From assembly GCF_018215265.2 (NCBI RefSeq), contig NZ_CP136562.1, positions 2,170,001 through 2,234,000 of the forward strand: a DNA stretch of 64,000 bases. The letters run 5' to 3'. The DNA is from Paenarthrobacter sp. GOM3 (GTDB lineage: Bacteria; Actinomycetota; Actinomycetes; Actinomycetales; Micrococcaceae). The notes below the pieces were generated by a model. That model saw only the letters and a list, made by a program, of their open reading frames with translations. It was not told the DNA's origin and searched no databases. Of the stretch, positions 1 through 64,000 are shown in pieces (position 1 is the stretch's first letter; each line of letters opens with the position of its first letter). Both the position numbers and the translations under genes were made by a program.

Positions 1-40
1 GCCGTCGTCCGTCCCCTCAAGGCTGCTGGGCCTGCTGGGT

Positions 41-502
41 TTAGTACTCGCCTTTGATGACGAAGTACGACCCGCGGATGACCCCAGCCAGCTTGGACTT
101 CTGCCTGGCGAACTTGAAATTGGCGGCCAGTTCCTCTGGAACCTCCATGCCGTCCGAGAGTTTGAAGCCAACAGCCCTTTTGCCGCCCTCGATGCCGTAC
201 ATCACGTTGATGGACAGCCCCGATTGGTAGAAAACGTAGGCCATGCTCAGCCCGTCGACTTCGAAGGCGGTAGCTTCCAGGGCCGGCGATCCGATAACGA
301 TGCCGCGTTCTTCCCGGAGGATGCGGCTCACCCGTTCAACGACGTCGGGGACCTCGCTGGCCGGACTCACAGTGAAGACGTGCTGGTACTTGTTCCGGAA
401 ATACCGGGCCTCGTTGGCGCGTAAGCCGGCAAGGGCTTCGGCCACTGGAGAGGACTCCAGCCCGGCGGTGGAAACCTTGTCAAAATCAACGATGTGCGGC
501 AT
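41..502 (-). CDS. Conserved hypothetical protein (153 aa)
   Basis: I do not recognise this family. It is a soluble 153-residue protein with no signal peptide or membrane segment. The N-terminal half is charged (residues 20-70, rich in Arg and Glu) and the C-terminal half looks like a beta-rich fold ending in GVIRGSYFVIKGEY. The start is well supported: an AAGGAGG Shine-Dalgarno lies just upstream of the ATG. It is the last gene of a minus-strand run that continues from the antiporter upstream (34-nt gap), so co-transcription is possible. Coding status is supported by strong third-position GC bias. No function is assigned. Confidence 0.75.
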   Translation of the reverse strand: MPHIVDFDKVSTAGLESSPVAEALAGLRANEARYFRNKYQHVFTVSPASEVPDVVERVSRILREERGIVIGSPALEATAFEVDGLSMAYVFYQSGLSINVMYGIEGGKRAVGFKLSDGMEVPEELAANFKFARQKSKLAGVIRGSYFVIKGEY

Positions 503-535
503 GCAGCCTCCTTATAGGACGTGTCCGCACCCATG

Positions 536-1726
536 CTAACCCGGCCGCGCATCCGTCCTGAGCCCAGGCCGGATCTGGCGGAGTGCCATGAGCGGGAAGA
601 GCAGCAGTGAGATCATTCCGGCCCCCACCAGTGCCGAGGCGATTCCGCTGGTTATAAGCCCTTGGTCCCGGCCGATGGCGGTCACGGCGACGATGATGGG
701 CAGCCCAGTTGCCCCAAACAGGATCAAGGCCCGTTTCTCGTTGGGCGGGGCGCCTGGCGGAGAGGCGAGCAGTGATGGCAGCCCGCGGATGATGAGCAAG
801 AGGGCCACGAACAAGGGGACGAGGGCCAGGGTAGCGGGGCTGGAGGTCAACGCCGCGAGGTCGAAGTCGATACCGGCGTCGATGAAGAAGATGGGGACCA
901 GGAAACCGAACGCAACGGCGTCGATCTTCGTTTCAACCACTTTGCGGTCCTCCTCCGGAGCCCGGGCCATGACGGTTTTCCAGAGGACGCCGGCGGCGAA
1001 AGCGCCGAGCAGCATATCCAGGCCCAACACCATGCTCAGCACTACCAGCGCGCTCAGGATCAACATGATGGACCGGACCGCGAACTGGCTGCTCGTGTGA
1101 AGCGTCCGGGTCACTTGGGTGTGGAATAGGGTGTGCCGTGCCCGGGAAGCGAAGAAGACCGCCACACCCGTGAGGACAACAAAGCCCACCAGCACCACCG
1201 ACGCGACGCCCACCTGGCGCCCGCTGAAGAACAGCGAAATGGCGATCAGGGGCCCGAACTCGCCGGCTGCCCCGAGGGCTGTCACGGCGATTCCAAGGGG
1301 CGACGTCGAGGTCCCGGCATCACGAAGGATCGGCAGAATGGCACCCAATGCCGTGGAAGACAAGGCGATGCCAATGATCACGGCCGCTTCCGGGCCCGGA
1401 GCCAGCAGGAAGCCGGCGCCGATACCTGCTGCGAGCGAGATGATCCAACCCGCTGCTGCCCGGTTTGCAGGCCTTCCCCTGATGGTCGAAAAGTCGGTCT
1501 CATTGCCGGCGACGAAGAACAGCATGGCAACGCCGAAGTCGGCCAACGTGTCGGTGAAGCGGGTCGACTCGATCCACCCCAGCAGGCTTGGGCCCAACAA
1601 AATTCCCAAGCCAATCTCGAAAACCACGATCGGAACCTTGGCCACGCGGTCCAGCAATCGGGCTGCAAGTGGCGCCACAACGCCGAGCATGGCTATCAGG
1701 ACCAAGGACACGGACAGATCCTGCAT
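536..1726 (-). CDS. Kef-type cation:proton antiporter (CPA2 family)
   Basis: The protein is a 396-residue polytopic membrane protein with about twelve hydrophobic segments and the features of the monovalent cation:proton antiporter-2 family: an early GLGILLGPSLLGW helix pair and a later GLDMLLGAFAAGVLWK segment. It should exchange K+ or Na+ for protons at the plasma membrane. It has only the transport domain; there is no C-terminal TrkA-N/RCK nucleotide-binding domain as in KefB/KefC, so gating would differ. The ATG at 1726 was chosen because a longer reading would overlap the end of the upstream LigD-type gene with non-membrane sequence. Even so, the two genes are only 14 nt apart and probably co-transcribed. 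Confidence 0.85.
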   Translation of the reverse strand: MQDLSVSLVLIAMLGVVAPLAARLLDRVAKVPIVVFEIGLGILLGPSLLGWIESTRFTDTLADFGVAMLFFVAGNETDFSTIRGRPANRAAAGWIISLAAGIGAGFLLAPGPEAAVIIGIALSSTALGAILPILRDAGTSTSPLGIAVTALGAAGEFGPLIAISLFFSGRQVGVASVVLVGFVVLTGVAVFFASRARHTLFHTQVTRTLHTSSQFAVRSIMLILSALVVLSMVLGLDMLLGAFAAGVLWKTVMARAPEEDRKVVETKIDAVAFGFLVPIFFIDAGIDFDLAALTSSPATLALVPLFVALLLIIRGLPSLLASPPGAPPNEKRALILFGATGLPIIVAVTAIGRDQGLITSGIASALVGAGMISLLLFPLMALRQIRPGLRTDARPG

Positions 1727-1740
1727 GGGCGGCGTCGAAG

Positions 1741-2979
1741 TCACGGCCGGCCCGGCCAATCCTTGCCGGCCCAGGGATCGTAGTCGGCAATCAGCGTTTC
1801 CTGCGCAGGCCGTTGCGCCTCAGGGATGTGTTGGAGGTTGATGCGCACCCGATACCAAAGTGAGCTTGAACCGCGCATCCCGTCAATAAGCACATCTGCG
1901 GGGTGGAGTGCGGAAGTGAGGTCCGAATGGCCTGACTTCCATTGCTCGAGTGCTGCGAGGGCTTCCGGCTTCGTTTTGGTCCTGGCCACCTCGATGAGCG
2001 GCATCGTGGACATCCTCCGGCCCGATCCGTCGCCGGCACGCGGCGCCTTCCCTGCCGGACCGAGCTCCGCGGCCAGGGCGAGCAGGCCGTCCAGCGAGCC
2101 CGCGGCGTCATCAATGCCCGCGTGGGGGTCGCCGGATTCGGAGAAGCGGGCGGGGACCGTGAGCACGGTGAACTGTTCTGGCCGGGCGGTCCGGACTTCC
2201 TCCCAGCTCAGCGGGGTCGAGACCCGGGCATCCGGAAGGGAACGGATCGAATAGGCCGATGCGACAGTGCGGTCCTTCGCATTTTGGTTGAAGTCGACGA
2301 AGACGCTTTCGCCACGCTCTTCCTTCCACCACCGTGCCGTGGCCAGGCCCGGGGCGCGGTTCTCCACTTCACGCGCCAACGTTTCAGCGGCGAGCCGAAC
2401 ATCGCGGAAGGACCACTGGGGTGCAATGCGGACCAGGATGTGGAGCCCGCGCGAGCCGCTCGTCTTTGGCCAGCCCACCAGCCCGACGTCGGCCAGTACC
2501 TCCCGCGCGACATAGGCGGTGTCCACGATCTGCGACCAGTCCACCCCGGGCATCGGGTCGAGATCCACCCGGAGTTCATCCGGATGGTCAAGGTCCTCGG
2601 CGCGTACCGGATGCGGATTCAGGTCCAGGCATCCCAGGTTGACCACCCAGGCCAGGCCCGCGGCGTCCCTGATGACCGCTTCTTCCGCGGAAGTGCCGGA
2701 TGAGTAATGCAGGGTGGCAGTGTCGATGAACGCCGGATGGTTCTCAGGCACGCGTTTTTGAAAGAACGGCTCCGCGTTGATGCCCTTCGGGAAGCGTTTG
2801 AGGACCATGGGGCGGCCGCCGGCACCCCGCAAGGCACCATCAGCGACCGCCAGGTAGTAGTGGACCAAGTCCAGCTTGGTCAGCCCGGGCTCGGGGAAGA
2901 CCACCTTATCCGGATTGGAGATGCGGACTTCGGCACCATCAACGTCCAGGATCTCCGCGGGTGTCTTGGAGGGACTCAT
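1741..2979 (-). CDS. LigD-type polymerase/primase domain protein (stand-alone)
   Basis: This is an archaeo-eukaryotic primase-fold polymerase domain like the one at the end of DNA ligase D, which extends and fills DNA ends in non-homologous end joining. The metal-binding aspartates are visible: DLDP at residues 139-142 and VDFNQN with D229, together with KTSGSRGLHI at 172-181. The 412 residues exceed the usual polymerase module (about 300): an extra C-terminal region of about 90 residues follows, ending in a segment that includes SSSLWYRVRINL. No ligase motif or nuclease domain is present and no Ku gene lies nearby. The ATG sits 6 nt after a TAGCGT hexamer, suggesting a leaderless transcript. 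A second such gene lies at 39958. Confidence 0.88.
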   Translation of the reverse strand: MSPSKTPAEILDVDGAEVRISNPDKVVFPEPGLTKLDLVHYYLAVADGALRGAGGRPMVLKRFPKGINAEPFFQKRVPENHPAFIDTATLHYSSGTSAEEAVIRDAAGLAWVVNLGCLDLNPHPVRAEDLDHPDELRVDLDPMPGVDWSQIVDTAYVAREVLADVGLVGWPKTSGSRGLHILVRIAPQWSFRDVRLAAETLAREVENRAPGLATARWWKEERGESVFVDFNQNAKDRTVASAYSIRSLPDARVSTPLSWEEVRTARPEQFTVLTVPARFSESGDPHAGIDDAAGSLDGLLALAAELGPAGKAPRAGDGSGRRMSTMPLIEVARTKTKPEALAALEQWKSGHSDLTSALHPADVLIDGMRGSSSLWYRVRINLQHIPEAQRPAQETLIADYDPWAGKDWPGRP

Positions 2980-2985
2980 GCGGCC

Positions 2986-2991
2986 ACGCTA
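2986..2991 (-). promoter_or_regulatory. Probable -10 element (leaderless) for the LigD-type gene
   Basis: On the minus strand TAGCGT lies 6 nt before the ATG at 2979, the spacing at which transcription would begin on the start codon itself. No good -35 hexamer is visible. Confidence 0.45.
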
Positions 2992-3126
2992 GCAAGCAAC
3001 AGCCGTCCCAACCAGAGTTGCGAGGAAAGGAAAGTGGTTATGCCGCAGTAACTACGACGGCCGGGGCTTCCTGGCTGGCTTAAAAAATATAAGCAGGTAT
3101 GGTGTTGGTAAAGCGAATGGAAAGGA

Positions 3127-3270
3127 ATGATTGGCTTGTCCGGTAAATCACCAATAGATGCAAAGACAAAAAAGTCGGGGAAAACCATTTTCGAAAAGAG
3201 GGCGGAAAAGCGGGCCAAGGCCGAGGGCAGCGAAAACCGCTTCACCAAGCCCAGGAAAAGCCAACGGTAG
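3127..3270 (+). CDS. Small highly basic protein (47 aa)
   Basis: A 47-residue open frame, rich in Lys and Arg (10 Lys, 5 Arg), carries GKTIFEKRAEKRAKAEG in the middle and KPRKSQR at the end. It resembles the short lysine-rich proteins of unknown role found in many actinobacteria, which probably bind nucleic acid; that role is inference. The surrounding DNA is visibly AT-rich compared with its neighbours. The start is uncertain: an AAGGA lies directly against the ATG at 3127, whereas an in-frame TTG at 3136 sits 9 nt after it and would give 44 residues. It lies alone between the LigD-type gene and a DUF3846-like gene. Confidence 0.55.
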   Translation: MIGLSGKSPIDAKTKKSGKTIFEKRAEKRAKAEGSENRFTKPRKSQR

Positions 3271-3391
3271 GGTCCTCGCGCCCGTGCCGAAGCAGGTGAG
3301 ATTACCGTATTCACGGGGCTTGCCGTAGCTGCACGCTTTGTTCACGGCGGAAATGCACAGCTGCTGGCAGCCAGAAAGTGTACAGATTGTC

Positions 3392-3742
3392 ATGCGGAAA
3401 TTCCTTGTTGCACTTATTGTTCCTGCCCGGCTCCACGAGCCCGTCAGGATTGAGGAAATTGGATTGTGCCTTGCCAGTCGGCAGGCATTAGTGGAAGGGA
3501 ATGTGGAAGCCATATCAGGACGAGGTTGGCACGCATTCCTGAATGACCAGGCCAAGTCCATTCCCTTGCCACTGAACCCCCGGGCTGAAGTCCTGATCCG
3601 CGAAGCCGGCACCCCTATCGAAGCTCCGGTGAGCGGTAACGCCGTCTTCCTCGGCCACGGGAGCGACGGCGATGAAACGGACGTCCCAGCGCAGTTGCTG
3701 TCGCTGGCAGAACGCCTGTTCGCCACCCGGCTGGCGGCCTGA
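3392..3742 (+). CDS. DUF3846-like small protein (116 aa)
   Basis: The sequence has the pattern I associate with DUF3846-type proteins of actinobacteria and their phages: an N-terminal hydrophobic beta strand (RKFLVALIVPA), a central EGNVEAISGRGWHAFLND segment, then PRAEVLIREAG and GNAVFLGHG followed by a C-terminal helix with ADVPAQLL-like spacing. No catalytic residues are known for the family and its role is unknown. The ATG at 3392 is preferred over one 54 nt upstream because the extra residues add no family pattern. No neighbour forms an obvious operon with it. Members often occur on plasmids and phages, so an acquired origin is possible. Confidence 0.6.
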   Translation: MRKFLVALIVPARLHEPVRIEEIGLCLASRQALVEGNVEAISGRGWHAFLNDQAKSIPLPLNPRAEVLIREAGTPIEAPVSGNAVFLGHGSDGDETDVPAQLLSLAERLFATRLAA

Positions 3743-3822
3743 AGAAGGCCGAGCAAGAGCGTGGACATGTCCTGACCGTGGCACCGCCCGGGGACGCGCG
3801 GGCTGCTCGGAGGCAAGCCGAC

Positions 3823-3828
3823 TATATT
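3823..3828 (+). promoter_or_regulatory. Probable -10 element upstream of poxB
   Basis: TATATT lies 5 nt before a 7-codon open frame and 45 nt before poxB. It is the best -10 in the interval. Confidence 0.4.
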
Positions 3829-3833
3829 GGGCC

Positions 3834-3857
3834 ATGTCAGCCCACCGCCACAACTGA
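3834..3857 (+). CDS. Possible 7-codon upstream ORF (MSAHRHN) leading poxB
   Basis: ATG to TGA encodes seven residues, MSAHRHN, beginning 5 nt after a TATATT -10 hexamer, so the message could start at or next to this ATG. The stop is followed by GGGAG and then the poxB ATG 15 nt after the stop. Such a layout permits translational coupling or attenuation, but no alternative hairpin is obvious. It may be chance. Confidence 0.3.
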   Translation: MSAHRHN

Positions 3858-3872
3858 GGGAGCCTGCACATT

Positions 3873-5621
3873 ATGGCGAAGGAACTTGCCACCCAACTCA
3901 TTGAACAACTCCAGGCTGCCGGGGTGCAGCGGATCTACGGGATAGTGGGGGACAGCCTCAACCCGGTGGTGGATGCGGTCCGCCAGACGGGCGGCTCAAG
4001 CAAGGGCGGTATTGACTGGATCCATGTTCGCCACGAGGAAGCTGCCGCCTTTGCTGCGGCTGCGGAGGCCCAACTGACCGGCAAACTGGCCGTCTGCGCC
4101 GGTTCCTGCGGGCCGGGAAACCTGCATTTGATCAACGGCCTTTACGACGCCAACCGGACCGGTGCACCCGTTCTGGCTATTGCCTCCCACATCCCCAGCA
4201 AGCAGATCGGCAGTGGCTTCTTCCAGGAGACCCACCCGGACCGGCTCTTCAACGAGTGCTCCGTGTACTCCGAAATGATCAGCACCGCCGAACAGGCGCC
4301 GCGGGTCATGCACAGCGCCATCCAGAGCGCACTTGGCCTGGGCGGAGTCGCCGTGGTTACCCTGCCGGGGGATATCGCGGGACTCGAAGCCGTCGCGCCC
4401 ACGCCCCTGCCGGCGACCTTCCGGCCCGCCAGCTTGGTGCCGGATCCAACCAGCGTCCAGGAACTGGCTGGAGCCATCAACGACGCCGGAAAGGTCGCCA
4501 TTTTCGCTGGCGCGGGCGTCGAAGGCGCGCACAGTGAGCTGATCTCCTTGGCTGAACTGATCAACGCCCCGATTGGCCATTCCTTGCGGGGCAAAGACTT
4601 CGTCCAGTACGACAACCCGTTCGACATCGGCATGACCGGATTGCTCGGTTACGGTGCCGCCGCCGAGGGTATCGAAGACGCCGACCTGCTCATCCTGCTG
4701 GGTACCGACTTTCCCTATGACCAGTTCCTCCCGGACACCCGGACAGCGCAGGTGGATCGCGCCGCGCAGCGGCTGGGGCGTCGGACCGACGTCGACATCG
4801 CAGTCCATGGCGACGTGCTCCCCACCCTGAGAGCCCTCCTGCCGCTGGTACAGCCGAAGAAGAACCGGCGCTTCCTGGACCAGATGCTCAAGAAGCACGA
4901 TCGGCTCATGAATAAGGCGGTGGGTGCCTATACGCGCAAGGTCGAGAAGAAACAGCCCATCCACCCTGAATATGCGGCATCCCTGCTCGACCAGGTAGCT
5001 TCAGAAGACGCCATCTTCACCGCCGACACTGGAATGTGCAACGTCTGGACTGCCCGCTACATCAACCCGTTGGGTACCCGTCGGTTGATTGGGTCCTTCC
5101 TGCACGGGTCCATGGCGAACGCGCTTCCGCATGCCATCGGTGCGCAGCTGGCTTATCCGGGGCGGCAGGTGGTTTCCGTGTCCGGCGATGGCGGTTTGTC
5201 CATGCTGCTGGGCGAGCTCGTCACCGTGGCAGCGCACCAGTTGCCAGTCAATGTGGTGGTGTTCAACAACTCCACCCTGGGCATGGTCAAGCTCGAAATG
5301 CTGGTGGACGGACTACCCGACTTCGGCGTGGACGTCCCCGACGCCAACTATGCGGCCGTGGCGAAGGCCCTGGGCTTCCATGCCGTGCGCGTCACCGACC
5401 CTGCTGACATTGAGGCCGCTTACCGGGAGGCGTTCGCGCATCCCGGCCCTTCCTTGGTGGAACTCATCACGGACCCCAACGCACTGTCCATCCCGCCGAA
5501 GATTTCGGGTTCGCAGGTCATCGGCTTCGCCACCGCAATGTCCAAAGTGGTGCTGAACCGCGGTGCCGGTGAGGCTGTCAGCATGGCCCGCAGCAACCTG
5601 CGGAACATCCCGCGACGGTGA
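3873..5621 (+). CDS. poxB: Pyruvate oxidase / pyruvate:quinone dehydrogenase
   Basis: This 582-residue thiamine-diphosphate enzyme should decarboxylate pyruvate oxidatively to acetate and CO2, passing electrons through FAD to membrane quinone. The order is typical: an N-terminal TPP-binding domain with the catalytic glutamate in RHEEAAAFAAAAEAQLTG (about residues 51-68), a central FAD domain, and a C-terminal TPP domain with SGDGGLSMLLGELVT followed by VVVFNNSTLGM. The length matches the E. coli enzyme and it ends in a basic tail, the region that contacts membrane there. A GGGAG ribosome site supports the ATG. It stands alone on the plus strand and converges with the UvrA-like gene, one base apart at the stops. 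Confidence 0.9.
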   Translation: MAKELATQLIEQLQAAGVQRIYGIVGDSLNPVVDAVRQTGGSSKGGIDWIHVRHEEAAAFAAAAEAQLTGKLAVCAGSCGPGNLHLINGLYDANRTGAPVLAIASHIPSKQIGSGFFQETHPDRLFNECSVYSEMISTAEQAPRVMHSAIQSALGLGGVAVVTLPGDIAGLEAVAPTPLPATFRPASLVPDPTSVQELAGAINDAGKVAIFAGAGVEGAHSELISLAELINAPIGHSLRGKDFVQYDNPFDIGMTGLLGYGAAAEGIEDADLLILLGTDFPYDQFLPDTRTAQVDRAAQRLGRRTDVDIAVHGDVLPTLRALLPLVQPKKNRRFLDQMLKKHDRLMNKAVGAYTRKVEKKQPIHPEYAASLLDQVASEDAIFTADTGMCNVWTARYINPLGTRRLIGSFLHGSMANALPHAIGAQLAYPGRQVVSVSGDGGLSMLLGELVTVAAHQLPVNVVVFNNSTLGMVKLEMLVDGLPDFGVDVPDANYAAVAKALGFHAVRVTDPADIEAAYREAFAHPGPSLVELITDPNALSIPPKISGSQVIGFATAMSKVVLNRGAGEAVSMARSNLRNIPRR

Positions 5622-5622
5622 C

Positions 5623-8190
5623 TCAGCGCCCGTAGGCGGCTGCCAGGTAGGGTGCCGTCCGGCTGGTGGTGGAACGCGCGACGGCGGCCGGCGGCCCGGC
5701 GGCGATGATGGTGCCGCCGGCGTCGCCGCCGCCCGGTCCCAGGTCGATCACCCAGTCGGCCCCGGCTACGACATCCATCTCGTGTTCGACCACGACGACG
5801 GTGTTTCCCGCGTCCACGAGCCGGTGAAGTTGTGCCATCAGGAGCTGTACGTCAGCGGGGTGAAGTCCGGTGGTGGGTTCGTCAAGGATGTACAGGGTGT
5901 GCCCCCGCTGGATGCGCTGCAATTCAGTGGCGAGCTTGATGCGCTGTGCTTCACCACCGGACAGTTCAGTGGCGGGCTGGCCCAAGCGAAGGTAGCCAAG
6001 TCCCACCTCCAGGAGGGTTTGCAGGCTGCGGGCGACACCCGGGAGGTCGGACAGGAAGTCGGACGCCGCCTCCACTGTCATGCCCAGGACATCGGCGATG
6101 CTTTTGCCGTGGTACTTCACTTCAAGGGTTTCGGGGTTGAACCGGGATCCTTGGCATTCCGGGCAGGGGCCGTAGCTGCCGGGCAGGAACAAAAGCTCCA
6201 CGGCAACGAATCCCTCGCCCTGGCAGGTTTCGCAGCGCCCACCGGCGACGTTGAAGGAGAAGCGGCCAGGGCCGAAGCCGCGGGCGCGGGCATCTTCGGT
6301 GGCAGCGAACTCCTTCCGCACCCCATCAAACAGACCGGTGTACGTTGCAAGGTTGGAACGCGGTGTACGGCCGATGGGCTTCTGGTCGACCTTGACGAGC
6401 CGGTCCAGCCCATGGAGCCCGGAGACTGACCCCGCACTGTTGGGCACGTCCGGGTCAGCTGCTTCGATGGTCCCAGCATGAAGTGCTGCGTCCACTACCT
6501 CTGCGAGGACCTGACTGACCAGTGTGGACTTTCCAGAGCCTGACACACCGGTCACGGCGGTCAGGACGCCCAACGGGAAGCCGGCCTCAAGATCGCGCAG
6601 ATTGTGCCGGTTGACGTTGTGAAGCGTCAGCCATTCCTTCGCTTCCCGGGGTTCGCTGGTGCTCCGTCCACTCCCGGTGGCGGCCGGGCCGTCGTCGTTC
6701 TTTTGATTCCCCGCAGCGCTGGTAGCAGGGAAGAGGAACGGCCGCGTCACTGACTCCTTCACATCGGCAAGGCCGGCGACCGGGCCGCTGTAGAGAATTT
6801 CTCCGCCACCTTCACCCGCGCGCGGACCAACATCAACCAGCCAGTCGGCAGCCCGCACGAATTCCATGTTGTGTTCGACCACAAACACCGAGTTGCCGGA
6901 GGCTTTGAGCTGGTCCAGGACATCGAGCAAGGATTCGGCATCCGCGGGGTGCAGCCCCGCCGATGGTTCATCGAGCACATAGACCACCCCAAACAGCCCC
7001 GAACGCAGCTGCGTGGCAATCCTCAGCCGCTGCATTTCGCCCGGGGAAAGCGTGGGTGTTTGGCGGCCCAATGCCAGGTATCCGAGGCCAAGGTCGGTCA
7101 GTACCGTGAGCCGCTTCAGCAGGTCGCGGGTGATCGCAACGGCTACTTCGGTGGCTTCGCCGGAGGACTGTTTCCGGGAAGCCGTCCCAGCGGAAGCGAG
7201 TTCCGTGGTTGGCCGGATAACGTCGGCCAGTTCGGTCATGGGCAGCGCGTTGAGTTCGGCGATGTTCTTTCCGGCGAAGGTCACGGCCAGCGCCTCCGGC
7301 CGGAGCCCGCTCCTGCCGCAGCGTGGGCACGGGCCGCTGACCATGAAGCGCAGCACCCGGTCGCGCATGGTGGTGCTCTTGGAATCGGCCAGGGTGTGCA
7401 TCACGTAGCTCCGGGCGCTCCAGAACCTGCCCTTGTAGGGTTTGGCCACCCGATCGCGCTGCGGGGTCACTTCGACCACCGGTTGCTCTTCGGTGAACAG
7501 GATCCAGTCGCGGTCCTTCTTTGGGAGCTTCCGCCACTGGGTGTCCACGTCATAGCCCAGATGGGTCAGGATGTCGCGGAGGTTCTTACCTTGCCAGGCA
7601 CCGGGCCAGGCCGCGATGGCACCGTCCCGGATGCTGAGGGTCGGGTCGGGGACCAGGGAGGCTTCGGTGACTGTGTGCGCGGTCCCGAGTCCGTGGCACT
7701 CGGGACAGGCGCCTGCCGCGGTGTTGGGGGAGAAGGCGTCCGAGTCGAGCTGCCCAACGCCATCAGGGTAGGTCCCGGAACGTGAAAAGAGCATCCGCAG
7801 CGAGTTCGACAAGGTGGTCACAGTTCCCACGCTTGAGCGGGTGCTGGCGGTACCACGGCGTTGTTGGAGCGCGACGGCGGGTGGCAGCCCGGTGATGGAC
7901 TCGACCTTCGGGTTGTGGCCTTGTTGGATAAGCCGACGGGCGTAGGGCGCGACGGATTCGAAGTACCGCCGTTGGGCTTCGGCGAAGATGGTTCCGAAGG
8001 CCAGGGAGGATTTCCCGGAACCGGAAACTCCAGTGAAGGCCACGATGGAATCGCGCGGGACGTCCACGTCGATATTGCGGAGGTTGTTCTCGCGGGCCCC
8101 GTGGACCCTCACGAAGCCGTCCTCGGCGGGGGACTGCGGTGCAGCAGGGTCGGGTCCGGGCCGTTGGGTGGTCATCAGTTTGCTGTCCAT
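5623..8190 (-). CDS. UvrA-like ABC ATPase (short UvrA paralogue)
   Basis: Two ABC ATPase modules are present with Walker A motifs GVSGSGKSSLAFGT near the start and GVSGSGKSTLVSQV in the second half. Both signature regions (LSPGEMQRL and LSGGEAQR) and UvrA zinc-binding clusters (CPECHGLG; CPRCGRSG; CETCQGEGF with CPECQG) are also visible. At 855 residues it is about 100 shorter than housekeeping UvrA, as in the class II/UvrA2 paralogues linked to tolerance of DNA-binding agents. No uvrB or uvrC is nearby. The ATG at 8190 is chosen over a GTG two codons upstream because TAGAGT lies 7 nt before it, giving a leaderless start. Function in repair or drug resistance is inferred from family only. Confidence 0.85.
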   Translation of the reverse strand: MDSKLMTTQRPGPDPAAPQSPAEDGFVRVHGARENNLRNIDVDVPRDSIVAFTGVSGSGKSSLAFGTIFAEAQRRYFESVAPYARRLIQQGHNPKVESITGLPPAVALQQRRGTASTRSSVGTVTTLSNSLRMLFSRSGTYPDGVGQLDSDAFSPNTAAGACPECHGLGTAHTVTEASLVPDPTLSIRDGAIAAWPGAWQGKNLRDILTHLGYDVDTQWRKLPKKDRDWILFTEEQPVVEVTPQRDRVAKPYKGRFWSARSYVMHTLADSKSTTMRDRVLRFMVSGPCPRCGRSGLRPEALAVTFAGKNIAELNALPMTELADVIRPTTELASAGTASRKQSSGEATEVAVAITRDLLKRLTVLTDLGLGYLALGRQTPTLSPGEMQRLRIATQLRSGLFGVVYVLDEPSAGLHPADAESLLDVLDQLKASGNSVFVVEHNMEFVRAADWLVDVGPRAGEGGGEILYSGPVAGLADVKESVTRPFLFPATSAAGNQKNDDGPAATGSGRSTSEPREAKEWLTLHNVNRHNLRDLEAGFPLGVLTAVTGVSGSGKSTLVSQVLAEVVDAALHAGTIEAADPDVPNSAGSVSGLHGLDRLVKVDQKPIGRTPRSNLATYTGLFDGVRKEFAATEDARARGFGPGRFSFNVAGGRCETCQGEGFVAVELLFLPGSYGPCPECQGSRFNPETLEVKYHGKSIADVLGMTVEAASDFLSDLPGVARSLQTLLEVGLGYLRLGQPATELSGGEAQRIKLATELQRIQRGHTLYILDEPTTGLHPADVQLLMAQLHRLVDAGNTVVVVEHEMDVVAGADWVIDLGPGGGDAGGTIIAAGPPAAVARSTTSRTAPYLAAAYGR

Positions 8191-8197
8191 TGACACG

Positions 8198-8203
8198 ACT
8201 CTA
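8198..8203 (-). promoter_or_regulatory. Probable -10 element (leaderless) for the UvrA-like gene
   Basis: TAGAGT on the minus strand ends 7 nt before the ATG at 8190. The -35 region is not conserved. Confidence 0.45.
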
Positions 8204-8230
8204 TCGGCGTCCGGCGCCCACGTGGTCTTC

Positions 8231-8635
8231 CTAAGGGCTGACGACGGCGGCTACCGCACTGATCTCCACCAGCGCACCGGGTACGCCCAGGCCCGCCACG
8301 AAAGCTGCCGTAACCAGGGGTGGCTCCTCCGAAGCGAGTTGCGCGGCAATCGCTCCATAGCCTGCCGCGAGGTCTGCACCTTCGACGAAGAGCACAGTCC
8401 AATGGATCACGTCGCCGAGGCCGGCACCCGCGGCTTCGAGCGCGGTTTGGGCATTTTGCAGGGCGCGTGCGGACTGGATGGCCGCATCGCCTTCCCCGAC
8501 CAGTTTTCCGCTCTGGTCCACGGCGTTCTGGCCGCCGACGTAGATGGTGGTGGCGCCGGGAGGAACGACGGCGACATGGCTGAAGGCAGGGCTGTTGACC
8601 AGTCCGGCTGGGCGGAGGCGTTGAATAGGTGACAT
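8231..8635 (-). CDS. RidA/YjgF-family protein
   Basis: The 134-residue protein has the RidA (YjgF/YER057c) chorismate-mutase-like fold pattern, with GGQNAVDQSGKLVGEGD and ALQNAQTALEAAGAGLGDVIHWTVL. RidA itself removes reactive enamine/imine intermediates. Here the arginine needed for imine deamination, normally in an ARS-like stretch before the C-terminal VEI, is not present (the stretch reads TAAFVAGLGVPGALVEI). It therefore probably belongs to one of the Rid subfamilies without that activity. The ATG at 8635 was chosen because the family begins just there; a start 33 nt upstream adds unrelated residues. It lies between the UvrA-like gene and arfB on the same strand. Confidence 0.85.
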   Translation of the reverse strand: MSPIQRLRPAGLVNSPAFSHVAVVPPGATTIYVGGQNAVDQSGKLVGEGDAAIQSARALQNAQTALEAAGAGLGDVIHWTVLFVEGADLAAGYGAIAAQLASEEPPLVTAAFVAGLGVPGALVEISAVAAVVSP

Positions 8636-8680
8636 GAGGGTATGGTGCCATCCGGCGTCGCCGGCCAAAAGGGGCCGCGG

Positions 8681-9100
8681 CTAATCGGCGGCAGGCCGGC
8701 GTCGTTGTTGCTTGGTTGCCGACCGCTGTTCCTTCGCCGCCCGGTGGCGTCGTGCGGAACCGCGGGTGGGTTTGGAAGGGCGGCGGACGGACTCCGGAGC
8801 GAGCCCCGCCGCAATGAGGTCGGCCAGCTTTGCAAGGGCAAGCTCCCTGTTGCGAAGCTGGGACCGCTCTTCGGACGCCGTCACGGTTATGACGCCTGAG
8901 ACGAGCCTGCGACCAAGGCGCTGGAGCAGGATCTCCCGCTGCTCCTCGGTGATGGCAGCAGAGTCCGCGACGTTCCACATGAGTTCGGCACGGGTGTCGG
9001 TGGTGTTGACGTGCTGCCCTCCCGGTCCCGAGGATCGCGAGAACCGCCAGCTGAGTTCAGCGGCGGGGATCGTCAGCGAGGGCGGGATGCGCAGGTCCAT
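8681..9100 (-). CDS. arfB: Peptidyl-tRNA hydrolase ArfB (ribosome rescue)
   Basis: The protein has the class I release-factor-like domain of ArfB/YaeJ, with the catalytic GGQ at residues 27-29 in RSSGPGGQHVNTTDTRAEL and a long Arg/Lys/Gln-rich C-terminal tail (about residues 105-139). In E. coli ArfB that tail enters the empty mRNA channel of stalled ribosomes while GGQ hydrolyses the peptidyl-tRNA ester. The 139-residue length is normal and rules out RF1/RF2. It is transcribed with the RidA gene 45 nt downstream, with no clear functional link. Confidence 0.93.
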   Translation of the reverse strand: MDLRIPPSLTIPAAELSWRFSRSSGPGGQHVNTTDTRAELMWNVADSAAITEEQREILLQRLGRRLVSGVITVTASEERSQLRNRELALAKLADLIAAGLAPESVRRPSKPTRGSARRHRAAKEQRSATKQQRRRPAAD

Positions 9101-9204
9101 GGATCAAGCGTTACACGCCCCGAGTCCTTGGTGCTCACGGCACTCCGGGTCCTTCCCCTCGACGCGCTCATTGGAGCAAGTTCGGTGGTGCTGGCGTACG
9201 GACT

Positions 9205-9210
9205 TAGGAT
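9205..9210 (+). promoter_or_regulatory. Probable -10 element (leaderless) for the membrane protein at 9217
   Basis: TAGGAT ends 6 nt before the ATG at 9217, predicting a leaderless transcript. A TTCGGT about 18 nt upstream is a weak -35. Confidence 0.45.
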
Positions 9211-9216
9211 CTAGTC

Positions 9217-9612
9217 ATGGCCGGTTCCCCTGATGTCCTTGGCCCCATCCTGGAAATGATGACCTGGGTGGGGTTCGTCCCGGGCGTGCCTCTGCTGGTC
9301 ATAGCCTGGGCCATCGCCAGACGTCGCTGCCCTTGGGCCACAGCCGACGGAGAACAGTTCACCGCCGGGGGATTCCTGGGAGTCCAGTGGGTGGACCAAA
9401 GCAATGAGGAACGGAAAGTCCTGCTGGATGTCGCTGCCAAGGATGGAAGCCTCACGTCGCGGTCTGTAGTGGTCCATTACGATCTCTGCCACCCCTCCAG
9501 GTGTTCCCTTCAACCACCCCGGTATGACAACACCGTGCTGATTCTGGGCTGGATCCTCACTGGCATCGGGCTCCTCAGTACCATCGGCGGACTCCTCCTG
9601 GTGATCCTCTAG
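9217..9612 (+). CDS. Hypothetical two-span membrane protein
   Basis: I do not recognise a family. Hydrophobic segments at about residues 17-34 and 105-130 would place the roughly 70-residue hydrophilic middle on one side of the membrane. That middle part includes FTAGGFLGVQWVDQSNEERKVLLDV and two cysteines in DLCHPSRCS. The C terminus is an uninterrupted hydrophobic helix ending at the stop. It is monocistronic, starting 6 nt after a -10 hexamer with no Shine-Dalgarno. No function is proposed. Confidence 0.7.
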   Translation: MAGSPDVLGPILEMMTWVGFVPGVPLLVIAWAIARRRCPWATADGEQFTAGGFLGVQWVDQSNEERKVLLDVAAKDGSLTSRSVVVHYDLCHPSRCSLQPPRYDNTVLILGWILTGIGLLSTIGGLLLVIL

Positions 9613-9694
9613 CTGCGACCCCTTGAACGCCTGATCGGTCCGGGGCTAGCATTTGCGCACGGTAGACCCGTGCGGCCAAAAGCAGGAGACCCAG

Positions 9695-10312
9695 ATGAAC
9701 GACACGCCCGCAACGTTGACAGTGGATCTGATCATTTCACTGGACGGTTATGCCTCAGCCGAAGGATGGCCGGGGTGGTGGGGCTTGGAAAGTCCGGAGT
9801 ACCTGGTTTGGCTCGAGGAAGAGGGTAAAAAGGAATTCACCACCTTGATGGGGGCGAACACCTACAGGGTCATGTCGGGCATGTCCGAGCAGGCCACCGG
9901 GGCAGACTCTGGGTTTTCCGAGGAGGAGGGCGCCGCCCTGACCGGGTTGGCTGCCATGCGCAAGGTGATTTTCTCCTCTAGCCTGCAGGAACCTTTGGCC
10001 TGGCCAAACTCGGAGCTCGTGCGCGGAGATGCGGTGGAGGCGGTGCGAAGGATGAAGGAAACCGGAACAGGGAGGTTGATGACCCTCGGCAGCCTCAGTC
10101 TCTGCCGATCCTTGCTCGTCGCAGGTTTGGTTGACAGGTACAGGCTGGTCGTTTTCCCCGTTATCACCGGCCGAACCGGACGGGAGCGAATCTACGATGG
10201 CTATCCGGACGTTTCCCTAGAAATGGTAGGGAGCAGGACGTTTGGAGGCGGGCTGCAGATGCTCGAGTACATTCCCACCCTTATCGACGGCCCACCGGCC
10301 GGCCGAGGGTGA
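9695..10312 (+). CDS. Dihydrofolate reductase-family protein (RibD C-terminal-like)
   Basis: The 205-residue protein matches the RibD_C/dihydrofolate-reductase-like fold: LIISLDGYASAEG at the start, FTTLMGANTYRVMSG, then KVIFSSSLQEPLAWPNSELV and a C-terminal VVFPVITGRTGRERIY. Members reduce NADPH-dependent substrates in riboflavin or folate chemistry, but most single-domain actinobacterial members have no known substrate. The ATG at 9695 follows AGGAG at good spacing; the in-frame start 42 nt upstream lacks one. A second family member lies at 58940, and the two are clearly different proteins. Confidence 0.85.
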   Translation: MNDTPATLTVDLIISLDGYASAEGWPGWWGLESPEYLVWLEEEGKKEFTTLMGANTYRVMSGMSEQATGADSGFSEEEGAALTGLAAMRKVIFSSSLQEPLAWPNSELVRGDAVEAVRRMKETGTGRLMTLGSLSLCRSLLVAGLVDRYRLVVFPVITGRTGRERIYDGYPDVSLEMVGSRTFGGGLQMLEYIPTLIDGPPAGRG

Positions 10313-10361
10313 AGCACCGGACAGGAAACAGGATGCGCAGGGTCCTGGTGGCCTGCCGGTA

Positions 10362-10772
10362 CTAGGGCTGTTCGGGGAGCAAACTCTTCAAGCAGTCGGC
10401 GTAGTGGGTCATGGCTTCGGAGAACGTCAGAAGTTCGAAGCCTGCGTGGCCGTCGGCGCTGCGGTTTCCGTCACTGGCCTCACGCCATAAGAGGGGCTCG
10501 CTGCTGGCGCCATTTGCTGTGAGCCTTGCAATGCCCCACGGGTGGCTCGCATCCGCCACCGTGATCCCAGCCGCATCGAAAGTATCGCGCAGGACATAGG
10601 TGGTGACAGTTCGCCACGATTGAAGAAACGGTGGGCGCAACTGCTCAATAAGGTCCTCGTCCTGGAGGTTGTACGCCTCCCACAAACCCGTGGACAGCCC
10701 GTCCCACTCTTTGTCGTCGCGGACCATGCGGTGCGCTGCCTCCACATGGGCGATGGTTTCTTTCAACGTCAT
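10362..10772 (-). CDS. Hypothetical protein (136 aa)
   Basis: I do not recognise this family. It is an acidic, soluble protein with no signal peptide, predicted mostly helical (TLKETIAHVEAAHRMVRDD at the start), with several tryptophans (WDGLSTGLWEAY, SWRTVTTYVLRD). The ATG at 10772 is preferred over a GTG 15 nt upstream because GGGGA sits 5-6 nt before it. The gene is isolated, convergent with the DHFR-family gene and divergent from the general-stress-like pseudogene. Confidence 0.65.
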   Translation of the reverse strand: MTLKETIAHVEAAHRMVRDDKEWDGLSTGLWEAYNLQDEDLIEQLRPPFLQSWRTVTTYVLRDTFDAAGITVADASHPWGIARLTANGASSEPLLWREASDGNRSADGHAGFELLTFSEAMTHYADCLKSLLPEQP

Positions 10773-10910
10773 GGCCAGTCCCCACACTTCCTGTCGTCAT
10801 TCAACCCGAGGCGCCTGTGGCCGCGGCCACAACACACCTTGATGAAAAGAGAACGGACAGGAGCCCTTCTTGATTCCCTGTCCCGCGGTCGTGGGCCAGC
10901 CGGTAGTCAA

Positions 10911-10922
10911 TAAGCAAACTTA
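10911..10922 (+). promoter_or_regulatory. TAAG-N4-CTTA inverted repeat upstream of the stress-protein gene
   Basis: TAAGCAAACTTA lies about 50 nt before the ATG at 10974 in an otherwise GC-rich stretch, flanked by AA on one side and CTAATAGG on the other. Similar TAAG...CTTA elements occur before stress genes in related actinobacteria, to my recollection; this part is inference. Confidence 0.4.
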
Positions 10923-10973
10923 CTAATAGGCTGGCCGTGGGGGCGTCCCCGAACGAAGAGAGTTGAGGCGAAC

Positions 10974-11455
10974 ATGGCAGAAGAGCGCGACATCAGCAAA
11001 GTCACGGACATCATCAACGATTCCAGGATCGGCATGGTGACCACGGTCAATGAACAAGGTGCTTTGGTTAGCCGTCCGCTGGCGGTCCAGGATGTCAAGG
11101 ACGACGGCGACATGTGGTTCTTCACGGGACTGGGCACCTCACAGGTAGCGCATGTCCGTAATGATCCACGGGTCAACGTGTCCTTCGGAAAGAACGCGGA
11201 GTGGGATCTGTTGCCGGGAACGCCGAGGTGGTCACTGACCGGCAGATAATCCGCGACATGTGGAACCAAACAGTGGAAGCCTGGTTCCCGGACGGCCCTG
11301 AGACCCCTGAGGTCTGCCTGTTGCGTGTCGACTCTGAGTCGGCCGAGTACTGGACCAGCCCTGGGGGCACGGCTGCGACTGTGCTGCAGTGGGTGAAGTC
11401 CAAGGTCACCCACTCGCGGATGAGTGTCGGCGAAAGCGGCACCGTGGACCTGTGA
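10974..11455 (+). pseudogene. Pyridoxamine 5'-phosphate oxidase-family (general stress) protein, frameshifted
   Basis: The first frame (10974-11249) encodes the N-terminal half of an FMN-binding split-barrel stress protein: VTDIINDSRIGMVTTVNEQGALVSRPLAV, then DMWFFTGLGTSQVAHVRNDPRVNVSFGKNAEW. The expected continuation (GSVAGNAEVVTDRQIIRDMWNQTVEAWFPDG) appears in another frame up to 11455. The two join exactly if the GGG run at 11203-11205 had a fourth G, giving Glu-Trp-Gly-Ser-Val. So this is a single 1-base deletion in a homopolymer. It may be a real recent inactivation or an assembly error; everything else is intact. Family members bind FMN or heme-like flavin and are induced by general stress. 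Confidence 0.85.
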
Positions 11456-11461
11456 ACCGAC

Positions 11462-11815
11462 GTGGCTGATTCGGGGCGGTTTCGGCGTCTCCTGGAGGAC
11501 GAGAGGCAGCAAAAGCTCGAACTTCTCGCCGCGCTGCGCAGCGACATCACATCGGTGAACCGCGCACGCCAGGACTCGAATGTTGATGACGAGCACGACC
11601 CCGAGGGCAGCACCATCGCTTTTGAACTTTCCCAGGCCTCTGCGCTGCTGGAGCAGAGCAAACGTGGACTGGCCCAGATTGACGCCGCTCTTGAGCGCAT
11701 TGCCGAAGGGAGCTATGGATTGTGCGCGGTGTGTGGCGCGGTAATACCAGAGGGCCGACTGGAAGCCCGGCCATGGACGCCGTTCTGCGTTAAGCATGCC
11801 TCCGGCAGGGCGTAG
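11462..11815 (+). CDS. TraR/DksA-type zinc-finger protein
   Basis: The 117-residue protein has the DksA/TraR layout: an N-terminal helical coiled-coil region (residues 5-75, with ERQQKLELLAALRSDITSV and LLEQSKRGLAQIDAALERI) followed by a C-terminal zinc-finger segment YGLCAVCGAVIPEGRLEARP. The fourth metal ligand is histidine rather than cysteine (PFCVKHA), giving CCCH. DksA-like proteins enter the RNA polymerase secondary channel; a regulatory role here is inferred. GTG at 11462 is the start, 6 nt after the preceding frameshifted gene, so the two are probably co-transcribed. An AGGGC-GTA-GCCCT hairpin overlaps the stop codon. Confidence 0.82.
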   Translation: MADSGRFRRLLEDERQQKLELLAALRSDITSVNRARQDSNVDDEHDPEGSTIAFELSQASALLEQSKRGLAQIDAALERIAEGSYGLCAVCGAVIPEGRLEARPWTPFCVKHASGRA

Positions 11816-11868
11816 CCCTTTCGGAGAGAGGCAGTTTCGCTTCCTTGGCTGTTCAGGCTCCGCGTCCG

Positions 11869-12090
11869 CTAGGTCCCCATCCCCGGCTTGACCGGAACGT
11901 ACTCGATGCCTTGGTGAACCTTCTTTTGCGGTCCACGGGAGAAGCCCTTGGCATCAAGGTGATTGCCCGCCCGGTAGTCCGCCAGGGCTTGGTCGTAGGC
12001 CTCGTTGAGTTGCCGGCCGCTGAGGATCTCCTGAGTGCCATCGGTGAAGGTGACCTGTATGTGGATGCCGCTTGGGAAGTGGCGCTTCAT
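11869..12090 (-). CDS. Hypothetical protein (73 aa)
   Basis: No family is recognised. It is a small soluble protein with an N-terminal beta-like stretch (GIHIQVTFTDGTQEIL) and a basic C terminus. The ATG at 12090 has AAGG about 10 nt upstream; a TTG 39 nt further up would add 13 residues but has no ribosome site. It is convergent with the zinc-finger gene and divergent from the RibA fusion gene. Coding status is moderately supported by codon bias. Confidence 0.55.
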   Translation of the reverse strand: MKRHFPSGIHIQVTFTDGTQEILSGRQLNEAYDQALADYRAGNHLDAKGFSRGPQKKVHQGIEYVPVKPGMGT

Positions 12091-12198
12091 GCGAATGAAA
12101 CCTTGGGGATCCTGCTGTAGGGAAATCAATGTGCGGCCACGCTTTCAGAAGAGGTTTCCCCTATCTTCCCGCATGGGACTCTACGGTCGACATTTTAG

Positions 12199-12249
12199 TT
12201 GCAGGTTCAACCATTGGGTTGTACGGTTAACTTGAAGGTTCAAGCATTG
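12199..12249 (+). promoter_or_regulatory. Two phased operator-like repeats upstream of the RibA-monooxygenase gene
   Basis: An 18-bp element occurs twice, TTGCAGGTTCAACCATTG at 12199-12216 and TTGAAGGTTCAAGCATTG at 12232-12249, matching at 16 of 18 positions. The starts are 33 bp apart, three helical turns. The second copy contains a palindrome CTTGAA-GG-TTCAAG; the first has it with one arm degraded. The pair lies 28 nt before the ATG at 12278, consistent with cooperative binding of a repressor or activator. No regulator gene is adjacent. Confidence 0.6.
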
Positions 12250-12277
12250 CCTTCCTGCCCAACCTGAAGGACCCCAC

Positions 12278-14080
12278 ATGACCGCCAGCCTGGACATCGC
12301 ACCACCCGCTGCATCGCTGCCCAGGGCGACCGTTCGCAGCAACGTCACCGTGCCGCTTCAGTTTCCTGACGGATTCCGGACGACGGCGGAAGTCTTCACG
12401 TTCCACGGCTTGGCTGACGGCAAGGAGCATTTGCTTCTGGCCCTCGGCTCATGGGAACAATCCCTGCTGGCCCCGGACGGCGAACCAGGTGTTGCCCCTC
12501 TGGTGCGCCTTCACAGCGAATGCATGACAGGTGACGTCTTCGGCAGCGAGCGCTGCGACTGTGGTCCACAGCTGCGTGAAGCGGTGGAGGAGATTGCCGC
12601 CGTCGGAGGTTTCCTGCTGTACCTTCGACAGGAGGGCCGGGGCATTGGCCTGTATTCCAAACTGGATGCCTACGCGCTTCAGGACAACGGCCTGGATACC
12701 TACGAAGCCAATCTGGCTCTTGGCCATGGCGAAGACGAACGTGACTACTCTGCCGGAGTCCAGATGCTCCAGGCCATTGGTGCCACTCGAATCCGGCTTC
12801 TGAGCAATAATCCTGACAAAGCAACACAGCTCTCGGCCCTGGGAATGGACATCACCGTCCCGGCGCTCCGGGGCTCGGGATTCGACACGGAACCGCCAAG
12901 CCCGGCAACTTTGATTTCCCTGGTGGGGGCCCTGCTGCCGCGCCTCCGGGAACGCGCATCCGAAACCGAGGAACTGCGCCGTTTGCCCGAATCCACCATG
13001 ACCGACCTCCGCCAAGCCGGCGTCTTCCGCCTCCTCGCACCCAGGGGCGTTGGCGGTTACGGGATGGGCGTGGAGACCTACGCTGAGGTGGTCAGGCAGC
13101 TTGCCCGCGGTTGCGCATCGATTGCATGGACCGCGGGGCACCTGATGGAACATGTGTGGATGTTGGCCCGCTGGCCGAAGGAAGTCCAGGACGAAGTCTT
13201 TGCCTTGGGCAGGGTTCCACTGGCCGCAGCGACGGGTGCGCCCGTTGGTGTCGCCACGAAGGTTCCCGGTGGCTACAGCATCTCCGGCCACTGGAGTTTT
13301 GCTTCGGGAGTCATGCATTCGGAGTGGGCGCTCCTGGCTGTTGATTGCGACGGTGTCCGTCTCCAGGCGTTGGTCCCTGTCGCGGCGCTCGAATTGATGG
13401 ACGCCTGGCATACCGCAGGGCTGCGGGGGACGGGCAGCAATGACCTGCGGGCAGATCACCTGTTTGTCCCGGACTACCGGGTCATGGAATGGGGCCACCT
13501 GAGCGCTTCGGACAACCCCGGCAGCCTGCTCCACCCTGACCCCACACTTCACATCCTCATGGCAACGCTGCTGAACCTGGTGGCACCGTCCACCGCTTTG
13601 GGCGCCGCGGAGCATGCCTTGGAGCTGTTTCAAGCGCAATTGATGGTGCGAAAGGTCAAAAACACTACCGAGGTGCGCCAAGCAGACTCTGTACTGGCCC
13701 AAGCACGTTTCTCCGAGGCCTTCGGACTCGTTGCCACTGCCCGGCTGCATTGGGAGGAGGCGGTCCGGATTCTGGCGGCATCCATAAGGCGCTCCGGCAC
13801 GGAGCGCTCCGGTACGGCGACAGCAGGCACGGAGCCAACAGACACCGAGCGGTCGCGGTACCGGCTATCGCTTGCCCTCAGCGGCCAGGCGGCGGAGGCC
13901 GCGGTCAGGCTCATCGTCGCGGGTTCGGGCGGCAGCGCACATCGCTTGTCGCATCCGTTGCAGCGCATCCAGCGGGACGTGAATGTCCTCCTCAACCACC
14001 CCACGCTCAGCTTCGACCCCATTGTTGAGCAAGCAGGCCGGGGACTGCTGGGCCTGGGGTTCACGGTCAGGTCGTTCTAG
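12278..14080 (+). CDS. Fusion protein: GTP cyclohydrolase II + flavin monooxygenase/acyl-CoA-dehydrogenase-like domain
   Basis: One uninterrupted 600-residue frame holds two complete enzymes. Residues 20-205 are GTP cyclohydrolase II (RibA type): zinc ligands Cys82, Cys93 and Cys95 in HSECMTGDVFGSERCDC, RQEGRGIGL at 117-125, DERDY at 153-157 and SNNPDK at 176-181, all as in active enzymes. Such an enzyme opens GTP to a diaminopyrimidinone ribosyl phosphate. Residues 210-600 resemble group D flavin monooxygenases of the acyl-CoA dehydrogenase fold (HsaA-like), with RLLAPRGVGGYGMGVETYAEVV and ASIAWTAGHLMEHVWMLARWP. A Thr/Glu/Arg-rich insert lies at about 485-508. AAGGACC precedes the ATG. There is no other riboflavin gene nearby, so it probably serves a dedicated pathway rather than housekeeping riboflavin synthesis; the product is unknown. 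It converges with an MFS transporter gene, overlapping 14 bp. Confidence 0.88.
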   Translation: MTASLDIAPPAASLPRATVRSNVTVPLQFPDGFRTTAEVFTFHGLADGKEHLLLALGSWEQSLLAPDGEPGVAPLVRLHSECMTGDVFGSERCDCGPQLREAVEEIAAVGGFLLYLRQEGRGIGLYSKLDAYALQDNGLDTYEANLALGHGEDERDYSAGVQMLQAIGATRIRLLSNNPDKATQLSALGMDITVPALRGSGFDTEPPSPATLISLVGALLPRLRERASETEELRRLPESTMTDLRQAGVFRLLAPRGVGGYGMGVETYAEVVRQLARGCASIAWTAGHLMEHVWMLARWPKEVQDEVFALGRVPLAAATGAPVGVATKVPGGYSISGHWSFASGVMHSEWALLAVDCDGVRLQALVPVAALELMDAWHTAGLRGTGSNDLRADHLFVPDYRVMEWGHLSASDNPGSLLHPDPTLHILMATLLNLVAPSTALGAAEHALELFQAQLMVRKVKNTTEVRQADSVLAQARFSEAFGLVATARLHWEEAVRILAASIRRSGTERSGTATAGTEPTDTERSRYRLSLALSGQAAEAAVRLIVAGSGGSAHRLSHPLQRIQRDVNVLLNHPTLSFDPIVEQAGRGLLGLGFTVRSF

Positions 14081-15356
14081 GCGTTTCTGCTGGGCCCTCC
14101 CGGGGCGGCTCCACAGCCAAGGTGCTGGCCCGGTCCGCTGCAGCCCCTTGCTTCCGGCTCGCCAGCAGGAACGGCACCGCAATGAGCTCGATAACACCGG
14201 CCATGGCCAACGACGCCGGATAACCGTAAAGGTCCGCGCCGCGGCCCAGGAGTGGTTGGATCAACACTCCGCCGCTGGAACCCATCAGCGAATCGAAACT
14301 GAGGACAGTGGCACGCTGTTTCGACGGGATCATGTCATTCACATACGCCTGTCGGACCGGAGTAGCCGCAGAACCCACCACGGCCCACAACGCCAGCAGC
14401 ACCAGGGCTACCCAGAACACGCGCGTGGATCCCAGCACCAGGAGAATCACGGCACCCACCAGGCCGGAGAGGATCATCACTGACGTGCGTTTGTGGAACA
14501 GCTCCCGGGCGTGCGGGGCCAGCCAGCCGCCCAGGATCTGCGAGCCTGCGACAATTGCGGCAGCCAGGCCCGCGATGGAATAGGCTTTTGGGTCCCCAAA
14601 AAGGTCGAGAAGGTACGGCTGCAGAGCGTAAAAGACGTAAATTCCGACGCCGGCGCTAAAGGGAGCGGCCAGCATCATGTACCGAACTGGCCGGTTTTTC
14701 AGGCCGTTGTCTATCGAGGCCGTCAGTACGGTACGGACAGCCCGCAGGGGGCGCGTTGAACGCTCAGGCGAGAAACCGACGTCGTGCATGAGACCGAAAG
14801 CCACTGCGAACATGGCAAGCAGCACCCCCACGCGCAAAAGGAAAGGCACGCCCAGGTTGGTGGCTTGGGCAATCACGCCGCCCGCGACGGACCCAAACAG
14901 CATTGCCAGGCCCTGGACCATTTGCCCGCGGCCAAGCACGGATTCGAGCCCGCCTTCGTAACCGGAGAATCGCAAGGCGTCCACGAGCCACGCTTCGACG
15001 GCTCCGGAAAAGAACGTGAAGCCAAGGCCCAGCAGGACCGAAACCACGGCCCACATCCAAAACGGGGCTGAGACCTGCCAGAGCACGTAATACAGGTAGG
15101 TGGACACGGCCAGTGTCACGGTACCGAGCAGGAACGATACGCGGCGGCCCCAACCATCGGCCACCACCCCGGTGGGGACTTCGAAGAGGACCATGCCCGC
15201 TGTGAAGAAAGCATTCGCGGCGAAGGCTTCCAGGTTGCTGAGGCCCGCATCAAGCAGGAACAGCGTGTTGATACCCCAAATGAAGGACGCCGCCACGGTA
15301 TTACCCAGCGTCAGTGTCAGGTACACACGTTGGATCGTTCGTGCGGCGGGATTCAT
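14067..15356 (-). CDS. MFS transporter
   Basis: The protein is a 429-residue major facilitator with twelve hydrophobic segments and the loop 2-3 signature FEVPTGVVADGWGRRVSFLLG. It looks like a drug or metabolite exporter; substrate unknown. The ATG at 15356 is taken as the start because the first membrane helix begins about 15 residues later; a GTG 36 nt upstream is an alternative. It converges with the RibA-monooxygenase fusion, the two genes sharing 14 bp at their 3' ends. This makes co-selection plausible but proves no functional link. Confidence 0.87.
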   Translation of the reverse strand: MNPAARTIQRVYLTLTLGNTVAASFIWGINTLFLLDAGLSNLEAFAANAFFTAGMVLFEVPTGVVADGWGRRVSFLLGTVTLAVSTYLYYVLWQVSAPFWMWAVVSVLLGLGFTFFSGAVEAWLVDALRFSGYEGGLESVLGRGQMVQGLAMLFGSVAGGVIAQATNLGVPFLLRVGVLLAMFAVAFGLMHDVGFSPERSTRPLRAVRTVLTASIDNGLKNRPVRYMMLAAPFSAGVGIYVFYALQPYLLDLFGDPKAYSIAGLAAAIVAGSQILGGWLAPHARELFHKRTSVMILSGLVGAVILLVLGSTRVFWVALVLLALWAVVGSAATPVRQAYVNDMIPSKQRATVLSFDSLMGSSGGVLIQPLLGRGADLYGYPASLAMAGVIELIAVPFLLASRKQGAAADRASTLAVEPPREGPAETPRTT

Positions 15357-15461
15357 GGTGTCGCCGCTTCCGCCAGGGCGGGGAAGGACCACACGCCCAT
15401 TCTTGCGCTGATCGCCCCTGTTCGCCAGATCCGGGGCGGGGAAGGTTCGTCAACCAACGCA

Positions 15462-15503
15462 ACAGCCCGGACGCCCGCACGTGAGTGAGAGCATCCGGGC
15501 TGT
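15462..15503 (-). terminator. Stem-loop terminator after the RpiR-headed operon
   Basis: A 13-bp inverted repeat (arms at 15462-15474 and 15491-15503, one mismatch, starting ACAGCCCGGA) begins about 48 nt after the DUF3100 stop. The loop is 16 nt and there is no strong T run. Confidence 0.6.
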
Positions 15504-15550
15504 ACGTGGTGCGGCGGTTTGGACCGACCCAACAAATCAGCTGGTACCGG

Positions 15551-16921
15551 CTAGTGCCAGAGTCCCAGGGCGAATTCGGCAATCACGGTGGATAGAAGGA
15601 AAGACGCAGTGATGGCAACAAGGCCCACGGGAATGATCTTCCACCCGATGTTCCGCAGCAAGGGGATGTCCTTGCCAAGGGACAGTCCGGCCAACGTCAA
15701 CATCACCGTGGCGATGGAAAGGAAATCCACCGCCTTGACGGCTTCGTTCAAGACCCCTGACCCGAAGAACCACGGACTTGAGATGTACGCACCAATGGTG
15801 GTGATAAAAACGATGGCAGAGACTTTCCTGGTGATCCTGGCCAGCAACAGGCTGACGAGGACCAAAGCCAACATGATGCCGTAGCCGGCAAGGATGGACA
15901 GGCTCAAGCCCTTGGCAGCTACCGCTGCAGTACCAACACCCAGGACCGTCAGGACAGACAGGGAAAGCCACAGCGGCAGCTTCATGGCCGCCGAGGACTT
16001 CGCCACCTCTTCACGGAAGCGGCGGTTCTCCTCAGCTTGGATGCCATCCTGCTCCAGCTCAGCTGCCGAACGCTCCAGGGGAGCAGTGCCTGCAGCCACC
16101 TTTGCGGTTTCCTTGTTGCGGGTCAGTAGCTTGTAGAACCGGTCAGCCACAGGCAAGGCGATGTAGATACCTACGTACACGCCAAGGATGGTGGTGATGA
16201 GGTTGGAAATTGCAGCCATCCCCAGGATGGCTTCCTGGTCACCCGGATAGGCCGCAATGATGCTCGCAGCCGAGGCAGCCATCATGGAGCCCGAACCGAC
16301 ACCGGCACCCATGGCCAGGGCCAACGGATCAAAGATTTTCCAGTTGGCCACCAACGAGGTCAGCAGCGTGATGAAGATGGCGCCGAACAGGGTCCCGAAA
16401 ACGTACATGGCCAGGACACCGCGGTACTGGTCCGAATCGGGGCCATACTTTTCCGAGACCATGGCGAAGGACGGTTCACGGTCCAAGGAGAACGTTGCCC
16501 CCACGGTTGCCTTGCCCATGCGCAGCAGGACCGCGAGGGGCAGCGCCAACACTACAGTTCCGAGCAAGTGTCCAACTTCCTGCAGGAGAAGCGCAGGACC
16601 GGCCTTGATGAGGCTCGGTAGGCTCGGTCCTATATTGAAGGCGAGCCTGGCCACCAGCAGCAGGACCGCGACACCCACAAGTGCGGCCGCCACACGCTGC
16701 AGGTCCAGCCCGAGCGGCTTGAACTTCTGGATGGACACCAACAAGCCAAGGATCAAACCCCAGACCATAGGGAAAATGATGATCGCACCAATGCCAAGAT
16801 CAATCTTGACCTGGCCGATGAACTGGACCGCGAGGGCAATGACAAACGCCAGTGCGGCGATCGGAATCGTCAGCCGGGTACCGGCCTTGTCCGTCCGCTT
16901 GGTTTCGATGCTGGTGCTCAT
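15551..16921 (-). CDS. DUF3100 family membrane protein (putative transporter)
   Basis: The 456-residue protein has about eleven hydrophobic segments and the DUF3100 pattern, including the glycine/serine-rich GAGVGSGSMMAASAASIIAAYPGD-type stretch near the middle and a hydrophilic loop at about residues 260-310 rich in Glu and Arg. The family is believed to be transporters of organic acids or related solutes, without a firm substrate. The ATG at 16921 overlaps the stop of the upstream amidohydrolase by 4 bp (ATGA), a sign of translational coupling, so the two products probably act on the same compound. A much longer reading upstream is antisense-like and was not used. Confidence 0.82.
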   Translation of the reverse strand: MSTSIETKRTDKAGTRLTIPIAALAFVIALAVQFIGQVKIDLGIGAIIIFPMVWGLILGLLVSIQKFKPLGLDLQRVAAALVGVAVLLLVARLAFNIGPSLPSLIKAGPALLLQEVGHLLGTVVLALPLAVLLRMGKATVGATFSLDREPSFAMVSEKYGPDSDQYRGVLAMYVFGTLFGAIFITLLTSLVANWKIFDPLALAMGAGVGSGSMMAASAASIIAAYPGDQEAILGMAAISNLITTILGVYVGIYIALPVADRFYKLLTRNKETAKVAAGTAPLERSAAELEQDGIQAEENRRFREEVAKSSAAMKLPLWLSLSVLTVLGVGTAAVAAKGLSLSILAGYGIMLALVLVSLLLARITRKVSAIVFITTIGAYISSPWFFGSGVLNEAVKAVDFLSIATVMLTLAGLSLGKDIPLLRNIGWKIIPVGLVAITASFLLSTVIAEFALGLWH

Positions 16922-18144
16922 GATGTCGCTTCCTGGATCAGGGCTTCGCGCCGGTAGGCCGACTTGACGAAGCGCTCTCTCTGCTGGGGATTGGTTGCGG
17001 CGCCGGCGATTGTCCAAGCCAGCGCGGTGGCCGCCTCGAACATCACGGCATATGCCTCGGGTGTGTTCGCAACAGCTGCGAATCCGTGCGAATGGATGGG
17101 AACGTTGGCTCCGGGGATGCTGAGCCACGGATGCAACGAGGGAATGACCTGGGAGATGTTGCCCATGTCCGTGGAACCACCGCCCATTCCCGCTGCGGGC
17201 GAGGTGTCCTTGCCGAACGCCTCCATCGCCCCGGTCCAGTGGACGGCAAGCTCAGCGTCCTGGATCAAGGGTTCATAGAGAGGCTCCGCGGCACTGATTT
17301 CCAGCGTGGTTCCCGTGGCGATCGCCGCGCCTTCAAAACACCGCTTCACACGCTCCAGCAAGGCCTCATACTCGGGAAGCGTGAAAGCGCGGCACTCGAA
17401 AGGAACCACGGCGTGATCCGGAATGATGTTGGTGACATGACCGGCCTCGGCCACGTAACAGGCGACGCGATGATCGCCGGGGATCTGCTGGCGAAGCAAA
17501 CCAATAGCCACCTGGCTGAGGACGGCAGCATCCCCGGCATTGACGCCCAAGTGCGGAGCGGCCGCAGCGTGGGCCGCCTTACCAGTGAAGACAGCCTCGT
17601 AGCGACCGACAGCCTGGGCAGTGGTCCCGGCCGGGTTATAGGTCACCCCGTCCTGAACAGGGTGGACCATCAGGGCCAACCCGACCCCGTCAAAGGCTCC
17701 CCGCTGGAGCATCAGCACTTTGCCGCCCCCGTGCTCCTCTGCGGGGGTACCAATCGCCTTGAGGGTGATGCCCAGCTCGTCCACATGGGGAAGGAGAGCC
17801 AGGGCTGCAGCCACGGAAGCACCCGCGATGAGGTTATGTCCACAGGCATGGCCCACAGATGGCAGGGCATCGTATTCCACGCACAGGGCAACGGTCAGGT
17901 CTCCGGTTCCGGCGCTCGCGGTGAAGGCCGTCGGCAGATCCGCAGTTCCGGCTGTGACGTCGAAGCCGCCTTCAGACAGGAGGGCGCCAATCGCCCCGGC
18001 TGCCCGGACTTCCTCGAAGGAGAGCTCTGGATTTGCGTGCAGGTCCTCCGACAACGCCTGCACTCGTGGCTTCCAGGTCGCTACGCCCTCTGCCAGCGCT
18101 GCGCGAAGCGTCTCGTCCGAAGATGCTGTGTTAGTCGTTTCCAT
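16918..18144 (-). CDS. M20-family amidohydrolase (AbgB/IAA-amino-acid hydrolase-like)
   Basis: The sequence is a 408-residue M20D metallopeptidase-type amidohydrolase. Metal-site motifs are ALCVEYDALPSVGHACGHN (Cys101, His103), PAEEHGGG (Glu136, Glu137) and a distal HSHGF near the C terminus, with a dimerisation domain between. The family cleaves amide bonds of N-acyl or aryl amino acids, such as p-aminobenzoyl-glutamate or indole-acetyl conjugates. AGGAAG precedes the ATG at 18144. It sits 11 nt after the aldehyde dehydrogenase and overlaps the DUF3100 gene by 4 bp. A conjugate hydrolase feeding the operon's dehydrogenases is the likely role; the substrate is unknown. Confidence 0.87.
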   Translation of the reverse strand: METTNTASSDETLRAALAEGVATWKPRVQALSEDLHANPELSFEEVRAAGAIGALLSEGGFDVTAGTADLPTAFTASAGTGDLTVALCVEYDALPSVGHACGHNLIAGASVAAALALLPHVDELGITLKAIGTPAEEHGGGKVLMLQRGAFDGVGLALMVHPVQDGVTYNPAGTTAQAVGRYEAVFTGKAAHAAAAPHLGVNAGDAAVLSQVAIGLLRQQIPGDHRVACYVAEAGHVTNIIPDHAVVPFECRAFTLPEYEALLERVKRCFEGAAIATGTTLEISAAEPLYEPLIQDAELAVHWTGAMEAFGKDTSPAAGMGGGSTDMGNISQVIPSLHPWLSIPGANVPIHSHGFAAVANTPEAYAVMFEAATALAWTIAGAATNPQQRERFVKSAYRREALIQEATS

Positions 18145-18155
18145 GGTTCTTCCTG

Positions 18156-19703
18156 CTAGTAGGACAGTGACGGGAAAGGGGATCCGGCCGCGCGGGTGGG
18201 AACCCAGACAGCCTTCGTCTGCGTGTATTCGTCCAGGACGCCCGGTCCGGAGGAGCGGCCGTGGCCGGAATCGCCGAAACCACCGAAGGGAACAGCTACG
18301 TGGATGGTTTTGTAGGAGTTGATCCAGAAGGTCCCGGCCTTCACTTCGCGGGCAATGTGATGGGCGCGGGAGATGTCCGAGGTCCATACGGCGCCGGCCA
18401 GGCCGAAGTTGGTGTTGTTTGCCCGGGCGATGGCCTCGCCCTCGGAGTCGAAGGCATCCGCACCCACCACGGGACCAAAGACTTCCGTGGTTTCCAGGCG
18501 GTTCGCGGGTGTCACGCCATCCAGCAGCGTGGGCATGACCCAGTGTCCGCCCGAGAGGTTTGAGCCGGTCAGCGACTCAGGCAACGATCCTCCGGTAAGG
18601 CGACGGCCGCCGTCGTGCATTCCGGCCTCAATCAGCGAGGTGACAGTGGCGAACTGTGGTGCCGTGATAATCGGACCCACTTCAGTTTCGGCGTGCAGCG
18701 GGTCACCGACCCGCAGCAGGGCGGCGCGTTCAGCCACCATTTCGATGAAGCAGGCGTGCACGCTGCGCTCTACGAGCAGTCGCGAGCCGGCGACGCAGGA
18801 TTGGCCTGCACCGGAGAAGATCGCGGAGATCGCGCCATCGGCGGCCCGCTCCAGGTCGGCGTCGGCGAAAACAATGTTGGCGCTCTTACCGCCAAGTTCG
18901 AGTAATGCGGGTATGCCGGCCTCCGCAGCTGAAACAGCGACGCGGCGTCCTGTCGGGACCGAACCGATAAAGCTCACTTTCCCTACCCTTGGGTCTGAAG
19001 TGAGCCTGGCTCCAACAGTCTGGCCCAGCCCAGCCGCGACGTTGAAGACGCCTTCGGGGAGTCCGGCTTCGTGGGCCAGTTGGGCGAGCCGGACAGTTGT
19101 GGCCGGCGTGAATTCGCTCGGTTTGATGATCACTGCGTTGCCAGCGGCGAGTGGGGCGGCTGAGTTCCAGCCGGCCGTGAACAGCGGAGCGTTCCAGGGT
19201 GTAATGGCGACGACGACGCCCCACGGCACGCGCTCGGTGTAGGTATGCCAGGGGCCCGGCACGGGGATTGTTTGGCCGGTGAGTTTGTCCGCCCAGCCTG
19301 CGTAATAGCCGAACATTTCAGCGACCTTTGCGGCCTCAACGCGGGCGTCCCGGATGGGCTTGCCGGTGGTGGCTGATTCGAGGATCGCGAGCTCTTCACC
19401 ATGGGCTTCGACAACCCTGCTGACGTTTCGGAGGATGGCGGCGCGCTCGAACCCGTTCAAGGCGCCCCATGTTGCCGCGCCCCGGACGGAGCTTTCCAGG
19501 ATGGCGTTGGCACCGTCGGCTCCAGGATCGGTGTAGGCGGCAAAGGGTTCACCCGTAGCTGCCGAGGTCAGGGTGATGGTGTCGCCGGATCCCAAGACCA
19601 CGTGCCCGTCGAGGAACGCGCCCAGGCCGTCGGGAAAGGCTGATTCCAGGACGTCGCGGGCGGTGGCGGTGGAGGATGCAGTGGGTGCTGTGGTGATGCT
19701 CAA
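18156..19703 (-). CDS. NAD(P)-dependent aldehyde dehydrogenase
   Basis: This is a 515-residue aldehyde dehydrogenase with complete catalytic apparatus: PWNAP (Asn171), the cofactor lysine in VIIKPSE (Lys194), LELGGKSANIVFADAD (Glu269), GQSCVAGSR (Cys303) and EVFGPVV near the C terminus. It oxidises an aldehyde to the acid with NAD(P)+. It is closest by eye to the broad betaine/benzaldehyde/5-carboxymethyl-2-hydroxymuconate semialdehyde group, so the substrate is not fixed. It is the third gene of the RpiR-headed operon, 24 nt after the beta-hydroxyacid dehydrogenase. Confidence 0.92.
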   Translation of the reverse strand: MSITTAPTASSTATARDVLESAFPDGLGAFLDGHVVLGSGDTITLTSAATGEPFAAYTDPGADGANAILESSVRGAATWGALNGFERAAILRNVSRVVEAHGEELAILESATTGKPIRDARVEAAKVAEMFGYYAGWADKLTGQTIPVPGPWHTYTERVPWGVVVAITPWNAPLFTAGWNSAAPLAAGNAVIIKPSEFTPATTVRLAQLAHEAGLPEGVFNVAAGLGQTVGARLTSDPRVGKVSFIGSVPTGRRVAVSAAEAGIPALLELGGKSANIVFADADLERAADGAISAIFSGAGQSCVAGSRLLVERSVHACFIEMVAERAALLRVGDPLHAETEVGPIITAPQFATVTSLIEAGMHDGGRRLTGGSLPESLTGSNLSGGHWVMPTLLDGVTPANRLETTEVFGPVVGADAFDSEGEAIARANNTNFGLAGAVWTSDISRAHHIAREVKAGTFWINSYKTIHVAVPFGGFGDSGHGRSSGPGVLDEYTQTKAVWVPTRAAGSPFPSLSY

Positions 19704-19727
19704 AGTACTGTCCTTCGTTGGGGGAGG

Positions 19728-20633
19728 CTATGCCGCGGTGGTCTTGTGGGGAGCGCCGGCGGGAGTTATTGCCGGTGCTATCATCCTGGCGATTTCGGTG
19801 AAATCTGCTGCTGGCCCAAGGGCGGCCAGTGCTTCCTGCCATTGGTTGGCTGCTGCTGCCAGGAGCTCAGGCTGTTCGCCGATCTGCCGGGCGACATCGA
19901 TGGCGAGGGCGGCGTCCCTGGCCATCAGTCCCAGGGAAAAGCCGGAATCGTGGGTGCCGGACAACACCCAGTTGGGGTACATGTTGGCGGAGACTTTGCT
20001 GCCGCCGGAGGCATTGCTGATGCTTGCAGCCGCCACGCCTGGGTCGATGCCGTAGGCCTTCGCCACGCCGAGTGCTTCTCCGACGGAAACCAGGTTGGCT
20101 GCGGCCAGGACGTTGTTCAAGAGCTTGACGACGTTGCCACTCCCGGGGCCGCCGATGTGGGCGTAGCTGCCGCCGGTGAGGGCTTCAAGGACGGGCCGCG
20201 CGGCCTCCGCGGCGGTACCGCTTGCCCCGACGAAGGCGCTCAGGGTGCCGGTCGCGGCTCCCTCGCGTCCGCCGGAAACCGGGGCGTCAATGAAGGCGGC
20301 ACCTTTGGATTCAGCCAGGATATCCATGGACTTGCTGGTGGCGGGCTCGGAAGTGGTGGTGTCGACAATGGCGATGGTCCCGGGTGCTGAGAGGAGCACC
20401 GGCACTGTTGCCTCGACAATCGCGGCCGAGGGGAGGGAAAGCACGACGAAGGGAGTGCCTGCAAGGTCCTGGAGTTCTGCGGTGGTGGATATTCCAGCCT
20501 GCGCAGCTGCATCGCGTGCAGCTTCCGAAGGGTCGAACCCGGCGACTTCCCAACCCGCGCTGTGCAGGGTGGTGGCCATGGCGCCACCCATGGATCCCAG
20601 GCCGATGACGGCGACGCGGCGGTTGTTGCTCAT
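19728..20633 (-). CDS. NAD(P)-dependent beta-hydroxyacid dehydrogenase (3-hydroxyisobutyrate dehydrogenase family)
   Basis: The 301-residue enzyme shows the N-terminal Rossmann motif VIGLGSMGGAMATTL, the substrate-binding DAPVSGGREGAATGTL and the catalytic-lysine motif GSGNVVKLLNNVLAAANL, followed by an all-helical C-terminal domain. The family oxidises or reduces 3-hydroxyacids such as 3-hydroxyisobutyrate, tartronate semialdehyde or 6-phosphogluconate. With the aldehyde dehydrogenase next door, it may handle a hydroxyacid/semialdehyde pair. It lies 58 nt downstream of the RpiR regulator on the same strand. Confidence 0.9.
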   Translation of the reverse strand: MSNNRRVAVIGLGSMGGAMATTLHSAGWEVAGFDPSEAARDAAAQAGISTTAELQDLAGTPFVVLSLPSAAIVEATVPVLLSAPGTIAIVDTTTSEPATSKSMDILAESKGAAFIDAPVSGGREGAATGTLSAFVGASGTAAEAARPVLEALTGGSYAHIGGPGSGNVVKLLNNVLAAANLVSVGEALGVAKAYGIDPGVAAASISNASGGSKVSANMYPNWVLSGTHDSGFSLGLMARDAALAIDVARQIGEQPELLAAAANQWQEALAALGPAADFTEIARMIAPAITPAGAPHKTTAA

Positions 20634-20691
20634 GAGGTACTCCTAGAGAGGTGTTCAGGTGGGAAGAAGGTGTGGCGGACGACGGGTGGCG

Positions 20692-21582
20692 TCAGTCCAG
20701 GTAGATGTCCAGGTCTTTCCAGAGTTGCTGCGTGCGGCGGATGGCAGCGCGGCTGCGTTCCGGGTGGGCCGCTTCCATGCCAGCCAGCAGGCCGTAGACC
20801 ATGGAGTTCGCTGCGGTCACGGACTGGAAAAAGGAGATGCCTTCCGAGGCAACAATCAGCAGATGGTCCGCAGCGGCGGCCAGCCGGCCTCGACGCATGT
20901 CGCTGATGGCGATTACCGTGGCCCCCGCTTGCTTGGCGGCTTCGGCCGTGAGGATGATCTGTTGGACGGACCGCCACATGTTCACCACCACCAGGACGTC
21001 ACCGGGGCCGAGGCTGTTCGCTGCTGATGCGAGATGCACTCCGCCGCGGTTTTCAAGGGTGATCGGGTAACCCATGGTGGACCCCAGATGTGCCATGACG
21101 CTGGCCGGTCCAGCGAAGGACCCGATACCGATGGTGGTGATCGACTGAGCCGTTGCAAGGGCAGCGATGGCTGCTTCGACGTCTTCGGCGGTGTTTGAGT
21201 CCAGCGTGAGCCGCAGGTTCTCGATGTCGTGGTTCAGTGCGTCGTGGAGGGGGCTGCGATGTTCGCCGTGTTCGAGGAGGGTGTCTTCGGTTGAAATCAT
21301 CACCAAGTAACGGGACCGCAGTTCGCGTTGCAGGTCCGGCCAGCCCCGGTAGCCCAGCCGCTGAGCCGTGCGGACGACGGTGGAGTTGTTGACGTCCGAG
21401 CGCTGTGCAATTTCGGCGATGTCCGCGTACGAAGAGAGCTGCGGGTTGCGGGCGATGACCTCCACAACACGCGCCTGGGACTTGGACAGCGCAACCTCTG
21501 GAAGGGCGTCCCCGAGCCACGCATGATCCATGGATTCCCGCACTGCGGGGGAGGAGCCAGCCTCGTCTTGCTTGGTTGTCAC
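20692..21582 (-). CDS. MurR/RpiR-family transcriptional regulator
   Basis: The protein has an N-terminal HTH_6 domain (about residues 25-100, with YADIAEIAQRSDVNNSTVVRTAQRLGYRGWPDLQ) and a C-terminal SIS sugar-phosphate-binding domain (SITTIGIGSFAGPASVMAHLG and VVNMWRS). Such regulators respond to phosphorylated sugars or small acids. It is the first gene of the minus-strand operon running to 15551, so it probably regulates itself and the operon. Two TGCAA...TTTGC palindromes just upstream are the likely binding sites. Confidence 0.9.
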   Translation of the reverse strand: MTTKQDEAGSSPAVRESMDHAWLGDALPEVALSKSQARVVEVIARNPQLSSYADIAEIAQRSDVNNSTVVRTAQRLGYRGWPDLQRELRSRYLVMISTEDTLLEHGEHRSPLHDALNHDIENLRLTLDSNTAEDVEAAIAALATAQSITTIGIGSFAGPASVMAHLGSTMGYPITLENRGGVHLASAANSLGPGDVLVVVNMWRSVQQIILTAEAAKQAGATVIAISDMRRGRLAAAADHLLIVASEGISFFQSVTAANSMVYGLLAGMEAAHPERSRAAIRRTQQLWKDLDIYLD

Positions 21583-21613
21583 GGTCTTTTACTCCTTGTA
21601 ACCCACGTCACTC

Positions 21614-21657
21614 TGCAAACTGATTTGCATTTAACTTACTCTGCAATTTGGTTTGCG
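21614..21657 (-). promoter_or_regulatory. Twin RpiR operator candidates
   Basis: A perfect palindrome TGCAAACTGATTTGCA lies at 21614-21629 and a degenerate copy TGCAATTTGGTTTGCG at 21642-21657, both preceded by ACTC and starting 28 bp apart. They sit 30-75 nt upstream of the RpiR start codon, in an AT-rich stretch suitable for a promoter. Confidence 0.62.
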
Positions 21658-21708
21658 ACTAGGGGTTTGCGTTACAGGGATGTAAATCTTCAGGGCATCG
21701 TTAAGTAG

Positions 21709-21747
21709 CACGTGCCGGGGAACCCTGTGTGGGTTCCCCGGCACGTG
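21709..21747 (-). terminator. Strong stem-loop terminator of the MobA-type gene
   Basis: Perfect 17-bp inverted repeat (arms 21709-21725 and 21731-21747, beginning CACGTGCCGGGGAACCC) with a 5-nt loop. It starts 11 nt after the stop codon of the hydroxylase gene. No long T tract follows. Confidence 0.78.
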
Positions 21748-21758
21748 GCGGTACATCG

Positions 21759-23690
21759 TTAGGCTTGGTTGCTCACCAGGCCATCTGCGGCGGCACTTGC
21801 CGTGTGGTGCGCTGAAAGCAGGGGCCTGAAGAACCCGCCGAGTTCCGCCGTTGCGGTCAGGGGCAGGACGTTGGCGACGTATTGGTCTGGGCGGACCACT
21901 ATTACGACGCCGTCGCGGCTGAGTCCACGCTGTTCGAAGATGTCGTTTGCCGGGTCGGTTCCGAAGACCTTCTCAAGGTAGGTGAGCTGGAAAGGGCCGA
22001 CGGTGGGTTTGAACACGGCCGGGACGGCGTTGATGTCAACGCCGGTGTGGTCCTGTTGGTAGATCACCTTCACGTCGAACCATGCGTCGCGGTCAAGGTT
22101 CGACGGCGTCGCGGCCAGCGGCGAGTCGCTTGCGGTCGCGAGCCACTCGGCGAAGTCCGCGACCGGGCCCTCGGCACACGCTTGGGCGGCGTCGGCGAAG
22201 ACGTAGATCCGCCACCGGCCATCAGCTTTGGCGTGATGGCCCAGGTGCATGGGGTTTGTGTCGCAGACCCGCTGGACGGGAGCCGACTTGAAGCGCTTGC
22301 CTACCGGGAAGCCGGTGGCGAGTTCCTGGTGCTTTGCCTCGGCAACAAGCAGGGAAGGCGCGTACTGCGTCATGAACCCGGCCGGGAACTCCGCGGTGCT
22401 GGTGTAGAAGGTTTCCAGTTCTGCCGGGTCCTCGAATTCTTCGGGTTTCTTGGCCATGAGGGTGGACCATTGCTTGTCGAAGTCGATGAGGTTCTTCGCC
22501 ACCACCTGACGCTCGGCCGAGTAGGTATCCAGCAGGGACTCCGGGCTACGGCCTTCCAGGACGTGCCCGAGCTTCCAGCCGATATTGAAGCCGTCTTGCA
22601 TGGACACATTCATGCCCTGGCCGGCCTTAGCGGAGTGGGTGTGGCAAGCATCTCCGGTGATAAACACCCGGGGGGTGCGCGTACCGCGCTCCTCCGGCAG
22701 AACGTCGTCGAACCTGTCCGTCAGGCGGTGGCCAACCTCGTAGACACTGTGCCATGCGACGTTGCGGACATCCAGGGTGTAGGGGTGCAGGATGTCATTG
22801 GCCTTGGCGATGATTTGCTCGATGGTGGTCTTCCGCACCGCGCCATGATCATCCGCGGCGACCTCGCCGAGGTCCACGTACATCCGGAACAGATGCCCGC
22901 CTTCGCGCGGGATCAGCAGGATGCTCCCTCCGGAGCCGGACTGGATGGCGCACTTGGTGCGGATATCGGGGAAATCCGTCACCGCCAGGACATCCATGAC
23001 GCCCCAGGCATGGTTGGCCTGGTCCCCGGCAAGATGGCAGCCAATGGATTCGCGAACCTTGCTGCGCGCGCCGTCGGCGCCCACGACGTATTTGGCTCGG
23101 ATGATGCGCTCTTGGCCTTCGTTCGGACCGGAGGTGTGGCCCAGCGTCACCTCGATGGGGTACTCGCCCTCGCCGGTGACCTTCAGGCCGACGAACTCGT
23201 AGCCGTAGTCGGGCCGCATCCGGGTCGGGGAGTTGGCCATGAACTCGGCAAAGTAGTCCAGCACGCGGGCCTGGTTCACGATCAGGTGCGGGAACTCGCT
23301 GATCCCCGCGGGGTCATCCACCGCGCGGGCGGCACGGACGATGCGCGAGTGGTCGGCCGGGTCCGGCTTCCAGAACGCCATTTCGGTAATCCGGTAGGCC
23401 TCGGCAATGATCCGCTCCGCGAAACCAAACGCCTGGAACGTCTCGACGCTGCGCGCCTGGATCCCATCGGCCTGTCCAATCGCGAGCCGGCCCGGGCGGC
23501 GCTCAATGATGCGGGTAGTGATGTCCGGGAACTGGGACAGCTGTGCCGCCGTCAACATTCCCGCCGGGCCGGTGCCCACAATAAGGACATCAACTTCATC
23601 GGGAAGCCCGGCTGGTCGATCGAGGCCGACGCCGGCCGCTGGCTCGACTCGGGGGTCACCGGATACGTAACCGTGGTGGTGGAACTGCAC
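21759..23690 (-). CDS. FAD-dependent aromatic hydroxylase, 3-hydroxybenzoate 4-monooxygenase (MobA) type
   Basis: This is a 643-residue class A flavoprotein hydroxylase of the PheA/MobA group. It has FAD motif VLIVGTGPAG (about residues 36-44), the GADGARS motif of the substrate domain, the second FAD motif VFITGDACHTHSAKAGQGMN and a C-terminal thioredoxin-like domain. Length and the N-terminal FHHHGYVSGDPR-type extension fit 3-hydroxybenzoate 4-hydroxylase (MobA) of Comamonas, which makes protocatechuate from 3-hydroxybenzoate with NADPH. The GTG start follows GAGGAAA by 5 nt. It has its own promoter with a 29-bp palindrome and its own terminator, so it is a separate unit from the RpiR operon. 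No ring-cleavage genes are in the window. Confidence 0.85.
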   Translation of the reverse strand: MQFHHHGYVSGDPRVEPAAGVGLDRPAGLPDEVDVLIVGTGPAGMLTAAQLSQFPDITTRIIERRPGRLAIGQADGIQARSVETFQAFGFAERIIAEAYRITEMAFWKPDPADHSRIVRAARAVDDPAGISEFPHLIVNQARVLDYFAEFMANSPTRMRPDYGYEFVGLKVTGEGEYPIEVTLGHTSGPNEGQERIIRAKYVVGADGARSKVRESIGCHLAGDQANHAWGVMDVLAVTDFPDIRTKCAIQSGSGGSILLIPREGGHLFRMYVDLGEVAADDHGAVRKTTIEQIIAKANDILHPYTLDVRNVAWHSVYEVGHRLTDRFDDVLPEERGTRTPRVFITGDACHTHSAKAGQGMNVSMQDGFNIGWKLGHVLEGRSPESLLDTYSAERQVVAKNLIDFDKQWSTLMAKKPEEFEDPAELETFYTSTAEFPAGFMTQYAPSLLVAEAKHQELATGFPVGKRFKSAPVQRVCDTNPMHLGHHAKADGRWRIYVFADAAQACAEGPVADFAEWLATASDSPLAATPSNLDRDAWFDVKVIYQQDHTGVDINAVPAVFKPTVGPFQLTYLEKVFGTDPANDIFEQRGLSRDGVVIVVRPDQYVANVLPLTATAELGGFFRPLLSAHHTASAAADGLVSNQA

Positions 23691-23734
23691 GGGCTTTCCT
23701 CACTTCTTCGTGGGCTGGTTGGCATTCGTGTGTT

Positions 23735-23763
23735 CGATAATAGAACACCGTGTTCTATTATCG
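23735..23763 (-). promoter_or_regulatory. 29-bp palindromic operator upstream of the hydroxylase gene
   Basis: Perfect 13-bp arms (CGATAATAGAACA and its complement) flank a CCG spacer, 45 nt before the hydroxylase start. GTGTTC occurs a further time at 23729-23734, so GTTCGATAATAGAAC also reads as an imperfect operator; it matches 13 of 15 bases of the PcaR-type IclR site as I remember it. A TATTAT that could be the -10 lies inside the palindrome, so binding would block transcription. Confidence 0.68.
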
Positions 23764-23871
23764 CTCACTCCATCGTAATGCGGCTCACATAAGCGTTCAA
23801 GTCCTTTCGGGTTTGCCCACAGATGCGCGGTAGCTCCTTCGAAATGTCGGTTGGTCATGTCAGGATCAGGT

Positions 23872-24807
23872 ATGCCTCGACTGATGCTCCTGGACACTGC
23901 CTCGTTGTACTTCCGCGCCTTCTACGGCGTCCCGGATTCGATCCGTCGCGCAGACGGGACACCGGTCAATGCGGTCCGTGGCCTGATGGACATGATCGCC
24001 CGCCTCGCCACCGACTATGAAGCGACCCACCTGGTGGCCTGCTGGGACAACGACTGGCGCCCGAAATGGCGGGTAGACCTCATTCCCAGCTACAAATCGC
24101 ACCGGGTGGCGGAGGTGGTTCCGGACGGGCCCGACGTCGAGGTGGTCCCCGACCCGCTGGAGGCACAGATCCCCCTGATCCGGCGTGTTCTGGAGCTCGC
24201 CGGCATCGCCGTCGTTGGCGTGGACCACCACGAAGCCGACGACGTCGTTGGTACCTATGCCACCCAGGCGCCGTTCCCCACCGATGTGGTCACCGGAGAT
24301 CGCGACCTCTTTCAACTCGTCGACGATGACCGCAGCGTCAGGGTCATTTACACCGCTCGCGGCATGAAGAACCTTGAGGTGGTTACCGACGTCGTAGTTG
24401 TGGGCAAGTACCGAGTGCTGCCCCAGCAGTACGCCGACTTTGCGACCCTACGAGGTGACGCCTCCGACGGACTGCCCGGCGTGGCCGGGATCGGCGAAAA
24501 AACGGCAGCATCCTTGTTGGGCGAGCATGGCTCGCTGGAAGGCCTGCTGGAGGCGGCCGAAGCGCCCGACGGCGGTTTGTCCGCTACCGTCCGGGCCAAA
24601 CTGTCCGCCGCAGCGGACTACCTCAAGGTGGCACCCGCCGTCGTCAACGTGGTCCGGGACCTGGAAGTGCCGACGCTCGAACAAGCCGGCGCCGAACTGC
24701 GGCCGGTCACGGGGGATGCGCGCGCTGAACTTGAGCGGCTCGCTACCGAGTGGAACCTGGGCGGCGCAGTGAAGAGGCTCCTGGATGCATTGGACAAGCT
24801 CGGCTGA
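23872..24807 (+). CDS. Stand-alone 5'-3' exonuclease / flap endonuclease (PolA N-domain-like)
   Basis: The 311-residue protein equals the 5'-nuclease domain of DNA polymerase I: LMLLDTASLYFRAFYG at the start, YKSHR, HEADDVVGTYA, VVTGDRDLFQLVDD and the helix-hairpin-helix DGLPGVAGIGEKTAASLL. These carry the acidic metal ligands for removing RNA primers and flaps. Single-domain copies alongside polA are common in actinobacteria; the role is probably backup in Okazaki-fragment or R-loop processing (inference). The ATG at 23872 follows AGGATCAGG; in-frame TTG 23851 and ATG 23857 are alternatives. The full-length polA lies at 59978. Confidence 0.88.
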   Translation: MPRLMLLDTASLYFRAFYGVPDSIRRADGTPVNAVRGLMDMIARLATDYEATHLVACWDNDWRPKWRVDLIPSYKSHRVAEVVPDGPDVEVVPDPLEAQIPLIRRVLELAGIAVVGVDHHEADDVVGTYATQAPFPTDVVTGDRDLFQLVDDDRSVRVIYTARGMKNLEVVTDVVVVGKYRVLPQQYADFATLRGDASDGLPGVAGIGEKTAASLLGEHGSLEGLLEAAEAPDGGLSATVRAKLSAAADYLKVAPAVVNVVRDLEVPTLEQAGAELRPVTGDARAELERLATEWNLGGAVKRLLDALDKLG

Positions 24808-24943
24808 ACCTCGAATTCACAGCGGAATAACAGGTTCACAACAGCGTGGACTGGGGTAGCCCCTCCATCGTGTTAAGAGGACGGCACTCCTGACCGTCCC
24901 TCAGGCACGGACCATGGCAACACGGTCCATTGAGGAGAGGTAT

Positions 24944-25510
24944 ATGTCGAAAACCAAGAGAATCACGCTAGGCATCGCGGCCGGAGCCCTGGCCCTTGGC
25001 GCGGGGATGGGAGTGACGGGAATGGCTACAGCAGCCACCACCCCTTCGCCGAGCGCCACATCCTCTACGGATGCGGGCACCACCCCGGCGGATCCGGGCG
25101 GCAAGCCCGGCGGCCACGGCCACGGCCACGGAAGGGACGGCGGTCAGATCGCCTCCCAGCTCGCAACCAAGCTGGGTGTTGACGAAGCCAAGGTCACCGA
25201 GGCATTGAAGGCGTTCCGCCAGGCCAACAAGCCGACCACACCGCCGAGTGAAGGAACGGAAGGCACCAAGCCGGACCGGACGGCCCAAGAGGCCGCGCTG
25301 GCCAAGTCCCTGGCTGCGGCACTGGGCGTGGACGAAGCCAAGGTGACCAGTGCGCTGGAGGAGATCCGGACTGCCGGCCAGGCTGAGCGTGCAGCTGCAC
25401 TGAAGACCAAACTCGATAAGGCAGTTACCGACGGAAAGCTCACGCAAGCCGAAGCCGACGCCGTGACCAAGGCTGTCGAAGCCGGGGTCATCGGAGGCGG
25501 CGGGCGCTAG
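24944..25510 (+). CDS. Secreted protein with duplicated LGVDEAKVT helical repeat
   Basis: The 188-residue protein begins with a signal peptide (KTKRITLGIAAGALALGAGMGVTGMATAA, cleavage likely after ATA or AAT). A Ser/Thr/Pro and Gly/His-rich linker with KPGGHGHGHGRDGG follows, and then two copies of a helical unit, ATKLGVDEAKVTEAL and AAALGVDEAKVTSAL, separated by a Pro/Thr/Glu linker. The C terminus (KLTQAEADAVTKAVEAG) is also helical. The His-rich patch could bind metal. The ATG at 24944 follows GAGGAGAGG; the frame opens 30 nt earlier but without a signal-like start. Function unknown; probably exported and cell-wall-associated. Confidence 0.82.
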   Translation: MSKTKRITLGIAAGALALGAGMGVTGMATAATTPSPSATSSTDAGTTPADPGGKPGGHGHGHGRDGGQIASQLATKLGVDEAKVTEALKAFRQANKPTTPPSEGTEGTKPDRTAQEAALAKSLAAALGVDEAKVTSALEEIRTAGQAERAAALKTKLDKAVTDGKLTQAEADAVTKAVEAGVIGGGGR

Positions 25511-25546
25511 GCAACCGCACCTCCCCGGCTGAATGCCAGCTGAACA

Positions 25547-25576
25547 GGATCCCTCAGGCTTCGGCCTGGGGGATCC
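25547..25576 (+). terminator. Intrinsic terminator with TTCG tetraloop
   Basis: Arms of 13 bp beginning GGATCCCTCAGGC (one G-T pair) enclose a TTCG loop, 37 nt after the stop of the secreted-protein gene. The trailing sequence is TTCGCATCTT. Confidence 0.8.
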
Positions 25577-25649
25577 TTCGCATCTTGCTCCCGGGGGGAC
25601 GCGTCATCCGGGCAGGTCCAAAGCCCCGTTGAAACTTGTTCCGGCAGCT

Positions 25650-25675
25650 TGTCGATTTTTCCTCGACCCACTCGA
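25650..25675 (+). promoter_or_regulatory. ECF42-type promoter for the DGPF/sigma operon
   Basis: TGTCGA at 25650-25655 and CGA at 25673-25675 (in CTCGAC) are separated by 17 nt, about 50 nt before the DGPF gene. TGTCGA at -35 and CGA at -10 is the motif reported for ECF42 sigma factors, so the sigma encoded downstream probably drives its own operon. Confidence 0.7.
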
Positions 25676-25728
25676 CCTATGGATGAGAAAGTCGAAGGGA
25701 CTTTCCACTACACAGGAGATTGAGTGAG

Positions 25729-26148
25729 ATGGCGAAATACATGTTGATCATGCGGGCCGACGACGATTCCTATGCCAAGTTCGAGAACATCGACTTCAAC
25801 GAGATCCTCGAAGCGATGGGCAAATTCAATGACGAACTGATCCGTGCCGGGGTGCTGCTTGCTGCAGAGGGGTTGGAGGATGCCAAGGAGACCGTGGTGG
25901 TGGACTTCACTGGCGAAACTCCGGTAGTCACCGATGGCCCCTATGGCGAAACGAAGGAACTTTTTGGCGGCTTCTACATCCTGGACGTCGCTTCCAAACA
26001 GGAGGCTGTCGAGTGGGCACGGCGGGCACCCATGACCGCTGGAACCAAGACAGAAATCCGCCGGGTCACCAGCATCGACGAATTCCCCCAGGACAACGAG
26101 TGGATCCAAAAGGAACGGGCATGGCGCGAGCAGACCGGACAACTCTAG
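25729..26148 (+). CDS. DGPF-domain / YCII-related protein partnered with ECF42 sigma factor
   Basis: The 139-residue protein has the YCII-related (DGPF) fold, including the namesake-like VTDGPYGETKELFGGFYILDV and the N-terminal KYMLIMRADDDSYAKFENIDF. DGPF proteins are the almost invariable partners of ECF42 sigma factors and are thought to sense or act on an unknown small molecule. The ATG at 25729 is 10 nt after AGGAG; a TTG 9 nt upstream lies too close to it. The sigma gene follows 64 nt later on the same strand. Confidence 0.9.
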   Translation: MAKYMLIMRADDDSYAKFENIDFNEILEAMGKFNDELIRAGVLLAAEGLEDAKETVVVDFTGETPVVTDGPYGETKELFGGFYILDVASKQEAVEWARRAPMTAGTKTEIRRVTSIDEFPQDNEWIQKERAWREQTGQL

Positions 26149-26181
26149 GAGATCGCGGACAGAAGCCGGCCGCGACTGGAA

Positions 26182-26213
26182 TGAGCTGCAACTGGAGTGA
26201 GCTGCAACTGAGA
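26182..26213 (+). repeat. 16-bp tandem repeat before the sigma factor start
   Basis: TGAGCTGCAACTGGAG is followed directly by TGAGCTGCAACTGAGA, with a third degraded unit running into the coding start. Slippage here would alter the leader of the sigma gene, which has no good Shine-Dalgarno. Confidence 0.7.
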
Positions 26214-27466
26214 TGAGGAGCAACGAGGCCAGGGCCGCCGTCGAAGCGGTGTGGAGAAGCGAGTCTGCCCGCATCGTCGGCGCCCTGGCCCGCTATACGG
26301 GCGATTTCAGCTTGGCCGAGGACGTCGCACAGGAGGCCGTCGCGGAGGCTTTGGTGTCGTGGTCCGTTGATGGCATCCCCGCCGAACCAGTGGGTTGGCT
26401 GCTGACCGCAGGCAGGCGTCGGGCGATTGATGCGTTCCGCCGTCGGGCCGCCCGCGACGAAAAGTATGCACTCCTTGCCAACGACCTTAGCGACGAGGAA
26501 CCGGGCGCGGACTCCCTGTTTAACCCGGAGGCGATCGACGACGACGTGCTCACTTTGATGTTCATGGCATGCCACCCGGTGTTGTCCCGGGAAGCGCGCA
26601 TCGCCTTGACCCTGCGGGTGGTGGGTGGCATGGGCACTGAGGAGATCGCCAAAGCGTTCCTGGTGCCCGTGCCAACCATTCAGGCCCGCATTACGCGCGC
26701 CAAGAAGACCCTGTCCGCAGCCCACATACCCTTCGTGGTACCTGAACTGCCTGACATCCCAGAGCGGCTGGGGTCCGTGCTTCACGTCGTGTACCTCATT
26801 TTCACGGAAGGATCCTTTGCCTCCGGAGGAGACTCGTGGATGCGGGCGGACCTGGCCAGTGAGGCCCAACGACTTGCCCGTGTCCTGGTGCGGCTAGCGC
26901 CCGAGCCCGAAGCCTACGGGTTGCTTGCGCTGATGGAATTAACGGCAGCGCGCTTTCCCGCTCGGCTCGACCCGGCAGGGCACCCCGTCCTCCTTGAGGA
27001 TCAGGATCGACGACGGTGGGATCAGGCGTCGATACGTCGTGGCCGGGCGGCGCTGGCGACGGCGGTCGCCCTGGGCCGCGGACTAGGTGCCTACGGACTC
27101 CAGGCAACCATCGCGGAATGCCACGCCTTGGCTTCGACAGCAGCCGGGACCGATTGGCAGCGGATTGTGATCCTCTACGAAGCACTCGCCCGGCTGGCCC
27201 CGTCGCCGGTGGTTGAGCTGAATCACGCGGTTGCCGTAGCAATGGCCACAGGTCCGGCCGCCGGACTGGACCTCGTAGATGCACTGGCGGGCCGGGGTGC
27301 GCTGAACGGTTCGCACCTCTTGCCCACCGTACGGGGCGAGCTGCTCGCCAGGCTCGGACGGTTCGGGGAAGCAAAGGAAGCCCTGGGTTTAGCCCTTGAT
27401 TTGTGCTCGAACACCGCGGAACGCTCGGCATTGGAACGCAAGATCGCCGAGCTTCCGGGGCAGTAG
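26213..27466 (+). CDS. RNA polymerase sigma factor, ECF42 group
   Basis: The 417-residue protein has sigma region 2 (about residues 10-75, LARYTGDFSLAEDVAQEAVAEAL and GWLLTAGRRRAIDAFRR) and region 4 (about 115-170, ALTLRVVGGMGTEEIAKAFLVPVPTIQARITRAKKTL). A roughly 230-residue C-terminal TPR-like extension with paired helices follows. That extension and the adjacent DGPF gene define ECF42, which lacks a classical anti-sigma factor; the C-terminal domain is needed for activity in the Streptomyces member. The ATG at 26213 lies in a short tandem repeat. A matching autoregulatory promoter lies upstream at 25650. Confidence 0.93.
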   Translation: MRSNEARAAVEAVWRSESARIVGALARYTGDFSLAEDVAQEAVAEALVSWSVDGIPAEPVGWLLTAGRRRAIDAFRRRAARDEKYALLANDLSDEEPGADSLFNPEAIDDDVLTLMFMACHPVLSREARIALTLRVVGGMGTEEIAKAFLVPVPTIQARITRAKKTLSAAHIPFVVPELPDIPERLGSVLHVVYLIFTEGSFASGGDSWMRADLASEAQRLARVLVRLAPEPEAYGLLALMELTAARFPARLDPAGHPVLLEDQDRRRWDQASIRRGRAALATAVALGRGLGAYGLQATIAECHALASTAAGTDWQRIVILYEALARLAPSPVVELNHAVAVAMATGPAAGLDLVDALAGRGALNGSHLLPTVRGELLARLGRFGEAKEALGLALDLCSNTAERSALERKIAELPGQ

Positions 27467-27496
27467 CAGGCTAGGGGCGCAAGCGATCAGGTTCGA

Positions 27497-28435
27497 TCAT
27501 GCGGGGTGGCCGTACTCCTCGTCGGTGACGAGTTCACCCAACCTGGACTTCTGGTTCAGGGAGGCATCTGGCTGCTGCATCGTCGCGGCCCAGCTGGCAA
27601 GCAGCCGGAAGGCATCCGCCGTCGGGGTATCGGGTTCACCGTTGTAGACAGTCAGGGTCAGCCCGGTGTCGGCGGCGAACTCCATGGCCTCGTAGAGCAT
27701 GTGGAGCTCTCCAACGATCGGATGCCTGAAGAACTTCTTCCCGGTGTAGTGCTGTCGGACGTTGTGCGCGGCCCACCGAACCCGGAATTCCTCGCTCCGG
27801 GTGGACAGTTCACCCACCAAATCCGTCAGTCCCCGGTCGTAGGGGTCCCTGCCGGCCTCGGTGCGCATGATCGCTACGGTGTCGTTGGCTGCGCGCTCCC
27901 AGTCCGGGTAGAACGCGTGGCTGCGTTCGTCGAAGAAGAGATAGCGGGCAAGGTTTGGCGGCTCCGCCGAATTGCCGTCTTGACCGGAGTAGAGGTCGGA
28001 ATACAGTGCCCGCCCCAGCGCGTTGCTCGCCAGGATGTCCAGGCGTCCGTTGCGCACGATCGCCGGTGAATTGGTGATGGCGTCCAACGTCAGTTGCACT
28101 CCCGCACGGATGGCCTGCTTCCGGGCGGGGCGTCGCCGCGGCCGACCACCCTCGCTGGCCGCGCGGGCGAGGTCGTAGAGGTGGGCCCGCTCGGCCTCGT
28201 CGAGCTGCAGGGCGTTGGCCAGGGACTCGAGCACGCTGTCAGATGCCCCTGAGAGGTTTCCGCGCTCCAGCCGGGTGTAGTACTCCACACTGACCCCTGC
28301 GAGCATGGCAACCTCGCCACGGCGAAGGCCCGGAACCCGTCGGTTGCCGCCGTACGCGGGCAGCCCCGCCTGCTCCGGAGTGATCTTTGCCCGCCGGGTG
28401 GAGAGGAAGTCGCGTGTCTCGGTCCGGTTGTCCAT
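27497..28435 (-). CDS. XRE-family regulator with MmyB-like ligand-binding domain
   Basis: The 312-residue protein has an N-terminal XRE helix-turn-helix (about residues 10-80: PGLRRGEVAMLAGVSVEYYTRLERGNLSGASDSVLESLANAL) and a C-terminal MmyB-like PAS-related domain that in relatives binds fatty acids or other small ligands (NARYLFFDERSHAFYPDWERAANDTVAIMRTEAGRDP-like pattern). It is divergent from a zinc alcohol dehydrogenase gene, 130 bp apart, the usual arrangement for regulator and target. A long inverted repeat in that interval is the likely operator. Confidence 0.9.
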   Translation of the reverse strand: MDNRTETRDFLSTRRAKITPEQAGLPAYGGNRRVPGLRRGEVAMLAGVSVEYYTRLERGNLSGASDSVLESLANALQLDEAERAHLYDLARAASEGGRPRRRPARKQAIRAGVQLTLDAITNSPAIVRNGRLDILASNALGRALYSDLYSGQDGNSAEPPNLARYLFFDERSHAFYPDWERAANDTVAIMRTEAGRDPYDRGLTDLVGELSTRSEEFRVRWAAHNVRQHYTGKKFFRHPIVGELHMLYEAMEFAADTGLTLTVYNGEPDTPTADAFRLLASWAATMQQPDASLNQKSRLGELVTDEEYGHPA

Positions 28436-28465
28436 GGTTCAACGGTAAGACTTTTGGCCGGCTAA

Positions 28466-28503
28466 GGGAGTCACTGCCAGTACCCCTAACAGCAGTGTCT
28501 CCC
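28466..28503. promoter_or_regulatory. Inverted repeat in the XRE-alcohol dehydrogenase divergent region
   Basis: GGGAGTCACTGC (28466-28477) is mirrored by GCAGTGTCTCCC (28492-28503), 11 of 12 bases paired, 14-nt spacer. It lies about midway between the two divergent starts, suggesting an operator for the XRE regulator controlling both. Confidence 0.6.
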
Positions 28504-28565
28504 TTCCTTTCAGGCAAAGAGTGTTAGATGGAGACATCCACTTATGACAGACACGCAGGAGAAAC

Positions 28566-29609
28566 ATGCCTACCGCTTCCGCATTTGCTTCACCCTCGGC
28601 CACGGGCGACCTGACCCTGACCACCATCGAACGCCGTGAGGTTGGGCCGAACGACGTCCATATCGACATCAAGTTCGCCGGAATCTGCCACTCGGACATC
28701 CACACCGTCCGCGGTGACTGGGGACCCCAGCAGTACCCGCTGGTCCCGGGTCATGAGATCGCCGGTATCGTCACCGAAGTCGGCTCCGAGGTCACCAAGC
28801 ATAAGGTGGGCGACCGCGTCGGCGTCGGCTGCATGGTCAATTCCTGCAAGGAGTGCAAGAACTGCCTGGCCGGCGAAGAGCAGTACTGCCTCAAGGGCAA
28901 CGTGGGCACCTATGGCGCAGTGGACCGCGACGGCACCATCACCCAGGGTGGCTACTCAACCAACGTTGTGGTGAACGAAGACTTCGTTGTCACCATTCCG
29001 GAAGGTTTGGACCTCGATGTTGCCGCACCGCTGTTGTGCGCAGGCATCACCACCTTCTCCCCGCTGCACCACTGGGGTGCGGGTCCCGGCAAGAAGGTCG
29101 CCATTGTCGGCTTGGGCGGTTTGGGCCACATGGGCGTCAAGATCGCCCACGCAATGGGTGCCGAGGTGACCGTCCTGTCGCAGTCACTGAAGAAGATGGA
29201 AGACGGCCTCAAGCTCGGCGCGGACCACTACTACGCCACCAGCGACCCCGCCACCTTCGAGGAGCTCGCAGGCACCTTCGACCTCATCATCAACACTGTC
29301 AGTGCTTCCATCGACATCAGCTCCTACCTGCAGCTGTTGACCCTCGATGGAACGTTGGTCAACGTTGGAGCGCCGGCTGAGCCGCTGCCGGTGAACGCCT
29401 TCGCACTTATCGGCGGCCGTCGCCGGTTCGCCGGTTCCATGATCGGCGGCATCCCGGAAACCCAGGAAATGCTGAACTTCTGCGCCGAGCACAGCCTTGG
29501 CGCCGAAATCGAGGTCATTCCCGCGAGCCAGATCAACGAGGCGTACGAGCGCGTGCTTGCCTCCGACGTCCGCTACCGCTTCGTCATCGACACCTCCACC
29601 ATCGGCTAG
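28566..29609 (+). CDS. Zinc-dependent NAD(P)+ alcohol dehydrogenase (cinnamyl-alcohol/YahK type)
   Basis: This is a 347-residue medium-chain dehydrogenase. Catalytic zinc residues Cys41, His63 (GHE) and Cys158, and the four structural zinc cysteines 94, 97, 100 and 108 (CKECKNC...YC), are all present. The Rossmann motif is GLGGLG at about 182-187. The group reduces aldehydes to alcohols with NADPH (YahK, AdhC, cinnamyl-alcohol dehydrogenase). AGGAG precedes the ATG. It is divergent from an XRE/MmyB regulator that probably represses it, perhaps in response to aldehyde or alcohol stress (inference). Confidence 0.93.
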
Positions 29610-29649
29610 AAAACACGGCACCCGTAAACACAGCCGTACCGTAAACGCG

Positions 29650-29684
29650 AAAGGCCGCGCCTCCTCCCCGGAAGCGTGGCCTTT
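29650..29684 (+). terminator. Stem-loop terminator after the alcohol dehydrogenase
   Basis: AAAGGCC (29650-29656) pairs with GGCCTTT (29678-29684), extended inward by CGC/GCG with one mismatch. It begins 40 nt after the stop and ends shortly before hrpB. Confidence 0.7.
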
Positions 29685-29713
29685 CCCGCGCCCCCAACAG
29701 GGACAATGGTCTG

Positions 29714-32332
29714 GTGACATTCAGACTGGACACCATCGGCAGGGGACTGGTCTTCGCCGATTCCCTCGAAAACCTCGCCTCGGCCCTCACCAACCAGGGC
29801 AACGCCGGCACCGCAGTCGTGCAGGCACCGCCAGGTACGGGCAAAACCACTTTGGTGCCTCCGCTGCTGTCCAATCTTGTGTCCGAACGGCACCCGGGCC
29901 AGCCGCGCGTCGTCGTTACCCAGCCCCGGCGTGTCGCTGCCCGGTCCGCCGCCCGTCGACTCGCCGCCCTGGACGGCACCCGGCTTGGTGGCAGGGTTGG
30001 CTACACCGTCCGGGGTGAAAGCAAAATCAGCAACGACACCATGGTGGAGTTCGTCACGCCCGGTATCCTTCTGCGCAGGCTGCTGGCTGACCCGGGCCTT
30101 GAAGCCATAAATGCGGTGGTCCTGGACGAGGTCCACGAGCGTGGCCTGGAAACGGACCTCCTTCTCGGCATGCTTGCGGAAGTCCGCGAGCTCCGGGACG
30201 ACCTGACGTTGGTGGCAATGTCCGCCACGCTCGACGCGCCGCGCTTCGCCGCGCTTCTTGGGAATGCAGGGCCCGACGGCGACGGCCCGGCTCCCGTCGT
30301 CGACTGTCCGTCGGCTCTGCATCCGTTGGAGGTTCGGTGGATGCCGGCCCGGGAGCAGCGGCTGGATGGTCGGGGAGTGGCCCGCAGTTTCCTTGACCAC
30401 GTAGCTCACACCGCTGCGACCGCCCACGCCGCTGCCCTGGACACCAATCCCGAGGTGGATGCCTTGGTGTTCCTTCCGGGAGCCCGGGAAGTGTCCGACG
30501 TCGCTGCCCGCCTTCGCGGGCAGGTGGGCGCCGGTATTGAGGTGCTTGAGTTGCACGGCCAGATTGGACCGGAGTCCCAGGACCGCGCAGTATCCGGCCG
30601 TGAGCCCGGCGGCCTGCCCCGGATCATTGTCTCCACGTCCCTGGCCGAATCGTCGCTCACCGTTCCGGGGGTTCGCCTCGTCATCGACTCGGGACTCTCC
30701 AGGGAGCCGCGACGCGACGCGGGCCGCGGGATGTCCGGCCTGGTCACCGTCTCCTGTTCCCGTGCCTCGGCGGAGCAGCGGGCCGGCCGGGCTGCGCGGC
30801 AGGGGCCGGGCACCGTGGTGCGTTGTTACGACCAACAAGCGTTTGCCGCAGCCCCTGCCCACCAAACCCCGGAAATCTCCGTCGCGGACCTGACCGGCGC
30901 GGCGCTTGCTCTGGCTTGCTGGGGTGCGCCGGGCGGCGAGGGCTTGTCGCTTCCTGACGCACCACCTGCCATCGCCATGAGGGACGCGGTGGAGGTGCTC
31001 CGCGAATTGGGCGCGGTGGCGGATGACGGAAGCGCCACCAGTGTAGGCAAGACCTTAGCGCGGATCCCAGCCGACCCGCGGCTTGCCCGCGCCTTGCTGG
31101 ACGGGTCGCCGGTTGTTGGCCCGCGCGCGGCCGCGGAAACGGTGGCGCTGGTGGCGGGGGACCAGCGGGCTCCCGGTGCCGATCTCACCACGTTGATCTC
31201 ATCCCTCCGTTCCGCGTCACACCCGGGCGCCCGGCGTTTCGCTGAGGACACGCGGCGGATGGAGTCGATTGCGCGGCGGGAGGCGGCCGCCGTCGTACCT
31301 TCCCAAGGAATTAAGGGCGTCACTGCGAGGGAAGCGCCCGGGTTTGTGGTGGCGTTGGCGTTCCCGGATCGGATCGCCAGGCGCGTTCCCGGCGATGGTT
31401 CCACCACCTACCTGCTCTCGTCCGGAACGCGTGCCGGTCTCCCTGCGGGCAGCCCGTTGTCGGCCCATGAGTGGCTTGCTGTTGCCGAGGTGTCCCGTGC
31501 CCAGGGCCGTGACGCTGCCGGTACCGGCGCTGTCATCCGGTCGGCCGCACCGTTGTCGGCTGAGCTTGCAGAAGCGGCCGCGCCGCAGCTCCTGGTCGGG
31601 GAAACGAAGGCAAAGTTCGGCCAAGGCCGCGTAACCGCCACGCTGGAACGCCGTTTGGGCGCCATCGTCCTGTCCGCCACGCCGGTCCGGCCCACCGTGG
31701 AAGCCGGCCGGCATGCTGTGGCGGAGGCATTGGAGAAAGCTGGGCTCTCCATGATTGGGTGGTCGGCACCGGCCGATGCCCTGCGCAGGCGGCTCGCATT
31801 GCTGCGTCGGGAGCTCGGTGATCCCTGGCCGGACGTCAGTGAGGAGGGCCTGCTGTCCCGGCTGGACGAGTGGCTGGCCCCCGAGCTGGAGGCCATCGCC
31901 TCCGGCTCGCCCGCCGGTTCGGTCAACCTCCTGGAGCCCTTGCGGCGCCTGTTGCCCTGGCCGGAGGCCTCGCGGTTGGACAGCCTGGCGCCCGAGCGCC
32001 TGGAGGTGCCGAGCGGTTCGCGGGTGCGGATCGATTATCCGGACGTGGACAACGACGCCGGAAGGCCGGTGGTGGCGGTCAAGCTCCAGGAGTGTTTCGG
32101 CTGGGACCGTACGCCGCGCCTGGTCGATGGCAGGGTTCCGGTGCTCTTCCACTTGTTGTCACCGGCCGGACGCCCGTTGGCGGTAACGGACGACCTCACA
32201 TCGTTCTGGTCCGGACCGTACGCGCAGGTCCGGGCCGAGATGCGTGGGCGCTACCCCAAGCATCCCTGGCCCGAAGACCCGTGGACGGCGCCGGCCACGG
32301 CCAAAACCAAGAACCGGATGCAGGCCGGCTAG
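29714..32332 (+). CDS. hrpB: ATP-dependent helicase HrpB
   Basis: The 872-residue DEAH/RHA-type helicase has Walker A APPGTGKTTLVP at about residues 38-49, DEVHERGLETDLL at 138-148, SAT motif III (AMSATLDAPRFA), VSTSLAESSLTVPGV and the motif VI stretch RASAEQRAGRAARQGPG. An HA2 domain and the HrpB-specific C-terminal domain (GWDRTPRLVDGRVPVLFHLLSPAGRPLAVTDDL pattern) complete it. Its role in bacteria is unclear, probably RNA or ribonucleoprotein remodelling. The start is GTG at 29714 with no Shine-Dalgarno; GACAAT ends 6 nt before it, so a leaderless message is possible. The stop shares a CTAG with the convergent amidohydrolase gene. Confidence 0.93.
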   Translation: MTFRLDTIGRGLVFADSLENLASALTNQGNAGTAVVQAPPGTGKTTLVPPLLSNLVSERHPGQPRVVVTQPRRVAARSAARRLAALDGTRLGGRVGYTVRGESKISNDTMVEFVTPGILLRRLLADPGLEAINAVVLDEVHERGLETDLLLGMLAEVRELRDDLTLVAMSATLDAPRFAALLGNAGPDGDGPAPVVDCPSALHPLEVRWMPAREQRLDGRGVARSFLDHVAHTAATAHAAALDTNPEVDALVFLPGAREVSDVAARLRGQVGAGIEVLELHGQIGPESQDRAVSGREPGGLPRIIVSTSLAESSLTVPGVRLVIDSGLSREPRRDAGRGMSGLVTVSCSRASAEQRAGRAARQGPGTVVRCYDQQAFAAAPAHQTPEISVADLTGAALALACWGAPGGEGLSLPDAPPAIAMRDAVEVLRELGAVADDGSATSVGKTLARIPADPRLARALLDGSPVVGPRAAAETVALVAGDQRAPGADLTTLISSLRSASHPGARRFAEDTRRMESIARREAAAVVPSQGIKGVTAREAPGFVVALAFPDRIARRVPGDGSTTYLLSSGTRAGLPAGSPLSAHEWLAVAEVSRAQGRDAAGTGAVIRSAAPLSAELAEAAAPQLLVGETKAKFGQGRVTATLERRLGAIVLSATPVRPTVEAGRHAVAEALEKAGLSMIGWSAPADALRRRLALLRRELGDPWPDVSEEGLLSRLDEWLAPELEAIASGSPAGSVNLLEPLRRLLPWPEASRLDSLAPERLEVPSGSRVRIDYPDVDNDAGRPVVAVKLQECFGWDRTPRLVDGRVPVLFHLLSPAGRPLAVTDDLTSFWSGPYAQVRAEMRGRYPKHPWPEDPWTAPATAKTKNRMQAG

Positions 32333-33963
32333 CCGAGCCGCTCCAACATGAACTGGATCTCGCCGTCCACGAAGGTTCCCAAAACACTGCTTGCGGCGAA
32401 CTCGTCAGGCGCGGTGGTCAAGGGATCCATCTCGAAGGCCGTGAAGTCTGCGCGCTTGCCCACGGTGATGGAGCCCGAAACATCCCACAGCCCTGCAGCC
32501 TTGGCCGCGTGCGAGGTGTATCCCTCCAGGGCCTGGAGCGCGGTGAGGGCCTGGGCTGGAGCGATGGGCTGCTGCTCGGGATGTCCGGAACGGCGGCGCA
32601 ACTGCGCATCGGCGATGATGGGAAGCGGCTCGTAGGGCGCGATGGGCCAGTCCGAGCCGATGCCCAGGGTCACTCCGGCATCACGAAGGTCCCTGCACCG
32701 CCATGCCCTGTCCGCACGTTCGGGGCCCAGTCGGATAGACCAGTTGTCGCTGTGGTCCGCGAGCGAATAGTGCGTGCAATGCGTTGGTTGCATGCTGGCC
32801 ACCACTCCCGAGTCCTTGAAGCGTTCCACCAGTTGGTCGGGTACTGATTCGATGTGCTCGATCCGGTGGACGGTCCGGCGCAGGACGTCGGTTGGAACAG
32901 TCTCGGCCAGGGATTCCAATGCATTCAATACATGGTGCACGCCCGCGTCTCCGATGGCGTGCGTCGCTGTGGGGATTCCCCGGGAGGCGAAGTAGCGGAC
33001 AGCAGCGGTGTAGTCCTCGGGACGGGGCCAGAACGCTGCTGTGGATTGGCCAAGGGTGTCCGGCTCGTAAAGCCACGCGGTGCCGTTGTCCACTGTTCCG
33101 TCGACGAAGAGCTTGATGGCGTCAATGGACCAGCGGCGGCCACCGGTTCCGATACTGCGGGCCATTTCCTTCCATTGGGCTTCGCCGCTGCCTGGCATGC
33201 ACCACGGAGCGGTCCGGAGCCTGAGGGGCAGGTCACCGTCTGCTTCCAGTGCCTGCAACAGGGCGGTCGATTCTTCGCTGTGGTCCATGATGTGGCCGCC
33301 GGTCAGGCCGGAACGGGCGAAGTCCCTCAGCAACCCGGCCAGCCGCGCCTTACGCTCGGCGAAGGACTCCTGCGGCATGTGCCGCTGGACGAGTTCCATG
33401 GCCGCGGCTTCCAGCAGGAGCCCGGTGGGAGTGCCATCGCCGTCGCAAACCACCTCTGAAGCCTGGTCGAATTCCTCCGGGCCGTGGACGCCGGCACACT
33501 CAAGCGCCCGGCTGTTGGCCAGCGCCGAATGGCCATCGAACAGCCGTACAAGTGCTGGCTTCCCGCCGCTGACATCGTCCAAGGCATGGCGGTGCATGGG
33601 GATGGTGCCGAAAGCGTTCGGGTTCAGGCCCCAGCCACGCAACCACTCGCCGTCGTTCGCTGCTTCCGTGCGCAACAGGGCGCGGACTTCCTCCAGCGTC
33701 CCCGCGCCGGACAGGTCCACACCGAGCGTGAGGTCAAGCCCAAAGACGGGGTGGATATGGCAGTCCACCAGCCCTGGCGTCAGCGTAGCCGTGCCGAGGT
33801 CCACCACCCGTGTTCCCGCTTGGCGCCAGCTTTGGGCGTCCGAGCGGCTTCCGACCGCGGCAACCACGCCGCCGCTGACTGCGACGGCTTGTATGGGCTC
33901 ATGGTGTGGCCGGTCATCCAGCGTGTGAACGGTGTCGGCCAGGATGATGAGGTCAGGAGTCAT
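32329..33963 (-). CDS. Amidohydrolase family protein (YtcJ-like)
   Basis: The 544-residue protein is a metal-dependent amidohydrolase of the YtcJ/NfdA group: GLVDCHIHPVFG (first metal histidines), KLFVDGTVDNGTAWL (carboxylated-lysine region), THAIGDAGVHHVLNAL, VHRIEHIESVPDQL and GIGSDWPIAPYEPL (metal Asp). These enzymes hydrolyse exocyclic or N-substituted amides, formamides or similar bonds. The ATG at 33963 overlaps the end of the upstream permease gene by 11 bp. With that permease it forms a two-gene uptake-and-hydrolysis unit, divergent from a TetR regulator; substrate unknown. Confidence 0.9.
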   Translation of the reverse strand: MTPDLIILADTVHTLDDRPHHEPIQAVAVSGGVVAAVGSRSDAQSWRQAGTRVVDLGTATLTPGLVDCHIHPVFGLDLTLGVDLSGAGTLEEVRALLRTEAANDGEWLRGWGLNPNAFGTIPMHRHALDDVSGGKPALVRLFDGHSALANSRALECAGVHGPEEFDQASEVVCDGDGTPTGLLLEAAAMELVQRHMPQESFAERKARLAGLLRDFARSGLTGGHIMDHSEESTALLQALEADGDLPLRLRTAPWCMPGSGEAQWKEMARSIGTGGRRWSIDAIKLFVDGTVDNGTAWLYEPDTLGQSTAAFWPRPEDYTAAVRYFASRGIPTATHAIGDAGVHHVLNALESLAETVPTDVLRRTVHRIEHIESVPDQLVERFKDSGVVASMQPTHCTHYSLADHSDNWSIRLGPERADRAWRCRDLRDAGVTLGIGSDWPIAPYEPLPIIADAQLRRRSGHPEQQPIAPAQALTALQALEGYTSHAAKAAGLWDVSGSITVGKRADFTAFEMDPLTTAPDEFAASSVLGTFVDGEIQFMLERLG

Positions 33964-35410
33964 GGGTTTCGAAGCTTCCAATCCGGGAGAAGACGTCAGG
34001 GCGGTTGGTGCGCAGGCCGCGGGCAACCAGGAGTCCAGCGAGGAACACCAGGGGTGCCACCAGCAGCAGGATGGTGTTGGTCAGGGCATCGGCAAAGGTG
34101 AGGAGCTCGATGTTGATGGCGATCAGTGCCACCACTCCGAACAGCAGGACGGCCGAGGCGATGGTCAGGGGGATGATCAGGCGGTTCGTGACAGCGGCAG
34201 GGTTACGGCGCAGGTAGATGAAGGCGGCAACAGAAACCAAGCCCTGGAGGGCAACGATCCCGAAAATACCCGGAGTGTTGACCCAGATCAGCAGTTGCTT
34301 GTAGGGGTCGGCGCCTGCGATTGCACAGATGATAATGACGACGGCGGCCAGGACAGTCTGGATCTGCCCTGCACGATGCGGCGACTTGTATTTGGGGTGC
34401 GTCTTGCCAAGGAATGCGGGCAAGACACCGTCTTTCGCCAGCATGTACACGTAGCGGTTGATGGCGTTGTGGAAGGCCAGCTGCGAGGCGTAGACACTGG
34501 TCACGATCAGCACGTACATGACGACTTCGGCCCAGGGCCCCACGTATTGGTTGATGGTAGCGAAGAACATGCCATCGGCCAGTTCACCGGCGGCCTCCAC
34601 CACGTTTCCGTCCCCATATGCCTGAATGACGGTCCAGACGATGAACGCGTAGAACACGGACATGAAACCTACGGCAATGTAGGTTGCCCGGGGGACCGAC
34701 TTGTCAGGATTGCGTGCTTCGCGCCGGTACAGCACGGTGGATTCAAAGCCCATGAAAGCTGCGAAGCAGATGGCGAGGATGGCCAGCACGCCGGGAGTGA
34801 ACGCGTGTTCGGGGGAGAAGGAGGAGAAGCTGATGCCCTGGGCGCCTCCACGGGCCAGGATTCCGACTCCCATGACGGCAAGGATTGCGGTTTCGGCGAT
34901 GAGCAGGACCCCCAGGACCTTTGCTCCGACGTCGATGCCGCGGTATCCAAGGAACCACACCGCTGCGATCGCCACCAAGGCCACCACCGGCCAGGGAACG
35001 TCGAGGCCGAAGAGTGTGTGGAGCATCGCCTGGGTCTGGACGGCGAAGAGCCCGTAGACGCCGATTTGCAGGCAGTTGTAGGAAACGATTGCCAGAATGG
35101 CTGAGGCCAGGCCCACGGTCTTGCCCATGGCCAGCGTGATGTATGTGTAGAAGCCGCCGGCGGCTTTGACGTGCTTGGTCATGGCCATGAAGGAGATGGC
35201 GAATACCAGCAGCACGGCGCCGGCGATGACGTAACCCATGGGGGCGCCGATGCCCCCAACGCCAAGGGCTACTGGTGCCACTCCGGCCATCACGGTGAGG
35301 GGGGCTGCTGCGGAGATCACCAGGAAGGCGATGCCGCCGGTGCCAATGGCATTCCGTTTGAGCCCGTTCCCGGCATCAGCTGCCGGCGGTCGGGTTTCGA
35401 GGTCAGACAT
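33953..35410 (-). CDS. APC-superfamily amino acid/amine permease
   Basis: This is a 485-residue permease with twelve hydrophobic segments and the APC signature near the N terminus (NAIGTGGIAFLVISAAAPLTVMAGVAPVALG). A helix 6 region carries SFMAFMGFESTVLYRREARNPDKSVPRATY, typical of amino acid or polyamine transporters. GAGGA lies ahead of the ATG. It is transcribed with the amidohydrolase (overlapping genes) and divergently from a TetR regulator 161 bp away. Import of an amide or N-substituted amino compound for that hydrolase is a reasonable inference. Confidence 0.9.
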   Translation of the reverse strand: MSDLETRPPAADAGNGLKRNAIGTGGIAFLVISAAAPLTVMAGVAPVALGVGGIGAPMGYVIAGAVLLVFAISFMAMTKHVKAAGGFYTYITLAMGKTVGLASAILAIVSYNCLQIGVYGLFAVQTQAMLHTLFGLDVPWPVVALVAIAAVWFLGYRGIDVGAKVLGVLLIAETAILAVMGVGILARGGAQGISFSSFSPEHAFTPGVLAILAICFAAFMGFESTVLYRREARNPDKSVPRATYIAVGFMSVFYAFIVWTVIQAYGDGNVVEAAGELADGMFFATINQYVGPWAEVVMYVLIVTSVYASQLAFHNAINRYVYMLAKDGVLPAFLGKTHPKYKSPHRAGQIQTVLAAVVIIICAIAGADPYKQLLIWVNTPGIFGIVALQGLVSVAAFIYLRRNPAAVTNRLIIPLTIASAVLLFGVVALIAINIELLTFADALTNTILLLVAPLVFLAGLLVARGLRTNRPDVFSRIGSFETHDS

Positions 35411-35462
35411 GGGGGTCCTCTGGGGTTATGTGGGGAGGGGAAGTTTTCATGATTCTTGAACG

Positions 35463-35484
35463 TAAAGCGAAAGGCCTTCGTTTA
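35463..35484. promoter_or_regulatory. Imperfect palindrome between permease and TetR genes
   Basis: TAAAGCGAAAGG faces CCTTCGTTTA, an inverted repeat broken by one extra base in each half of the left arm. It lies about midway between the divergent start codons and is a candidate TetR operator. Confidence 0.35.
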
Positions 35485-35571
35485 TCGTAAGGCCCTGTGA
35501 CCCGCGGCACAATACTTGGGCGCAAAGTTCTGGCTAGAGTCGTAACAACAACCTTGAATGGAGACACCCGT

Positions 35572-36189
35572 ATGGCACGCCCGCTGGTCCCGCTGATATC
35601 CGTCGACGCACTCGTCACCGCCGCCCTCGAACTGGTGGACGAGGCGGGGGACTTCAGCCTGCCCAAACTGGCCAAACGGATCGGCGTCAGCCAATCCTCC
35701 ATCTACAACCACGTGAGCGGTCGCGAAGAGATACTCGAGCTCATGCGTGGGCGGATCATCGCAGAATTGCCCTACGTCCTCGGCGACGACCAGGATTGGG
35801 AAGCATCGCTCCGCGCGATCGTCCGCAGCTACCGCGACGCATTTGCCCGCCACCCCAGGCTCGCGCCCTTGCTGGTACTCCAAACAGTCCAGGACCCCCA
35901 AGTACTGGCGCTTTACGAAAACCTTGCCGTCGCCCTCCGCACGGCCGGGTTCACCGGCCGGGACGTAGTCTCCGCGATCTCCACCATTGACAGCTTCGCG
36001 CTGGGGTTCGCCCTGGACCTGGCAGCTCCTGACGTCGTCTGGGCTCCGCCCCAGCACGGCTATCCCACGCTCACCAGTGCCCTGACCTATGCGGGCCCTC
36101 CCACTGAACGCGGTGAAGCCGCTTTCGAATTCGGTCTGGAAATCCTCATCGCAGGCCTCCACTCGCGCCTCCAGTCGACGGTGCAATAG
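35572..36189 (+). CDS. TetR/AcrR-family transcriptional regulator
   Basis: The 205-residue protein has an N-terminal TetR helix-turn-helix (about residues 8-55: FSLPKLAKRIGVSQSSIYNHVSGREEILELMRG) and a helical C-terminal ligand domain of the tetracycline-repressor-like type. The ATG at 35572 aligns with the usual start; the frame extends 75 nt upstream without family similarity. It is divergent from the APC permease-amidohydrolase pair, which it probably controls, and is followed 2 nt later by an M50-like protease gene that may be co-transcribed. Confidence 0.9.
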   Translation: MARPLVPLISVDALVTAALELVDEAGDFSLPKLAKRIGVSQSSIYNHVSGREEILELMRGRIIAELPYVLGDDQDWEASLRAIVRSYRDAFARHPRLAPLLVLQTVQDPQVLALYENLAVALRTAGFTGRDVVSAISTIDSFALGFALDLAAPDVVWAPPQHGYPTLTSALTYAGPPTERGEAAFEFGLEILIAGLHSRLQSTVQ

Positions 36190-36191
36190 AG

Positions 36192-36938
36192 GTGGACGCT
36201 GCTGGAAATGTGGCCCACAACTGGTGGGACGCGGTGCTTCGGGGTTTCACCGACACCCACACCACTGCAGTTCCCCTCCCTGCCCTGCTCGTTATCCTCG
36301 CCTGCTCCGTGGTCCTGAGCATCCCGCGGCCCACGTGGCGCTGGTTCGGCCTGTACGTCACGTTCGTCCACGAACTCGGCCACGCGTACGCAGCGCTGAT
36401 GACCGGCCGCTTCGTGCACGGACTCCGGATCGGGCTGGACCATTCGGGCCGCCTGGTCAGCAGCGGCCGGAGCTCCTTCGGAGCAGCATGGTCAGGGTTC
36501 TGGGGATATCCGGCACCGGCAGTTGTCGGTTTGTGCCTGATCGCGGCGTGCGCCGCAGGGCGTTCGGGCGCAGCCATGTCCGTGGGCGCGCTGATATTGC
36601 TGGTTTCGCTGGTCTTCCTCAGGAACCTCACGGGCATACTGGTGGCCGTGTGCAGTGCGGCTATCGCCCAGATCCTGATCCTGTTCGCGGCGCCCACTAC
36701 CGTCAACTACGTTGTTTTGGCACTCGGTGTTGCCCTTTCCGTGGGCGGCGTCCGCGACCTCTTCAAACTCGTCGGCGTGCACACCCGGCGCAGGGAACGC
36801 CTGGCGGCCTCCGACGCGTTCATTCTTGGCCGCACAACGGGTGTTCCGGCCTACGTTTGGCTGGCCGGATTCACCGTGGTTGTAGCTGGGTGCTCACTCG
36901 CGGCAGCCTGGCTGCTGTGGGGCATGCTCACCGTTTAG
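36192..36938 (+). CDS. M50B-like membrane metalloprotease
   Basis: The 248-residue protein has six or so hydrophobic segments and the zinc motif FVHELGHAYAALMTG (His60, Glu61, His64) inside a membrane segment, as in the M50B-like family. A conserved-looking SDAFILG lies near residue 212 and may carry the third ligand aspartate. Such proteins may cut membrane substrates, but the role of this subfamily is unknown. GTG at 36192 begins 2 nt after the TetR stop, so it is probably co-expressed with the regulator. No anti-sigma substrate is nearby. Confidence 0.82.
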   Translation: MDAAGNVAHNWWDAVLRGFTDTHTTAVPLPALLVILACSVVLSIPRPTWRWFGLYVTFVHELGHAYAALMTGRFVHGLRIGLDHSGRLVSSGRSSFGAAWSGFWGYPAPAVVGLCLIAACAAGRSGAAMSVGALILLVSLVFLRNLTGILVAVCSAAIAQILILFAAPTTVNYVVLALGVALSVGGVRDLFKLVGVHTRRRERLAASDAFILGRTTGVPAYVWLAGFTVVVAGCSLAAAWLLWGMLTV

Positions 36939-37098
36939 TCCTTCGCGGGACCGGTAGGTCAAAGGACGACGCCGGGCCGCTGGTTTTGCTCGCTGCAAGC
37001 CCTTGCCCCATGGTCGCCTCAGGGTGTCCAATCCTCTTTAACGTTCCAACTGCAGGGCGTTTGCACTGAGCGCCGGGAGAGAACACCAGGAGGTGCCC

Positions 37099-39189
37099 AT
37101 GTCCGTGAAGGGCACGCGCGAATCGGCAAAGGCAACCGGCCCGGGCACCCCTGAGGCCAAGCGCGGCGACAACGGCTGGGCCTTATCGCCCGGCGATCCT
37201 GCCAGCATCCGGAATGTGGCACTCGTCGGACATTCCGGCGCAGGTAAGTCAATGCTTGTGGAAGCCCTGCTTGCAGCCACTGGAGCCATTCCCAGGATGG
37301 GCACCATCAGCGACGGGACCACGGTCAGCGACTCGGATCCGTCCGCGATCCATCAGCAACGGTCGGTGACGATGTCGGTGGCGCCGATCCGGGTCGGAGC
37401 GATCAAGGTCAACCTGATCGACACCCCGGGCTACACCGATTTCACCGGCGAACTTCGGGCTGGTTTGAGGGCCGCAGACGCGGCCCTCTTTGTTGTATCC
37501 GCCGTGGAGGACATTGACAGCGCCACCATTGCGTTGTGGGGCGAGTGCCGGAAGGTCCGGATGCCGCGTGCGGTAGTGCTCAGCAAACTGGACCATCCGC
37601 GCGCTGACTTCCGTGCCGCCGTCGTGCGCTGCCGGGAATCGTTCGGTGAGTCTGTCCTGCCGCTGTACCTTCCCGCTGACGACAATACCGGCCTCATCGG
37701 GATAATCCATGGCAACAGCAGCGAGGCGCCAGTGGAGGAGGCCCGGGGTCCGTTGGTTGAAGGCATTATTGCCGAAAGCGAAGACGAGACCCTGCTGGAC
37801 CGGTATTTGGGTGGCGAAGAACTGCCGCTGGGCGACCTCATCAAAGACCTCGAAACCGCAGTAGCCAAGGGGAGCTTCTTTCCCGTCATTCCCACCGCCG
37901 CCGAATCAGGCTTGGGACTCGCTGAGCTCATGGCCCTCATGACCGAAGCCCTGCCATCCCCCTTGGAACGGGTTCCTCCGCCGGCCATGACGTTGGACGG
38001 CGCATCGCTGAAGCCCCTGCAGTGCGATCCGGCAGGGCGCCTGGCGGCCGAAGTGGTGCGAACAACTGTGGATCCCTTCCTTGGCCGAGTGTGCCTTGTC
38101 CGGGTCTTCTCAGGAACCCTCAGGGAAGATTCATCGATCCACGTCGGCGGCAGGGGACTCGCGGACAGGGGCCATGAAGACCACGACGCCGACGAACGCG
38201 TCACCCACCTCTACTCGCCCGCAGGTCAGGGATTGAAGGCCGTCCCACAGTGCATTGCCGGCGACATCTGCGCCATCAGCAAACTCGCCAACGCCGAGAC
38301 AGGTGACTCAATATCAGACCGTGAGGCGCCGCTGCTTCTCGAGACCTGGAACATGCCCGAGCCGCTGATGCCGGTCGCCATTGAGGGCGCCTCCAGGAGT
38401 GACGAAGACGCCCTTGCCAAGAGCATCGGCAAAGTGGCGGCCGCCGACCCCACGCTGCGCCTGGAACGCAACCAGGACACCCACCAGCTCATCCTCTGGT
38501 GCATGGGTGAGGCCCACGCAGAGGTAGTCCTGGACCGGCTGCGCAGCCAGGGCGTCAAGCTCCAGACCGTGGACGTGGTCACGCCTCTCCGCGAGACCTT
38601 CGCTACCAAGGCAACCGGCCACGGCAGGCACGTCAAGCAGTCAGGCGGACATGGGCAGTTCGCCATCTGCGACATCGAAGTCGAGCCCCTCACCCGCGGC
38701 GAAGGATTCGTGTTTACCGACAAAATCGTGGGCGGAGCAATCCCGGGAACGTTCGTTGCTTCCGTGGAGAAAGGTGTCCGGGCACAGATGCTCAAAGGTG
38801 TTTCGGCCGGTTTTCCTGTGGTGGACATCAAAGTGACGCTGGTGGGCGGCAAGACGCACAGCGTCGATTCCTCGGACGCGGCCTTCCAGGCAGCCGGAGC
38901 CCTTGCCTTGCGCGAAGCGGCAGCCGCAGCAAAGATCCAACTCCTGGAACCGGTATCCGCCGTTGTCATCAGCGTTCCCGATGTGTATGTGGGGACGGTG
39001 ATGAGTGACTTGTCGGGGCGGCGGGGGCGCGTCACCGGAACCACGGCCGATGACGTCGAAGGGACCGAAATCAGTGCCGAGGTACCTGACCAGGAACTCC
39101 TGCGCTACGCGATAGAACTGCGTGCGCTGACGGCTGGAACGGGCCGCTTTCGGCGCTCCTACCTCCGTCACGAACCCCTGCCGAAATAG
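37099..39189 (+). CDS. Elongation factor G-like protein (EF-G2)
   Basis: The 696-residue protein has the five EF-G domains and matches actinobacterial EF-G2. The P loop is GHSGAGKS (residues 44-51), G3 is DTPGYTDF (108-115), but the guanine-specificity motif NKxD reads SKLD (162-165). The C-terminal domains IV-V are complete (KQSGGHGQFAICDIEVEPL; PVSAVVISVPDVYVGTVMSDLSGRRG). Mycobacterial EF-G2 binds GTP but lacks ribosome-dependent GTPase activity and cannot replace EF-G, so this is not the translocase. AGGAGG precedes the ATG by 5 nt. It is monocistronic. Confidence 0.9.
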   Translation: MSVKGTRESAKATGPGTPEAKRGDNGWALSPGDPASIRNVALVGHSGAGKSMLVEALLAATGAIPRMGTISDGTTVSDSDPSAIHQQRSVTMSVAPIRVGAIKVNLIDTPGYTDFTGELRAGLRAADAALFVVSAVEDIDSATIALWGECRKVRMPRAVVLSKLDHPRADFRAAVVRCRESFGESVLPLYLPADDNTGLIGIIHGNSSEAPVEEARGPLVEGIIAESEDETLLDRYLGGEELPLGDLIKDLETAVAKGSFFPVIPTAAESGLGLAELMALMTEALPSPLERVPPPAMTLDGASLKPLQCDPAGRLAAEVVRTTVDPFLGRVCLVRVFSGTLREDSSIHVGGRGLADRGHEDHDADERVTHLYSPAGQGLKAVPQCIAGDICAISKLANAETGDSISDREAPLLLETWNMPEPLMPVAIEGASRSDEDALAKSIGKVAAADPTLRLERNQDTHQLILWCMGEAHAEVVLDRLRSQGVKLQTVDVVTPLRETFATKATGHGRHVKQSGGHGQFAICDIEVEPLTRGEGFVFTDKIVGGAIPGTFVASVEKGVRAQMLKGVSAGFPVVDIKVTLVGGKTHSVDSSDAAFQAAGALALREAAAAAKIQLLEPVSAVVISVPDVYVGTVMSDLSGRRGRVTGTTADDVEGTEISAEVPDQELLRYAIELRALTAGTGRFRRSYLRHEPLPK

Positions 39190-39192
39190 GAA

Positions 39193-39858
39193 CTATGGGT
39201 TGGCGCGCAGGAAGGCCGCCACCGCGGGGGCAAGCGAGGCACCCACTTCGGCTGCACCCCGCTTCACGCCCTTGACCGCGAACGAATGGTCACCGCCCTC
39301 ACACCACTGGAGGGTCGCCGTCGGGCCTATCTTCTCCACCACGCCCTCCAGCAGTTCCGGCGTGGCAAAGGTATCCCGGGTCCCCTGAAGAAAGAGCATG
39401 GGCACAGTAACGCCGTAAAGGTGCTCGTCGCGTAGCTTCTCCGGTTTGCCCGGCGCATGCAACGGGTAGCCGAGGTACACCAGTCCCCGGGCAGGCATCC
39501 CTTCAGCGACTGCCATCGATGCCATGCGGCCGCCGAAGGACTTGCCGGACGCCCAGAGGGGTTCTCCGTTGCTCAGCATTGCGGCCTGGTCCATCACGGC
39601 CCGCCATGTAGCGATGGCCAGCGGCGGCCGATCCGGGAAACGCCGGCCAGCTTCGCGGTACGGGAAGTTGAAGCGGAGGGTCGCGACGCCTTCGTCGGCC
39701 ATCGCTTCCGCGAAACCCTGCAGGAACGGGTGTTCCATTCCCGCACCGGCGCCATGGGCAACCACCAGGGTGGCCGAAGGGTGGTCCGGCCGGATGGAGA
39801 GGGCAGAAATTTCGACTTCATGGACGGCGATCCGCAAGGTCGTTTCAGGCGTTGGCAT
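39193..39858 (-). CDS. Alpha/beta hydrolase (KANL3/Tex30-like)
   Basis: This 221-residue hydrolase has an oxyanion region VAHGAGAGMEHPFL, a nucleophile elbow GKSFGGRMAS, the acid GTRDTFATPELL and the histidine GGDHSF, so the catalytic triad is complete. It belongs to the KANL3/Tex30-like group, whose bacterial members have no defined substrate. The ATG at 39858 is used; the reading frame remains open far upstream but there it runs antisense to the LigD-type gene, without similarity. It is convergent with EF-G2 and divergent from the LigD-type gene. Confidence 0.87.
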   Translation of the reverse strand: MPTPETTLRIAVHEVEISALSIRPDHPSATLVVAHGAGAGMEHPFLQGFAEAMADEGVATLRFNFPYREAGRRFPDRPPLAIATWRAVMDQAAMLSNGEPLWASGKSFGGRMASMAVAEGMPARGLVYLGYPLHAPGKPEKLRDEHLYGVTVPMLFLQGTRDTFATPELLEGVVEKIGPTATLQWCEGGDHSFAVKGVKRGAAEVGASLAPAVAAFLRANP

Positions 39859-39922
39859 GTATCCATCATCCTGCAGCGGCCCGGTCCGCGATGGACATGC
39901 GCACCGGATCGGGCCGGAATGC

Positions 39923-39951
39923 TGACGCGGGCGGTTCAAACACGGTAGCTT
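39923..39951 (+). promoter_or_regulatory. Promoter for the second LigD-type gene (leaderless)
   Basis: TGACGC (39923-39928) and TAGCTT (39946-39951) are separated by 17 nt, and the ATG at 39958 follows 6 nt later. This also decides the start over a GTG two codons upstream. Confidence 0.5.
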
Positions 39952-39957
39952 GTGGCC

Positions 39958-40983
39958 ATGGCGAGCGAAGCAACCACTGTCACCGTGCCCGGTCCCGATG
40001 GTCCCCGGGAGGTTCGAATTTCCAGTCCCAGCCGCGTCATGTGGCCGGAGGCGGGACTGACCAAATTGGACCTGGCCAACTACCTCATCGACGTCGGCGA
40101 AGCCTTTGTCGCTGCCAACGGGAACCGTCCGGTCAGCCTGCAACGGTATTCGGGCAACATCGAGGGCGAGATGTTCTTCTCCAAGAACCCGCCCAAGGGA
40201 GCCCCAGACTATGTGCGTTCCGTGCCCGTCACGTACCCGAGCGCAAGGTCCCATCCGCAATTGGTCATCGACGAGCCGGCCGCTGCGGTGTGGGCGGCAC
40301 AAATGAACACTGTGGTGTTCCATCCGTGGGCTTCCAGGGCCGACGATCCGGACAACCCCGACCAACTCCGGATCGACCTCGATCCCCAACCAGGGACGGA
40401 CTTTGATGACGCCAAGCCGGCTGCCCTTGAGCTCCGGTCAGTCCTGGAGGAGGCGGGCCTCACGGCGTTCATCAAGACGTCCGGCAACCGAGGACTTCAC
40501 GTCTATGCCCCGATCCATCCCAAGCATGAGTTCCTGGACGTCCGCCACGCCGTGATCGCCGCCGGCCGTGAATTGGAACGCCGCATGCCGGACAAGGTCA
40601 CTACGGCCTGGTGGAAGGAGGAGCGGGGAAACCGGATCTTCGTTGACTTCAACCAGGCCAACCGGGACAGGACCATCGCCGGTGCCTACAGCCCACGCGC
40701 GGTGCCCACAGCGCAGGTTTCCTGCCCGCTGACGTGGGACGAACTAGATGATGCTGATCCAGCGAAGTACACCATCACCACAGTTCCCGACCGCCTGAAG
40801 AAAGTGGGCGACCCGTGGGCGACCATGCACTCGCAACCGGGAGAGATCGACGTTTTGCTCGCCTGGTGGGAACGCGATGTCACCAACGGCCAAGGCGAGA
40901 TGCCCTTCCCGCCGGAATTTCCGAAAATGCCCGGAGAGCCCATGCGGGTTCAACCGAGCCGGGCCCGCAAGCCGGAGGAGTAA
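39958..40983 (+). CDS. Second LigD-type polymerase/primase domain protein
   Basis: The 341-residue protein is again the polymerase module of DNA ligase D: IDLDPQPG with Asp140 and Asp142, KTSGNRGLHVYAP at about 173-185 and FVDFNQANRDRTIAGAYS with Asp230. It is close to the minimal domain and lacks the extra C-terminal part of the paralogue at 1741. By analogy it would add ribonucleotides or fill gaps at broken ends with Ku and a separate ligase, neither of which is in the window. The stretch WWKEERGNRIFVDFNQ is shared almost verbatim with the first copy, but overall they are distinct. Confidence 0.9.
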   Translation: MASEATTVTVPGPDGPREVRISSPSRVMWPEAGLTKLDLANYLIDVGEAFVAANGNRPVSLQRYSGNIEGEMFFSKNPPKGAPDYVRSVPVTYPSARSHPQLVIDEPAAAVWAAQMNTVVFHPWASRADDPDNPDQLRIDLDPQPGTDFDDAKPAALELRSVLEEAGLTAFIKTSGNRGLHVYAPIHPKHEFLDVRHAVIAAGRELERRMPDKVTTAWWKEERGNRIFVDFNQANRDRTIAGAYSPRAVPTAQVSCPLTWDELDDADPAKYTITTVPDRLKKVGDPWATMHSQPGEIDVLLAWWERDVTNGQGEMPFPPEFPKMPGEPMRVQPSRARKPEE

Positions 40984-41025
40984 ACCTCCGGAACCTTTGC
41001 AAGCGCTGTGGGTTGGGTGCCGGGG

Positions 41026-41646
41026 CTATTCGAACCGCGAAGGATCCCCGGTTCCGCGACGCACGACTTCGGCAACGCCGCTGGAAAAGTCGATCACGGT
41101 AGTCGGTTCCGCTCCGGTGTCACCGGCGTCGATGACGGCGTCCACCTGGTTGTCCAGCCGTTCTTTGATCTCCCACCCTTGTGTCAGGGGTTCTTCCTGG
41201 TCGGGCAGGAGCAGCGTGCTGGATAACAGGGGTTCTCCCAGTTCGGCCAAAAGGGCCTGGACAACACGGTGGTCCGGGATGCGCACGCCCACAGTCTTTT
41301 TCTTCGGGTGCAGAAGCCGCTTGGGTACCTCACGGGTGGCCGGCAGGATGAAGGTGTAGCTGCCGGGGGTGACCGCCTTGATGCTCCTGAAGACGTCGTT
41401 ATCGAGCATCACGAACTGGCCCATCTGGGCAAAGTCCTTACACACCAGGGTGAAATGGTGTTTGTCGTCCAGGTGCCGAATCGACCTGATGCGGTCCAGC
41501 GCTTCCCTGTTGCCGATCTGGGCGCCCAACGCGTAGCAGGAGTCGGTGGGGTAGGCGATCAGCCCGCCGTCCTGCAGCATTTTGACCACTTGGCCGATGG
41601 CGCGTGGTTGGGGATCTTCCGGGTGCACGTCAAAGAATCTGGCCAT
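41026..41646 (-). CDS. Sua5/YciO/YrdC-family protein (L-threonylcarbamoyladenylate synthase-like)
   Basis: The 206-residue protein has the YrdC fold with GGLIAYPTDSCYALGAQI near the start, KHHFTLVCKDFAQMGQFV, ILPATREVPKRLLHPKKKTVGVRIPDH and a C-terminal PTTVIDFSSG. It resembles YciO more than TsaC (Sua5 would be longer), so whether it makes threonylcarbamoyl-AMP for tRNA t6A is uncertain. TAGGCT lies 6 nt before the ATG, implying a leaderless mRNA. It is convergent with the LigD-type gene. Confidence 0.88.
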   Translation of the reverse strand: MARFFDVHPEDPQPRAIGQVVKMLQDGGLIAYPTDSCYALGAQIGNREALDRIRSIRHLDDKHHFTLVCKDFAQMGQFVMLDNDVFRSIKAVTPGSYTFILPATREVPKRLLHPKKKTVGVRIPDHRVVQALLAELGEPLLSSTLLLPDQEEPLTQGWEIKERLDNQVDAVIDAGDTGAEPTTVIDFSSGVAEVVRRGTGDPSRFE

Positions 41647-41652
41647 GGGAAG

Positions 41653-41658
41653 AGCCTA
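41653..41658 (-). promoter_or_regulatory. Probable -10 element (leaderless) for the YciO/Sua5-type gene
   Basis: TAGGCT on the minus strand ends 6 nt before the ATG at 41646. Confidence 0.5.
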
Positions 41659-41666
41659 CGACAAAG

Positions 41667-42530
41667 CTAGGACAGGACGTCCTTGTTTGAGAATTTTGCG
41701 TAGGCCAGCGCGCCGCACACGGCTATGTACCCGGCCTGCAGCAACGCGTTCGCACCGAACGATGTCCAGTCGATCGGCTGGCGGAGCAGATCCGCGAACC
41801 CCAGCCAGTGGTGGCTGAACAGCCACGGGTGCAGCCAGTCCAGTTGCGGAAGGTTATCCAGCACCTGTGAGACGACAGAGAGGACAATGGTGGCGGCCAT
41901 GGCGCCCACCGGCACGTCCGTAAAGGTGGAAATCAGTAGCCCTATCGCGGCCAGCCCCAACAGCGACACTGTGATGTAGCCCGCAACCAGAAGGGACCGC
42001 AGGACCGATTCGCCCACGCTGATGGTGTCGCCGGAGAGGAGCGTCACGGGTCCCACAGGAAAAAGTACGACGCCGGCCAGGGCACCGGACGCTGCCACGG
42101 TCACCGTCGCGGCGATACAGAAAGCGACGGTCCCTGCATACTTGACCAGCAGGAGCCTGACGCGGCCTGCAGGTGCAATCAACAGGTAGCGCAGGGTCCC
42201 CATGTTGGCTTCGCCGGCTATGGTGTCCCCAGCCACCACGCCTATGGTCAGGGGCAGGAACAGCGGTACGCAAACCACCAGGGCGGTCACGGCCACGAAC
42301 AGCCCGTTCTGGGTGATGCGGTCTAGGAACAGCGGCCCCCGGCCTGGGGCGACTGGTCGGGACGACAATTTGACGGCCAACGCGATGAGAAGGGGTACGG
42401 CGGCGAGGGCCAGCAGCATGGCCCAGGTGCGGAGGCGGCGGAACAGCACCGACAACTCGGAGCCAAGAAGGGACCAGCCAACCGCGGGCCGCGCCCCCGG
42501 ACTTGAATGCGTGGTGGTATCAGCCGACAA
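41667..42530 (-). CDS. ABC transporter permease (ABC-2 type)
   Basis: The 287-residue membrane protein has six predicted segments and a large loop after the first, with GVVAGDTIAGEANMGTLRYLLIAPAGR, the hallmark of ABC-2 (NatB-type) exporters. It pairs with the ATPase gene upstream, overlapping it by 11 bp, and with a LolA-like protein further upstream. Substrate unknown; the GAASR-type architecture without a lipid or drug signature does not narrow it. Confidence 0.9.
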   Translation of the reverse strand: MSADTTTHSSPGARPAVGWSLLGSELSVLFRRLRTWAMLLALAAVPLLIALAVKLSSRPVAPGRGPLFLDRITQNGLFVAVTALVVCVPLFLPLTIGVVAGDTIAGEANMGTLRYLLIAPAGRVRLLLVKYAGTVAFCIAATVTVAASGALAGVVLFPVGPVTLLSGDTISVGESVLRSLLVAGYITVSLLGLAAIGLLISTFTDVPVGAMAATIVLSVVSQVLDNLPQLDWLHPWLFSHHWLGFADLLRQPIDWTSFGANALLQAGYIAVCGALAYAKFSNKDVLS

Positions 42531-43512
42531 CGTCGAACCCCTCTCCGGTCAGGGACACGAACCGGTCTTCCAGGCTCGAGTCTTCAACGGCGAAACGCCG
42601 AACCCGGACGCCGTCGGCAACCAGCGCCGCCACGATCACCTCGGGTGCCGGCCCGTCCAGTCCACCGTCCAGCACTGCCCTTGCCTCGTGTGGCCCTGCC
42701 GCACCCGGTAAGGCGGGGACCAGGCCAAGGCGCGCCAGGACGCTCGCGGCCCGTTCGGCGTCGGGCGTTTCAACCACCACCTGCCGCTGGCCCGAGGACC
42801 CCAATTCCTCCAGCGGTCCTTGGGCGACGAGGCGCCCGGCGCTCATCACACCCACGTGGGTGCACATTTGTTCCACCTCGGCCAGCAGATGGCTGGAAAC
42901 AAACACCGTGGTCCCGCCCGCGGCGAGGGAACGCACCAAGCTGCGGACCTCACGGGTGCCCTGGGGGTCCAGTCCGTTGGTGGGTTCGTCAAGGACCAGC
43001 AGCTCCCGCGGCCTGAGCAGCGCGTTCGCCAAGCCCAGGCGTTGCTTCATGCCCAACGAATAGGCGCGGACCTTCTTGCCGGCAGCGTGGCTGAGCCCGA
43101 CTCGGTCAAGTGCGTCCGCGACGCGCTGGCGCCGTGTCGCCGACGAGGCGTGGCGGTCAGCGGAATCGAGGCGCATGAGGTTTCCCGAGCCGGAGAGGAA
43201 AGGGTAGAAGCCCGGCCCTTCCACCAAGGCGCCGACGTCCGGGAGGACGGCTGCCAGCGCCGCCGGCATGGACTGGCCCAAGACCCGGATGTCGCCGCTC
43301 GTGGCGGAGGCGAGTCCCAGCAGCACCCGGATGGTGGTGGTCTTTCCCGACCCGTTGGGTCCAAGGAAACCGAACACGGCTCCGCGCGGTACAGCGAGGT
43401 CTATGCCGTCCACAGCGGAGCGGTGCCCAAAGCGTTTGACCAGCCCAGAGGTCTCAATGGCCAGCCCCGCAGGGACCGCGGTCCCGTGTTGCTCGGGTGC
43501 GGGCCCCTTCAC
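42520..43512 (-). CDS. ABC transporter ATP-binding protein
   Basis: The 330-residue ATPase has Walker A GPNGSGKTTTIRVLLG, a signature region YSLGMKQRLGLANALLRP, Walker B LLVLDEPTNGLDPQG and the H-loop SSHLLAEVEQM, plus a C-terminal domain typical of CcmA/NatA-type exporters. The start is GTG at 43512, overlapping the stop of the LolA-like gene as GTGA; a longer reading runs back through that gene. Genes for the LolA-like protein, the ATPase and the permease overlap and should be one operon. Confidence 0.9.
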   Translation of the reverse strand: MKGPAPEQHGTAVPAGLAIETSGLVKRFGHRSAVDGIDLAVPRGAVFGFLGPNGSGKTTTIRVLLGLASATSGDIRVLGQSMPAALAAVLPDVGALVEGPGFYPFLSGSGNLMRLDSADRHASSATRRQRVADALDRVGLSHAAGKKVRAYSLGMKQRLGLANALLRPRELLVLDEPTNGLDPQGTREVRSLVRSLAAGGTTVFVSSHLLAEVEQMCTHVGVMSAGRLVAQGPLEELGSSGQRQVVVETPDAERAASVLARLGLVPALPGAAGPHEARAVLDGGLDGPAPEVIVAALVADGVRVRRFAVEDSSLEDRFVSLTGEGFDVVG

Positions 43513-44579
43513 TGCGCGGCAGCGGCTGACTGGAGCCGCTCCAATGGCACCAGCCCGGCAAGGACGCGGCCGTCGTCGAGAATCAGGACGCTCACCAGCG
43601 AAGAGGTCAACGCCCGGCCTCCGGAAACGGCTTGCAGAACCTGGGAGAGCTGGGGGTTGGAGGTAAGTCCGGCGGGCACGGCAGCGGCAGGCAGGATGAC
43701 AATCGATTCCCACCCGTCGCCGGTAACCATGGCGCCGTGCCGCGATGGTGCTTGAGCCGTAGCGTCGGGCACCGGGATGGGCTGCGCGGGGAGTGCCTTT
43801 TCAGTGACGGTGGCACCGGCTGGAGGACTGAACTGGAACAGGCCGGGATCCGGCGCAGAAAGGTTCAGTTCAGTGAAGGCGAGGGAGTAGGCAGGTTCGG
43901 CTTGGTTCTTCGCCTGGATGTGGACTCCCAGCGGGAAGCCGGTTTCGGAGTCGACGTCGATGGACACCGAGGCCACCAGGGTGCCGGAGCCGTTCGGGGC
44001 CAGGTTCAGCCGGTACGCACTACGGCCGGCAACCGATGAAGCCTCTCCCACTGTTACCTCTGTTCCGGCATCAAGAGCAGCAAGGAACCGGCTAACCAGT
44101 GCCTCGGGCGTGGGCATGGCCCGCTTGCTTGGCAGCGTTTCCGTGGGGCCGCCGACATCCGGGGCCTGGAGATGGGTGGCACTGTCGTCCGCTGAGTTGT
44201 AGAACCAAGCATCCTTGCCATTGACGATGAGGTCGCGCTCAGCCATGGTGTCCATGATTTGCAGGCGCGCCTTGGTTGCGTCGCCGACGAAGACGCGCGC
44301 AGTGTGGGTGTCCGTCAGGAATTCCAGCGCGGAGGCAGCCCCGGAAGTGACGCCGGGACCTGATGAGGGAAGTGCCGGAAGCCCCAGCTCCGCAGTCTGT
44401 CCGAGTGTGCCGGAGAACGAACGCACTTGCGTGCGCGCAATCATGGCGAGGACCTCATCGGCTGTCTTCGGCGGGAGCGACACGGTGGCGCCCGCCTGGA
44501 CCGAACCGGTGAGCACTGCAAGGACCAGGGCAAGGGGGATCAGGAGAGCCGGCAGCCACCGCCGCTTGGCCCGCGTCAT
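43509..44579 (-). CDS. LolA/RseB-like exported protein linked to an ABC exporter
   Basis: The 356-residue protein starts with a Sec signal or anchor (KRRWLPALLIPLALVLAVLTGSVQAGA). The rest matches the LolA/LppX/RseB beta-sheet fold pattern: an initial helix TADEVLAMIARTQVRSFSGTL, VNGKDAWFYNSADDSATHL and SVSIDVDSETGFPLGVHI, with AFTELNLSAPDPGLFQFSPPAGATV. A C-terminal extension of about 90 residues contains a second small domain. LolA-fold proteins carry lipids or sense them. Coupling to an ABC exporter by overlapping genes suggests it helps hand over or sense an exported lipophilic substrate; that is inference. The ATG at 44579 was chosen over a GTG 18 nt upstream. Confidence 0.8.
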   Translation of the reverse strand: MTRAKRRWLPALLIPLALVLAVLTGSVQAGATVSLPPKTADEVLAMIARTQVRSFSGTLGQTAELGLPALPSSGPGVTSGAASALEFLTDTHTARVFVGDATKARLQIMDTMAERDLIVNGKDAWFYNSADDSATHLQAPDVGGPTETLPSKRAMPTPEALVSRFLAALDAGTEVTVGEASSVAGRSAYRLNLAPNGSGTLVASVSIDVDSETGFPLGVHIQAKNQAEPAYSLAFTELNLSAPDPGLFQFSPPAGATVTEKALPAQPIPVPDATAQAPSRHGAMVTGDGWESIVILPAAAVPAGLTSNPQLSQVLQAVSGGRALTSSLVSVLILDDGRVLAGLVPLERLQSAAAAQ

Positions 44580-44619
44580 CGCTACCGACCACCGCACGTG
44601 AAAGGCATGGATTAAGACT

Positions 44620-44646
44620 ACTCCGGTTCCGGCCCGGAACCGGAGT
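44620..44646 (-). terminator. Perfect 12-bp stem-loop terminator after the BadF-type kinase
   Basis: ACTCCGGTTCCG and its exact complement flank a 3-nt loop, 20 nt past the kinase stop; the minus-strand trailer AGTCTTAAT is mildly T-rich. It separates the kinase from the LolA-ABC operon. Confidence 0.8.
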
Positions 44647-44665
44647 GGTCAGTCAGAAGCGGGAG

Positions 44666-45574
44666 CTAGTTTCGGATCAGCTGGCGTGCCAGTTCCACCG
44701 CACCATGAACCGGGGCCTGCGTCAGGATCCTGACGGAAGACGGGTCCTCGAGTGAAACTTTCCGGGCCACGGCGCCGGCAAGTCGGCTCTGGTTCACCAG
44801 CAGGCCCCCGGCCATGACAAGCGGCAGGTCCAAACCCAGTTCGCCCAGTACTTGGCGGGCCAGCGTTGCCAAGGAATGTGCGGCCTCAGCCTGGATCCGA
44901 ACGGCTGCGGGATCTCCCTCTGACGCGAACTCCAGGACGAGCGGGGCCAGGCTGGCCCAGTGATCCGGTTCCGGTTTCGCATAGAAAAAGTCCATGAGCT
45001 GCAGGGCGTCGGCGCTGGCGGTCGCCTCCATCAGTGCTCGAACCAGGATTCCAGGCTCCAATCCGGCATAGTGCTCACGGAGGGCTTCCCGGACGGCGTC
45101 CCGCACCACCGAGTAGCCGCTGCCCTCATCGCCCAACAAGTAGCCATACCCGCCGCTTCGGGCTTCCCGTCCGTCAGCATTGCGGCCCCAGGCTACCGAA
45201 CCGGTGCCCGCGACCAGCACGGCTCCGGCGTCGAGGCCTGCAGCTGCGAGGACAATCCGGGTGTCGTGGACTACCTCGACCTTGGCGCCGGGGAAGTGTT
45301 CCATGAGGAGTGCGGACAGGACGGCACGGCTCGCGGGTGTGTCTGCGCCGGCGGCACCAGCGCAAACGGCTTGGACTCCGCGGCCCACACTTGCGGCAAT
45401 CCGCCGTAGGACCGCGTCAGCGCCTTGGTGGCCGACGGACGACAAGTTTGCGCTGCTCTCAGTGATTTCGTCGGCGGCGCTCCCCGGCGAACCGCTGAGC
45501 TTCTGCGCCTCATCCGAGCGGACGGCGTGGGTCTTGGACCCGCCGATGTGGAGGCCCAGGACTGCCGGCGTCAC
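44666..45574 (-). CDS. BadF/BadG-family ATPase, N-acetylglucosamine kinase-like
   Basis: The 302-residue ASKHA-fold protein looks like an N-acetylglucosamine kinase: LHIGGSKTHAV, GVQAVCAGAAGADTP, VVHDTRIVLAAAG, LVAGTGSVAWG and GYGYLLGDEGSGY, then a C-terminal MAGGLL motif. The phosphate-1 motif normally reads DIGGTKT or DxGGSKT; here residue 9 is His (CAC) where Asp (GAC) is expected, which may weaken or abolish kinase activity. The GTG at 45574 is the family-like start; an ATG 108 nt upstream would add an unusual Arg-rich extension. The gene is divergent from a GntR/UTRA regulator with two dre-like sites between them, matching amino-sugar control. Confidence 0.8.
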   Translation of the reverse strand: MTPAVLGLHIGGSKTHAVRSDEAQKLSGSPGSAADEITESSANLSSVGHQGADAVLRRIAASVGRGVQAVCAGAAGADTPASRAVLSALLMEHFPGAKVEVVHDTRIVLAAAGLDAGAVLVAGTGSVAWGRNADGREARSGGYGYLLGDEGSGYSVVRDAVREALREHYAGLEPGILVRALMEATASADALQLMDFFYAKPEPDHWASLAPLVLEFASEGDPAAVRIQAEAAHSLATLARQVLGELGLDLPLVMAGGLLVNQSRLAGAVARKVSLEDPSSVRILTQAPVHGAVELARQLIRN

Positions 45575-45745
45575 CGGAGGACCGCCGATGCTTCGGTCCC
45601 GGCCTGGCCGGTGGCGCGGACCAAGGGCCCGGTCCGCTGCGCTCCGTCCCTCCTCGAGTTCCCGTTTTCCTTCAACTGGCATCCCTTCGGTTCAGGTGCG
45701 GACTGTCTGTGCGAAGGTAGGGGAGTGCCCCTGGCTCGCCGCAGT

Positions 45746-45757
45746 TGGTTGAAACCA
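45746..45757. promoter_or_regulatory. dre-like operator 1 (DasR-type)
   Basis: TGGTTGAAACCA is a perfect 5-bp-arm palindrome matching the TGGTCTAGACCA core of Streptomyces DasR sites at 9 of 12 bases. It lies in the divergent interval between the kinase and the GntR regulator. Confidence 0.5.
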
Positions 45758-45768
45758 GCAGTCCTAAG

Positions 45769-45784
45769 ATTGGCATAGACCAAT
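45769..45784. promoter_or_regulatory. dre-like operator 2 (DasR-type)
   Basis: ATTGGCATAGACCAAT matches 12 of 16 bases of the DasR consensus and is a palindrome with 5-bp arms. It is 25 bp from site 1 and upstream of the regulator's -10 hexamer. Confidence 0.6.
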
Positions 45785-45799
45785 CGAGCTGTCTACAAG

Positions 45800-45805
45800 T
45801 AGGAT
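45800..45805 (+). promoter_or_regulatory. Probable -10 element (leaderless) for the GntR regulator
   Basis: TAGGAT ends 7 nt before the ATG at 45813, so that ATG rather than the one at 45804 (which overlaps the hexamer) is the likely start. Confidence 0.5.
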
Positions 45806-45812
45806 GTCCAAC

Positions 45813-46535
45813 ATGTCACCAGAAGCTGCACCTGCGGCGCCGAAGTACTACCTCCTCAAAACCGAGGTCTTGGCACTCATCGCTGGACTGCAGCCCGGCA
45901 CTCTCATCCCCACCGAGCGGGCACTGGCAGAAAAGTACTCAACCTCCCGCACCACGGTCCGGCAGGCGATCAGTGAGCTCGTGGCGGAAGGCAGGCTGGG
46001 CAGGATCCAAGGGCACGGAACGTTCGTTGCGCCCCCCAAAGTGACACACGTCCGGCAATTGACGTCCTTCTCCGATGACGCCCGCACGCAGGGTCTTAGG
46101 CCGGACTCCACCTTGATCGCCCTCGACGTCTTGAAAGCGGACAGCGTAGTCTCGGCACACTTGGGCCTGGACGAAGGCGCGCAGGTAACGCGGTTGGAGC
46201 GGATCCGACTGATCGAGGGCGAGCCGCTGGCCCATGAAGTCGCTTGGCTGCCAGGCAAGCTGGCACGCTTCAAGTCGAACCTGACCAAAGCCGGTTCGCT
46301 GTATGCGGTCCTCGCAGACGTCTACGGGATCCGGGTCGCGGACGTAGAAGACACCGTGGAGACTGCGTTGGCCGGTCCCGGGGATGTCCAACTCCTCGGA
46401 ATCGAGATGGGCGCTCCGCTGCTGGTGGTCCACAGACTGGCCAGATCCGCCACCGGCGTTCCGGTCGAATGGACCCGCAGCACTTTTCGTGGGGACCGGT
46501 TCCGGTTCGTTTCACGCGTGAAATCAGGCGAGTAG
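45813..46535 (+). CDS. GntR/UTRA-family regulator (DasR-like)
   Basis: The 240-residue protein has an N-terminal winged helix-turn-helix (LIPTERALAEKYSTSRTTVRQAISELVAEGRLGRIQGHGTFVA, about residues 32-75) and a C-terminal UTRA ligand domain (LTSFSDDARTQGLRPDSTLIALDV to FRGDRFRFVSRV). This is the DasR/NagR type that binds glucosamine-6-phosphate or N-acetylglucosamine-6-phosphate. The start at 45813 follows a TAGGAT -10 by 7 nt. It is divergent from the amino-sugar-kinase-like gene and is followed, after 1 nt, by an IclR regulator. Confidence 0.88.
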   Translation: MSPEAAPAAPKYYLLKTEVLALIAGLQPGTLIPTERALAEKYSTSRTTVRQAISELVAEGRLGRIQGHGTFVAPPKVTHVRQLTSFSDDARTQGLRPDSTLIALDVLKADSVVSAHLGLDEGAQVTRLERIRLIEGEPLAHEVAWLPGKLARFKSNLTKAGSLYAVLADVYGIRVADVEDTVETALAGPGDVQLLGIEMGAPLLVVHRLARSATGVPVEWTRSTFRGDRFRFVSRVKSGE

Positions 46536-46536
46536 C

Positions 46537-47331
46537 ATGGCCAACTCGACGTCGGGCGAGTCCGTCATCCGTCGCGTCGTGAGGTTGGTGGGAGCTTTTG
46601 ATGACTCCCACCGCACCATGAGCGTCGCCACTTTGGCCCGCCGCTCCGGGCTCCCGGTCACCACGACATACCGCCTGGTGGACGAGATGCTTGCCGAGGG
46701 CCTGCTTGAACGGGAAGCCAATGCCGAGGTCCGCGTCGGCATACGGCTCTGGGAGCTCGTCTCCAGGAGTTCCCGGATGGTTGGCTTGCGGGAAGCCGCG
46801 CTGCCGTTCATGGAAGACGTCCAGTCCGTGGTCCAGCACTCGACCACACTGGGGATCCTGGACTCCGACGAGGTCCTGTACATCGAGCGGATCGGCTCCA
46901 GGGATTCGATGGTGGACATCACCAAGGTTGCCGGCCGGCTCCCCGTGCACGGCACCTCCTCCGGGCTCGTCCTGCTGGCATACTCGCCGGCCGCCTACCA
47001 GGACCTCTTCCTGTCCCGGACGCTGGAGAAGTTCACCGATGCCACGCTGACCAACCCAGCCGAACTGCGCCGTCATCTGGCAGCCATCCGCCAGCGGGGA
47101 TTCGCATCCATGCCTGGAATCATCGTGCCGGAGTCGAGCGGAATCGCCGTGCCGGTGTTTGGCCGCACGAACACGGTCGTGGCCGCCTTGAGCGTCGTGG
47201 TGCCCAGGAATGAAGAAAACGCGGCCGTCCGGGCGCCCGTGTTGATGACCGCGGCGCGGGGCATTTCGCGTGCCTTGGGGTGGCGTGGGGAACTCAAGGG
47301 CGCGCTTCGCCAAAGCAACGGCAACATCTGA
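46537..47331 (+). CDS. IclR-family transcriptional regulator
   Basis: The 264-residue protein has an N-terminal IclR winged helix (SVIRRVVRLVGAFDDSHRTMSVATLARRSGLPVTTTYRLVDEML) and a C-terminal IclR effector domain with HGTSSGLVLLAY and MPGIIVPESSGIAVPVF. The ATG begins 1 nt after the GntR stop, so both are probably made from one message. The catabolic operon starting at 47559 on the same strand is its likeliest target, since IclR proteins commonly control aromatic or alicyclic acid breakdown. Confidence 0.9.
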   Translation: MANSTSGESVIRRVVRLVGAFDDSHRTMSVATLARRSGLPVTTTYRLVDEMLAEGLLEREANAEVRVGIRLWELVSRSSRMVGLREAALPFMEDVQSVVQHSTTLGILDSDEVLYIERIGSRDSMVDITKVAGRLPVHGTSSGLVLLAYSPAAYQDLFLSRTLEKFTDATLTNPAELRRHLAAIRQRGFASMPGIIVPESSGIAVPVFGRTNTVVAALSVVVPRNEENAAVRAPVLMTAARGISRALGWRGELKGALRQSNGNI

Positions 47332-47434
47332 TTTCCGTTCATCGGTAACGCTGTGGCCCCACTCACAAGCCCGCTGGCAAAGTTGAGCACACAGCAGGGC
47401 ACTGCGGATCGGACCACCGTCCAGCGTCATACAC

Positions 47435-47450
47435 GAGGGCACTAACCCTC
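47435..47450 (+). terminator. Possible weak hairpin between IclR and the SDR operon
   Basis: GAGGG-CACTAA-CCCTC is a 5-bp hairpin about 100 nt after the IclR stop, with no T run. The 227-nt interval holds no gene; a GGCCC-CTC-GGGCC hairpin follows at 47477-47489. Confidence 0.25.
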
Positions 47451-47558
47451 AAGGCACTTCGCCCCAGTACACAAACGGCCCCTCGGGCCCTCTTCCGTGC
47501 TGCCCTGCGCCGTAGTGATGTTTGAACGCCGCAATGCCGCGGCAGGAGGAGTTTGGTC

Positions 47559-48344
47559 ATGGAGTCAGCAATACAGGAAAAGTCCCCCCAGGCGTCCCAG
47601 CGCGTGGCCGGGAAAGTGGCTGTGGTCACCGGCGGCAGGGGAGACCTGGGGAGCGCAACCGCCCGGTTGTTGGCTGAGAATGGGGCAACGGTGGCATCCT
47701 TGGACCGCGCCGGGGCACCAGCCGGAGGCAGCCACCCCGGCATCACCGAATACGACGTCGATGTCACCGATGAGTCCAGCGTGGCGCTGACCATCGGGAG
47801 ACTCAGCGAAGAGCTCGGCACTCCTGACATCCTGGTCAACGCGGCTGGCATTATCGGTGTCGCCGGAGCAAGCCACACCGCCTCCATGGATGACTTCGAT
47901 GCGATCTTTGACGTCAACGTCAAAGGGGTCTGGCTCATGACCAAGTACGTGGTTCCCGGCATGATCACCAAGCAGTCCGGGAGCATCATCAACTTTTCGT
48001 CCATCCACGGACTCACCGGTGGACGCAACGTGCCGCTCTACCACGCCACCAAGGGCGCCGTCCGGTTGCTGAGCAAGTCCGATGCCGCCACCTACGGAGT
48101 CCACGGCGTTCGGGTGAACTCCATCCACCCCGGTTCCATGAACACCAGGATGAGCCGCCGGTCAGCGGAACAGTCCGAGATCGGGGCAGAGGCCTATTAC
48201 CGGCAACTCGTGGGGAGCAACCCGCTCCCCAGGCAGGGTGAACCGGACGAAATAGCCTACGGCGTGCTCTACCTCGCCTCCGATGAGTCCCGATTCACCA
48301 CGGGGTCCGAACTGGTGATCGACGGCGGCTACACCGCCGTCTGA
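47559..48344 (+). CDS. SDR-family NAD(P)-dependent oxidoreductase
   Basis: This is a 261-residue classical short-chain dehydrogenase: VAVVTGGRGDLGSATARLL (cofactor motif), ILVNAAGIIG (NAG), SIINFSSIHG (catalytic Ser), YHATKGAVRLLSKS (YxxxK) and HPGSMNT. The C-terminal GSELVIDGGYTAV is standard. It oxidises or reduces an alcohol/ketone; substrate unknown. GGAGGA precedes the ATG at 47559 by 8 nt. It is the first gene of a plus-strand operon with a flavoprotein dehydrogenase, a Dabb protein and a transporter. Confidence 0.92.
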   Translation: MESAIQEKSPQASQRVAGKVAVVTGGRGDLGSATARLLAENGATVASLDRAGAPAGGSHPGITEYDVDVTDESSVALTIGRLSEELGTPDILVNAAGIIGVAGASHTASMDDFDAIFDVNVKGVWLMTKYVVPGMITKQSGSIINFSSIHGLTGGRNVPLYHATKGAVRLLSKSDAATYGVHGVRVNSIHPGSMNTRMSRRSAEQSEIGAEAYYRQLVGSNPLPRQGEPDEIAYGVLYLASDESRFTTGSELVIDGGYTAV

Positions 48345-48389
48345 CCCCCCGATATCCGCAAGCTATTCCCTTTCCTGAAAGGCTCTTCC

Positions 48390-50054
48390 GTGAAATTTTT
48401 GAACGGCACACAGACCGATACCTACGACGTCGTAGTGGTCGGATCGGGCGCAGGCGCCCTGACCGCGGCAGCCACCGCCGCAAGGGCGGGCAAATCCGTC
48501 GTCGTCCTCGAAAAGACCGAACTGTTGGGCGGCACCTCAGCGGTGTCGGGCGGCATGCTCTGGGTGGCCGATAACCACCACGCCCGCGAAGCCGGCCTGG
48601 ACGACTCAAAGGAAGCCGCGGCACAGTACATCCGCGCCGTAGCGCGCGGCCGCAGCCGTGAAGAGCTACTCGACGCTGCCCTCGACTTCGGCGATACCAT
48701 GCTCCGCTTTACCGAGGACGAATGCGGGGTCCGTTTCATTTTCCTGGACAACTTCCCGGACTACCGCCAGGACCTGCCCGGTTCCGTCGAGGGCGGGCGC
48801 ACCGTTGAACCTGAGCTGTTCAATATCCGCGAGGCCCTCGGAGACCTTGCCCACCATGTCCGTTCCGATGGCAGGGCACCGTTCACCATGCAGGAGTATG
48901 AAAACTGGGGTGCCTTCACCAAATTCCCGTGGAATGAACTGAACCAGCGGCAGGAACAGGGGCTTGTGGCCAAAGGCCATGCCCTGGTTGCCATGCTGCT
49001 TGCGAGCCTGGTCCGTGATGACGCGGCGCTGGTGGTTGGCGCCCGCGGTCAACGCCTCCTGCTCGACGACGGCAGGGTAGTGGGCGTCGAACTCGAGTCG
49101 GGTGAAACTTTCCACGCCAACGACGGCGTCGTGCTCGCTACCGGTGGCTTCGAGTGGGACAAGGCACTGGCCGATTCATTGCTGGCCTCCCGCCTTTACA
49201 TCATGTGCTCACCGCCTTCCAACACTGGCGACGGACTGAAGATGGCCCAGCGGATCGGGGCGCAGACCCGCGGAACCCGTGAAGCCTGGTGGGCCCCCAT
49301 GTCCATTACCGGCGACACCCGCGACGGGGCACCCATTGGCACCTTGCTGAGGTTCGAACGGCAAGGACCCGGTTCGCTCATGGTCAACCGGCACGGACGC
49401 CGCTTCGCCAACGAGTCCCAGAACTACAACGACCTCGCACGCTGCCTGCAGTCCTGGGATTCGCCGAACAACCAGACCCTGAACACTCCGGCACATGTGG
49501 TCTTCGACCACGGCTACCTGGAGCGCTACGGCGTCCTGGCTCACCGGGCCGGCCAACCGACGCCGGACTACCTGATCGAAGCCCCCACGCTGGAAGAGCT
49601 GGCCGAAAAGATCGGCGTCCCTGCCGACGAACTCAAGGCAACGGTCAGCCGCTTCAACGAATACGCCGTCAAAGGCGAGGACCCGGACTTCGGACGGGGT
49701 GAAAGCGCCTACGACAAGTACTGGGGCGATGACGACTGCCCTTGGCCCAATCCGTCGCTGGGCCCACTGTTGGACGGACCGTTCTACGCAATGGAGGTGG
49801 TCAATGGTGCGTTCGGAAGCAACGGAGGCGTTGCCACGGACGGCCGGGCACGCGTCCTGGACGTGGACGGTCAAGCTATCCCGGGCCTTTTCGCCGCCGG
49901 TAACACGACTGAAAATGCCTACGCCGCGGGGTACCCGGGAGCGGGTGCCACCCTGGGCCCCATCATGACCATGGGATACCTTGCGGGCCGGACCATTGCA
50001 GGCCAGCCGGCCGAATATGCCGGAGTAAGCGTCCCGACAGGAGTGGGAGCATGA
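48390..50054 (+). CDS. FAD-dependent dehydrogenase (3-ketosteroid-delta-1-dehydrogenase/fumarate reductase-like)
   Basis: The 554-residue flavoprotein has the dinucleotide-binding motif VVVVGSGAGALTAAATAARAGKSVVVLEK (residues 13-40), GGTSAVSGGMLWV, ATGGFEWD and a C-terminal FAD motif GLFAAGNTTENAYAAGYPGAGATLGPIMTMGYLAGR. This is the ketosteroid dehydrogenase/urocanate/fumarate reductase flavoprotein group, which inserts or removes a double bond next to a carbonyl. The start is GTG at 48390 after AAAGG. It sits between an SDR and a Dabb protein, overlapping the latter by 4 bp, which suggests dehydrogenation of an alicyclic ketone or acid. Confidence 0.88.
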   Translation: MKFLNGTQTDTYDVVVVGSGAGALTAAATAARAGKSVVVLEKTELLGGTSAVSGGMLWVADNHHAREAGLDDSKEAAAQYIRAVARGRSREELLDAALDFGDTMLRFTEDECGVRFIFLDNFPDYRQDLPGSVEGGRTVEPELFNIREALGDLAHHVRSDGRAPFTMQEYENWGAFTKFPWNELNQRQEQGLVAKGHALVAMLLASLVRDDAALVVGARGQRLLLDDGRVVGVELESGETFHANDGVVLATGGFEWDKALADSLLASRLYIMCSPPSNTGDGLKMAQRIGAQTRGTREAWWAPMSITGDTRDGAPIGTLLRFERQGPGSLMVNRHGRRFANESQNYNDLARCLQSWDSPNNQTLNTPAHVVFDHGYLERYGVLAHRAGQPTPDYLIEAPTLEELAEKIGVPADELKATVSRFNEYAVKGEDPDFGRGESAYDKYWGDDDCPWPNPSLGPLLDGPFYAMEVVNGAFGSNGGVATDGRARVLDVDGQAIPGLFAAGNTTENAYAAGYPGAGATLGPIMTMGYLAGRTIAGQPAEYAGVSVPTGVGA

Positions 50055-50341
50055 TCCGCCACGCAGTGCTGTTCAAGTTCAAGCCGGACTTTCCCGCGGC
50101 CGACAAAGCCGCTTGGATGGCCGGCCTGGACGCGATGGACGGCAACATTCCAGGCCTCCTAAAACTGACCCACGGCGCTGACATCTTCCAGCACGAACGC
50201 TCCTTCGACTATGCGATCGTTGCCGACTTTGCCTCTGCGGAAGACATCGAGGTCTATAACACCCATCCGCTCCACGAGCCCCTCAAGAAGTACTCGATTC
50301 CCAACAGCGAGCACATCATCGCCGTCGATTTCCACCTCTGA
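50051..50341 (+). CDS. Dabb-family (stress-responsive A/B barrel) protein
   Basis: The 96-residue protein is a Dabb ferredoxin-like barrel: MIRHAVLFKFKPDFPAADKAAWMAGLDAM, DYAIVADFASAEDIEVYNTHPLHE. Dabb proteins are small enzymes or chaperones acting on hydrophobic or polyketide-like substrates, such as olivetolic acid cyclase. The ATG overlaps the stop of the flavoprotein gene as ATGA, indicating tight coupling, so it probably acts on that enzyme's product. Role otherwise unknown. Confidence 0.9.
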   Translation: MIRHAVLFKFKPDFPAADKAAWMAGLDAMDGNIPGLLKLTHGADIFQHERSFDYAIVADFASAEDIEVYNTHPLHEPLKKYSIPNSEHIIAVDFHL

Positions 50342-50376
50342 AGCACCGCCTGGACGCCGTTCAAAGGAGAACAGCC

Positions 50377-51717
50377 ATGTCAACCACTGCCCAGCAGCCA
50401 ACGACGCTGCGCAAGACCCCCGGGAAAGCGGCCTTGGCCTCGTTCCTGGGTAGCACCCTTGAGTACTACGACTTCTTCATCTACGGCTCAGCCGCCGCGC
50501 TGGTCTTCGGTCCGCTCTTCTTTCCCTCCGACGACCCCGCGGTTGGCCTGATCGGAGCCTTCGCCACCTTTGGCGTGGCCTACGTGGCACGGCCGGTAGG
50601 CGGACTGGTTATGGGCCACTTCGGTGACAAACTGGGCCGGAAGAAGGTCCTGCTCATCACCCTGGGCGTGATGGGGCTGTCGTCGCTCGGCATAGGGTTC
50701 CTGCCGAGCTACAGCCAGATCGGCGTCTGGGCTCCAGTCCTCCTGGTCATTGGCCGCCTGGCGCAGGGTTTCTCCGCAGGGGCGGAATCTGCAGGCGCGT
50801 CCACTTTGACCCTGGAGCATTCACCGGAGGGGCGCCGCGGCTTCTTTACCAGCTTCGTCATGACCGGCTACGCCTCCGGCATGGTGCTCGCGACGCTCGT
50901 CTTTATTCCGGTGTCCGCGCTGCCCACCGAGGCGCTGATGAGTTGGGGCTGGCGCATCCCGTTCTGGTTGTCCATCGTGGTGTTGGGCATCGCGTACTGG
51001 GTGCGGACGCATTTGGATGAGACTCCGGTGTTTGAGGACGCCAAGGACCGGAAGGCGGTAGCGCCCATGCCGCTACGGGAAGTCCTTCGTTTCCAATCCG
51101 CGGATGTGGCGAGGGTGGTTGGCATGTCCATCATGTCCGTCATGCAGACAATCTTCACGGTCTTCGGATTGTCCTACGCCACCGGTGCCGCAGGCTTCGA
51201 CAAGGCGTCCATTCTCACGGTCAACGCGGTAGCCATTGGCTTGTCCATGTTCGTGATGCCGCTGACAGCGAAGCTCTCCGACAGGCTGGGGCGCAGGCCA
51301 TTGCTCCTGACGGCGGCAATCGGCTGCTCGGTGACGATCTTTGCCTACTTCATGGCCTTGTCCACCGGGAACATCTTCCTGGTCTTTGCGGCCGCCTTCA
51401 TCAACATGACGTTGCTCTATTCCTGCTTCAACGGGATCTGGCCCGCCTACTTCGCCGAACTGTTCGCGGCTCCGGTCCGGTATTCAGGCATGGCTTTGGG
51501 GAACCAGTTGGGTTTGGTGGTGGCTGGTTTTGCTCCCCTCATCGCAGGACTCCTCCTGGGCAAGGGCCACGACGGATGGCTTCCCGTGGCAGGCTTCGCG
51601 GTGCTGTGCATGGCCATAGCTGGAGTCTGCGCCTTCTTCTCCCGGGAAACCGCCAAGACTCCCATCGAAGAGCTGGGGGAGCCGTACTGGCGGGGAATCG
51701 CCGTCAGGAAGCCGTAG
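50377..51717 (+). CDS. MFS transporter of the metabolite:H+ symporter (MHS) type
   Basis: The 446-residue protein has twelve hydrophobic segments and the MHS hallmarks GSTLEYYDFFIYGSAAALVFGPLFFP near the N terminus and GDKLGRKKVLLITLGVMG after helix 2, as in ShiA and ProP. It should import an organic acid with protons. It follows the Dabb gene by 35 nt and completes the SDR-flavoprotein-Dabb operon, so it probably brings in that pathway's substrate. It is convergent with the PaaX regulator, overlapping 14 bp. Confidence 0.9.
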   Translation: MSTTAQQPTTLRKTPGKAALASFLGSTLEYYDFFIYGSAAALVFGPLFFPSDDPAVGLIGAFATFGVAYVARPVGGLVMGHFGDKLGRKKVLLITLGVMGLSSLGIGFLPSYSQIGVWAPVLLVIGRLAQGFSAGAESAGASTLTLEHSPEGRRGFFTSFVMTGYASGMVLATLVFIPVSALPTEALMSWGWRIPFWLSIVVLGIAYWVRTHLDETPVFEDAKDRKAVAPMPLREVLRFQSADVARVVGMSIMSVMQTIFTVFGLSYATGAAGFDKASILTVNAVAIGLSMFVMPLTAKLSDRLGRRPLLLTAAIGCSVTIFAYFMALSTGNIFLVFAAAFINMTLLYSCFNGIWPAYFAELFAAPVRYSGMALGNQLGLVVAGFAPLIAGLLLGKGHDGWLPVAGFAVLCMAIAGVCAFFSRETAKTPIEELGEPYWRGIAVRKP

Positions 51718-52558
51718 CCGCCGCCGTGCCCTGCAGGCAGCGTCGAACGAACTCCGCGCTGGGTTCGGCGTAGGCGGCAACGATCCGTTTGAACAATTCA
51801 GCACCCTCGGCCCCGGGCCAGTCGGCAGGCAGGAACGCCGGCGGCAACCCGGGGTCGAGGTACGGAATGATCCGCCATCGATCGATGCACTGGACGTAGG
51901 TCGCGAAGGCCTGCGCCGTCACGTCAACGGTTTGGCCTGAAGCCGCGGCGCCGTGTTCCCTGATGAAGTCCTGATGAAGTCCGGCCACCGCTTCCAGGTC
52001 CCACCAGCTCGAGGCCGCGTCCCGGAGGCTGCCACCGACCAGGGGCGTTTCGGTCACGAAGACGGTTGCCATGTCCCGCAGGTCCAGGTCGGCGAGGATT
52101 TCCTCCACCTCCGCCCGCAGGGAATCAGGGCAGATCCACAGGCCCGCAGCCACTGTCCCGCAGCCGATCCAATGGAGCCTCCGCCGCAGCTGGTGGCGCT
52201 TTTCGCGTTCAGTCTCCGGAATGGAAAAGGAGATCAGGCACCAGGGATCGGCGTCACCCATGCTGCGCGGGTTGTAGATCCGGCGGTCGCCACGGGCCAG
52301 CATCGTGGAAGCGCCGTCGGTGAGCGTATAGCCGGGGAGTCCGTCACGGTTTTCCTGCAGCACCACATCTTTCTTGCGCAGCCGTCCCAAGGCGGTCCGC
52401 GTAACCGTCCCGGATGTGCCGAGGGCCTCCATCAGGGCAACGATGTCCTTCGCCGACATCCAACCCCCGGCATCCCTCAAGTACAGGCCAATGACGGTCC
52501 GCAGCAATGAAGTGGTACTCCCGGGGCGGGAGTCCATATCGTCCAGTACGGCGCTCAC
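51704..52558 (-). CDS. PaaX-family transcriptional regulator
   Basis: The 284-residue protein has an N-terminal winged helix (LLRTVIGLYLRDAGGWMSAKDIVALMEALGTSGTVTRTALGRLRKKDVVLQE) and the PaaX C-terminal domain (WCLISFSIPETEREKRHQLRRRLHWIGCGTVAAGLWICPD). PaaX represses phenylacetate degradation in E. coli by sensing phenylacetyl-CoA. Here the gene starts (GTG) 7 nt after kynU and is part of the kynurenine operon, so it probably controls tryptophan breakdown; a CoA-ester effector is then not obvious. No phenylacetate genes are present. Confidence 0.88.
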   Translation of the reverse strand: MSAVLDDMDSRPGSTTSLLRTVIGLYLRDAGGWMSAKDIVALMEALGTSGTVTRTALGRLRKKDVVLQENRDGLPGYTLTDGASTMLARGDRRIYNPRSMGDADPWCLISFSIPETEREKRHQLRRRLHWIGCGTVAAGLWICPDSLRAEVEEILADLDLRDMATVFVTETPLVGGSLRDAASSWWDLEAVAGLHQDFIREHGAAASGQTVDVTAQAFATYVQCIDRWRIIPYLDPGLPPAFLPADWPGAEGAELFKRIVAAYAEPSAEFVRRCLQGTAAATAS

Positions 52559-52565
52559 TTCAGGC

Positions 52566-53804
52566 TCACAGCAGTTCGGCGAGGGCGTCCCGGATGGCGG
52601 TCACTCCCAGCTCAACCTCGGCGTAGCTGGTGCTCAACGGCGACAGGCCAATGCGCAGCCCGTGTGGCGGGCGGAAATCGGGGATGACTCCCTTCTCCCA
52701 CAACGCGGCGGTCACGTCAGCGAAGAGCGGATGGTCCACGGTGATGTGCGAGCCGCGCTCGGCAGGGTCCCGGGGACTCACGATTTCGGCACCCAAGGGC
52801 ACCAGGTGTTCCTCGGACAACGCGATGGCGTACTCCGTGAGCTTGATCGACTTCTCGCGGACAGCCTCCATCCCCACCGAAGCGATCAGTTCCACCATGT
52901 CCTTGAGCGGCTGCATGGCCAGCACCGGCGGCGTTCCCGTGATGAACCGCCGGATACCCTGCGCCGGCTCGTAGGAATCCGTCATGCCGAAGGGGTTCGC
53001 GGCGCCCATCCAACCCCAAATGGGCTGCTGCAAACGGTCCTGCTGCGAAGCATTCACATAGGCGAAAGCCGGTGAACCAGGCCCGCCGTTGAGGTATTTG
53101 TACGTGCAGCCCACCGCGAGGTCGACTCCCCACTCGTCCAGCTCCAGTGGTACGGAGCCAACTGAGTGGCACAGGTCCCAGAGCATCAGCGCACCGGCCT
53201 GGTGCACCTTGGCGGTGATCCCCTTCGCGTCCGCGAGGAACCCGGAGCGATAGGCCACGTGGCTGAGGACAACGACGGCGGTCCGCTCGCCAAGCAGTCC
53301 GTCCAGGTCGGCTGCGCGGACACCGCTGGCGGGATTGGCGGCGATCCACTTTATGGTTGCGCCGCGCTCCTTGGCGATTCCCTCGATGATGAACCGGTCA
53401 GTGGGGAAGTTGTCGCGGTCGATGATGATCTCGTCGCGTCCGGGCTGGGAATCGACTGCCGCCCGGATCATTTTGTATAGCATGACCGATGTGGAATCGC
53501 CGACCGTGGTCTGTCCGGGGGCCGCACCAAGGGTCACTTCACCGATGCGGTCGCCTACCTTGGTGGGTTCGTCCATCCATTGTTCGTCCCAGCCCCGGAT
53601 GAGGCGGCTGCCCCAGGCATCGTGGACGAAGGACGCGAGATGTGCAGCGGTGGCCTTCAGCGGGCGTCCGAGTGAGTTGCCGTCCAAATATGAGGTGAGC
53701 TGATCGGCGTCGGGCGCGTAAAAGGCTTCACGCTGGGTGGCGAGGGGATCTGCGGCGTCCAGTTCGGCCGACGTTGGCCGGTGGATTTGCTGTGCGGTGG
53801 TCAT
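52566..53804 (-). CDS. kynU: Kynureninase
   Basis: This 412-residue fold-type I PLP enzyme has the motifs of kynureninase: YLDGNSLGRPLK, GDSTSVMLYKMIRAAV, LWDLCHSVGSVPLEL and the Schiff-base lysine in VGCTYKYLNGGPGSPAF (Lys236). It cleaves kynurenine to anthranilate and alanine. GGAGGAACC precedes the ATG. It lies 36 nt after kynA and just before the PaaX-type regulator. No formamidase gene is in the operon, so N-formylkynurenine hydrolysis must come from elsewhere or occur slowly by itself. Confidence 0.93.
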   Translation of the reverse strand: MTTAQQIHRPTSAELDAADPLATQREAFYAPDADQLTSYLDGNSLGRPLKATAAHLASFVHDAWGSRLIRGWDEQWMDEPTKVGDRIGEVTLGAAPGQTTVGDSTSVMLYKMIRAAVDSQPGRDEIIIDRDNFPTDRFIIEGIAKERGATIKWIAANPASGVRAADLDGLLGERTAVVVLSHVAYRSGFLADAKGITAKVHQAGALMLWDLCHSVGSVPLELDEWGVDLAVGCTYKYLNGGPGSPAFAYVNASQQDRLQQPIWGWMGAANPFGMTDSYEPAQGIRRFITGTPPVLAMQPLKDMVELIASVGMEAVREKSIKLTEYAIALSEEHLVPLGAEIVSPRDPAERGSHITVDHPLFADVTAALWEKGVIPDFRPPHGLRIGLSPLSTSYAEVELGVTAIRDALAELL

Positions 53805-53840
53805 GGTTCCTCCTGCGGTGTAGGCGTCGGGCAGTGTTGC

Positions 53841-54710
53841 TTAGTTGCCGATCTCGGTGCGGACGGCGTAGAGCTCGGGGAAGAAGGTCAGGTCCAGGGC
53901 GCGTTTGAGGAAGTCCACCCCGGAAGATCCGCCGGTACCTACCTTGAACCCGATGGTGCGCTGGACGGTCCTGAGGTGCCGGAACCGCCAGGCCTGGAAG
54001 TTGTCTTCGATGTCCACCAGGTCTTCGCACGCTTCGTAGAGGCCCCACTGTGTGTCATCCGACTCGTAGATCTTCTGGAAGATGGGGACGAGGTCCTGGC
54101 GGAAGGTCCACGGTTCGCTGGTGTCCCGCTCAAGGATGTCGGCGGGAATGTCGTAGCCGGCGCGGGAAAGGACTCCAAGGAACGCGTCGTAAAGCGTGGG
54201 CTCCTCCAGCAACCTGCCCAGCAGTGAGTGGGCCTCGGGCTCGCTTTCGAACACACGCAACATGCCCCGGTTCTTGTTTCCCAGCAGGAACTCGACACCG
54301 CGGTATTGGTAGGACTGGAAACCCGATGAGCTTCCCAGGAAGCCCCGGAACTGGGAGTACTCGCGGGGCGTCAGGGTGCCCAGCACGGACCATTGCTCGG
54401 TCATGGTGCGTTGGATGGCCTTCACCCGGGCGATGCACTTGAGCGCCTTGCCCAGGTTGTCGGCGTCGAACAACCTCCGGGCTTCCAGGAGTTCGTGCAG
54501 GACAAGCTTGAGCCACAGCTCGCTGGTCTGGTGCTGGATGATGAACAGCAGTTCGTCATGGTGTTCCGGCTGGCTAAGGGGGTGCTGGGAACTGAGCAAT
54601 TGGTCAAGGTCCAGGTAGCCGCCATAAGACATAGCATGCCGGAAGTCGGTACGGACACTGTCCTCGATGTGGCGGACGCTCTGGGGGGAATGGACGGGGC
54701 GCTTTTCCAT
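53841..54710 (-). CDS. kynA: Tryptophan 2,3-dioxygenase
   Basis: The 289-residue heme enzyme matches tryptophan 2,3-dioxygenase: MSYGGYLDLDQLLSSQHPLS, ELLFIIQHQTSELWLKLVLHE (distal side), TPREYSQFRGFLGSSSGFQSYQYR (substrate and heme contacts) and FRHLRTVQRTIGFKVGTGGSSG (proximal His). It opens the indole ring of tryptophan to N-formylkynurenine. The ATG lies 6 nt after TATTCT, with TTGACG 16 nt further up, so its mRNA is probably leaderless. It heads the kynA-kynU-PaaX operon. Confidence 0.95.
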   Translation of the reverse strand: MEKRPVHSPQSVRHIEDSVRTDFRHAMSYGGYLDLDQLLSSQHPLSQPEHHDELLFIIQHQTSELWLKLVLHELLEARRLFDADNLGKALKCIARVKAIQRTMTEQWSVLGTLTPREYSQFRGFLGSSSGFQSYQYRGVEFLLGNKNRGMLRVFESEPEAHSLLGRLLEEPTLYDAFLGVLSRAGYDIPADILERDTSEPWTFRQDLVPIFQKIYESDDTQWGLYEACEDLVDIEDNFQAWRFRHLRTVQRTIGFKVGTGGSSGVDFLKRALDLTFFPELYAVRTEIGN

Positions 54711-54716
54711 GCATTG

Positions 54717-54744
54717 AGAATATCACTTGCATGACGAACGTCAA
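54717..54744 (-). promoter_or_regulatory. kynA promoter with a palindrome over the -35
   Basis: On the minus strand TTGACG (54744-54739) and TATTCT (54722-54717) are spaced by 16 nt. A perfect palindrome TGACGTTCGTCA (54743-54732) covers the -35, which suits repression by the operon's PaaX protein. Confidence 0.7.
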
Positions 54745-54826
54745 AAGTTTGATTCTGCCGGTCATCGACCGACGGCTGCGCCATCCCGTAGGCTGTTGCT
54801 GAACCGTTGGGGAAGGGGGAGTGGAC

Positions 54827-55345
54827 ATGGATTCCGCCCATGGCCGGATGGCCCCCGTATCGATCTACCTGGATGTCGACGGCGTGGTGAACCCCTTTAG
54901 TCCCGTAGGCGCCACTGATTGGGGCAATGAGTGGACCTTCGCCGACGCCGGCATCCTCGAAGTCGCCTATGCCCCTGAGGTCGTTGCCGAACTCAACGAC
55001 CTCGCCAGCCACCCTGCCGCCCGCTTCGTCTGGCTGACCACCTGGGAACGGCTGGCGCCCGAGTTCCTCTGCCCCGCCATCGGTCTAAGGGGGCAGGACT
55101 GGCCGGTGCTTTCCAGCCAAGGGTGGGACGAGGGGCCCGAATGGTGGAAACTGGTGGCCCTCCAGAAGGATCTGGCGTCGGCCGGGAGTGATCGGATGAT
55201 CTGGGTGGATGACCAACTCAGTGCCGAGTCCGACGCCCGCTCCTGGGCTGAGTACCAGCAGGACCGTGTGCTGTGCATCTCACCGGATCCGCGGAAGGGT
55301 CTGACCCGCAAGGAGTTGGCGGCGGTCCGGGCCTATTTAGGTTGA
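54827..55345 (+). CDS. HAD-like hydrolase domain protein
   Basis: The 172-residue protein has a HAD nucleophile motif YLDVDGVVNPF (Asp16, Asp18), motif II in FVWLTTWE and a late acidic pair in IWVDDQL, all consistent with a small HAD phosphatase. Substrate unknown; such proteins with a long insert after motif I are common in actinobacteria. The ATG at 54827 follows GGGGGA by 6 nt; a GTG two codons upstream is possible. It is divergent from kynA. Confidence 0.8.
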   Translation: MDSAHGRMAPVSIYLDVDGVVNPFSPVGATDWGNEWTFADAGILEVAYAPEVVAELNDLASHPAARFVWLTTWERLAPEFLCPAIGLRGQDWPVLSSQGWDEGPEWWKLVALQKDLASAGSDRMIWVDDQLSAESDARSWAEYQQDRVLCISPDPRKGLTRKELAAVRAYLG

Positions 55346-55438
55346 AGCCCGGCCCGGGTACGTTTGTCCGCTCAGCCCCCGCCACGTAGGATTCTTAAGG
55401 TTTCAAGCCCGCCAGAGTGAATCCCGCAAGTCGAGTCA

Positions 55439-55460
55439 GTTGAACAGATGCTGAACTATG
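55439..55460 (-). promoter_or_regulatory. Possible PHO box upstream of the phosphate transporter
   Basis: On the minus strand GTTCAGCATCT is followed by GTTCAAC, i.e. GTTCA units exactly 11 bp apart, the layout of PhoP boxes in actinobacteria (GTTCACC-type units). It lies 64 nt before the transporter start. Confidence 0.42.
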
Positions 55461-55523
55461 CTGTGGATGGCAGGTACGGGGAAGTGGAACTGCTGAACGT
55501 CGACTCTGCAGATTGGGCAACAG

Positions 55524-56729
55524 GTGGATATCACCTTCATGGTCGCGCTGGTAATAGCGTTGGCCCTATTTTTTGACTTCACCAACGGGTTTCACGACAC
55601 AGCCAACGCGATGGCTACACCCATCGCCACGGGGGCGATCAAGCCCAAAACGGCTGTCGCCCTGGCTGCCGTCCTCAACCTTGTGGGCGCGTTCCTCTCT
55701 ACGGAAGTGGCCAAAACCATTTCCGGAGGCCTGATCCGGGAAGGTTCGGACGGCATCCACATCACGCCGGACATTATTTTCGCCGGACTCATGGGCGCAG
55801 TCCTCTGGAACATGGTCACCTGGCTCAAGGGCCTGCCATCCAGTTCCTCGCACGCCCTGTTCGGCGGCCTGATCGGTGCCGCGGTGGTTGGCATCGGCTT
55901 CCACTCCATCAACTTCGAAACCGTCTTGCAGAAGGTCATCCTGCCTGCGGTCTTCGCGCCCCTGATCGCGGGGCTCGTGGCCTACATTTGTACCCGCCTC
56001 GCCTACGCGCTCACCTCAAGGCACGATCCCGAGACCGGCGACAAACTTACGCAGAAACGCGGCGGGTTCCGCACCGGCCAGATCTTCACCTCCAGCCTGG
56101 TGGCCCTCGCCCACGGCACCAACGACGCCCAGAAGACCATGGGCATCATCACCCTGGTCCTGATCGCCGGAGGTACCCAGGCGCCCGGCAGCGGGCCCCA
56201 GTTCTGGGTCATCACCGCCTGCGCCCTGGCCATTGCGATCGGCACCTACGCGGGCGGCTGGCGCATCATCCGGACCATGGGCTCCGGCTTGACCGAGGTA
56301 AAGCCCGCGCAGGGATTCTCCGCTGAAACAAGCACGGCCTCGGCCATCCTGGCTTCATCGCACCTGGGTTTCGCCCTCTCCACCACGCAGGTGGCTTCCG
56401 GTTCAGTTATCGGTTCCGGCCTGGGACGCAAGGGCACGTCGGTCCGGTGGGGAACCGCCGGCAAGATTGCGTTGGGTTGGCTGTTCACCCTCCCGGCCTC
56501 GGCCATCGTCGGTGCCCTGACGGCACTCCTGGTGAGTACCGGCGTCGTAGGCGTCATCATCGCCGCGGTGGTTGGAACGGCAGCTGTGGTGTTCATGTTC
56601 GTTGTTTCACGTAAGTCGCATGTGGGCCACCACAACGCCGTCGAAGTCGATGAAGCCGGCCACGCTGTGCGGTTCAGGAAAAAGAAGAAAAACCGAAAGA
56701 CCACCCCGAGCGGAGACGTGCAGCGATGA
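55524..56729 (+). CDS. Inorganic phosphate transporter, PiT family
   Basis: The 401-residue protein has about ten hydrophobic segments and the two PiT signatures: FFDFTNGFHDTANAMATPIATGAIKP near the N terminus and LVALAHGTNDAQKTMGIITL in the second half, separated by a hydrophilic loop (SRHDPETGDKLTQKRGG). It moves metal-phosphate with protons. The C terminus is strongly basic (RKKKKNRK). GTG at 55524 gives the usual MDITFMVALV start. It overlaps a 73-residue membrane protein by 4 bp. A possible PHO box lies upstream. Confidence 0.92.
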   Translation: MDITFMVALVIALALFFDFTNGFHDTANAMATPIATGAIKPKTAVALAAVLNLVGAFLSTEVAKTISGGLIREGSDGIHITPDIIFAGLMGAVLWNMVTWLKGLPSSSSHALFGGLIGAAVVGIGFHSINFETVLQKVILPAVFAPLIAGLVAYICTRLAYALTSRHDPETGDKLTQKRGGFRTGQIFTSSLVALAHGTNDAQKTMGIITLVLIAGGTQAPGSGPQFWVITACALAIAIGTYAGGWRIIRTMGSGLTEVKPAQGFSAETSTASAILASSHLGFALSTTQVASGSVIGSGLGRKGTSVRWGTAGKIALGWLFTLPASAIVGALTALLVSTGVVGVIIAAVVGTAAVVFMFVVSRKSHVGHHNAVEVDEAGHAVRFRKKKKNRKTTPSGDVQR

Positions 56730-56947
56730 AATGGTTGGAATTGCTGCAGGTTGCAGGTGTCACCCTCGTGGCTGCGGTCACCCTGGTGGTCCTGTATTCA
56801 CTCGGGGTGCGCTTGACGGCCATCGCCGGGGACGCCCAGCAAAAGTCCCCTGCACTGGTCCGTTCGCTGGCCTACCTGTGCTTCGGCGTGTGCGGGGTTG
56901 CCGTCCTGTTCGGTATCTACTTGATTGTTCCCTACTTCGGAAAATAG
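56726..56947 (+). CDS. Small two-span membrane protein coupled to the phosphate transporter
   Basis: The 73-residue protein has two hydrophobic helices (about residues 8-30 and 47-70) joined by a short charged loop AIAGDAQQKSPALVRS. The ATG overlaps the transporter stop as ATGA, so it is translated in concert. The function is unknown; it may be an accessory subunit or stabiliser of the PiT transporter (inference from coupling only). Confidence 0.82.
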   Translation: MKWLELLQVAGVTLVAAVTLVVLYSLGVRLTAIAGDAQQKSPALVRSLAYLCFGVCGVAVLFGIYLIVPYFGK

Positions 56948-57043
56948 CGGCCTCTCTGGTAGTCACGTCCCATCGGGAGAATAATCAGCAGTGTAGTAAT
57001 GCACATGACTGCGTGATCGTGATCCGGCAGATGTGGGGCTGTC

Positions 57044-58039
57044 ATGAAATGCCAATCCCGGAGCCATCTCATCGGACTGGCCCTGGTGCCGGTCCTGATG
57101 TTGGGACTCTCTGCCTGCCTTCCCCCCTCCACAGAAGGTCTCCGGCCTGACCAGGGCTCCAGCCCAGCCACCCCGGGCACCTCGCAACCACTGCAGCCAA
57201 CCGCTGCCGCGCCTACCGCTGCCCAGCCCGTCGGCCCTGCCGGCCCCGGCGCGCCACAGGCGAACGCACCAGTAGTGCAGTGGTTACCTATCGGCCCCAT
57301 TGGACCCAACGACCCCACCTCGGGACAGCGGTATCTCCTGCTTCAGCAATTCCAGTGCGACGCGTTGGCCCAAAGCGTCGAAGGCGCGGAGGACGCCGCG
57401 GTGTGGCAGGCGGGCGCCGCTGTCTGCCGGGCGTTGCAAAGCGGAAGCCAGCAGGACTGGCAACTGGCATCCAATGCCGTGGGAGCAACTCCGCAGATTC
57501 CGCAAAGCAAATGCCTGGAATTCAGGGTTGCCGTCACCGCGGCGTCCTTGGTTGCCCAGCATCGCAGCAATCCGCAGGCCACCTTCAACGTTCAGCCAGG
57601 GCAAGGCCAGGCCTGCCCAAGGCAACTGGTCGGGTTGACCGTGGTAGACAAGGACCTCAGGCCCGTTCCCGGCACAGCCCGCGCAACAGGCCCCAGCACT
57701 GGCGGCACCATCGTCCGGCTGGACGGGTACTACGTGCGTGTGGCTGAGGTCCTGTTCGACGGCGTACCAGCGGATGTCGACTTTGTTGGTGACAGGCAGG
57801 ACTACGGAACGGTCTACCTGCGGATGCCCCCGGCAAATGGTCGGGACTCAGTCCGAATCTCGATCACTGACACGGTGGACGTCGCAGGAACGGTCACGTT
57901 CTTCTACGACGACTCCGGCGTGTCCACCAGTTCGCTACCTCCATCGGCACCCACCACGACCGCGCCCGCGACGCAGCCACCGGATGTCCCCACGGCCCCC
58001 GCGACATCCGTTGAACCGTCCCCGACGGCCGCACCGTGA
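57044..58039 (+). CDS. Putative lipoprotein with TIG/IPT-like domain
   Basis: The 331-residue protein has a lipoprotein signal (VPVLMLGLSACLPPS, lipobox LSAC, lipidated Cys near 25), a Pro/Ala/Thr-rich linker (residues 30-85) and a central helical region (90-180) with an isolated cysteine pair. A domain at about 205-295 reads like an IPT/TIG immunoglobulin-like fold (GPSTGGTIVRLDGYYVRVAEVLFDGVPADVDF), and a Pro/Thr/Ser-rich tail follows. It would be anchored outside the membrane. The stop overlaps the next gene as GTGA, so the membrane protein after it is a probable partner. No specific function is known. Confidence 0.78.
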   Translation: MKCQSRSHLIGLALVPVLMLGLSACLPPSTEGLRPDQGSSPATPGTSQPLQPTAAAPTAAQPVGPAGPGAPQANAPVVQWLPIGPIGPNDPTSGQRYLLLQQFQCDALAQSVEGAEDAAVWQAGAAVCRALQSGSQQDWQLASNAVGATPQIPQSKCLEFRVAVTAASLVAQHRSNPQATFNVQPGQGQACPRQLVGLTVVDKDLRPVPGTARATGPSTGGTIVRLDGYYVRVAEVLFDGVPADVDFVGDRQDYGTVYLRMPPANGRDSVRISITDTVDVAGTVTFFYDDSGVSTSSLPPSAPTTTAPATQPPDVPTAPATSVEPSPTAAP

Positions 58040-58926
58040 GCGAACCCCAAGAAGCCGAGGAAAACAGCAACAGCAATACCCGCTGGAAAAGGACCCTCGA
58101 GGTCCTCTCAGTCATCGGGCCCCCATTGACCGTTGCCACTGCGCTCCTGGTCTATTTTGGGTGGGCGCGCACGGATGCCCAAGCAAAGGCCATGGGACTT
58201 GACGTGAGCCTGTTCGGCTACACGGTCCAGGATTTCATCCTTCGAAGCATCCAGTCCCTGTTCCAGCCACTGGCGTGGCTGGTGGTCATCGGGCTGTTGT
58301 GGCTGATGCTGGACCGCGCCGTGATGCGGCTTATCGAAAGGGCCACCTACCGGACGCTGGTCCACCGGATCGCGATGGTAGTCATCATCCTGGGGTTCGC
58401 GTATGCGGCCGTGATGTGGATCATTGTGGTCACCAGGCCTGGCCAGATTCTCCTGTACGCCCCGTTCCTCATTGCGGCGGGACTTGTCATCGGAACCTGG
58501 GGCCTGGGCGTGAGGCGTCGGGCGGCCACCCCCTCCGGTGGTCCGCGCGCGACCAGGCCCAGGGCCTTGGAGCGGGCACTGGTCTTCGCCCTCGTCACAC
58601 TGCTTTTGTTTTGGGGTACCTCGGATTACGCCCAAGCCCTGGGGCGCGGTGCCGCCGTCGACTACCAGGAACGGTCCGGCCTGTTGCCAACCGCCGTCGT
58701 CTACAGCAAGGAGCGGCTGGCCGTCACCGCCCCGAACGTCCATGAGGAATCGGCCGGTACCGATGCAGCCCCGCTGTACCGGTACACCGGGCTGAGGTTG
58801 CTGGTAGTCAGCGGTGGCCGGATCTTCCTGCTCAACGATGGCTGGAGCCTTGCCCGGGGGCGTGTTGTGGTGCTGCGTGACGATGGCAGCGTCAGGGTGG
58901 AATATGGGAACCCCTCCGCCGGCTGA
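58036..58926 (+). CDS. Hypothetical membrane protein coupled to the TIG lipoprotein
   Basis: The 296-residue protein has an acidic N terminus, hydrophobic segments at about residues 30-45, 75-93, 115-137, 140-155 and 185-200, and a C-terminal extracytoplasmic domain of about 95 residues (YQERSGLLPTAVVYSKERLAV to LRDDGSVRVEYGN) that looks beta-rich. I do not recognise it. The GTG start overlaps the lipoprotein stop, indicating joint expression. Both partners together could form a surface sensor or scaffold; this is inference. Confidence 0.75.
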   Translation: MSEPQEAEENSNSNTRWKRTLEVLSVIGPPLTVATALLVYFGWARTDAQAKAMGLDVSLFGYTVQDFILRSIQSLFQPLAWLVVIGLLWLMLDRAVMRLIERATYRTLVHRIAMVVIILGFAYAAVMWIIVVTRPGQILLYAPFLIAAGLVIGTWGLGVRRRAATPSGGPRATRPRALERALVFALVTLLLFWGTSDYAQALGRGAAVDYQERSGLLPTAVVYSKERLAVTAPNVHEESAGTDAAPLYRYTGLRLLVVSGGRIFLLNDGWSLARGRVVVLRDDGSVRVEYGNPSAG

Positions 58927-58927
58927 C

Positions 58928-58933
58928 TAGTCT
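58928..58933 (+). promoter_or_regulatory. Probable -10 element (leaderless) for the DHFR-family gene
   Basis: TAGTCT ends 6 nt before the ATG at 58940 and overlaps the region just past the membrane-protein stop. Confidence 0.5.
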
Positions 58934-58939
58934 GGGGCC

Positions 58940-59497
58940 ATGGCACTTTTCCAGTACTACGTAGCGTCCACCATTGACGGCTTCATCGCCTCACCAGACG
59001 ACGATCTGGCCTGGCTCCTGCAGTTCGACCAGGTGGACGGCCTGAACGAAAGCATCGGGTCCTTCATGGCGGGAGTCGGGTGCATCGCCATGGGTGGTGA
59101 CACCTACCGGTGGCTGATCGAACACGAGCCGGACAACTGGCCGTACCCGGAAACACCATGCTGGGTCTTCACGCACCACGAGTACCGGGCGCCAGCGGGA
59201 TCGGACATCACCTTTGTCCGCGGTGACGTCCGCGGGTTCGCGCCCGACCTGCTCAAGGCCGCCGGCGACAAGAACGTGTGGTTGGTCGGCGGCGGAGACC
59301 TGGTGGCCCAGTTTGCGGACGCGGGACTCCTCCACGAAATCATCGTCACCATCATTCCGGTGGTGTTGGGCGCCGGGAAGCGGCTCTTGCCGCTGAAGGG
59401 CCCGACGGCGCCCCTTGAGTTGGTCTCGTCCCGCATCCTTGGGGGCGCCGCGGCTGAACTGCACTACCGGATGCCGCAGGCGGTCAACGCTTCCTAG
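58940..59497 (+). CDS. Dihydrofolate reductase-family protein (RibD C-terminal-like)
   Basis: The 185-residue protein has the RibD_C/DHFR-like pattern: YYVASTIDGFIASPDDDLAWLLQFD, MGGDTYRWLIE, WVFTHHEYRAPAGSDITFVRGDV, KNVWLVGGGDLVAQFADAGLLHEIIVTIIPVVLGAGKRLLP. Substrate is unknown; many such single-domain proteins are uncharacterised. It starts 6 nt after a -10 hexamer. Its stop overlaps the convergent PaaI-type gene by 4 bp. Confidence 0.88.
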   Translation: MALFQYYVASTIDGFIASPDDDLAWLLQFDQVDGLNESIGSFMAGVGCIAMGGDTYRWLIEHEPDNWPYPETPCWVFTHHEYRAPAGSDITFVRGDVRGFAPDLLKAAGDKNVWLVGGGDLVAQFADAGLLHEIIVTIIPVVLGAGKRLLPLKGPTAPLELVSSRILGGAAAELHYRMPQAVNAS

Positions 59498-59958
59498 TGC
59501 CGGTTGTCCCGGATCATGTTGGTGATCCGGGCCGTCGAGAGGCGGCGGCCCTTATCGTCGGTGATGACGATCTCGTGCGTGGCAAGCGTTCCGCCCAGAT
59601 GGATGGCCGTGCACGTGCCAGTCACCAAGCCAGCGGCAACCGAGCGGTGATGGGTGGCGCCCACTTCGATGCCCACCGCATGCCTGCCCCTTCCGGCGTG
59701 CAAGGAGGCTGCGAAGGATCCCAGTGTCTCGGCGAGGACCACGTGGGCCCCGCCGTGCAGGATTCCGGCGACCTGGGTATTACCCTCCACGGGCATGGTT
59801 GCCACGATGCGCTCAGCACCCATCTCGGTAAAACGGATGCCGAGTTTCACCACCAGGGCGCCAACTCCGTGGGCCGACAGCCAATCATGGAATTCTTCAG
59901 GCACACCTGCCTCATTCAGCTCGTCGACAAACGGGTTCGGCGTGAAATTGTCCTTCAT
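59494..59958 (-). CDS. PaaI-family hotdog thioesterase
   Basis: The 154-residue protein has the hotdog-fold thioesterase motif GILHGGAHVVLAETLGSFAA and the later ATHEIVITDDKGRRLSTARIT strand pattern. PaaI-type enzymes hydrolyse hydroxyphenylacetyl-CoA or other acyl-CoA esters. The ATG at 59958 begins only 19 nt from the divergent polA start, so the two promoters must overlap the neighbouring coding regions. There is no phenylacetate cluster here. Confidence 0.88.
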   Translation of the reverse strand: MKDNFTPNPFVDELNEAGVPEEFHDWLSAHGVGALVVKLGIRFTEMGAERIVATMPVEGNTQVAGILHGGAHVVLAETLGSFAASLHAGRGRHAVGIEVGATHHRSVAAGLVTGTCTAIHLGGTLATHEIVITDDKGRRLSTARITNMIRDNRH

Positions 59959-59964
59959 GCCAAC

Positions 59965-59970
59965 TAGGCT
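59965..59970 (+). promoter_or_regulatory. Probable -10 element (leaderless) for polA
   Basis: TAGGCT ends 7 nt before the GTG at 59978, inside the 19-nt gap to the divergent thioesterase gene. It fixes GTG 59978 as the likely start. Confidence 0.55.
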
Positions 59971-59977
59971 GGCACCT

Positions 59978-62749
59978 GTGAGTGAAACAACCAAACCGGA
60001 CCAGGTTCCAACGGCCCAGGCTGCTGCCGTCGCTACAGCACCCGCACCTTCCGCCAACAGCACGGGGGAGGGCCGGCCCAGGTTGCTGGTCCTCGATGGC
60101 CACTCCATGGCGTTCCGGGCGTTCTATGCCCTTCCCGCCGAGAATTTCTCCACTGCCCGCGGGCAGTACACCAACGCAGTGCACGGCTTCACGTCCATGC
60201 TGATCAACCTGATCAAGGACCAGAAGCCAACGCACGTTGCGGTGGCCTTCGACGTTTCCGATGACACCACGTTCCGCAAAGCCGAGTACAGCGAATACAA
60301 GGGCGGACGCAACGCCACCCCCGCGGAGTTCGCGGGACAGATCGGCCTCATCGCCAAAGTCATGGAGGCCTGGGGCATCCGGACCATCGCCATGCCCGGA
60401 TATGAAGCGGACGATGTCCTGGCTACGCTCGCCGCACAAGGCGACGCGGCGGGCTTCGAGGTCCTCCTCGTTTCCGGCGACAGGGACGCATTCCAGCTCA
60501 TCAACGACAACGTTTTTGTGCTCTACCCCAAGCAGGGCGTCAGCAACATTCCCAAGATGGACGCTGCAGCCATCGAAGAAAAGTACTTCGTCAAACCTAG
60601 CCTCTACTCGGACCTCGCCGCACTGGTGGGCGAATCGGCGGACAACCTGCCCGGTGTTCCCGGCGTTGGCCCCAAGACCGCCGCCAAATGGATCAACCTT
60701 TACGGGGGCCTCGAAGGCATCCTGGAAAACCTGGACGCCATCGGCGGCAAGGTGGGCGGCGCGCTCAAGGAGAACCTGGAGAACGTCAAGCGCAACCGCA
60801 GGCTGAACCAGTTGCTGTCCGACCTGGACCTGCCGCTGACCCTTGCGGACCTGCACGAGCCCCGACCGGACCGGCAGGCCATTGAGGAGCTCTTTGAAGA
60901 GCTCGAATTCCGGACGCTCCGCACCCGCCTCTTTGACCTCTACGGCGACGACACCGCAGGAGCAGCACCCGACACCATCGACGCCCCGGAGTTCTCCAGG
61001 CTCACGGACGCCGGCGCGCTGGAGGCGTTCTTCGCGGCAGGGTCAGGCATGCGCTCGGCCCTCGCGGTGCAGTTGGTTCCCGGGCGGATCGGCGATGACG
61101 CGAGTGCGCTGGCCATTGTCCGGAACAACGGTGCAGCCTACATTGAGCTCACGGACCTGGATGCCGCAGCAGAGTCGGTGTTGCTTCGCTGGTTGCAGGA
61201 CCCGGAAGAAGCCAAGGTGCTGCACGAGTTCAAATCGGCGCTCAAGGCCCTGCACAACCGCGGCCTTGGGCTTGAGGGCGTCGTGGATGACACGTCCATC
61301 TCCGGTTACCTGATCCAGCCCGACCGCCGCAGCTACGACCTCGCCGAGCTCGCCCAGGTGCATTTGAAAATCTCGCTCACCGCCGCTGCGGCCCAATCCG
61401 GCCAACTGGAACTGGACCTTTCCGGGGAAACCGACGAAGTTGCCGCAACAGCGCTCGTCCAGCATGCCGCCGTCGTTCATGCCCTCAGCAAGCACTTCGA
61501 AACCGAACTTGCCGACATCAAGGCCGATGCCTTGCTGACGACGCTGGAACTTCCCGTGGCGCGCGTTCTGGCGCAAATGGAACTGACGGGTATCTACGTC
61601 TCCACCGACCGTATGGATGAGCAGCTAGCCGACCTCACCAAGGTGATCGGCAATGCCCAGGAGCAGGCGTTCGCCGCGATCGGCCACGAGGTAAACCTCG
61701 GATCCCCGAAGCAGCTCCAGACCGTCCTCTTCGACGAACTTGGGCTCCCCAAGACCAAGAAGATCAAGTCCGGCTACACCACGGATGCTGCGTCCTTGAA
61801 GGGGCTGCTGGAGAAGACCGGCCACGAGTTCCTGGTCCAGCTCATGGCGCACCGTGAGTCCTCCAAGCTGGCCCAAATGGTGGAGACACTCAAGAAGTCC
61901 GTTGCCGATGACGGCCGTATCCACACCACGTATGCGCAGAACATCGCTGCCACCGGCCGTATCTCGTCCAACAACCCCAACCTGCAGAACATCCCCGTCC
62001 GCAGCGAGGAAGGCCGCCGTGTCCGCGGTATCTTCGTTGTCAGCGAGGGCTACGAGTGCCTGCTGTCCGCGGACTACTCGCAGATCGAGATGCGCATCAT
62101 GGCGCATCTGTCCGGCGATGAAGCCCTCATCCAGGCTTACCGTGACGGCGAGGACCTGCACCGTTTCGTGGGCTCCCGGATCTTCAACGTTGAGCCGGCA
62201 GACGTTACCAGCACCATGCGCTCCAAGGTCAAGGCGATGTCGTACGGCTTGGCGTATGGGCTGACGTCCTTTGGCCTTTCCAAGCAGTTGGAGATCTCCG
62301 TCGATGAGGCGCGCACCCTCATGAAGGACTACTTCGACCGTTTCGGCGGTGTGCGGGACTACCTGCGCGGGGTCGTGGACCAGGCCCGCACGGATGGCTA
62401 CACAGCCACCATCGAAGGCCGCCGGCGCTACCTGCCGGACCTGACCAGCACCAACCGGCAGGCGCGTGAGGCAGCAGAACGCATCGCGTTGAACTCTCCC
62501 ATCCAGGGTTCGGCAGCGGACCTCATCAAGCGCGCCATGCTGGGCGTCTCAGCAGAGCTGGCCAGCCAGGGCCTGAAGTCCCGCTTGCTGCTGCAGGTCC
62601 ACGACGAACTGGTCCTCGAGGTTGCACCCGGGGAACGCGAAGCAGTGGAGAAACTGGTCATCGAACAGATGGGCTCGGCGGCTGACCTCTCCGTCCCGCT
62701 GGATGTTCAGATCGGCGTTGGCTCCAGCTGGTACGAGGCCGGACACTAG
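59978..62749 (+). CDS. polA: DNA polymerase I
   Basis: The 923-residue polymerase has an N-terminal 5'-3' nuclease domain (about residues 30-320: LLVLDGHSMAFRAFYALP, YEADDVLATLA, LVSGDRDAFQLIND, VPGVGPKTAAKWI), a middle 3'-5' exonuclease-like domain without the catalytic DxE motif, and a complete polymerase domain (about 540-923). The last has motif A SADYSQIEMRIMAHLS, motif B RSKVKAMSYGLAYGLTSFG and motif C QVHDELVLEVA. It fills gaps and processes Okazaki fragments. GTG 59978 was chosen; the frame extends 324 nt upstream, but only as antisense of the thioesterase gene. A 14-bp terminator stem follows. Confidence 0.95.
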   Translation: MSETTKPDQVPTAQAAAVATAPAPSANSTGEGRPRLLVLDGHSMAFRAFYALPAENFSTARGQYTNAVHGFTSMLINLIKDQKPTHVAVAFDVSDDTTFRKAEYSEYKGGRNATPAEFAGQIGLIAKVMEAWGIRTIAMPGYEADDVLATLAAQGDAAGFEVLLVSGDRDAFQLINDNVFVLYPKQGVSNIPKMDAAAIEEKYFVKPSLYSDLAALVGESADNLPGVPGVGPKTAAKWINLYGGLEGILENLDAIGGKVGGALKENLENVKRNRRLNQLLSDLDLPLTLADLHEPRPDRQAIEELFEELEFRTLRTRLFDLYGDDTAGAAPDTIDAPEFSRLTDAGALEAFFAAGSGMRSALAVQLVPGRIGDDASALAIVRNNGAAYIELTDLDAAAESVLLRWLQDPEEAKVLHEFKSALKALHNRGLGLEGVVDDTSISGYLIQPDRRSYDLAELAQVHLKISLTAAAAQSGQLELDLSGETDEVAATALVQHAAVVHALSKHFETELADIKADALLTTLELPVARVLAQMELTGIYVSTDRMDEQLADLTKVIGNAQEQAFAAIGHEVNLGSPKQLQTVLFDELGLPKTKKIKSGYTTDAASLKGLLEKTGHEFLVQLMAHRESSKLAQMVETLKKSVADDGRIHTTYAQNIAATGRISSNNPNLQNIPVRSEEGRRVRGIFVVSEGYECLLSADYSQIEMRIMAHLSGDEALIQAYRDGEDLHRFVGSRIFNVEPADVTSTMRSKVKAMSYGLAYGLTSFGLSKQLEISVDEARTLMKDYFDRFGGVRDYLRGVVDQARTDGYTATIEGRRRYLPDLTSTNRQAREAAERIALNSPIQGSAADLIKRAMLGVSAELASQGLKSRLLLQVHDELVLEVAPGEREAVEKLVIEQMGSAADLSVPLDVQIGVGSSWYEAGH

Positions 62750-62773
62750 CCCAAGCAAGCATTCAATGGATCG

Positions 62774-62812
62774 CCGGAGGGCGCGCCGCCGAGATGGTGG
62801 CGCGCCCTCCGG
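62774..62812 (+). terminator. Perfect 14-bp stem-loop after polA
   Basis: CCGGAGGGCGCGCC and its exact complement (62799-62812) flank an 11-nt loop, 25 nt past the polA stop. There is no T tract. Confidence 0.75.
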
Positions 62813-62820
62813 GGTCTGGC

Positions 62821-62826
62821 TAGGCT
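62821..62826 (+). promoter_or_regulatory. Probable -10 element (leaderless) for the Eis-type gene
   Basis: TAGGCT ends 7 nt before the GTG at 62834, right after the polA terminator. Confidence 0.5.
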
Positions 62827-62833
62827 CGGGAGC

Positions 62834-64000
62834 GTGGCTGATCCCAATGAACCAAACCTTGAAAAATACTCCGTACAGCGCTTTCCTGCCGTAGGAAACC
62901 CGGATGACGCCGGTTACGGCCGCTGCGCCACGTGGGTGCAGGCGGTCTCGCACGGCTTCCACCAGCAACGGCGCGACGACGAATACCTGGCCAAGACACT
63001 CGCGGCCTACCAAACAGACCAGCGGCAGCTGACCGGCGTTTATGTCAATGGCAGCGTGCCTGACCACTCGTTGGGTGCCGACGTTCCCGTGGCGACGTAC
63101 GCCACGATGCGGAAGACCTTGAACGTCGGCTTCGGCCGGCAACTTGAATCCAACCTGGTTACCGCCGTGACGGTCCGTGGCACCCACCGCCGGAACGGAA
63201 TTCTCCGCGGCATGATCACCGCCGACCTGGAGTCCGCCAAGGACGACGGCTTGGCGATGGCGGCCCTCACGGCTTCTGAAGGTTCCATCTATGGGCGCTT
63301 TGGCTTCGGGGTGGCTACTTTTGAACGCAGCATCAAGGTTGATGCCGGGCCACGTTTCCGGCTGAGGGGAGTACCGGAGGGCACCGTCGAGGTCGCCGAT
63401 CCTGCAGTCCTCCTGGACGTGGCACCCAAGGTGTTTGAACGGGTCCAACGGCTTTCGCCCGGTTCAATCGATCGGCAGGAGTATTACCGGCTGGTGGCGT
63501 CCGGCTCCATTGGCCACGACGGCAAGCCCGACACCAGTGTCCGCTGCGCCCTGCACTACGACCTTTCCGGAGCATTGGACGGGTACGTTTCGTACCGTTT
63601 CAAAGGGTGGGAGCACAAGCCCTACACCATGGAAATCGTTGACTTCGTAGCGGCGACCAACGCCGGATACCTTGTCCTCTGGCGGTTCCTGGGCAGCATC
63701 GACCTCATTGACGAGATCACGTGGGCCGAGGCTCCCGTGGACGACCCCCTGGCATGGGCCCTTGAAGATCCGAGGTGCATTGACGCTTCGGAAATCCGGG
63801 ACATGCTCTGGCTCCGGATCCTGGATACTCCGGTCGCCCTGCAGGCCCGCCGCTACGCCACGGCCGGACGGCTGGTACTGGACGTCGCGGATCCGTTGGG
63901 GCTGGCGGGCGGCACCTGGGTTTTGGAGTCCGACGGCGGTGCTGCCGCCGTCGTGCGGGAGGCTGCGGGCGAAACGCCCGACCTCAGCCTGGACGTGGCG
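62834..64000 (+). CDS. Eis-type GNAT N-acetyltransferase (3' end beyond the window)
   Basis: The visible 389 codons, open to the last base, encode an Eis-like protein: an N-terminal GNAT domain with the acetyl-CoA loop VTAVTVRGTHRRNGILRGM and SEGSIYGRFGFGVAT, a second GNAT-like domain, and the start of a sterol-carrier-like C-terminal domain (LVLDVADPLGLAGGTWVLES). Mycobacterial Eis acetylates aminoglycosides at several sites; whether this relative does is unknown. The family is about 400-420 residues, so only the last part is missing. The start is GTG, placed by a TAGGCT -10 hexamer 7 nt upstream. Confidence 0.9.
   Translation, partial: MADPNEPNLEKYSVQRFPAVGNPDDAGYGRCATWVQAVSHGFHQQRRDDEYLAKTLAAYQTDQRQLTGVYVNGSVPDHSLGADVPVATYATMRKTLNVGFGRQLESNLVTAVTVRGTHRRNGILRGMITADLESAKDDGLAMAALTASEGSIYGRFGFGVATFERSIKVDAGPRFRLRGVPEGTVEVADPAVLLDVAPKVFERVQRLSPGSIDRQEYYRLVASGSIGHDGKPDTSVRCALHYDLSGALDGYVSYRFKGWEHKPYTMEIVDFVAATNAGYLVLWRFLGSIDLIDEITWAEAPVDDPLAWALEDPRCIDASEIRDMLWLRILDTPVALQARRYATAGRLVLDVADPLGLAGGTWVLESDGGAAAVVREAAGETPDLSLDVA

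Follow-up and report, generated by a model that had tools for sequence, protein, structure and literature searches.

A single gene of Paenarthrobacter sp. GOM3 encodes a GTP cyclohydrolase II (GCH II) fused in frame to a flavin monooxygenase, and the analysis confirmed that the fusion is real and conserved. It couples the enzyme that opens flavin synthesis to an oxygenase that, by family, consumes reduced flavin. The architecture is new and both halves are members of known families; judged from its listings, the literature searched contains no paper on the fusion, a scope that excludes subscription journals and preprints. The gene was analyzed within a stretch of 64,000 nucleotides (contig NZ_CP136562.1, positions 2,170,001 to 2,234,000), called the window below.

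Table 1. Features of the fused gene and its neighbors (positions in the window)
Feature	Position	Strand	Basis
Fused gene, GTP cyclohydrolase II - group D flavin monooxygenase, 600 aa	12278..14080	+	ORF, profiles, solved-sequence matches, alignment
RibA2-type GTP cyclohydrolase II domain, residues 1-193 (recognisable from ~17)	12278..12856	+	profiles, alignment
K-L-D-A-Y, codons 128-132, RibA2 branch signature	12659..12673	+	alignment
Junction; 66 bp missing in frame compared with L049 (aligned as 10 + 56 bp)	12848..12892	+	alignment
Monooxygenase domain, group D (acyl-CoA-dehydrogenase fold), residues ~206-600	12893..14077	+	profiles, alignment, AlphaFold model
10-residue low-complexity insertion, codons 511-520, private to this copy among the 46 aligned	13808..13837	+	alignment
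RibD_C-type reductase gene, 2 kb upstream; taken as a neighbor outside the system	9695..10312	+	profile, genus controls
MFS transporter, convergent, 14-bp overlap with the fused gene; judged not part of the system	14067..15356	-	empty-site comparison

Architecture and distribution of the fused gene

The open reading frame starts with ATG and contains no internal stop in its 600 codons. Pfam profiles assign residues 35-193 to PF00925 (GTP_cyclohydro2, E 1.6e-51), residues 223-305 to PF02771 (Acyl-CoA_dh_N, E 4.8e-8) and residues 438-577 to PF08028 (Acyl-CoA_dh_2, E 3e-14), and the nearest solved sequences include HsaA (2rfq, 3afe), GCH II (4rl4) and XiaF (5lvu). The preliminary description, made from the window alone, had proposed one continuous protein of two domains with an HsaA-like fold in the second, and these matches, together with a strong but sub-threshold match to the HsaA profile, bear it out. 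A 433-aa frame is open on the antisense strand across the gene. A stop or frameshift at the junction, near codon 208, had been named as the possible flaw, and none was found: the alignment of 46 distinct fused proteins, each 600 aa or longer and the one of the window among them, spans the junction, and both halves show purifying selection at the codon level, with dN/dS ratios between the window and L049 of 0.088 for the cyclohydrolase half and 0.16 for the monooxygenase half. A sequencing or frameshift artefact is thus ruled out by this alignment, by the unbroken frames in relatives and by the cyclohydrolase matches in the same frame.

We searched 206 genomes of the GTDB genus to which the window belongs, a group of soil bacteria which includes relatives named Arthrobacter, Pseudarthrobacter and Paenarthrobacter. 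The monooxygenase half was found in 74 of them (E<=1e-60), and in 54 of these 74 its frame runs for 600 aa or more without a stop; the cyclohydrolase matched in the same frame in all 39 of the 54 genomes whose DNA was read, the other 15 being scored by frame length alone. Sorting of the genus loci, duplicates included, gave 71 fused loci, 15 not in one frame and one with the monooxygenase only. The 71 fused loci represent 49 distinct chains, two of which (L048 and L025) retain just part of the cyclohydrolase.

Among 396 genomes of the order, monooxygenases of more than 60% identity occur in four members of the genus only (the window included), and three further matches at E<=1e-40 are 32-34% identical; in the phylum (396 genomes), monooxygenases from outside the genus reach at most 40% identity. 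No GCH II was found beside or fused to these outsider monooxygenases at 40 loci, the majority of which cover only some 4 kb, and no monooxygenase was found near the stand-alone RibA2 proteins of other genera at 53 loci with up to 10 kb of DNA on each side. In the phylogenetic tree, 58 monooxygenases of the genus (48 fused and 10 in two frames or lacking the cyclohydrolase) form a single clade separate from nine outsiders (support 99/99). Within the genomes examined, the fusion was seen in one genus only.

It had also been considered that relatives might always carry two separate genes; the fusion proved recurrent in the genus, and abutting pairs also occur. A clade of six (support 100/100) and one further genome keep a row of an MHS transporter, an M24 peptidase-like gene, an IclR regulator, the cyclohydrolase, the monooxygenase, a Cof-type HAD phosphatase and GDPD, in this order. 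The eight loci concerned (L052, L053, L055 and L211-L215) count as seven genomes, since L053 and L214 are identical in DNA; L211 lacks the MHS transporter, the monooxygenase of L055 is frameshifted, and the phosphatase follows the monooxygenase in all eight. More two-gene cases are L010/L050 and L216; L217, with overlapping gene predictions, may be another. The split cyclohydrolases whose sequences were inspected, broken copies excepted, retain the C-terminal tail of RibA.

Each half can disappear while its partner stays. In L048, from the sister lineage of the window, an in-frame deletion removed the core of the cyclohydrolase and left the monooxygenase open (dN/dS between the window and L048 is 0.088, an unreliable value because dS is saturated at 1.8), and genome G968 matches it in frame length and junction spacing. 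In G088 (L026/L218), the cyclohydrolase was not found in the 13 kb examined. In the opposite direction, eight of the 74 genomes (G878, G900, G896, G879, G030, G081, G085 and G966) have an incomplete or interrupted monooxygenase, and L059 and L162 carry the cyclohydrolase without a monooxygenase.

Properties of the two halves

Judged from its sequence, the fused cyclohydrolase is a second, non-housekeeping GCH II of a branch that we call RibA2 or, after its signature, KLDAY. Its zinc-binding Cys82, Cys93 and Cys95 are invariant in 29 sequences and align with Cys54, Cys65 and Cys67 of the E. coli enzyme, as do Tyr132, Asp153 and Arg155 with E. coli Tyr105, Asp126 and Arg128. The position that reportedly switches the product (Tyr versus Met) in studies of Streptomyces coelicolor GCH IIs is occupied by Tyr132, not Met. 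The domain passes the cut-off of the RibA subfamily profile of NCBIfam (NF001591; 212 bits, cut-off 148; 241.5 bits for the tail-bearing L049) and stays below that of the riboflavin RibA equivalog (TIGR00505; 156.9 bits, cut-off 205.85). The tail-bearing relatives L049, L050 and L034 and the stand-alone L254 also score below the latter cut-off (182.5, 185.6, 188.3 and 194.8 bits, respectively), and the housekeeping RibA of the same genome scores above it (226.1 bits).

The fused gene and this housekeeping gene are the only two PF00925 genes of the genome. As the comparison suggested in the preliminary description reveals, the housekeeping ribA stands elsewhere, in the row ribD, ribE, ribB, ribA, ribH that spans C1:1945362-1948958 and is preceded by an FMN riboswitch (the names follow sequence resemblance, RibA and RibD_C alone being profile-confirmed). 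By contrast, neither the window nor L034, L044, L049, L050 and L053 gave an Rfam match to the FMN riboswitch (RFN) at the gathering score. Over 156 aligned residues, the fused domain shares 58% identity with the housekeeping RibA; its identity is 51% with the aligned part of E. coli RibA, 70% with its homolog L254 from another actinobacterial genome and 68-76% with stand-alone proteins from Microbacterium, Actinoplanes, Demequina, Sinomonas and others.

As a simple marker, the signature distinguishes auxiliary GCH IIs from the riboflavin enzymes covered here. The RibA and RibBA proteins examined read K-[LIMV]-[RKQN]-A-Y, and those of E. coli and of the housekeeping row read K-I-[RK]-A-Y. In the limited control set of the 30 best-scoring RibA/RibBA loci, the position of Asp130 was readable in 24 (six were unreadable, and a stricter pattern read just 14 of the 30) and held R in 13, K in 10 and Q in one, within the motif K-[LM]-[RKQ]-A-Y; the solved chain 4rl4 has Asn there.

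Stand-alone RibA2 genes have varied surroundings. Within 2.5 kb, a gene of the MarR cluster was found at 27 of 53 loci from other actinobacteria and a RibD-type gene at 19, and 13 loci had none of the counted partner types. In two large actinobacterial genomes RibA2 is adjoined by a RibD of swapped domain order, RibD_C first and deaminase second (L254:7836-8969, L252:4942-6069). An EamA-like transporter cluster lies near 15 of the 53 loci, and at L098:9118-11189 and other Microbacterium loci such a transporter, so named from the look of its sequence, probably forms an operon with RibA2 and MarR. A stand-alone RibA2, 73% identical, follows a LysR gene on pCZY, a conjugative plasmid of Paenarthrobacter ureafaciens whose host strain came from a nicotine environment (L208:14959-15675). 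On a plasmid of Streptomyces sp. NBC_01216, a cyclohydrolase of the branch (L209:9959-10624) lies inside an NRPS-like cluster that also holds ATP-grasp, lantibiotic dehydratase and methylaspartate mutase genes; on plasmids of Streptomyces and Agrobacterium sp., azapteridine-like clusters combine GCH II with SUMF1 and WD40/beta-propeller genes (L210, L220 and L221).

At L253:5875-6639 and 6678-7337, a GCH II with Met at the switch position and the motif KLRAM adjoins a creatininase-family gene (PF02633); such a GCH II also stands at L255:5956-6624. A Met-type GCH II of S. coelicolor is reported to stop at the formylated product. BrbF of Sinorhizobium meliloti carries a creatininase annotation and acts as a formamidase on exactly this formylated product, according to an excerpt of PMC9478397; by analogy, the creatininase-family gene could encode the missing partner of the KLRAM protein in actinobacteria. 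We also suspect that the S. coelicolor GCH II SCO2687 belongs to the RibA2 branch. Part of the text of PMC2853524 lists it with genes that show an anticorrelation between expression and predicted flux; the majority of these genes rise in stationary phase.

The cyclohydrolase half had been called apparently complete. Its zinc and catalytic residues are indeed present, but its C-terminal tail is deleted. Compared with its closest relative L049 (87% identical), the window copy lacks 66 bp around 12859-12879, which takes out a helix and the conserved RibA motif N..YL..K, a loss private to this copy among the 46 aligned proteins. The tail is present in the other 45, in E. coli RibA and in the housekeeping RibA of the same genome, and is at least 90% conserved in an alignment (A2) that includes stand-alone proteins; it is conserved in and typical of GCH II, not established as defining. 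AlphaFold models of the window and L049 proteins have mean pLDDT of 79.8 and 79.2. For residues 121-160, by tens, the values are 59, 66, 71 and 81 in the window and 72, 79, 85 and 86 in L049, a comparison of two single models which weakly suggests that the active-site region is modelled less confidently without the tail.

The cyclohydrolase half in this strain may therefore be weak or dead, leaving chiefly a monooxygenase. That it is a decaying remnant and the protein a plain monooxygenase is a tentative reading, somewhat less probable than its opposite; it concerns the window copy alone and is hence compatible with every reading of the family given below. Besides the lost tail and the lower active-site pLDDT, the in-frame loss of the cyclohydrolase core in the sister lineage L048 favors it. 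Against it, the cyclohydrolase codons show no relaxed selection relative to L049 (the dN/dS of 0.088 given above), and the terminal branch of this half is not long (0.052 vs 0.045).

The second half is closest in fold to the two-component hydroxylases of group D. It scores below the cut-offs of the HsaA equivalog (NF045629; 209.4 bits, cut-off 450) and of the C2 component of p-hydroxyphenylacetate hydroxylase (NF045920; 164.9 bits, cut-off 650). Ala takes the position of C2 Arg263, the residue known to bind the substrate carboxylate. The genome has six flavin reductase genes (PF01613), none of them in the window. An HsaB-like flavin reductase was considered as a dedicated partner and rejected for the genus as a whole: it lies within 15 kb of the monooxygenase of the pair in 16 of the 45 genus genomes having both (distances were computed for 19 and read by eye for 26, none of the latter within 15 kb), and it also occurs at empty sites. 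Across the genus, no reductase gene was found to be consistently linked to the pair.

Genomic context and possible function

The pair occurs in at least five genomic contexts (25 of the 27 pair loci were drawn), and the regulator genes vary with context between MarR, GntR and IclR. The preliminary description had stated that no other riboflavin genes are nearby, which overlooked the RibD_C-type gene upstream, now shown by controls to be background. Such a gene is present in 126 of the 206 genus genomes and directly upstream of the pair in several relatives. As a pathway partner it was rejected: it is found in 84 of the 132 genomes without the pair vs 42 of the 74 with it (p=0.37), lies within 15 kb of the pair in only 13 of these 42, and stands at empty sites. 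In L199-L201 the RibD_C gene, an exonuclease and a flavin reductase follow in order without the fusion, with another gene interposed in L200 and L201; L205 is the same locus with the fusion. The MFS gene does converge with the fused gene, as described earlier, but both it and RibD_C are also present in L202-L204, loci of the window type that lack the fusion, and its candidacy as a product exporter was dropped. No pyrimidine-processing gene was found to be consistently linked to the pair in the genus. Among the recurrent neighbors of the 27 pair loci, only some of which were profile-scanned, no SUMF1 or WD40 partner was noticed by eye. A second, partial match to RibD_C (PF01872, 44.7 bits) lies at 59249-59440 of the window.

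The best explanation, to which we assign a probability of roughly 45%, is that an unrepressed auxiliary GCH II raises the flavin available to the attached oxygenase. It builds on features established at the sequence level: the conserved fusion, the catalytic residues, the lack of an FMN riboswitch at the scanned loci and the separate rib operon. The cyclohydrolase half would convert GTP to 2,5-diamino-6-ribosylamino-4(3H)-pyrimidinone 5'-phosphate outside riboswitch control, housekeeping enzymes would carry this diaminopyrimidinone phosphate on to flavin, and the monooxygenase would receive FMNH2/FADH2 from an unlinked flavin reductase of the genome and hydroxylate a small, probably aromatic or phenolic, substrate. 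Fusion or abutment would set a fixed ratio of the flavin-hungry enzyme to the first step of flavin synthesis; because several enzymes lie between the two halves, it would give no channelling. A fusion need not imply a relay between its halves, as RibBA illustrates. We prefer flavin supply because natural loss can separate the halves, because the search for an FMN riboswitch at the gene came out negative, and because of the parallel with the lux-rib operon, which in the consulted part of PMC6409340 ties a rib gene to a consumer of reduced flavin. In the section of PMC10251532 used here, raising ribA alone in another actinobacterium increased FAD and sterol conversion, ribB and ribC having a larger effect, and a passage of PMC9478397 presents the second pathway entry of S. 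meliloti as thought to serve a separate flavin pool. Flavin supply had been mentioned earlier as an alternative; it now seems to fit somewhat better and has published parallels. Against it stand the absence of channelling and the lack of any reductase found to travel consistently with the pair, the HsaB-like one occurring also where the fusion is absent; in the window strain, a tail-less copy that possibly makes no product counts against it as well.

The NRPS-like and azapteridine-like clusters of the KLDAY branch speak against flavin supply and point to a dedicated metabolite. The fused protein would then be a self-contained pathway protein whose GCH II passes the diaminopyrimidinone nucleotide (DARPP) to the attached reduced-flavin monooxygenase, and DARPP, or a descendant processed by RibD, would be oxidised, at N or at C, to a pyrimidine or azapteridine-type metabolite not described before; in the two-gene form, the HAD phosphatase would next take off the phosphate. 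Fused or abutting genes are a classic sign of a common pathway, and here the halves are fused in every genome read among those with the long frame and abut elsewhere. The branch is distinct from riboflavin RibA, below the TIGR00505 cut-off; some of its GCH IIs lie in SUMF1/WD40 (or beta-propeller) clusters resembling, from the portion of PMC9911603 consulted, the psd cluster of pseudoiodinine; RibD-type genes accompany over a third of the stand-alone RibA2 loci, and the Cof-type phosphatase follows at every split locus. However, the RibD-type gene does not track the pair in the genus, the monooxygenase persists without a whole cyclohydrolase and the cyclohydrolase without the monooxygenase, and, within the DNA examined, neither the stand-alone RibA2 loci nor the outsider monooxygenases have the other partner. 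No evidence was found that the monooxygenase oxidises the cyclohydrolase product, as had first been proposed, since the halves are lost separately and no pyrimidine-processing gene was found to be consistently linked; we retain the pathway reading, in both its formulations, as a less likely one because of the fusion itself and the branch members in clusters resembling those of secondary metabolism. Still less likely, an auxiliary cyclohydrolase controlled by MarR, IclR or GntR and a catabolic monooxygenase would have been joined by an accident of operon evolution, their activities remaining separate and the cyclohydrolase serving flavin or the F420 precursor 5-amino-6-ribitylaminouracil. The change of regulators with context, the MarR genes at about half of the stand-alone RibA2 loci and the resemblance of the two-gene forms to ordinary operons agree with such co-regulation, but adjacency is kept through all these contexts, usually as one chain, which accident alone would not predict.

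If flavin supply is the correct reading, the fusion is a compact natural supply of cofactor to its consumer, useful for engineering flavin-limited hydroxylations; if the pathway reading is correct, the route to a new GTP-derived metabolite begins here. Because the two-gene form is conserved, either half is naturally lost in some relatives and intact copies of the L049 type exist, the question can be tested directly.

Comparison with known systems

The fused cyclohydrolase shares the zinc cysteines, Tyr, Asp and Arg with RibA of E. coli and of its own housekeeping row, and passes the PF00925 and NF001591 cut-offs. It differs from them in the KLDAY signature, the score below TIGR00505, the lack of a detected riboswitch, the attached monooxygenase and, in the window, the missing tail. 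The monooxygenase half departs from HsaA, HPA-hydroxylase C2 and XiaF in its scores below the HsaA and C2 cut-offs, in Ala for C2 Arg263 and in that no dedicated reductase was found for it.

KLDAY is common to the GCH IIs of the three SUMF1/WD40-type clusters, which resemble the type of pseudoiodinine and toxoflavin (cyclohydrolases PsdD and ToxB) as far as it is described in the part of PMC9911603 used; the sequence comparison covers the GCH IIs of these three clusters. These three GCH IIs are 54-60% identical, and the pair, unlike them, has no noticed SUMF1/WD40 neighbor. RibBA likewise joins GCH II to a second enzyme, and no product passes from one half to the other; its partner is DHBP synthase, at the N-terminus, whereas here the partner is a monooxygenase at the C-terminus. 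In the Photobacterium lux-rib operon, as presented in the available part of PMC6409340, ribA is likewise coupled to a monooxygenase that consumes FMNH2; in that system a group of rib genes shares an operon with luciferase, whereas here a lone GCH II is fused to a monooxygenase of unrelated fold.
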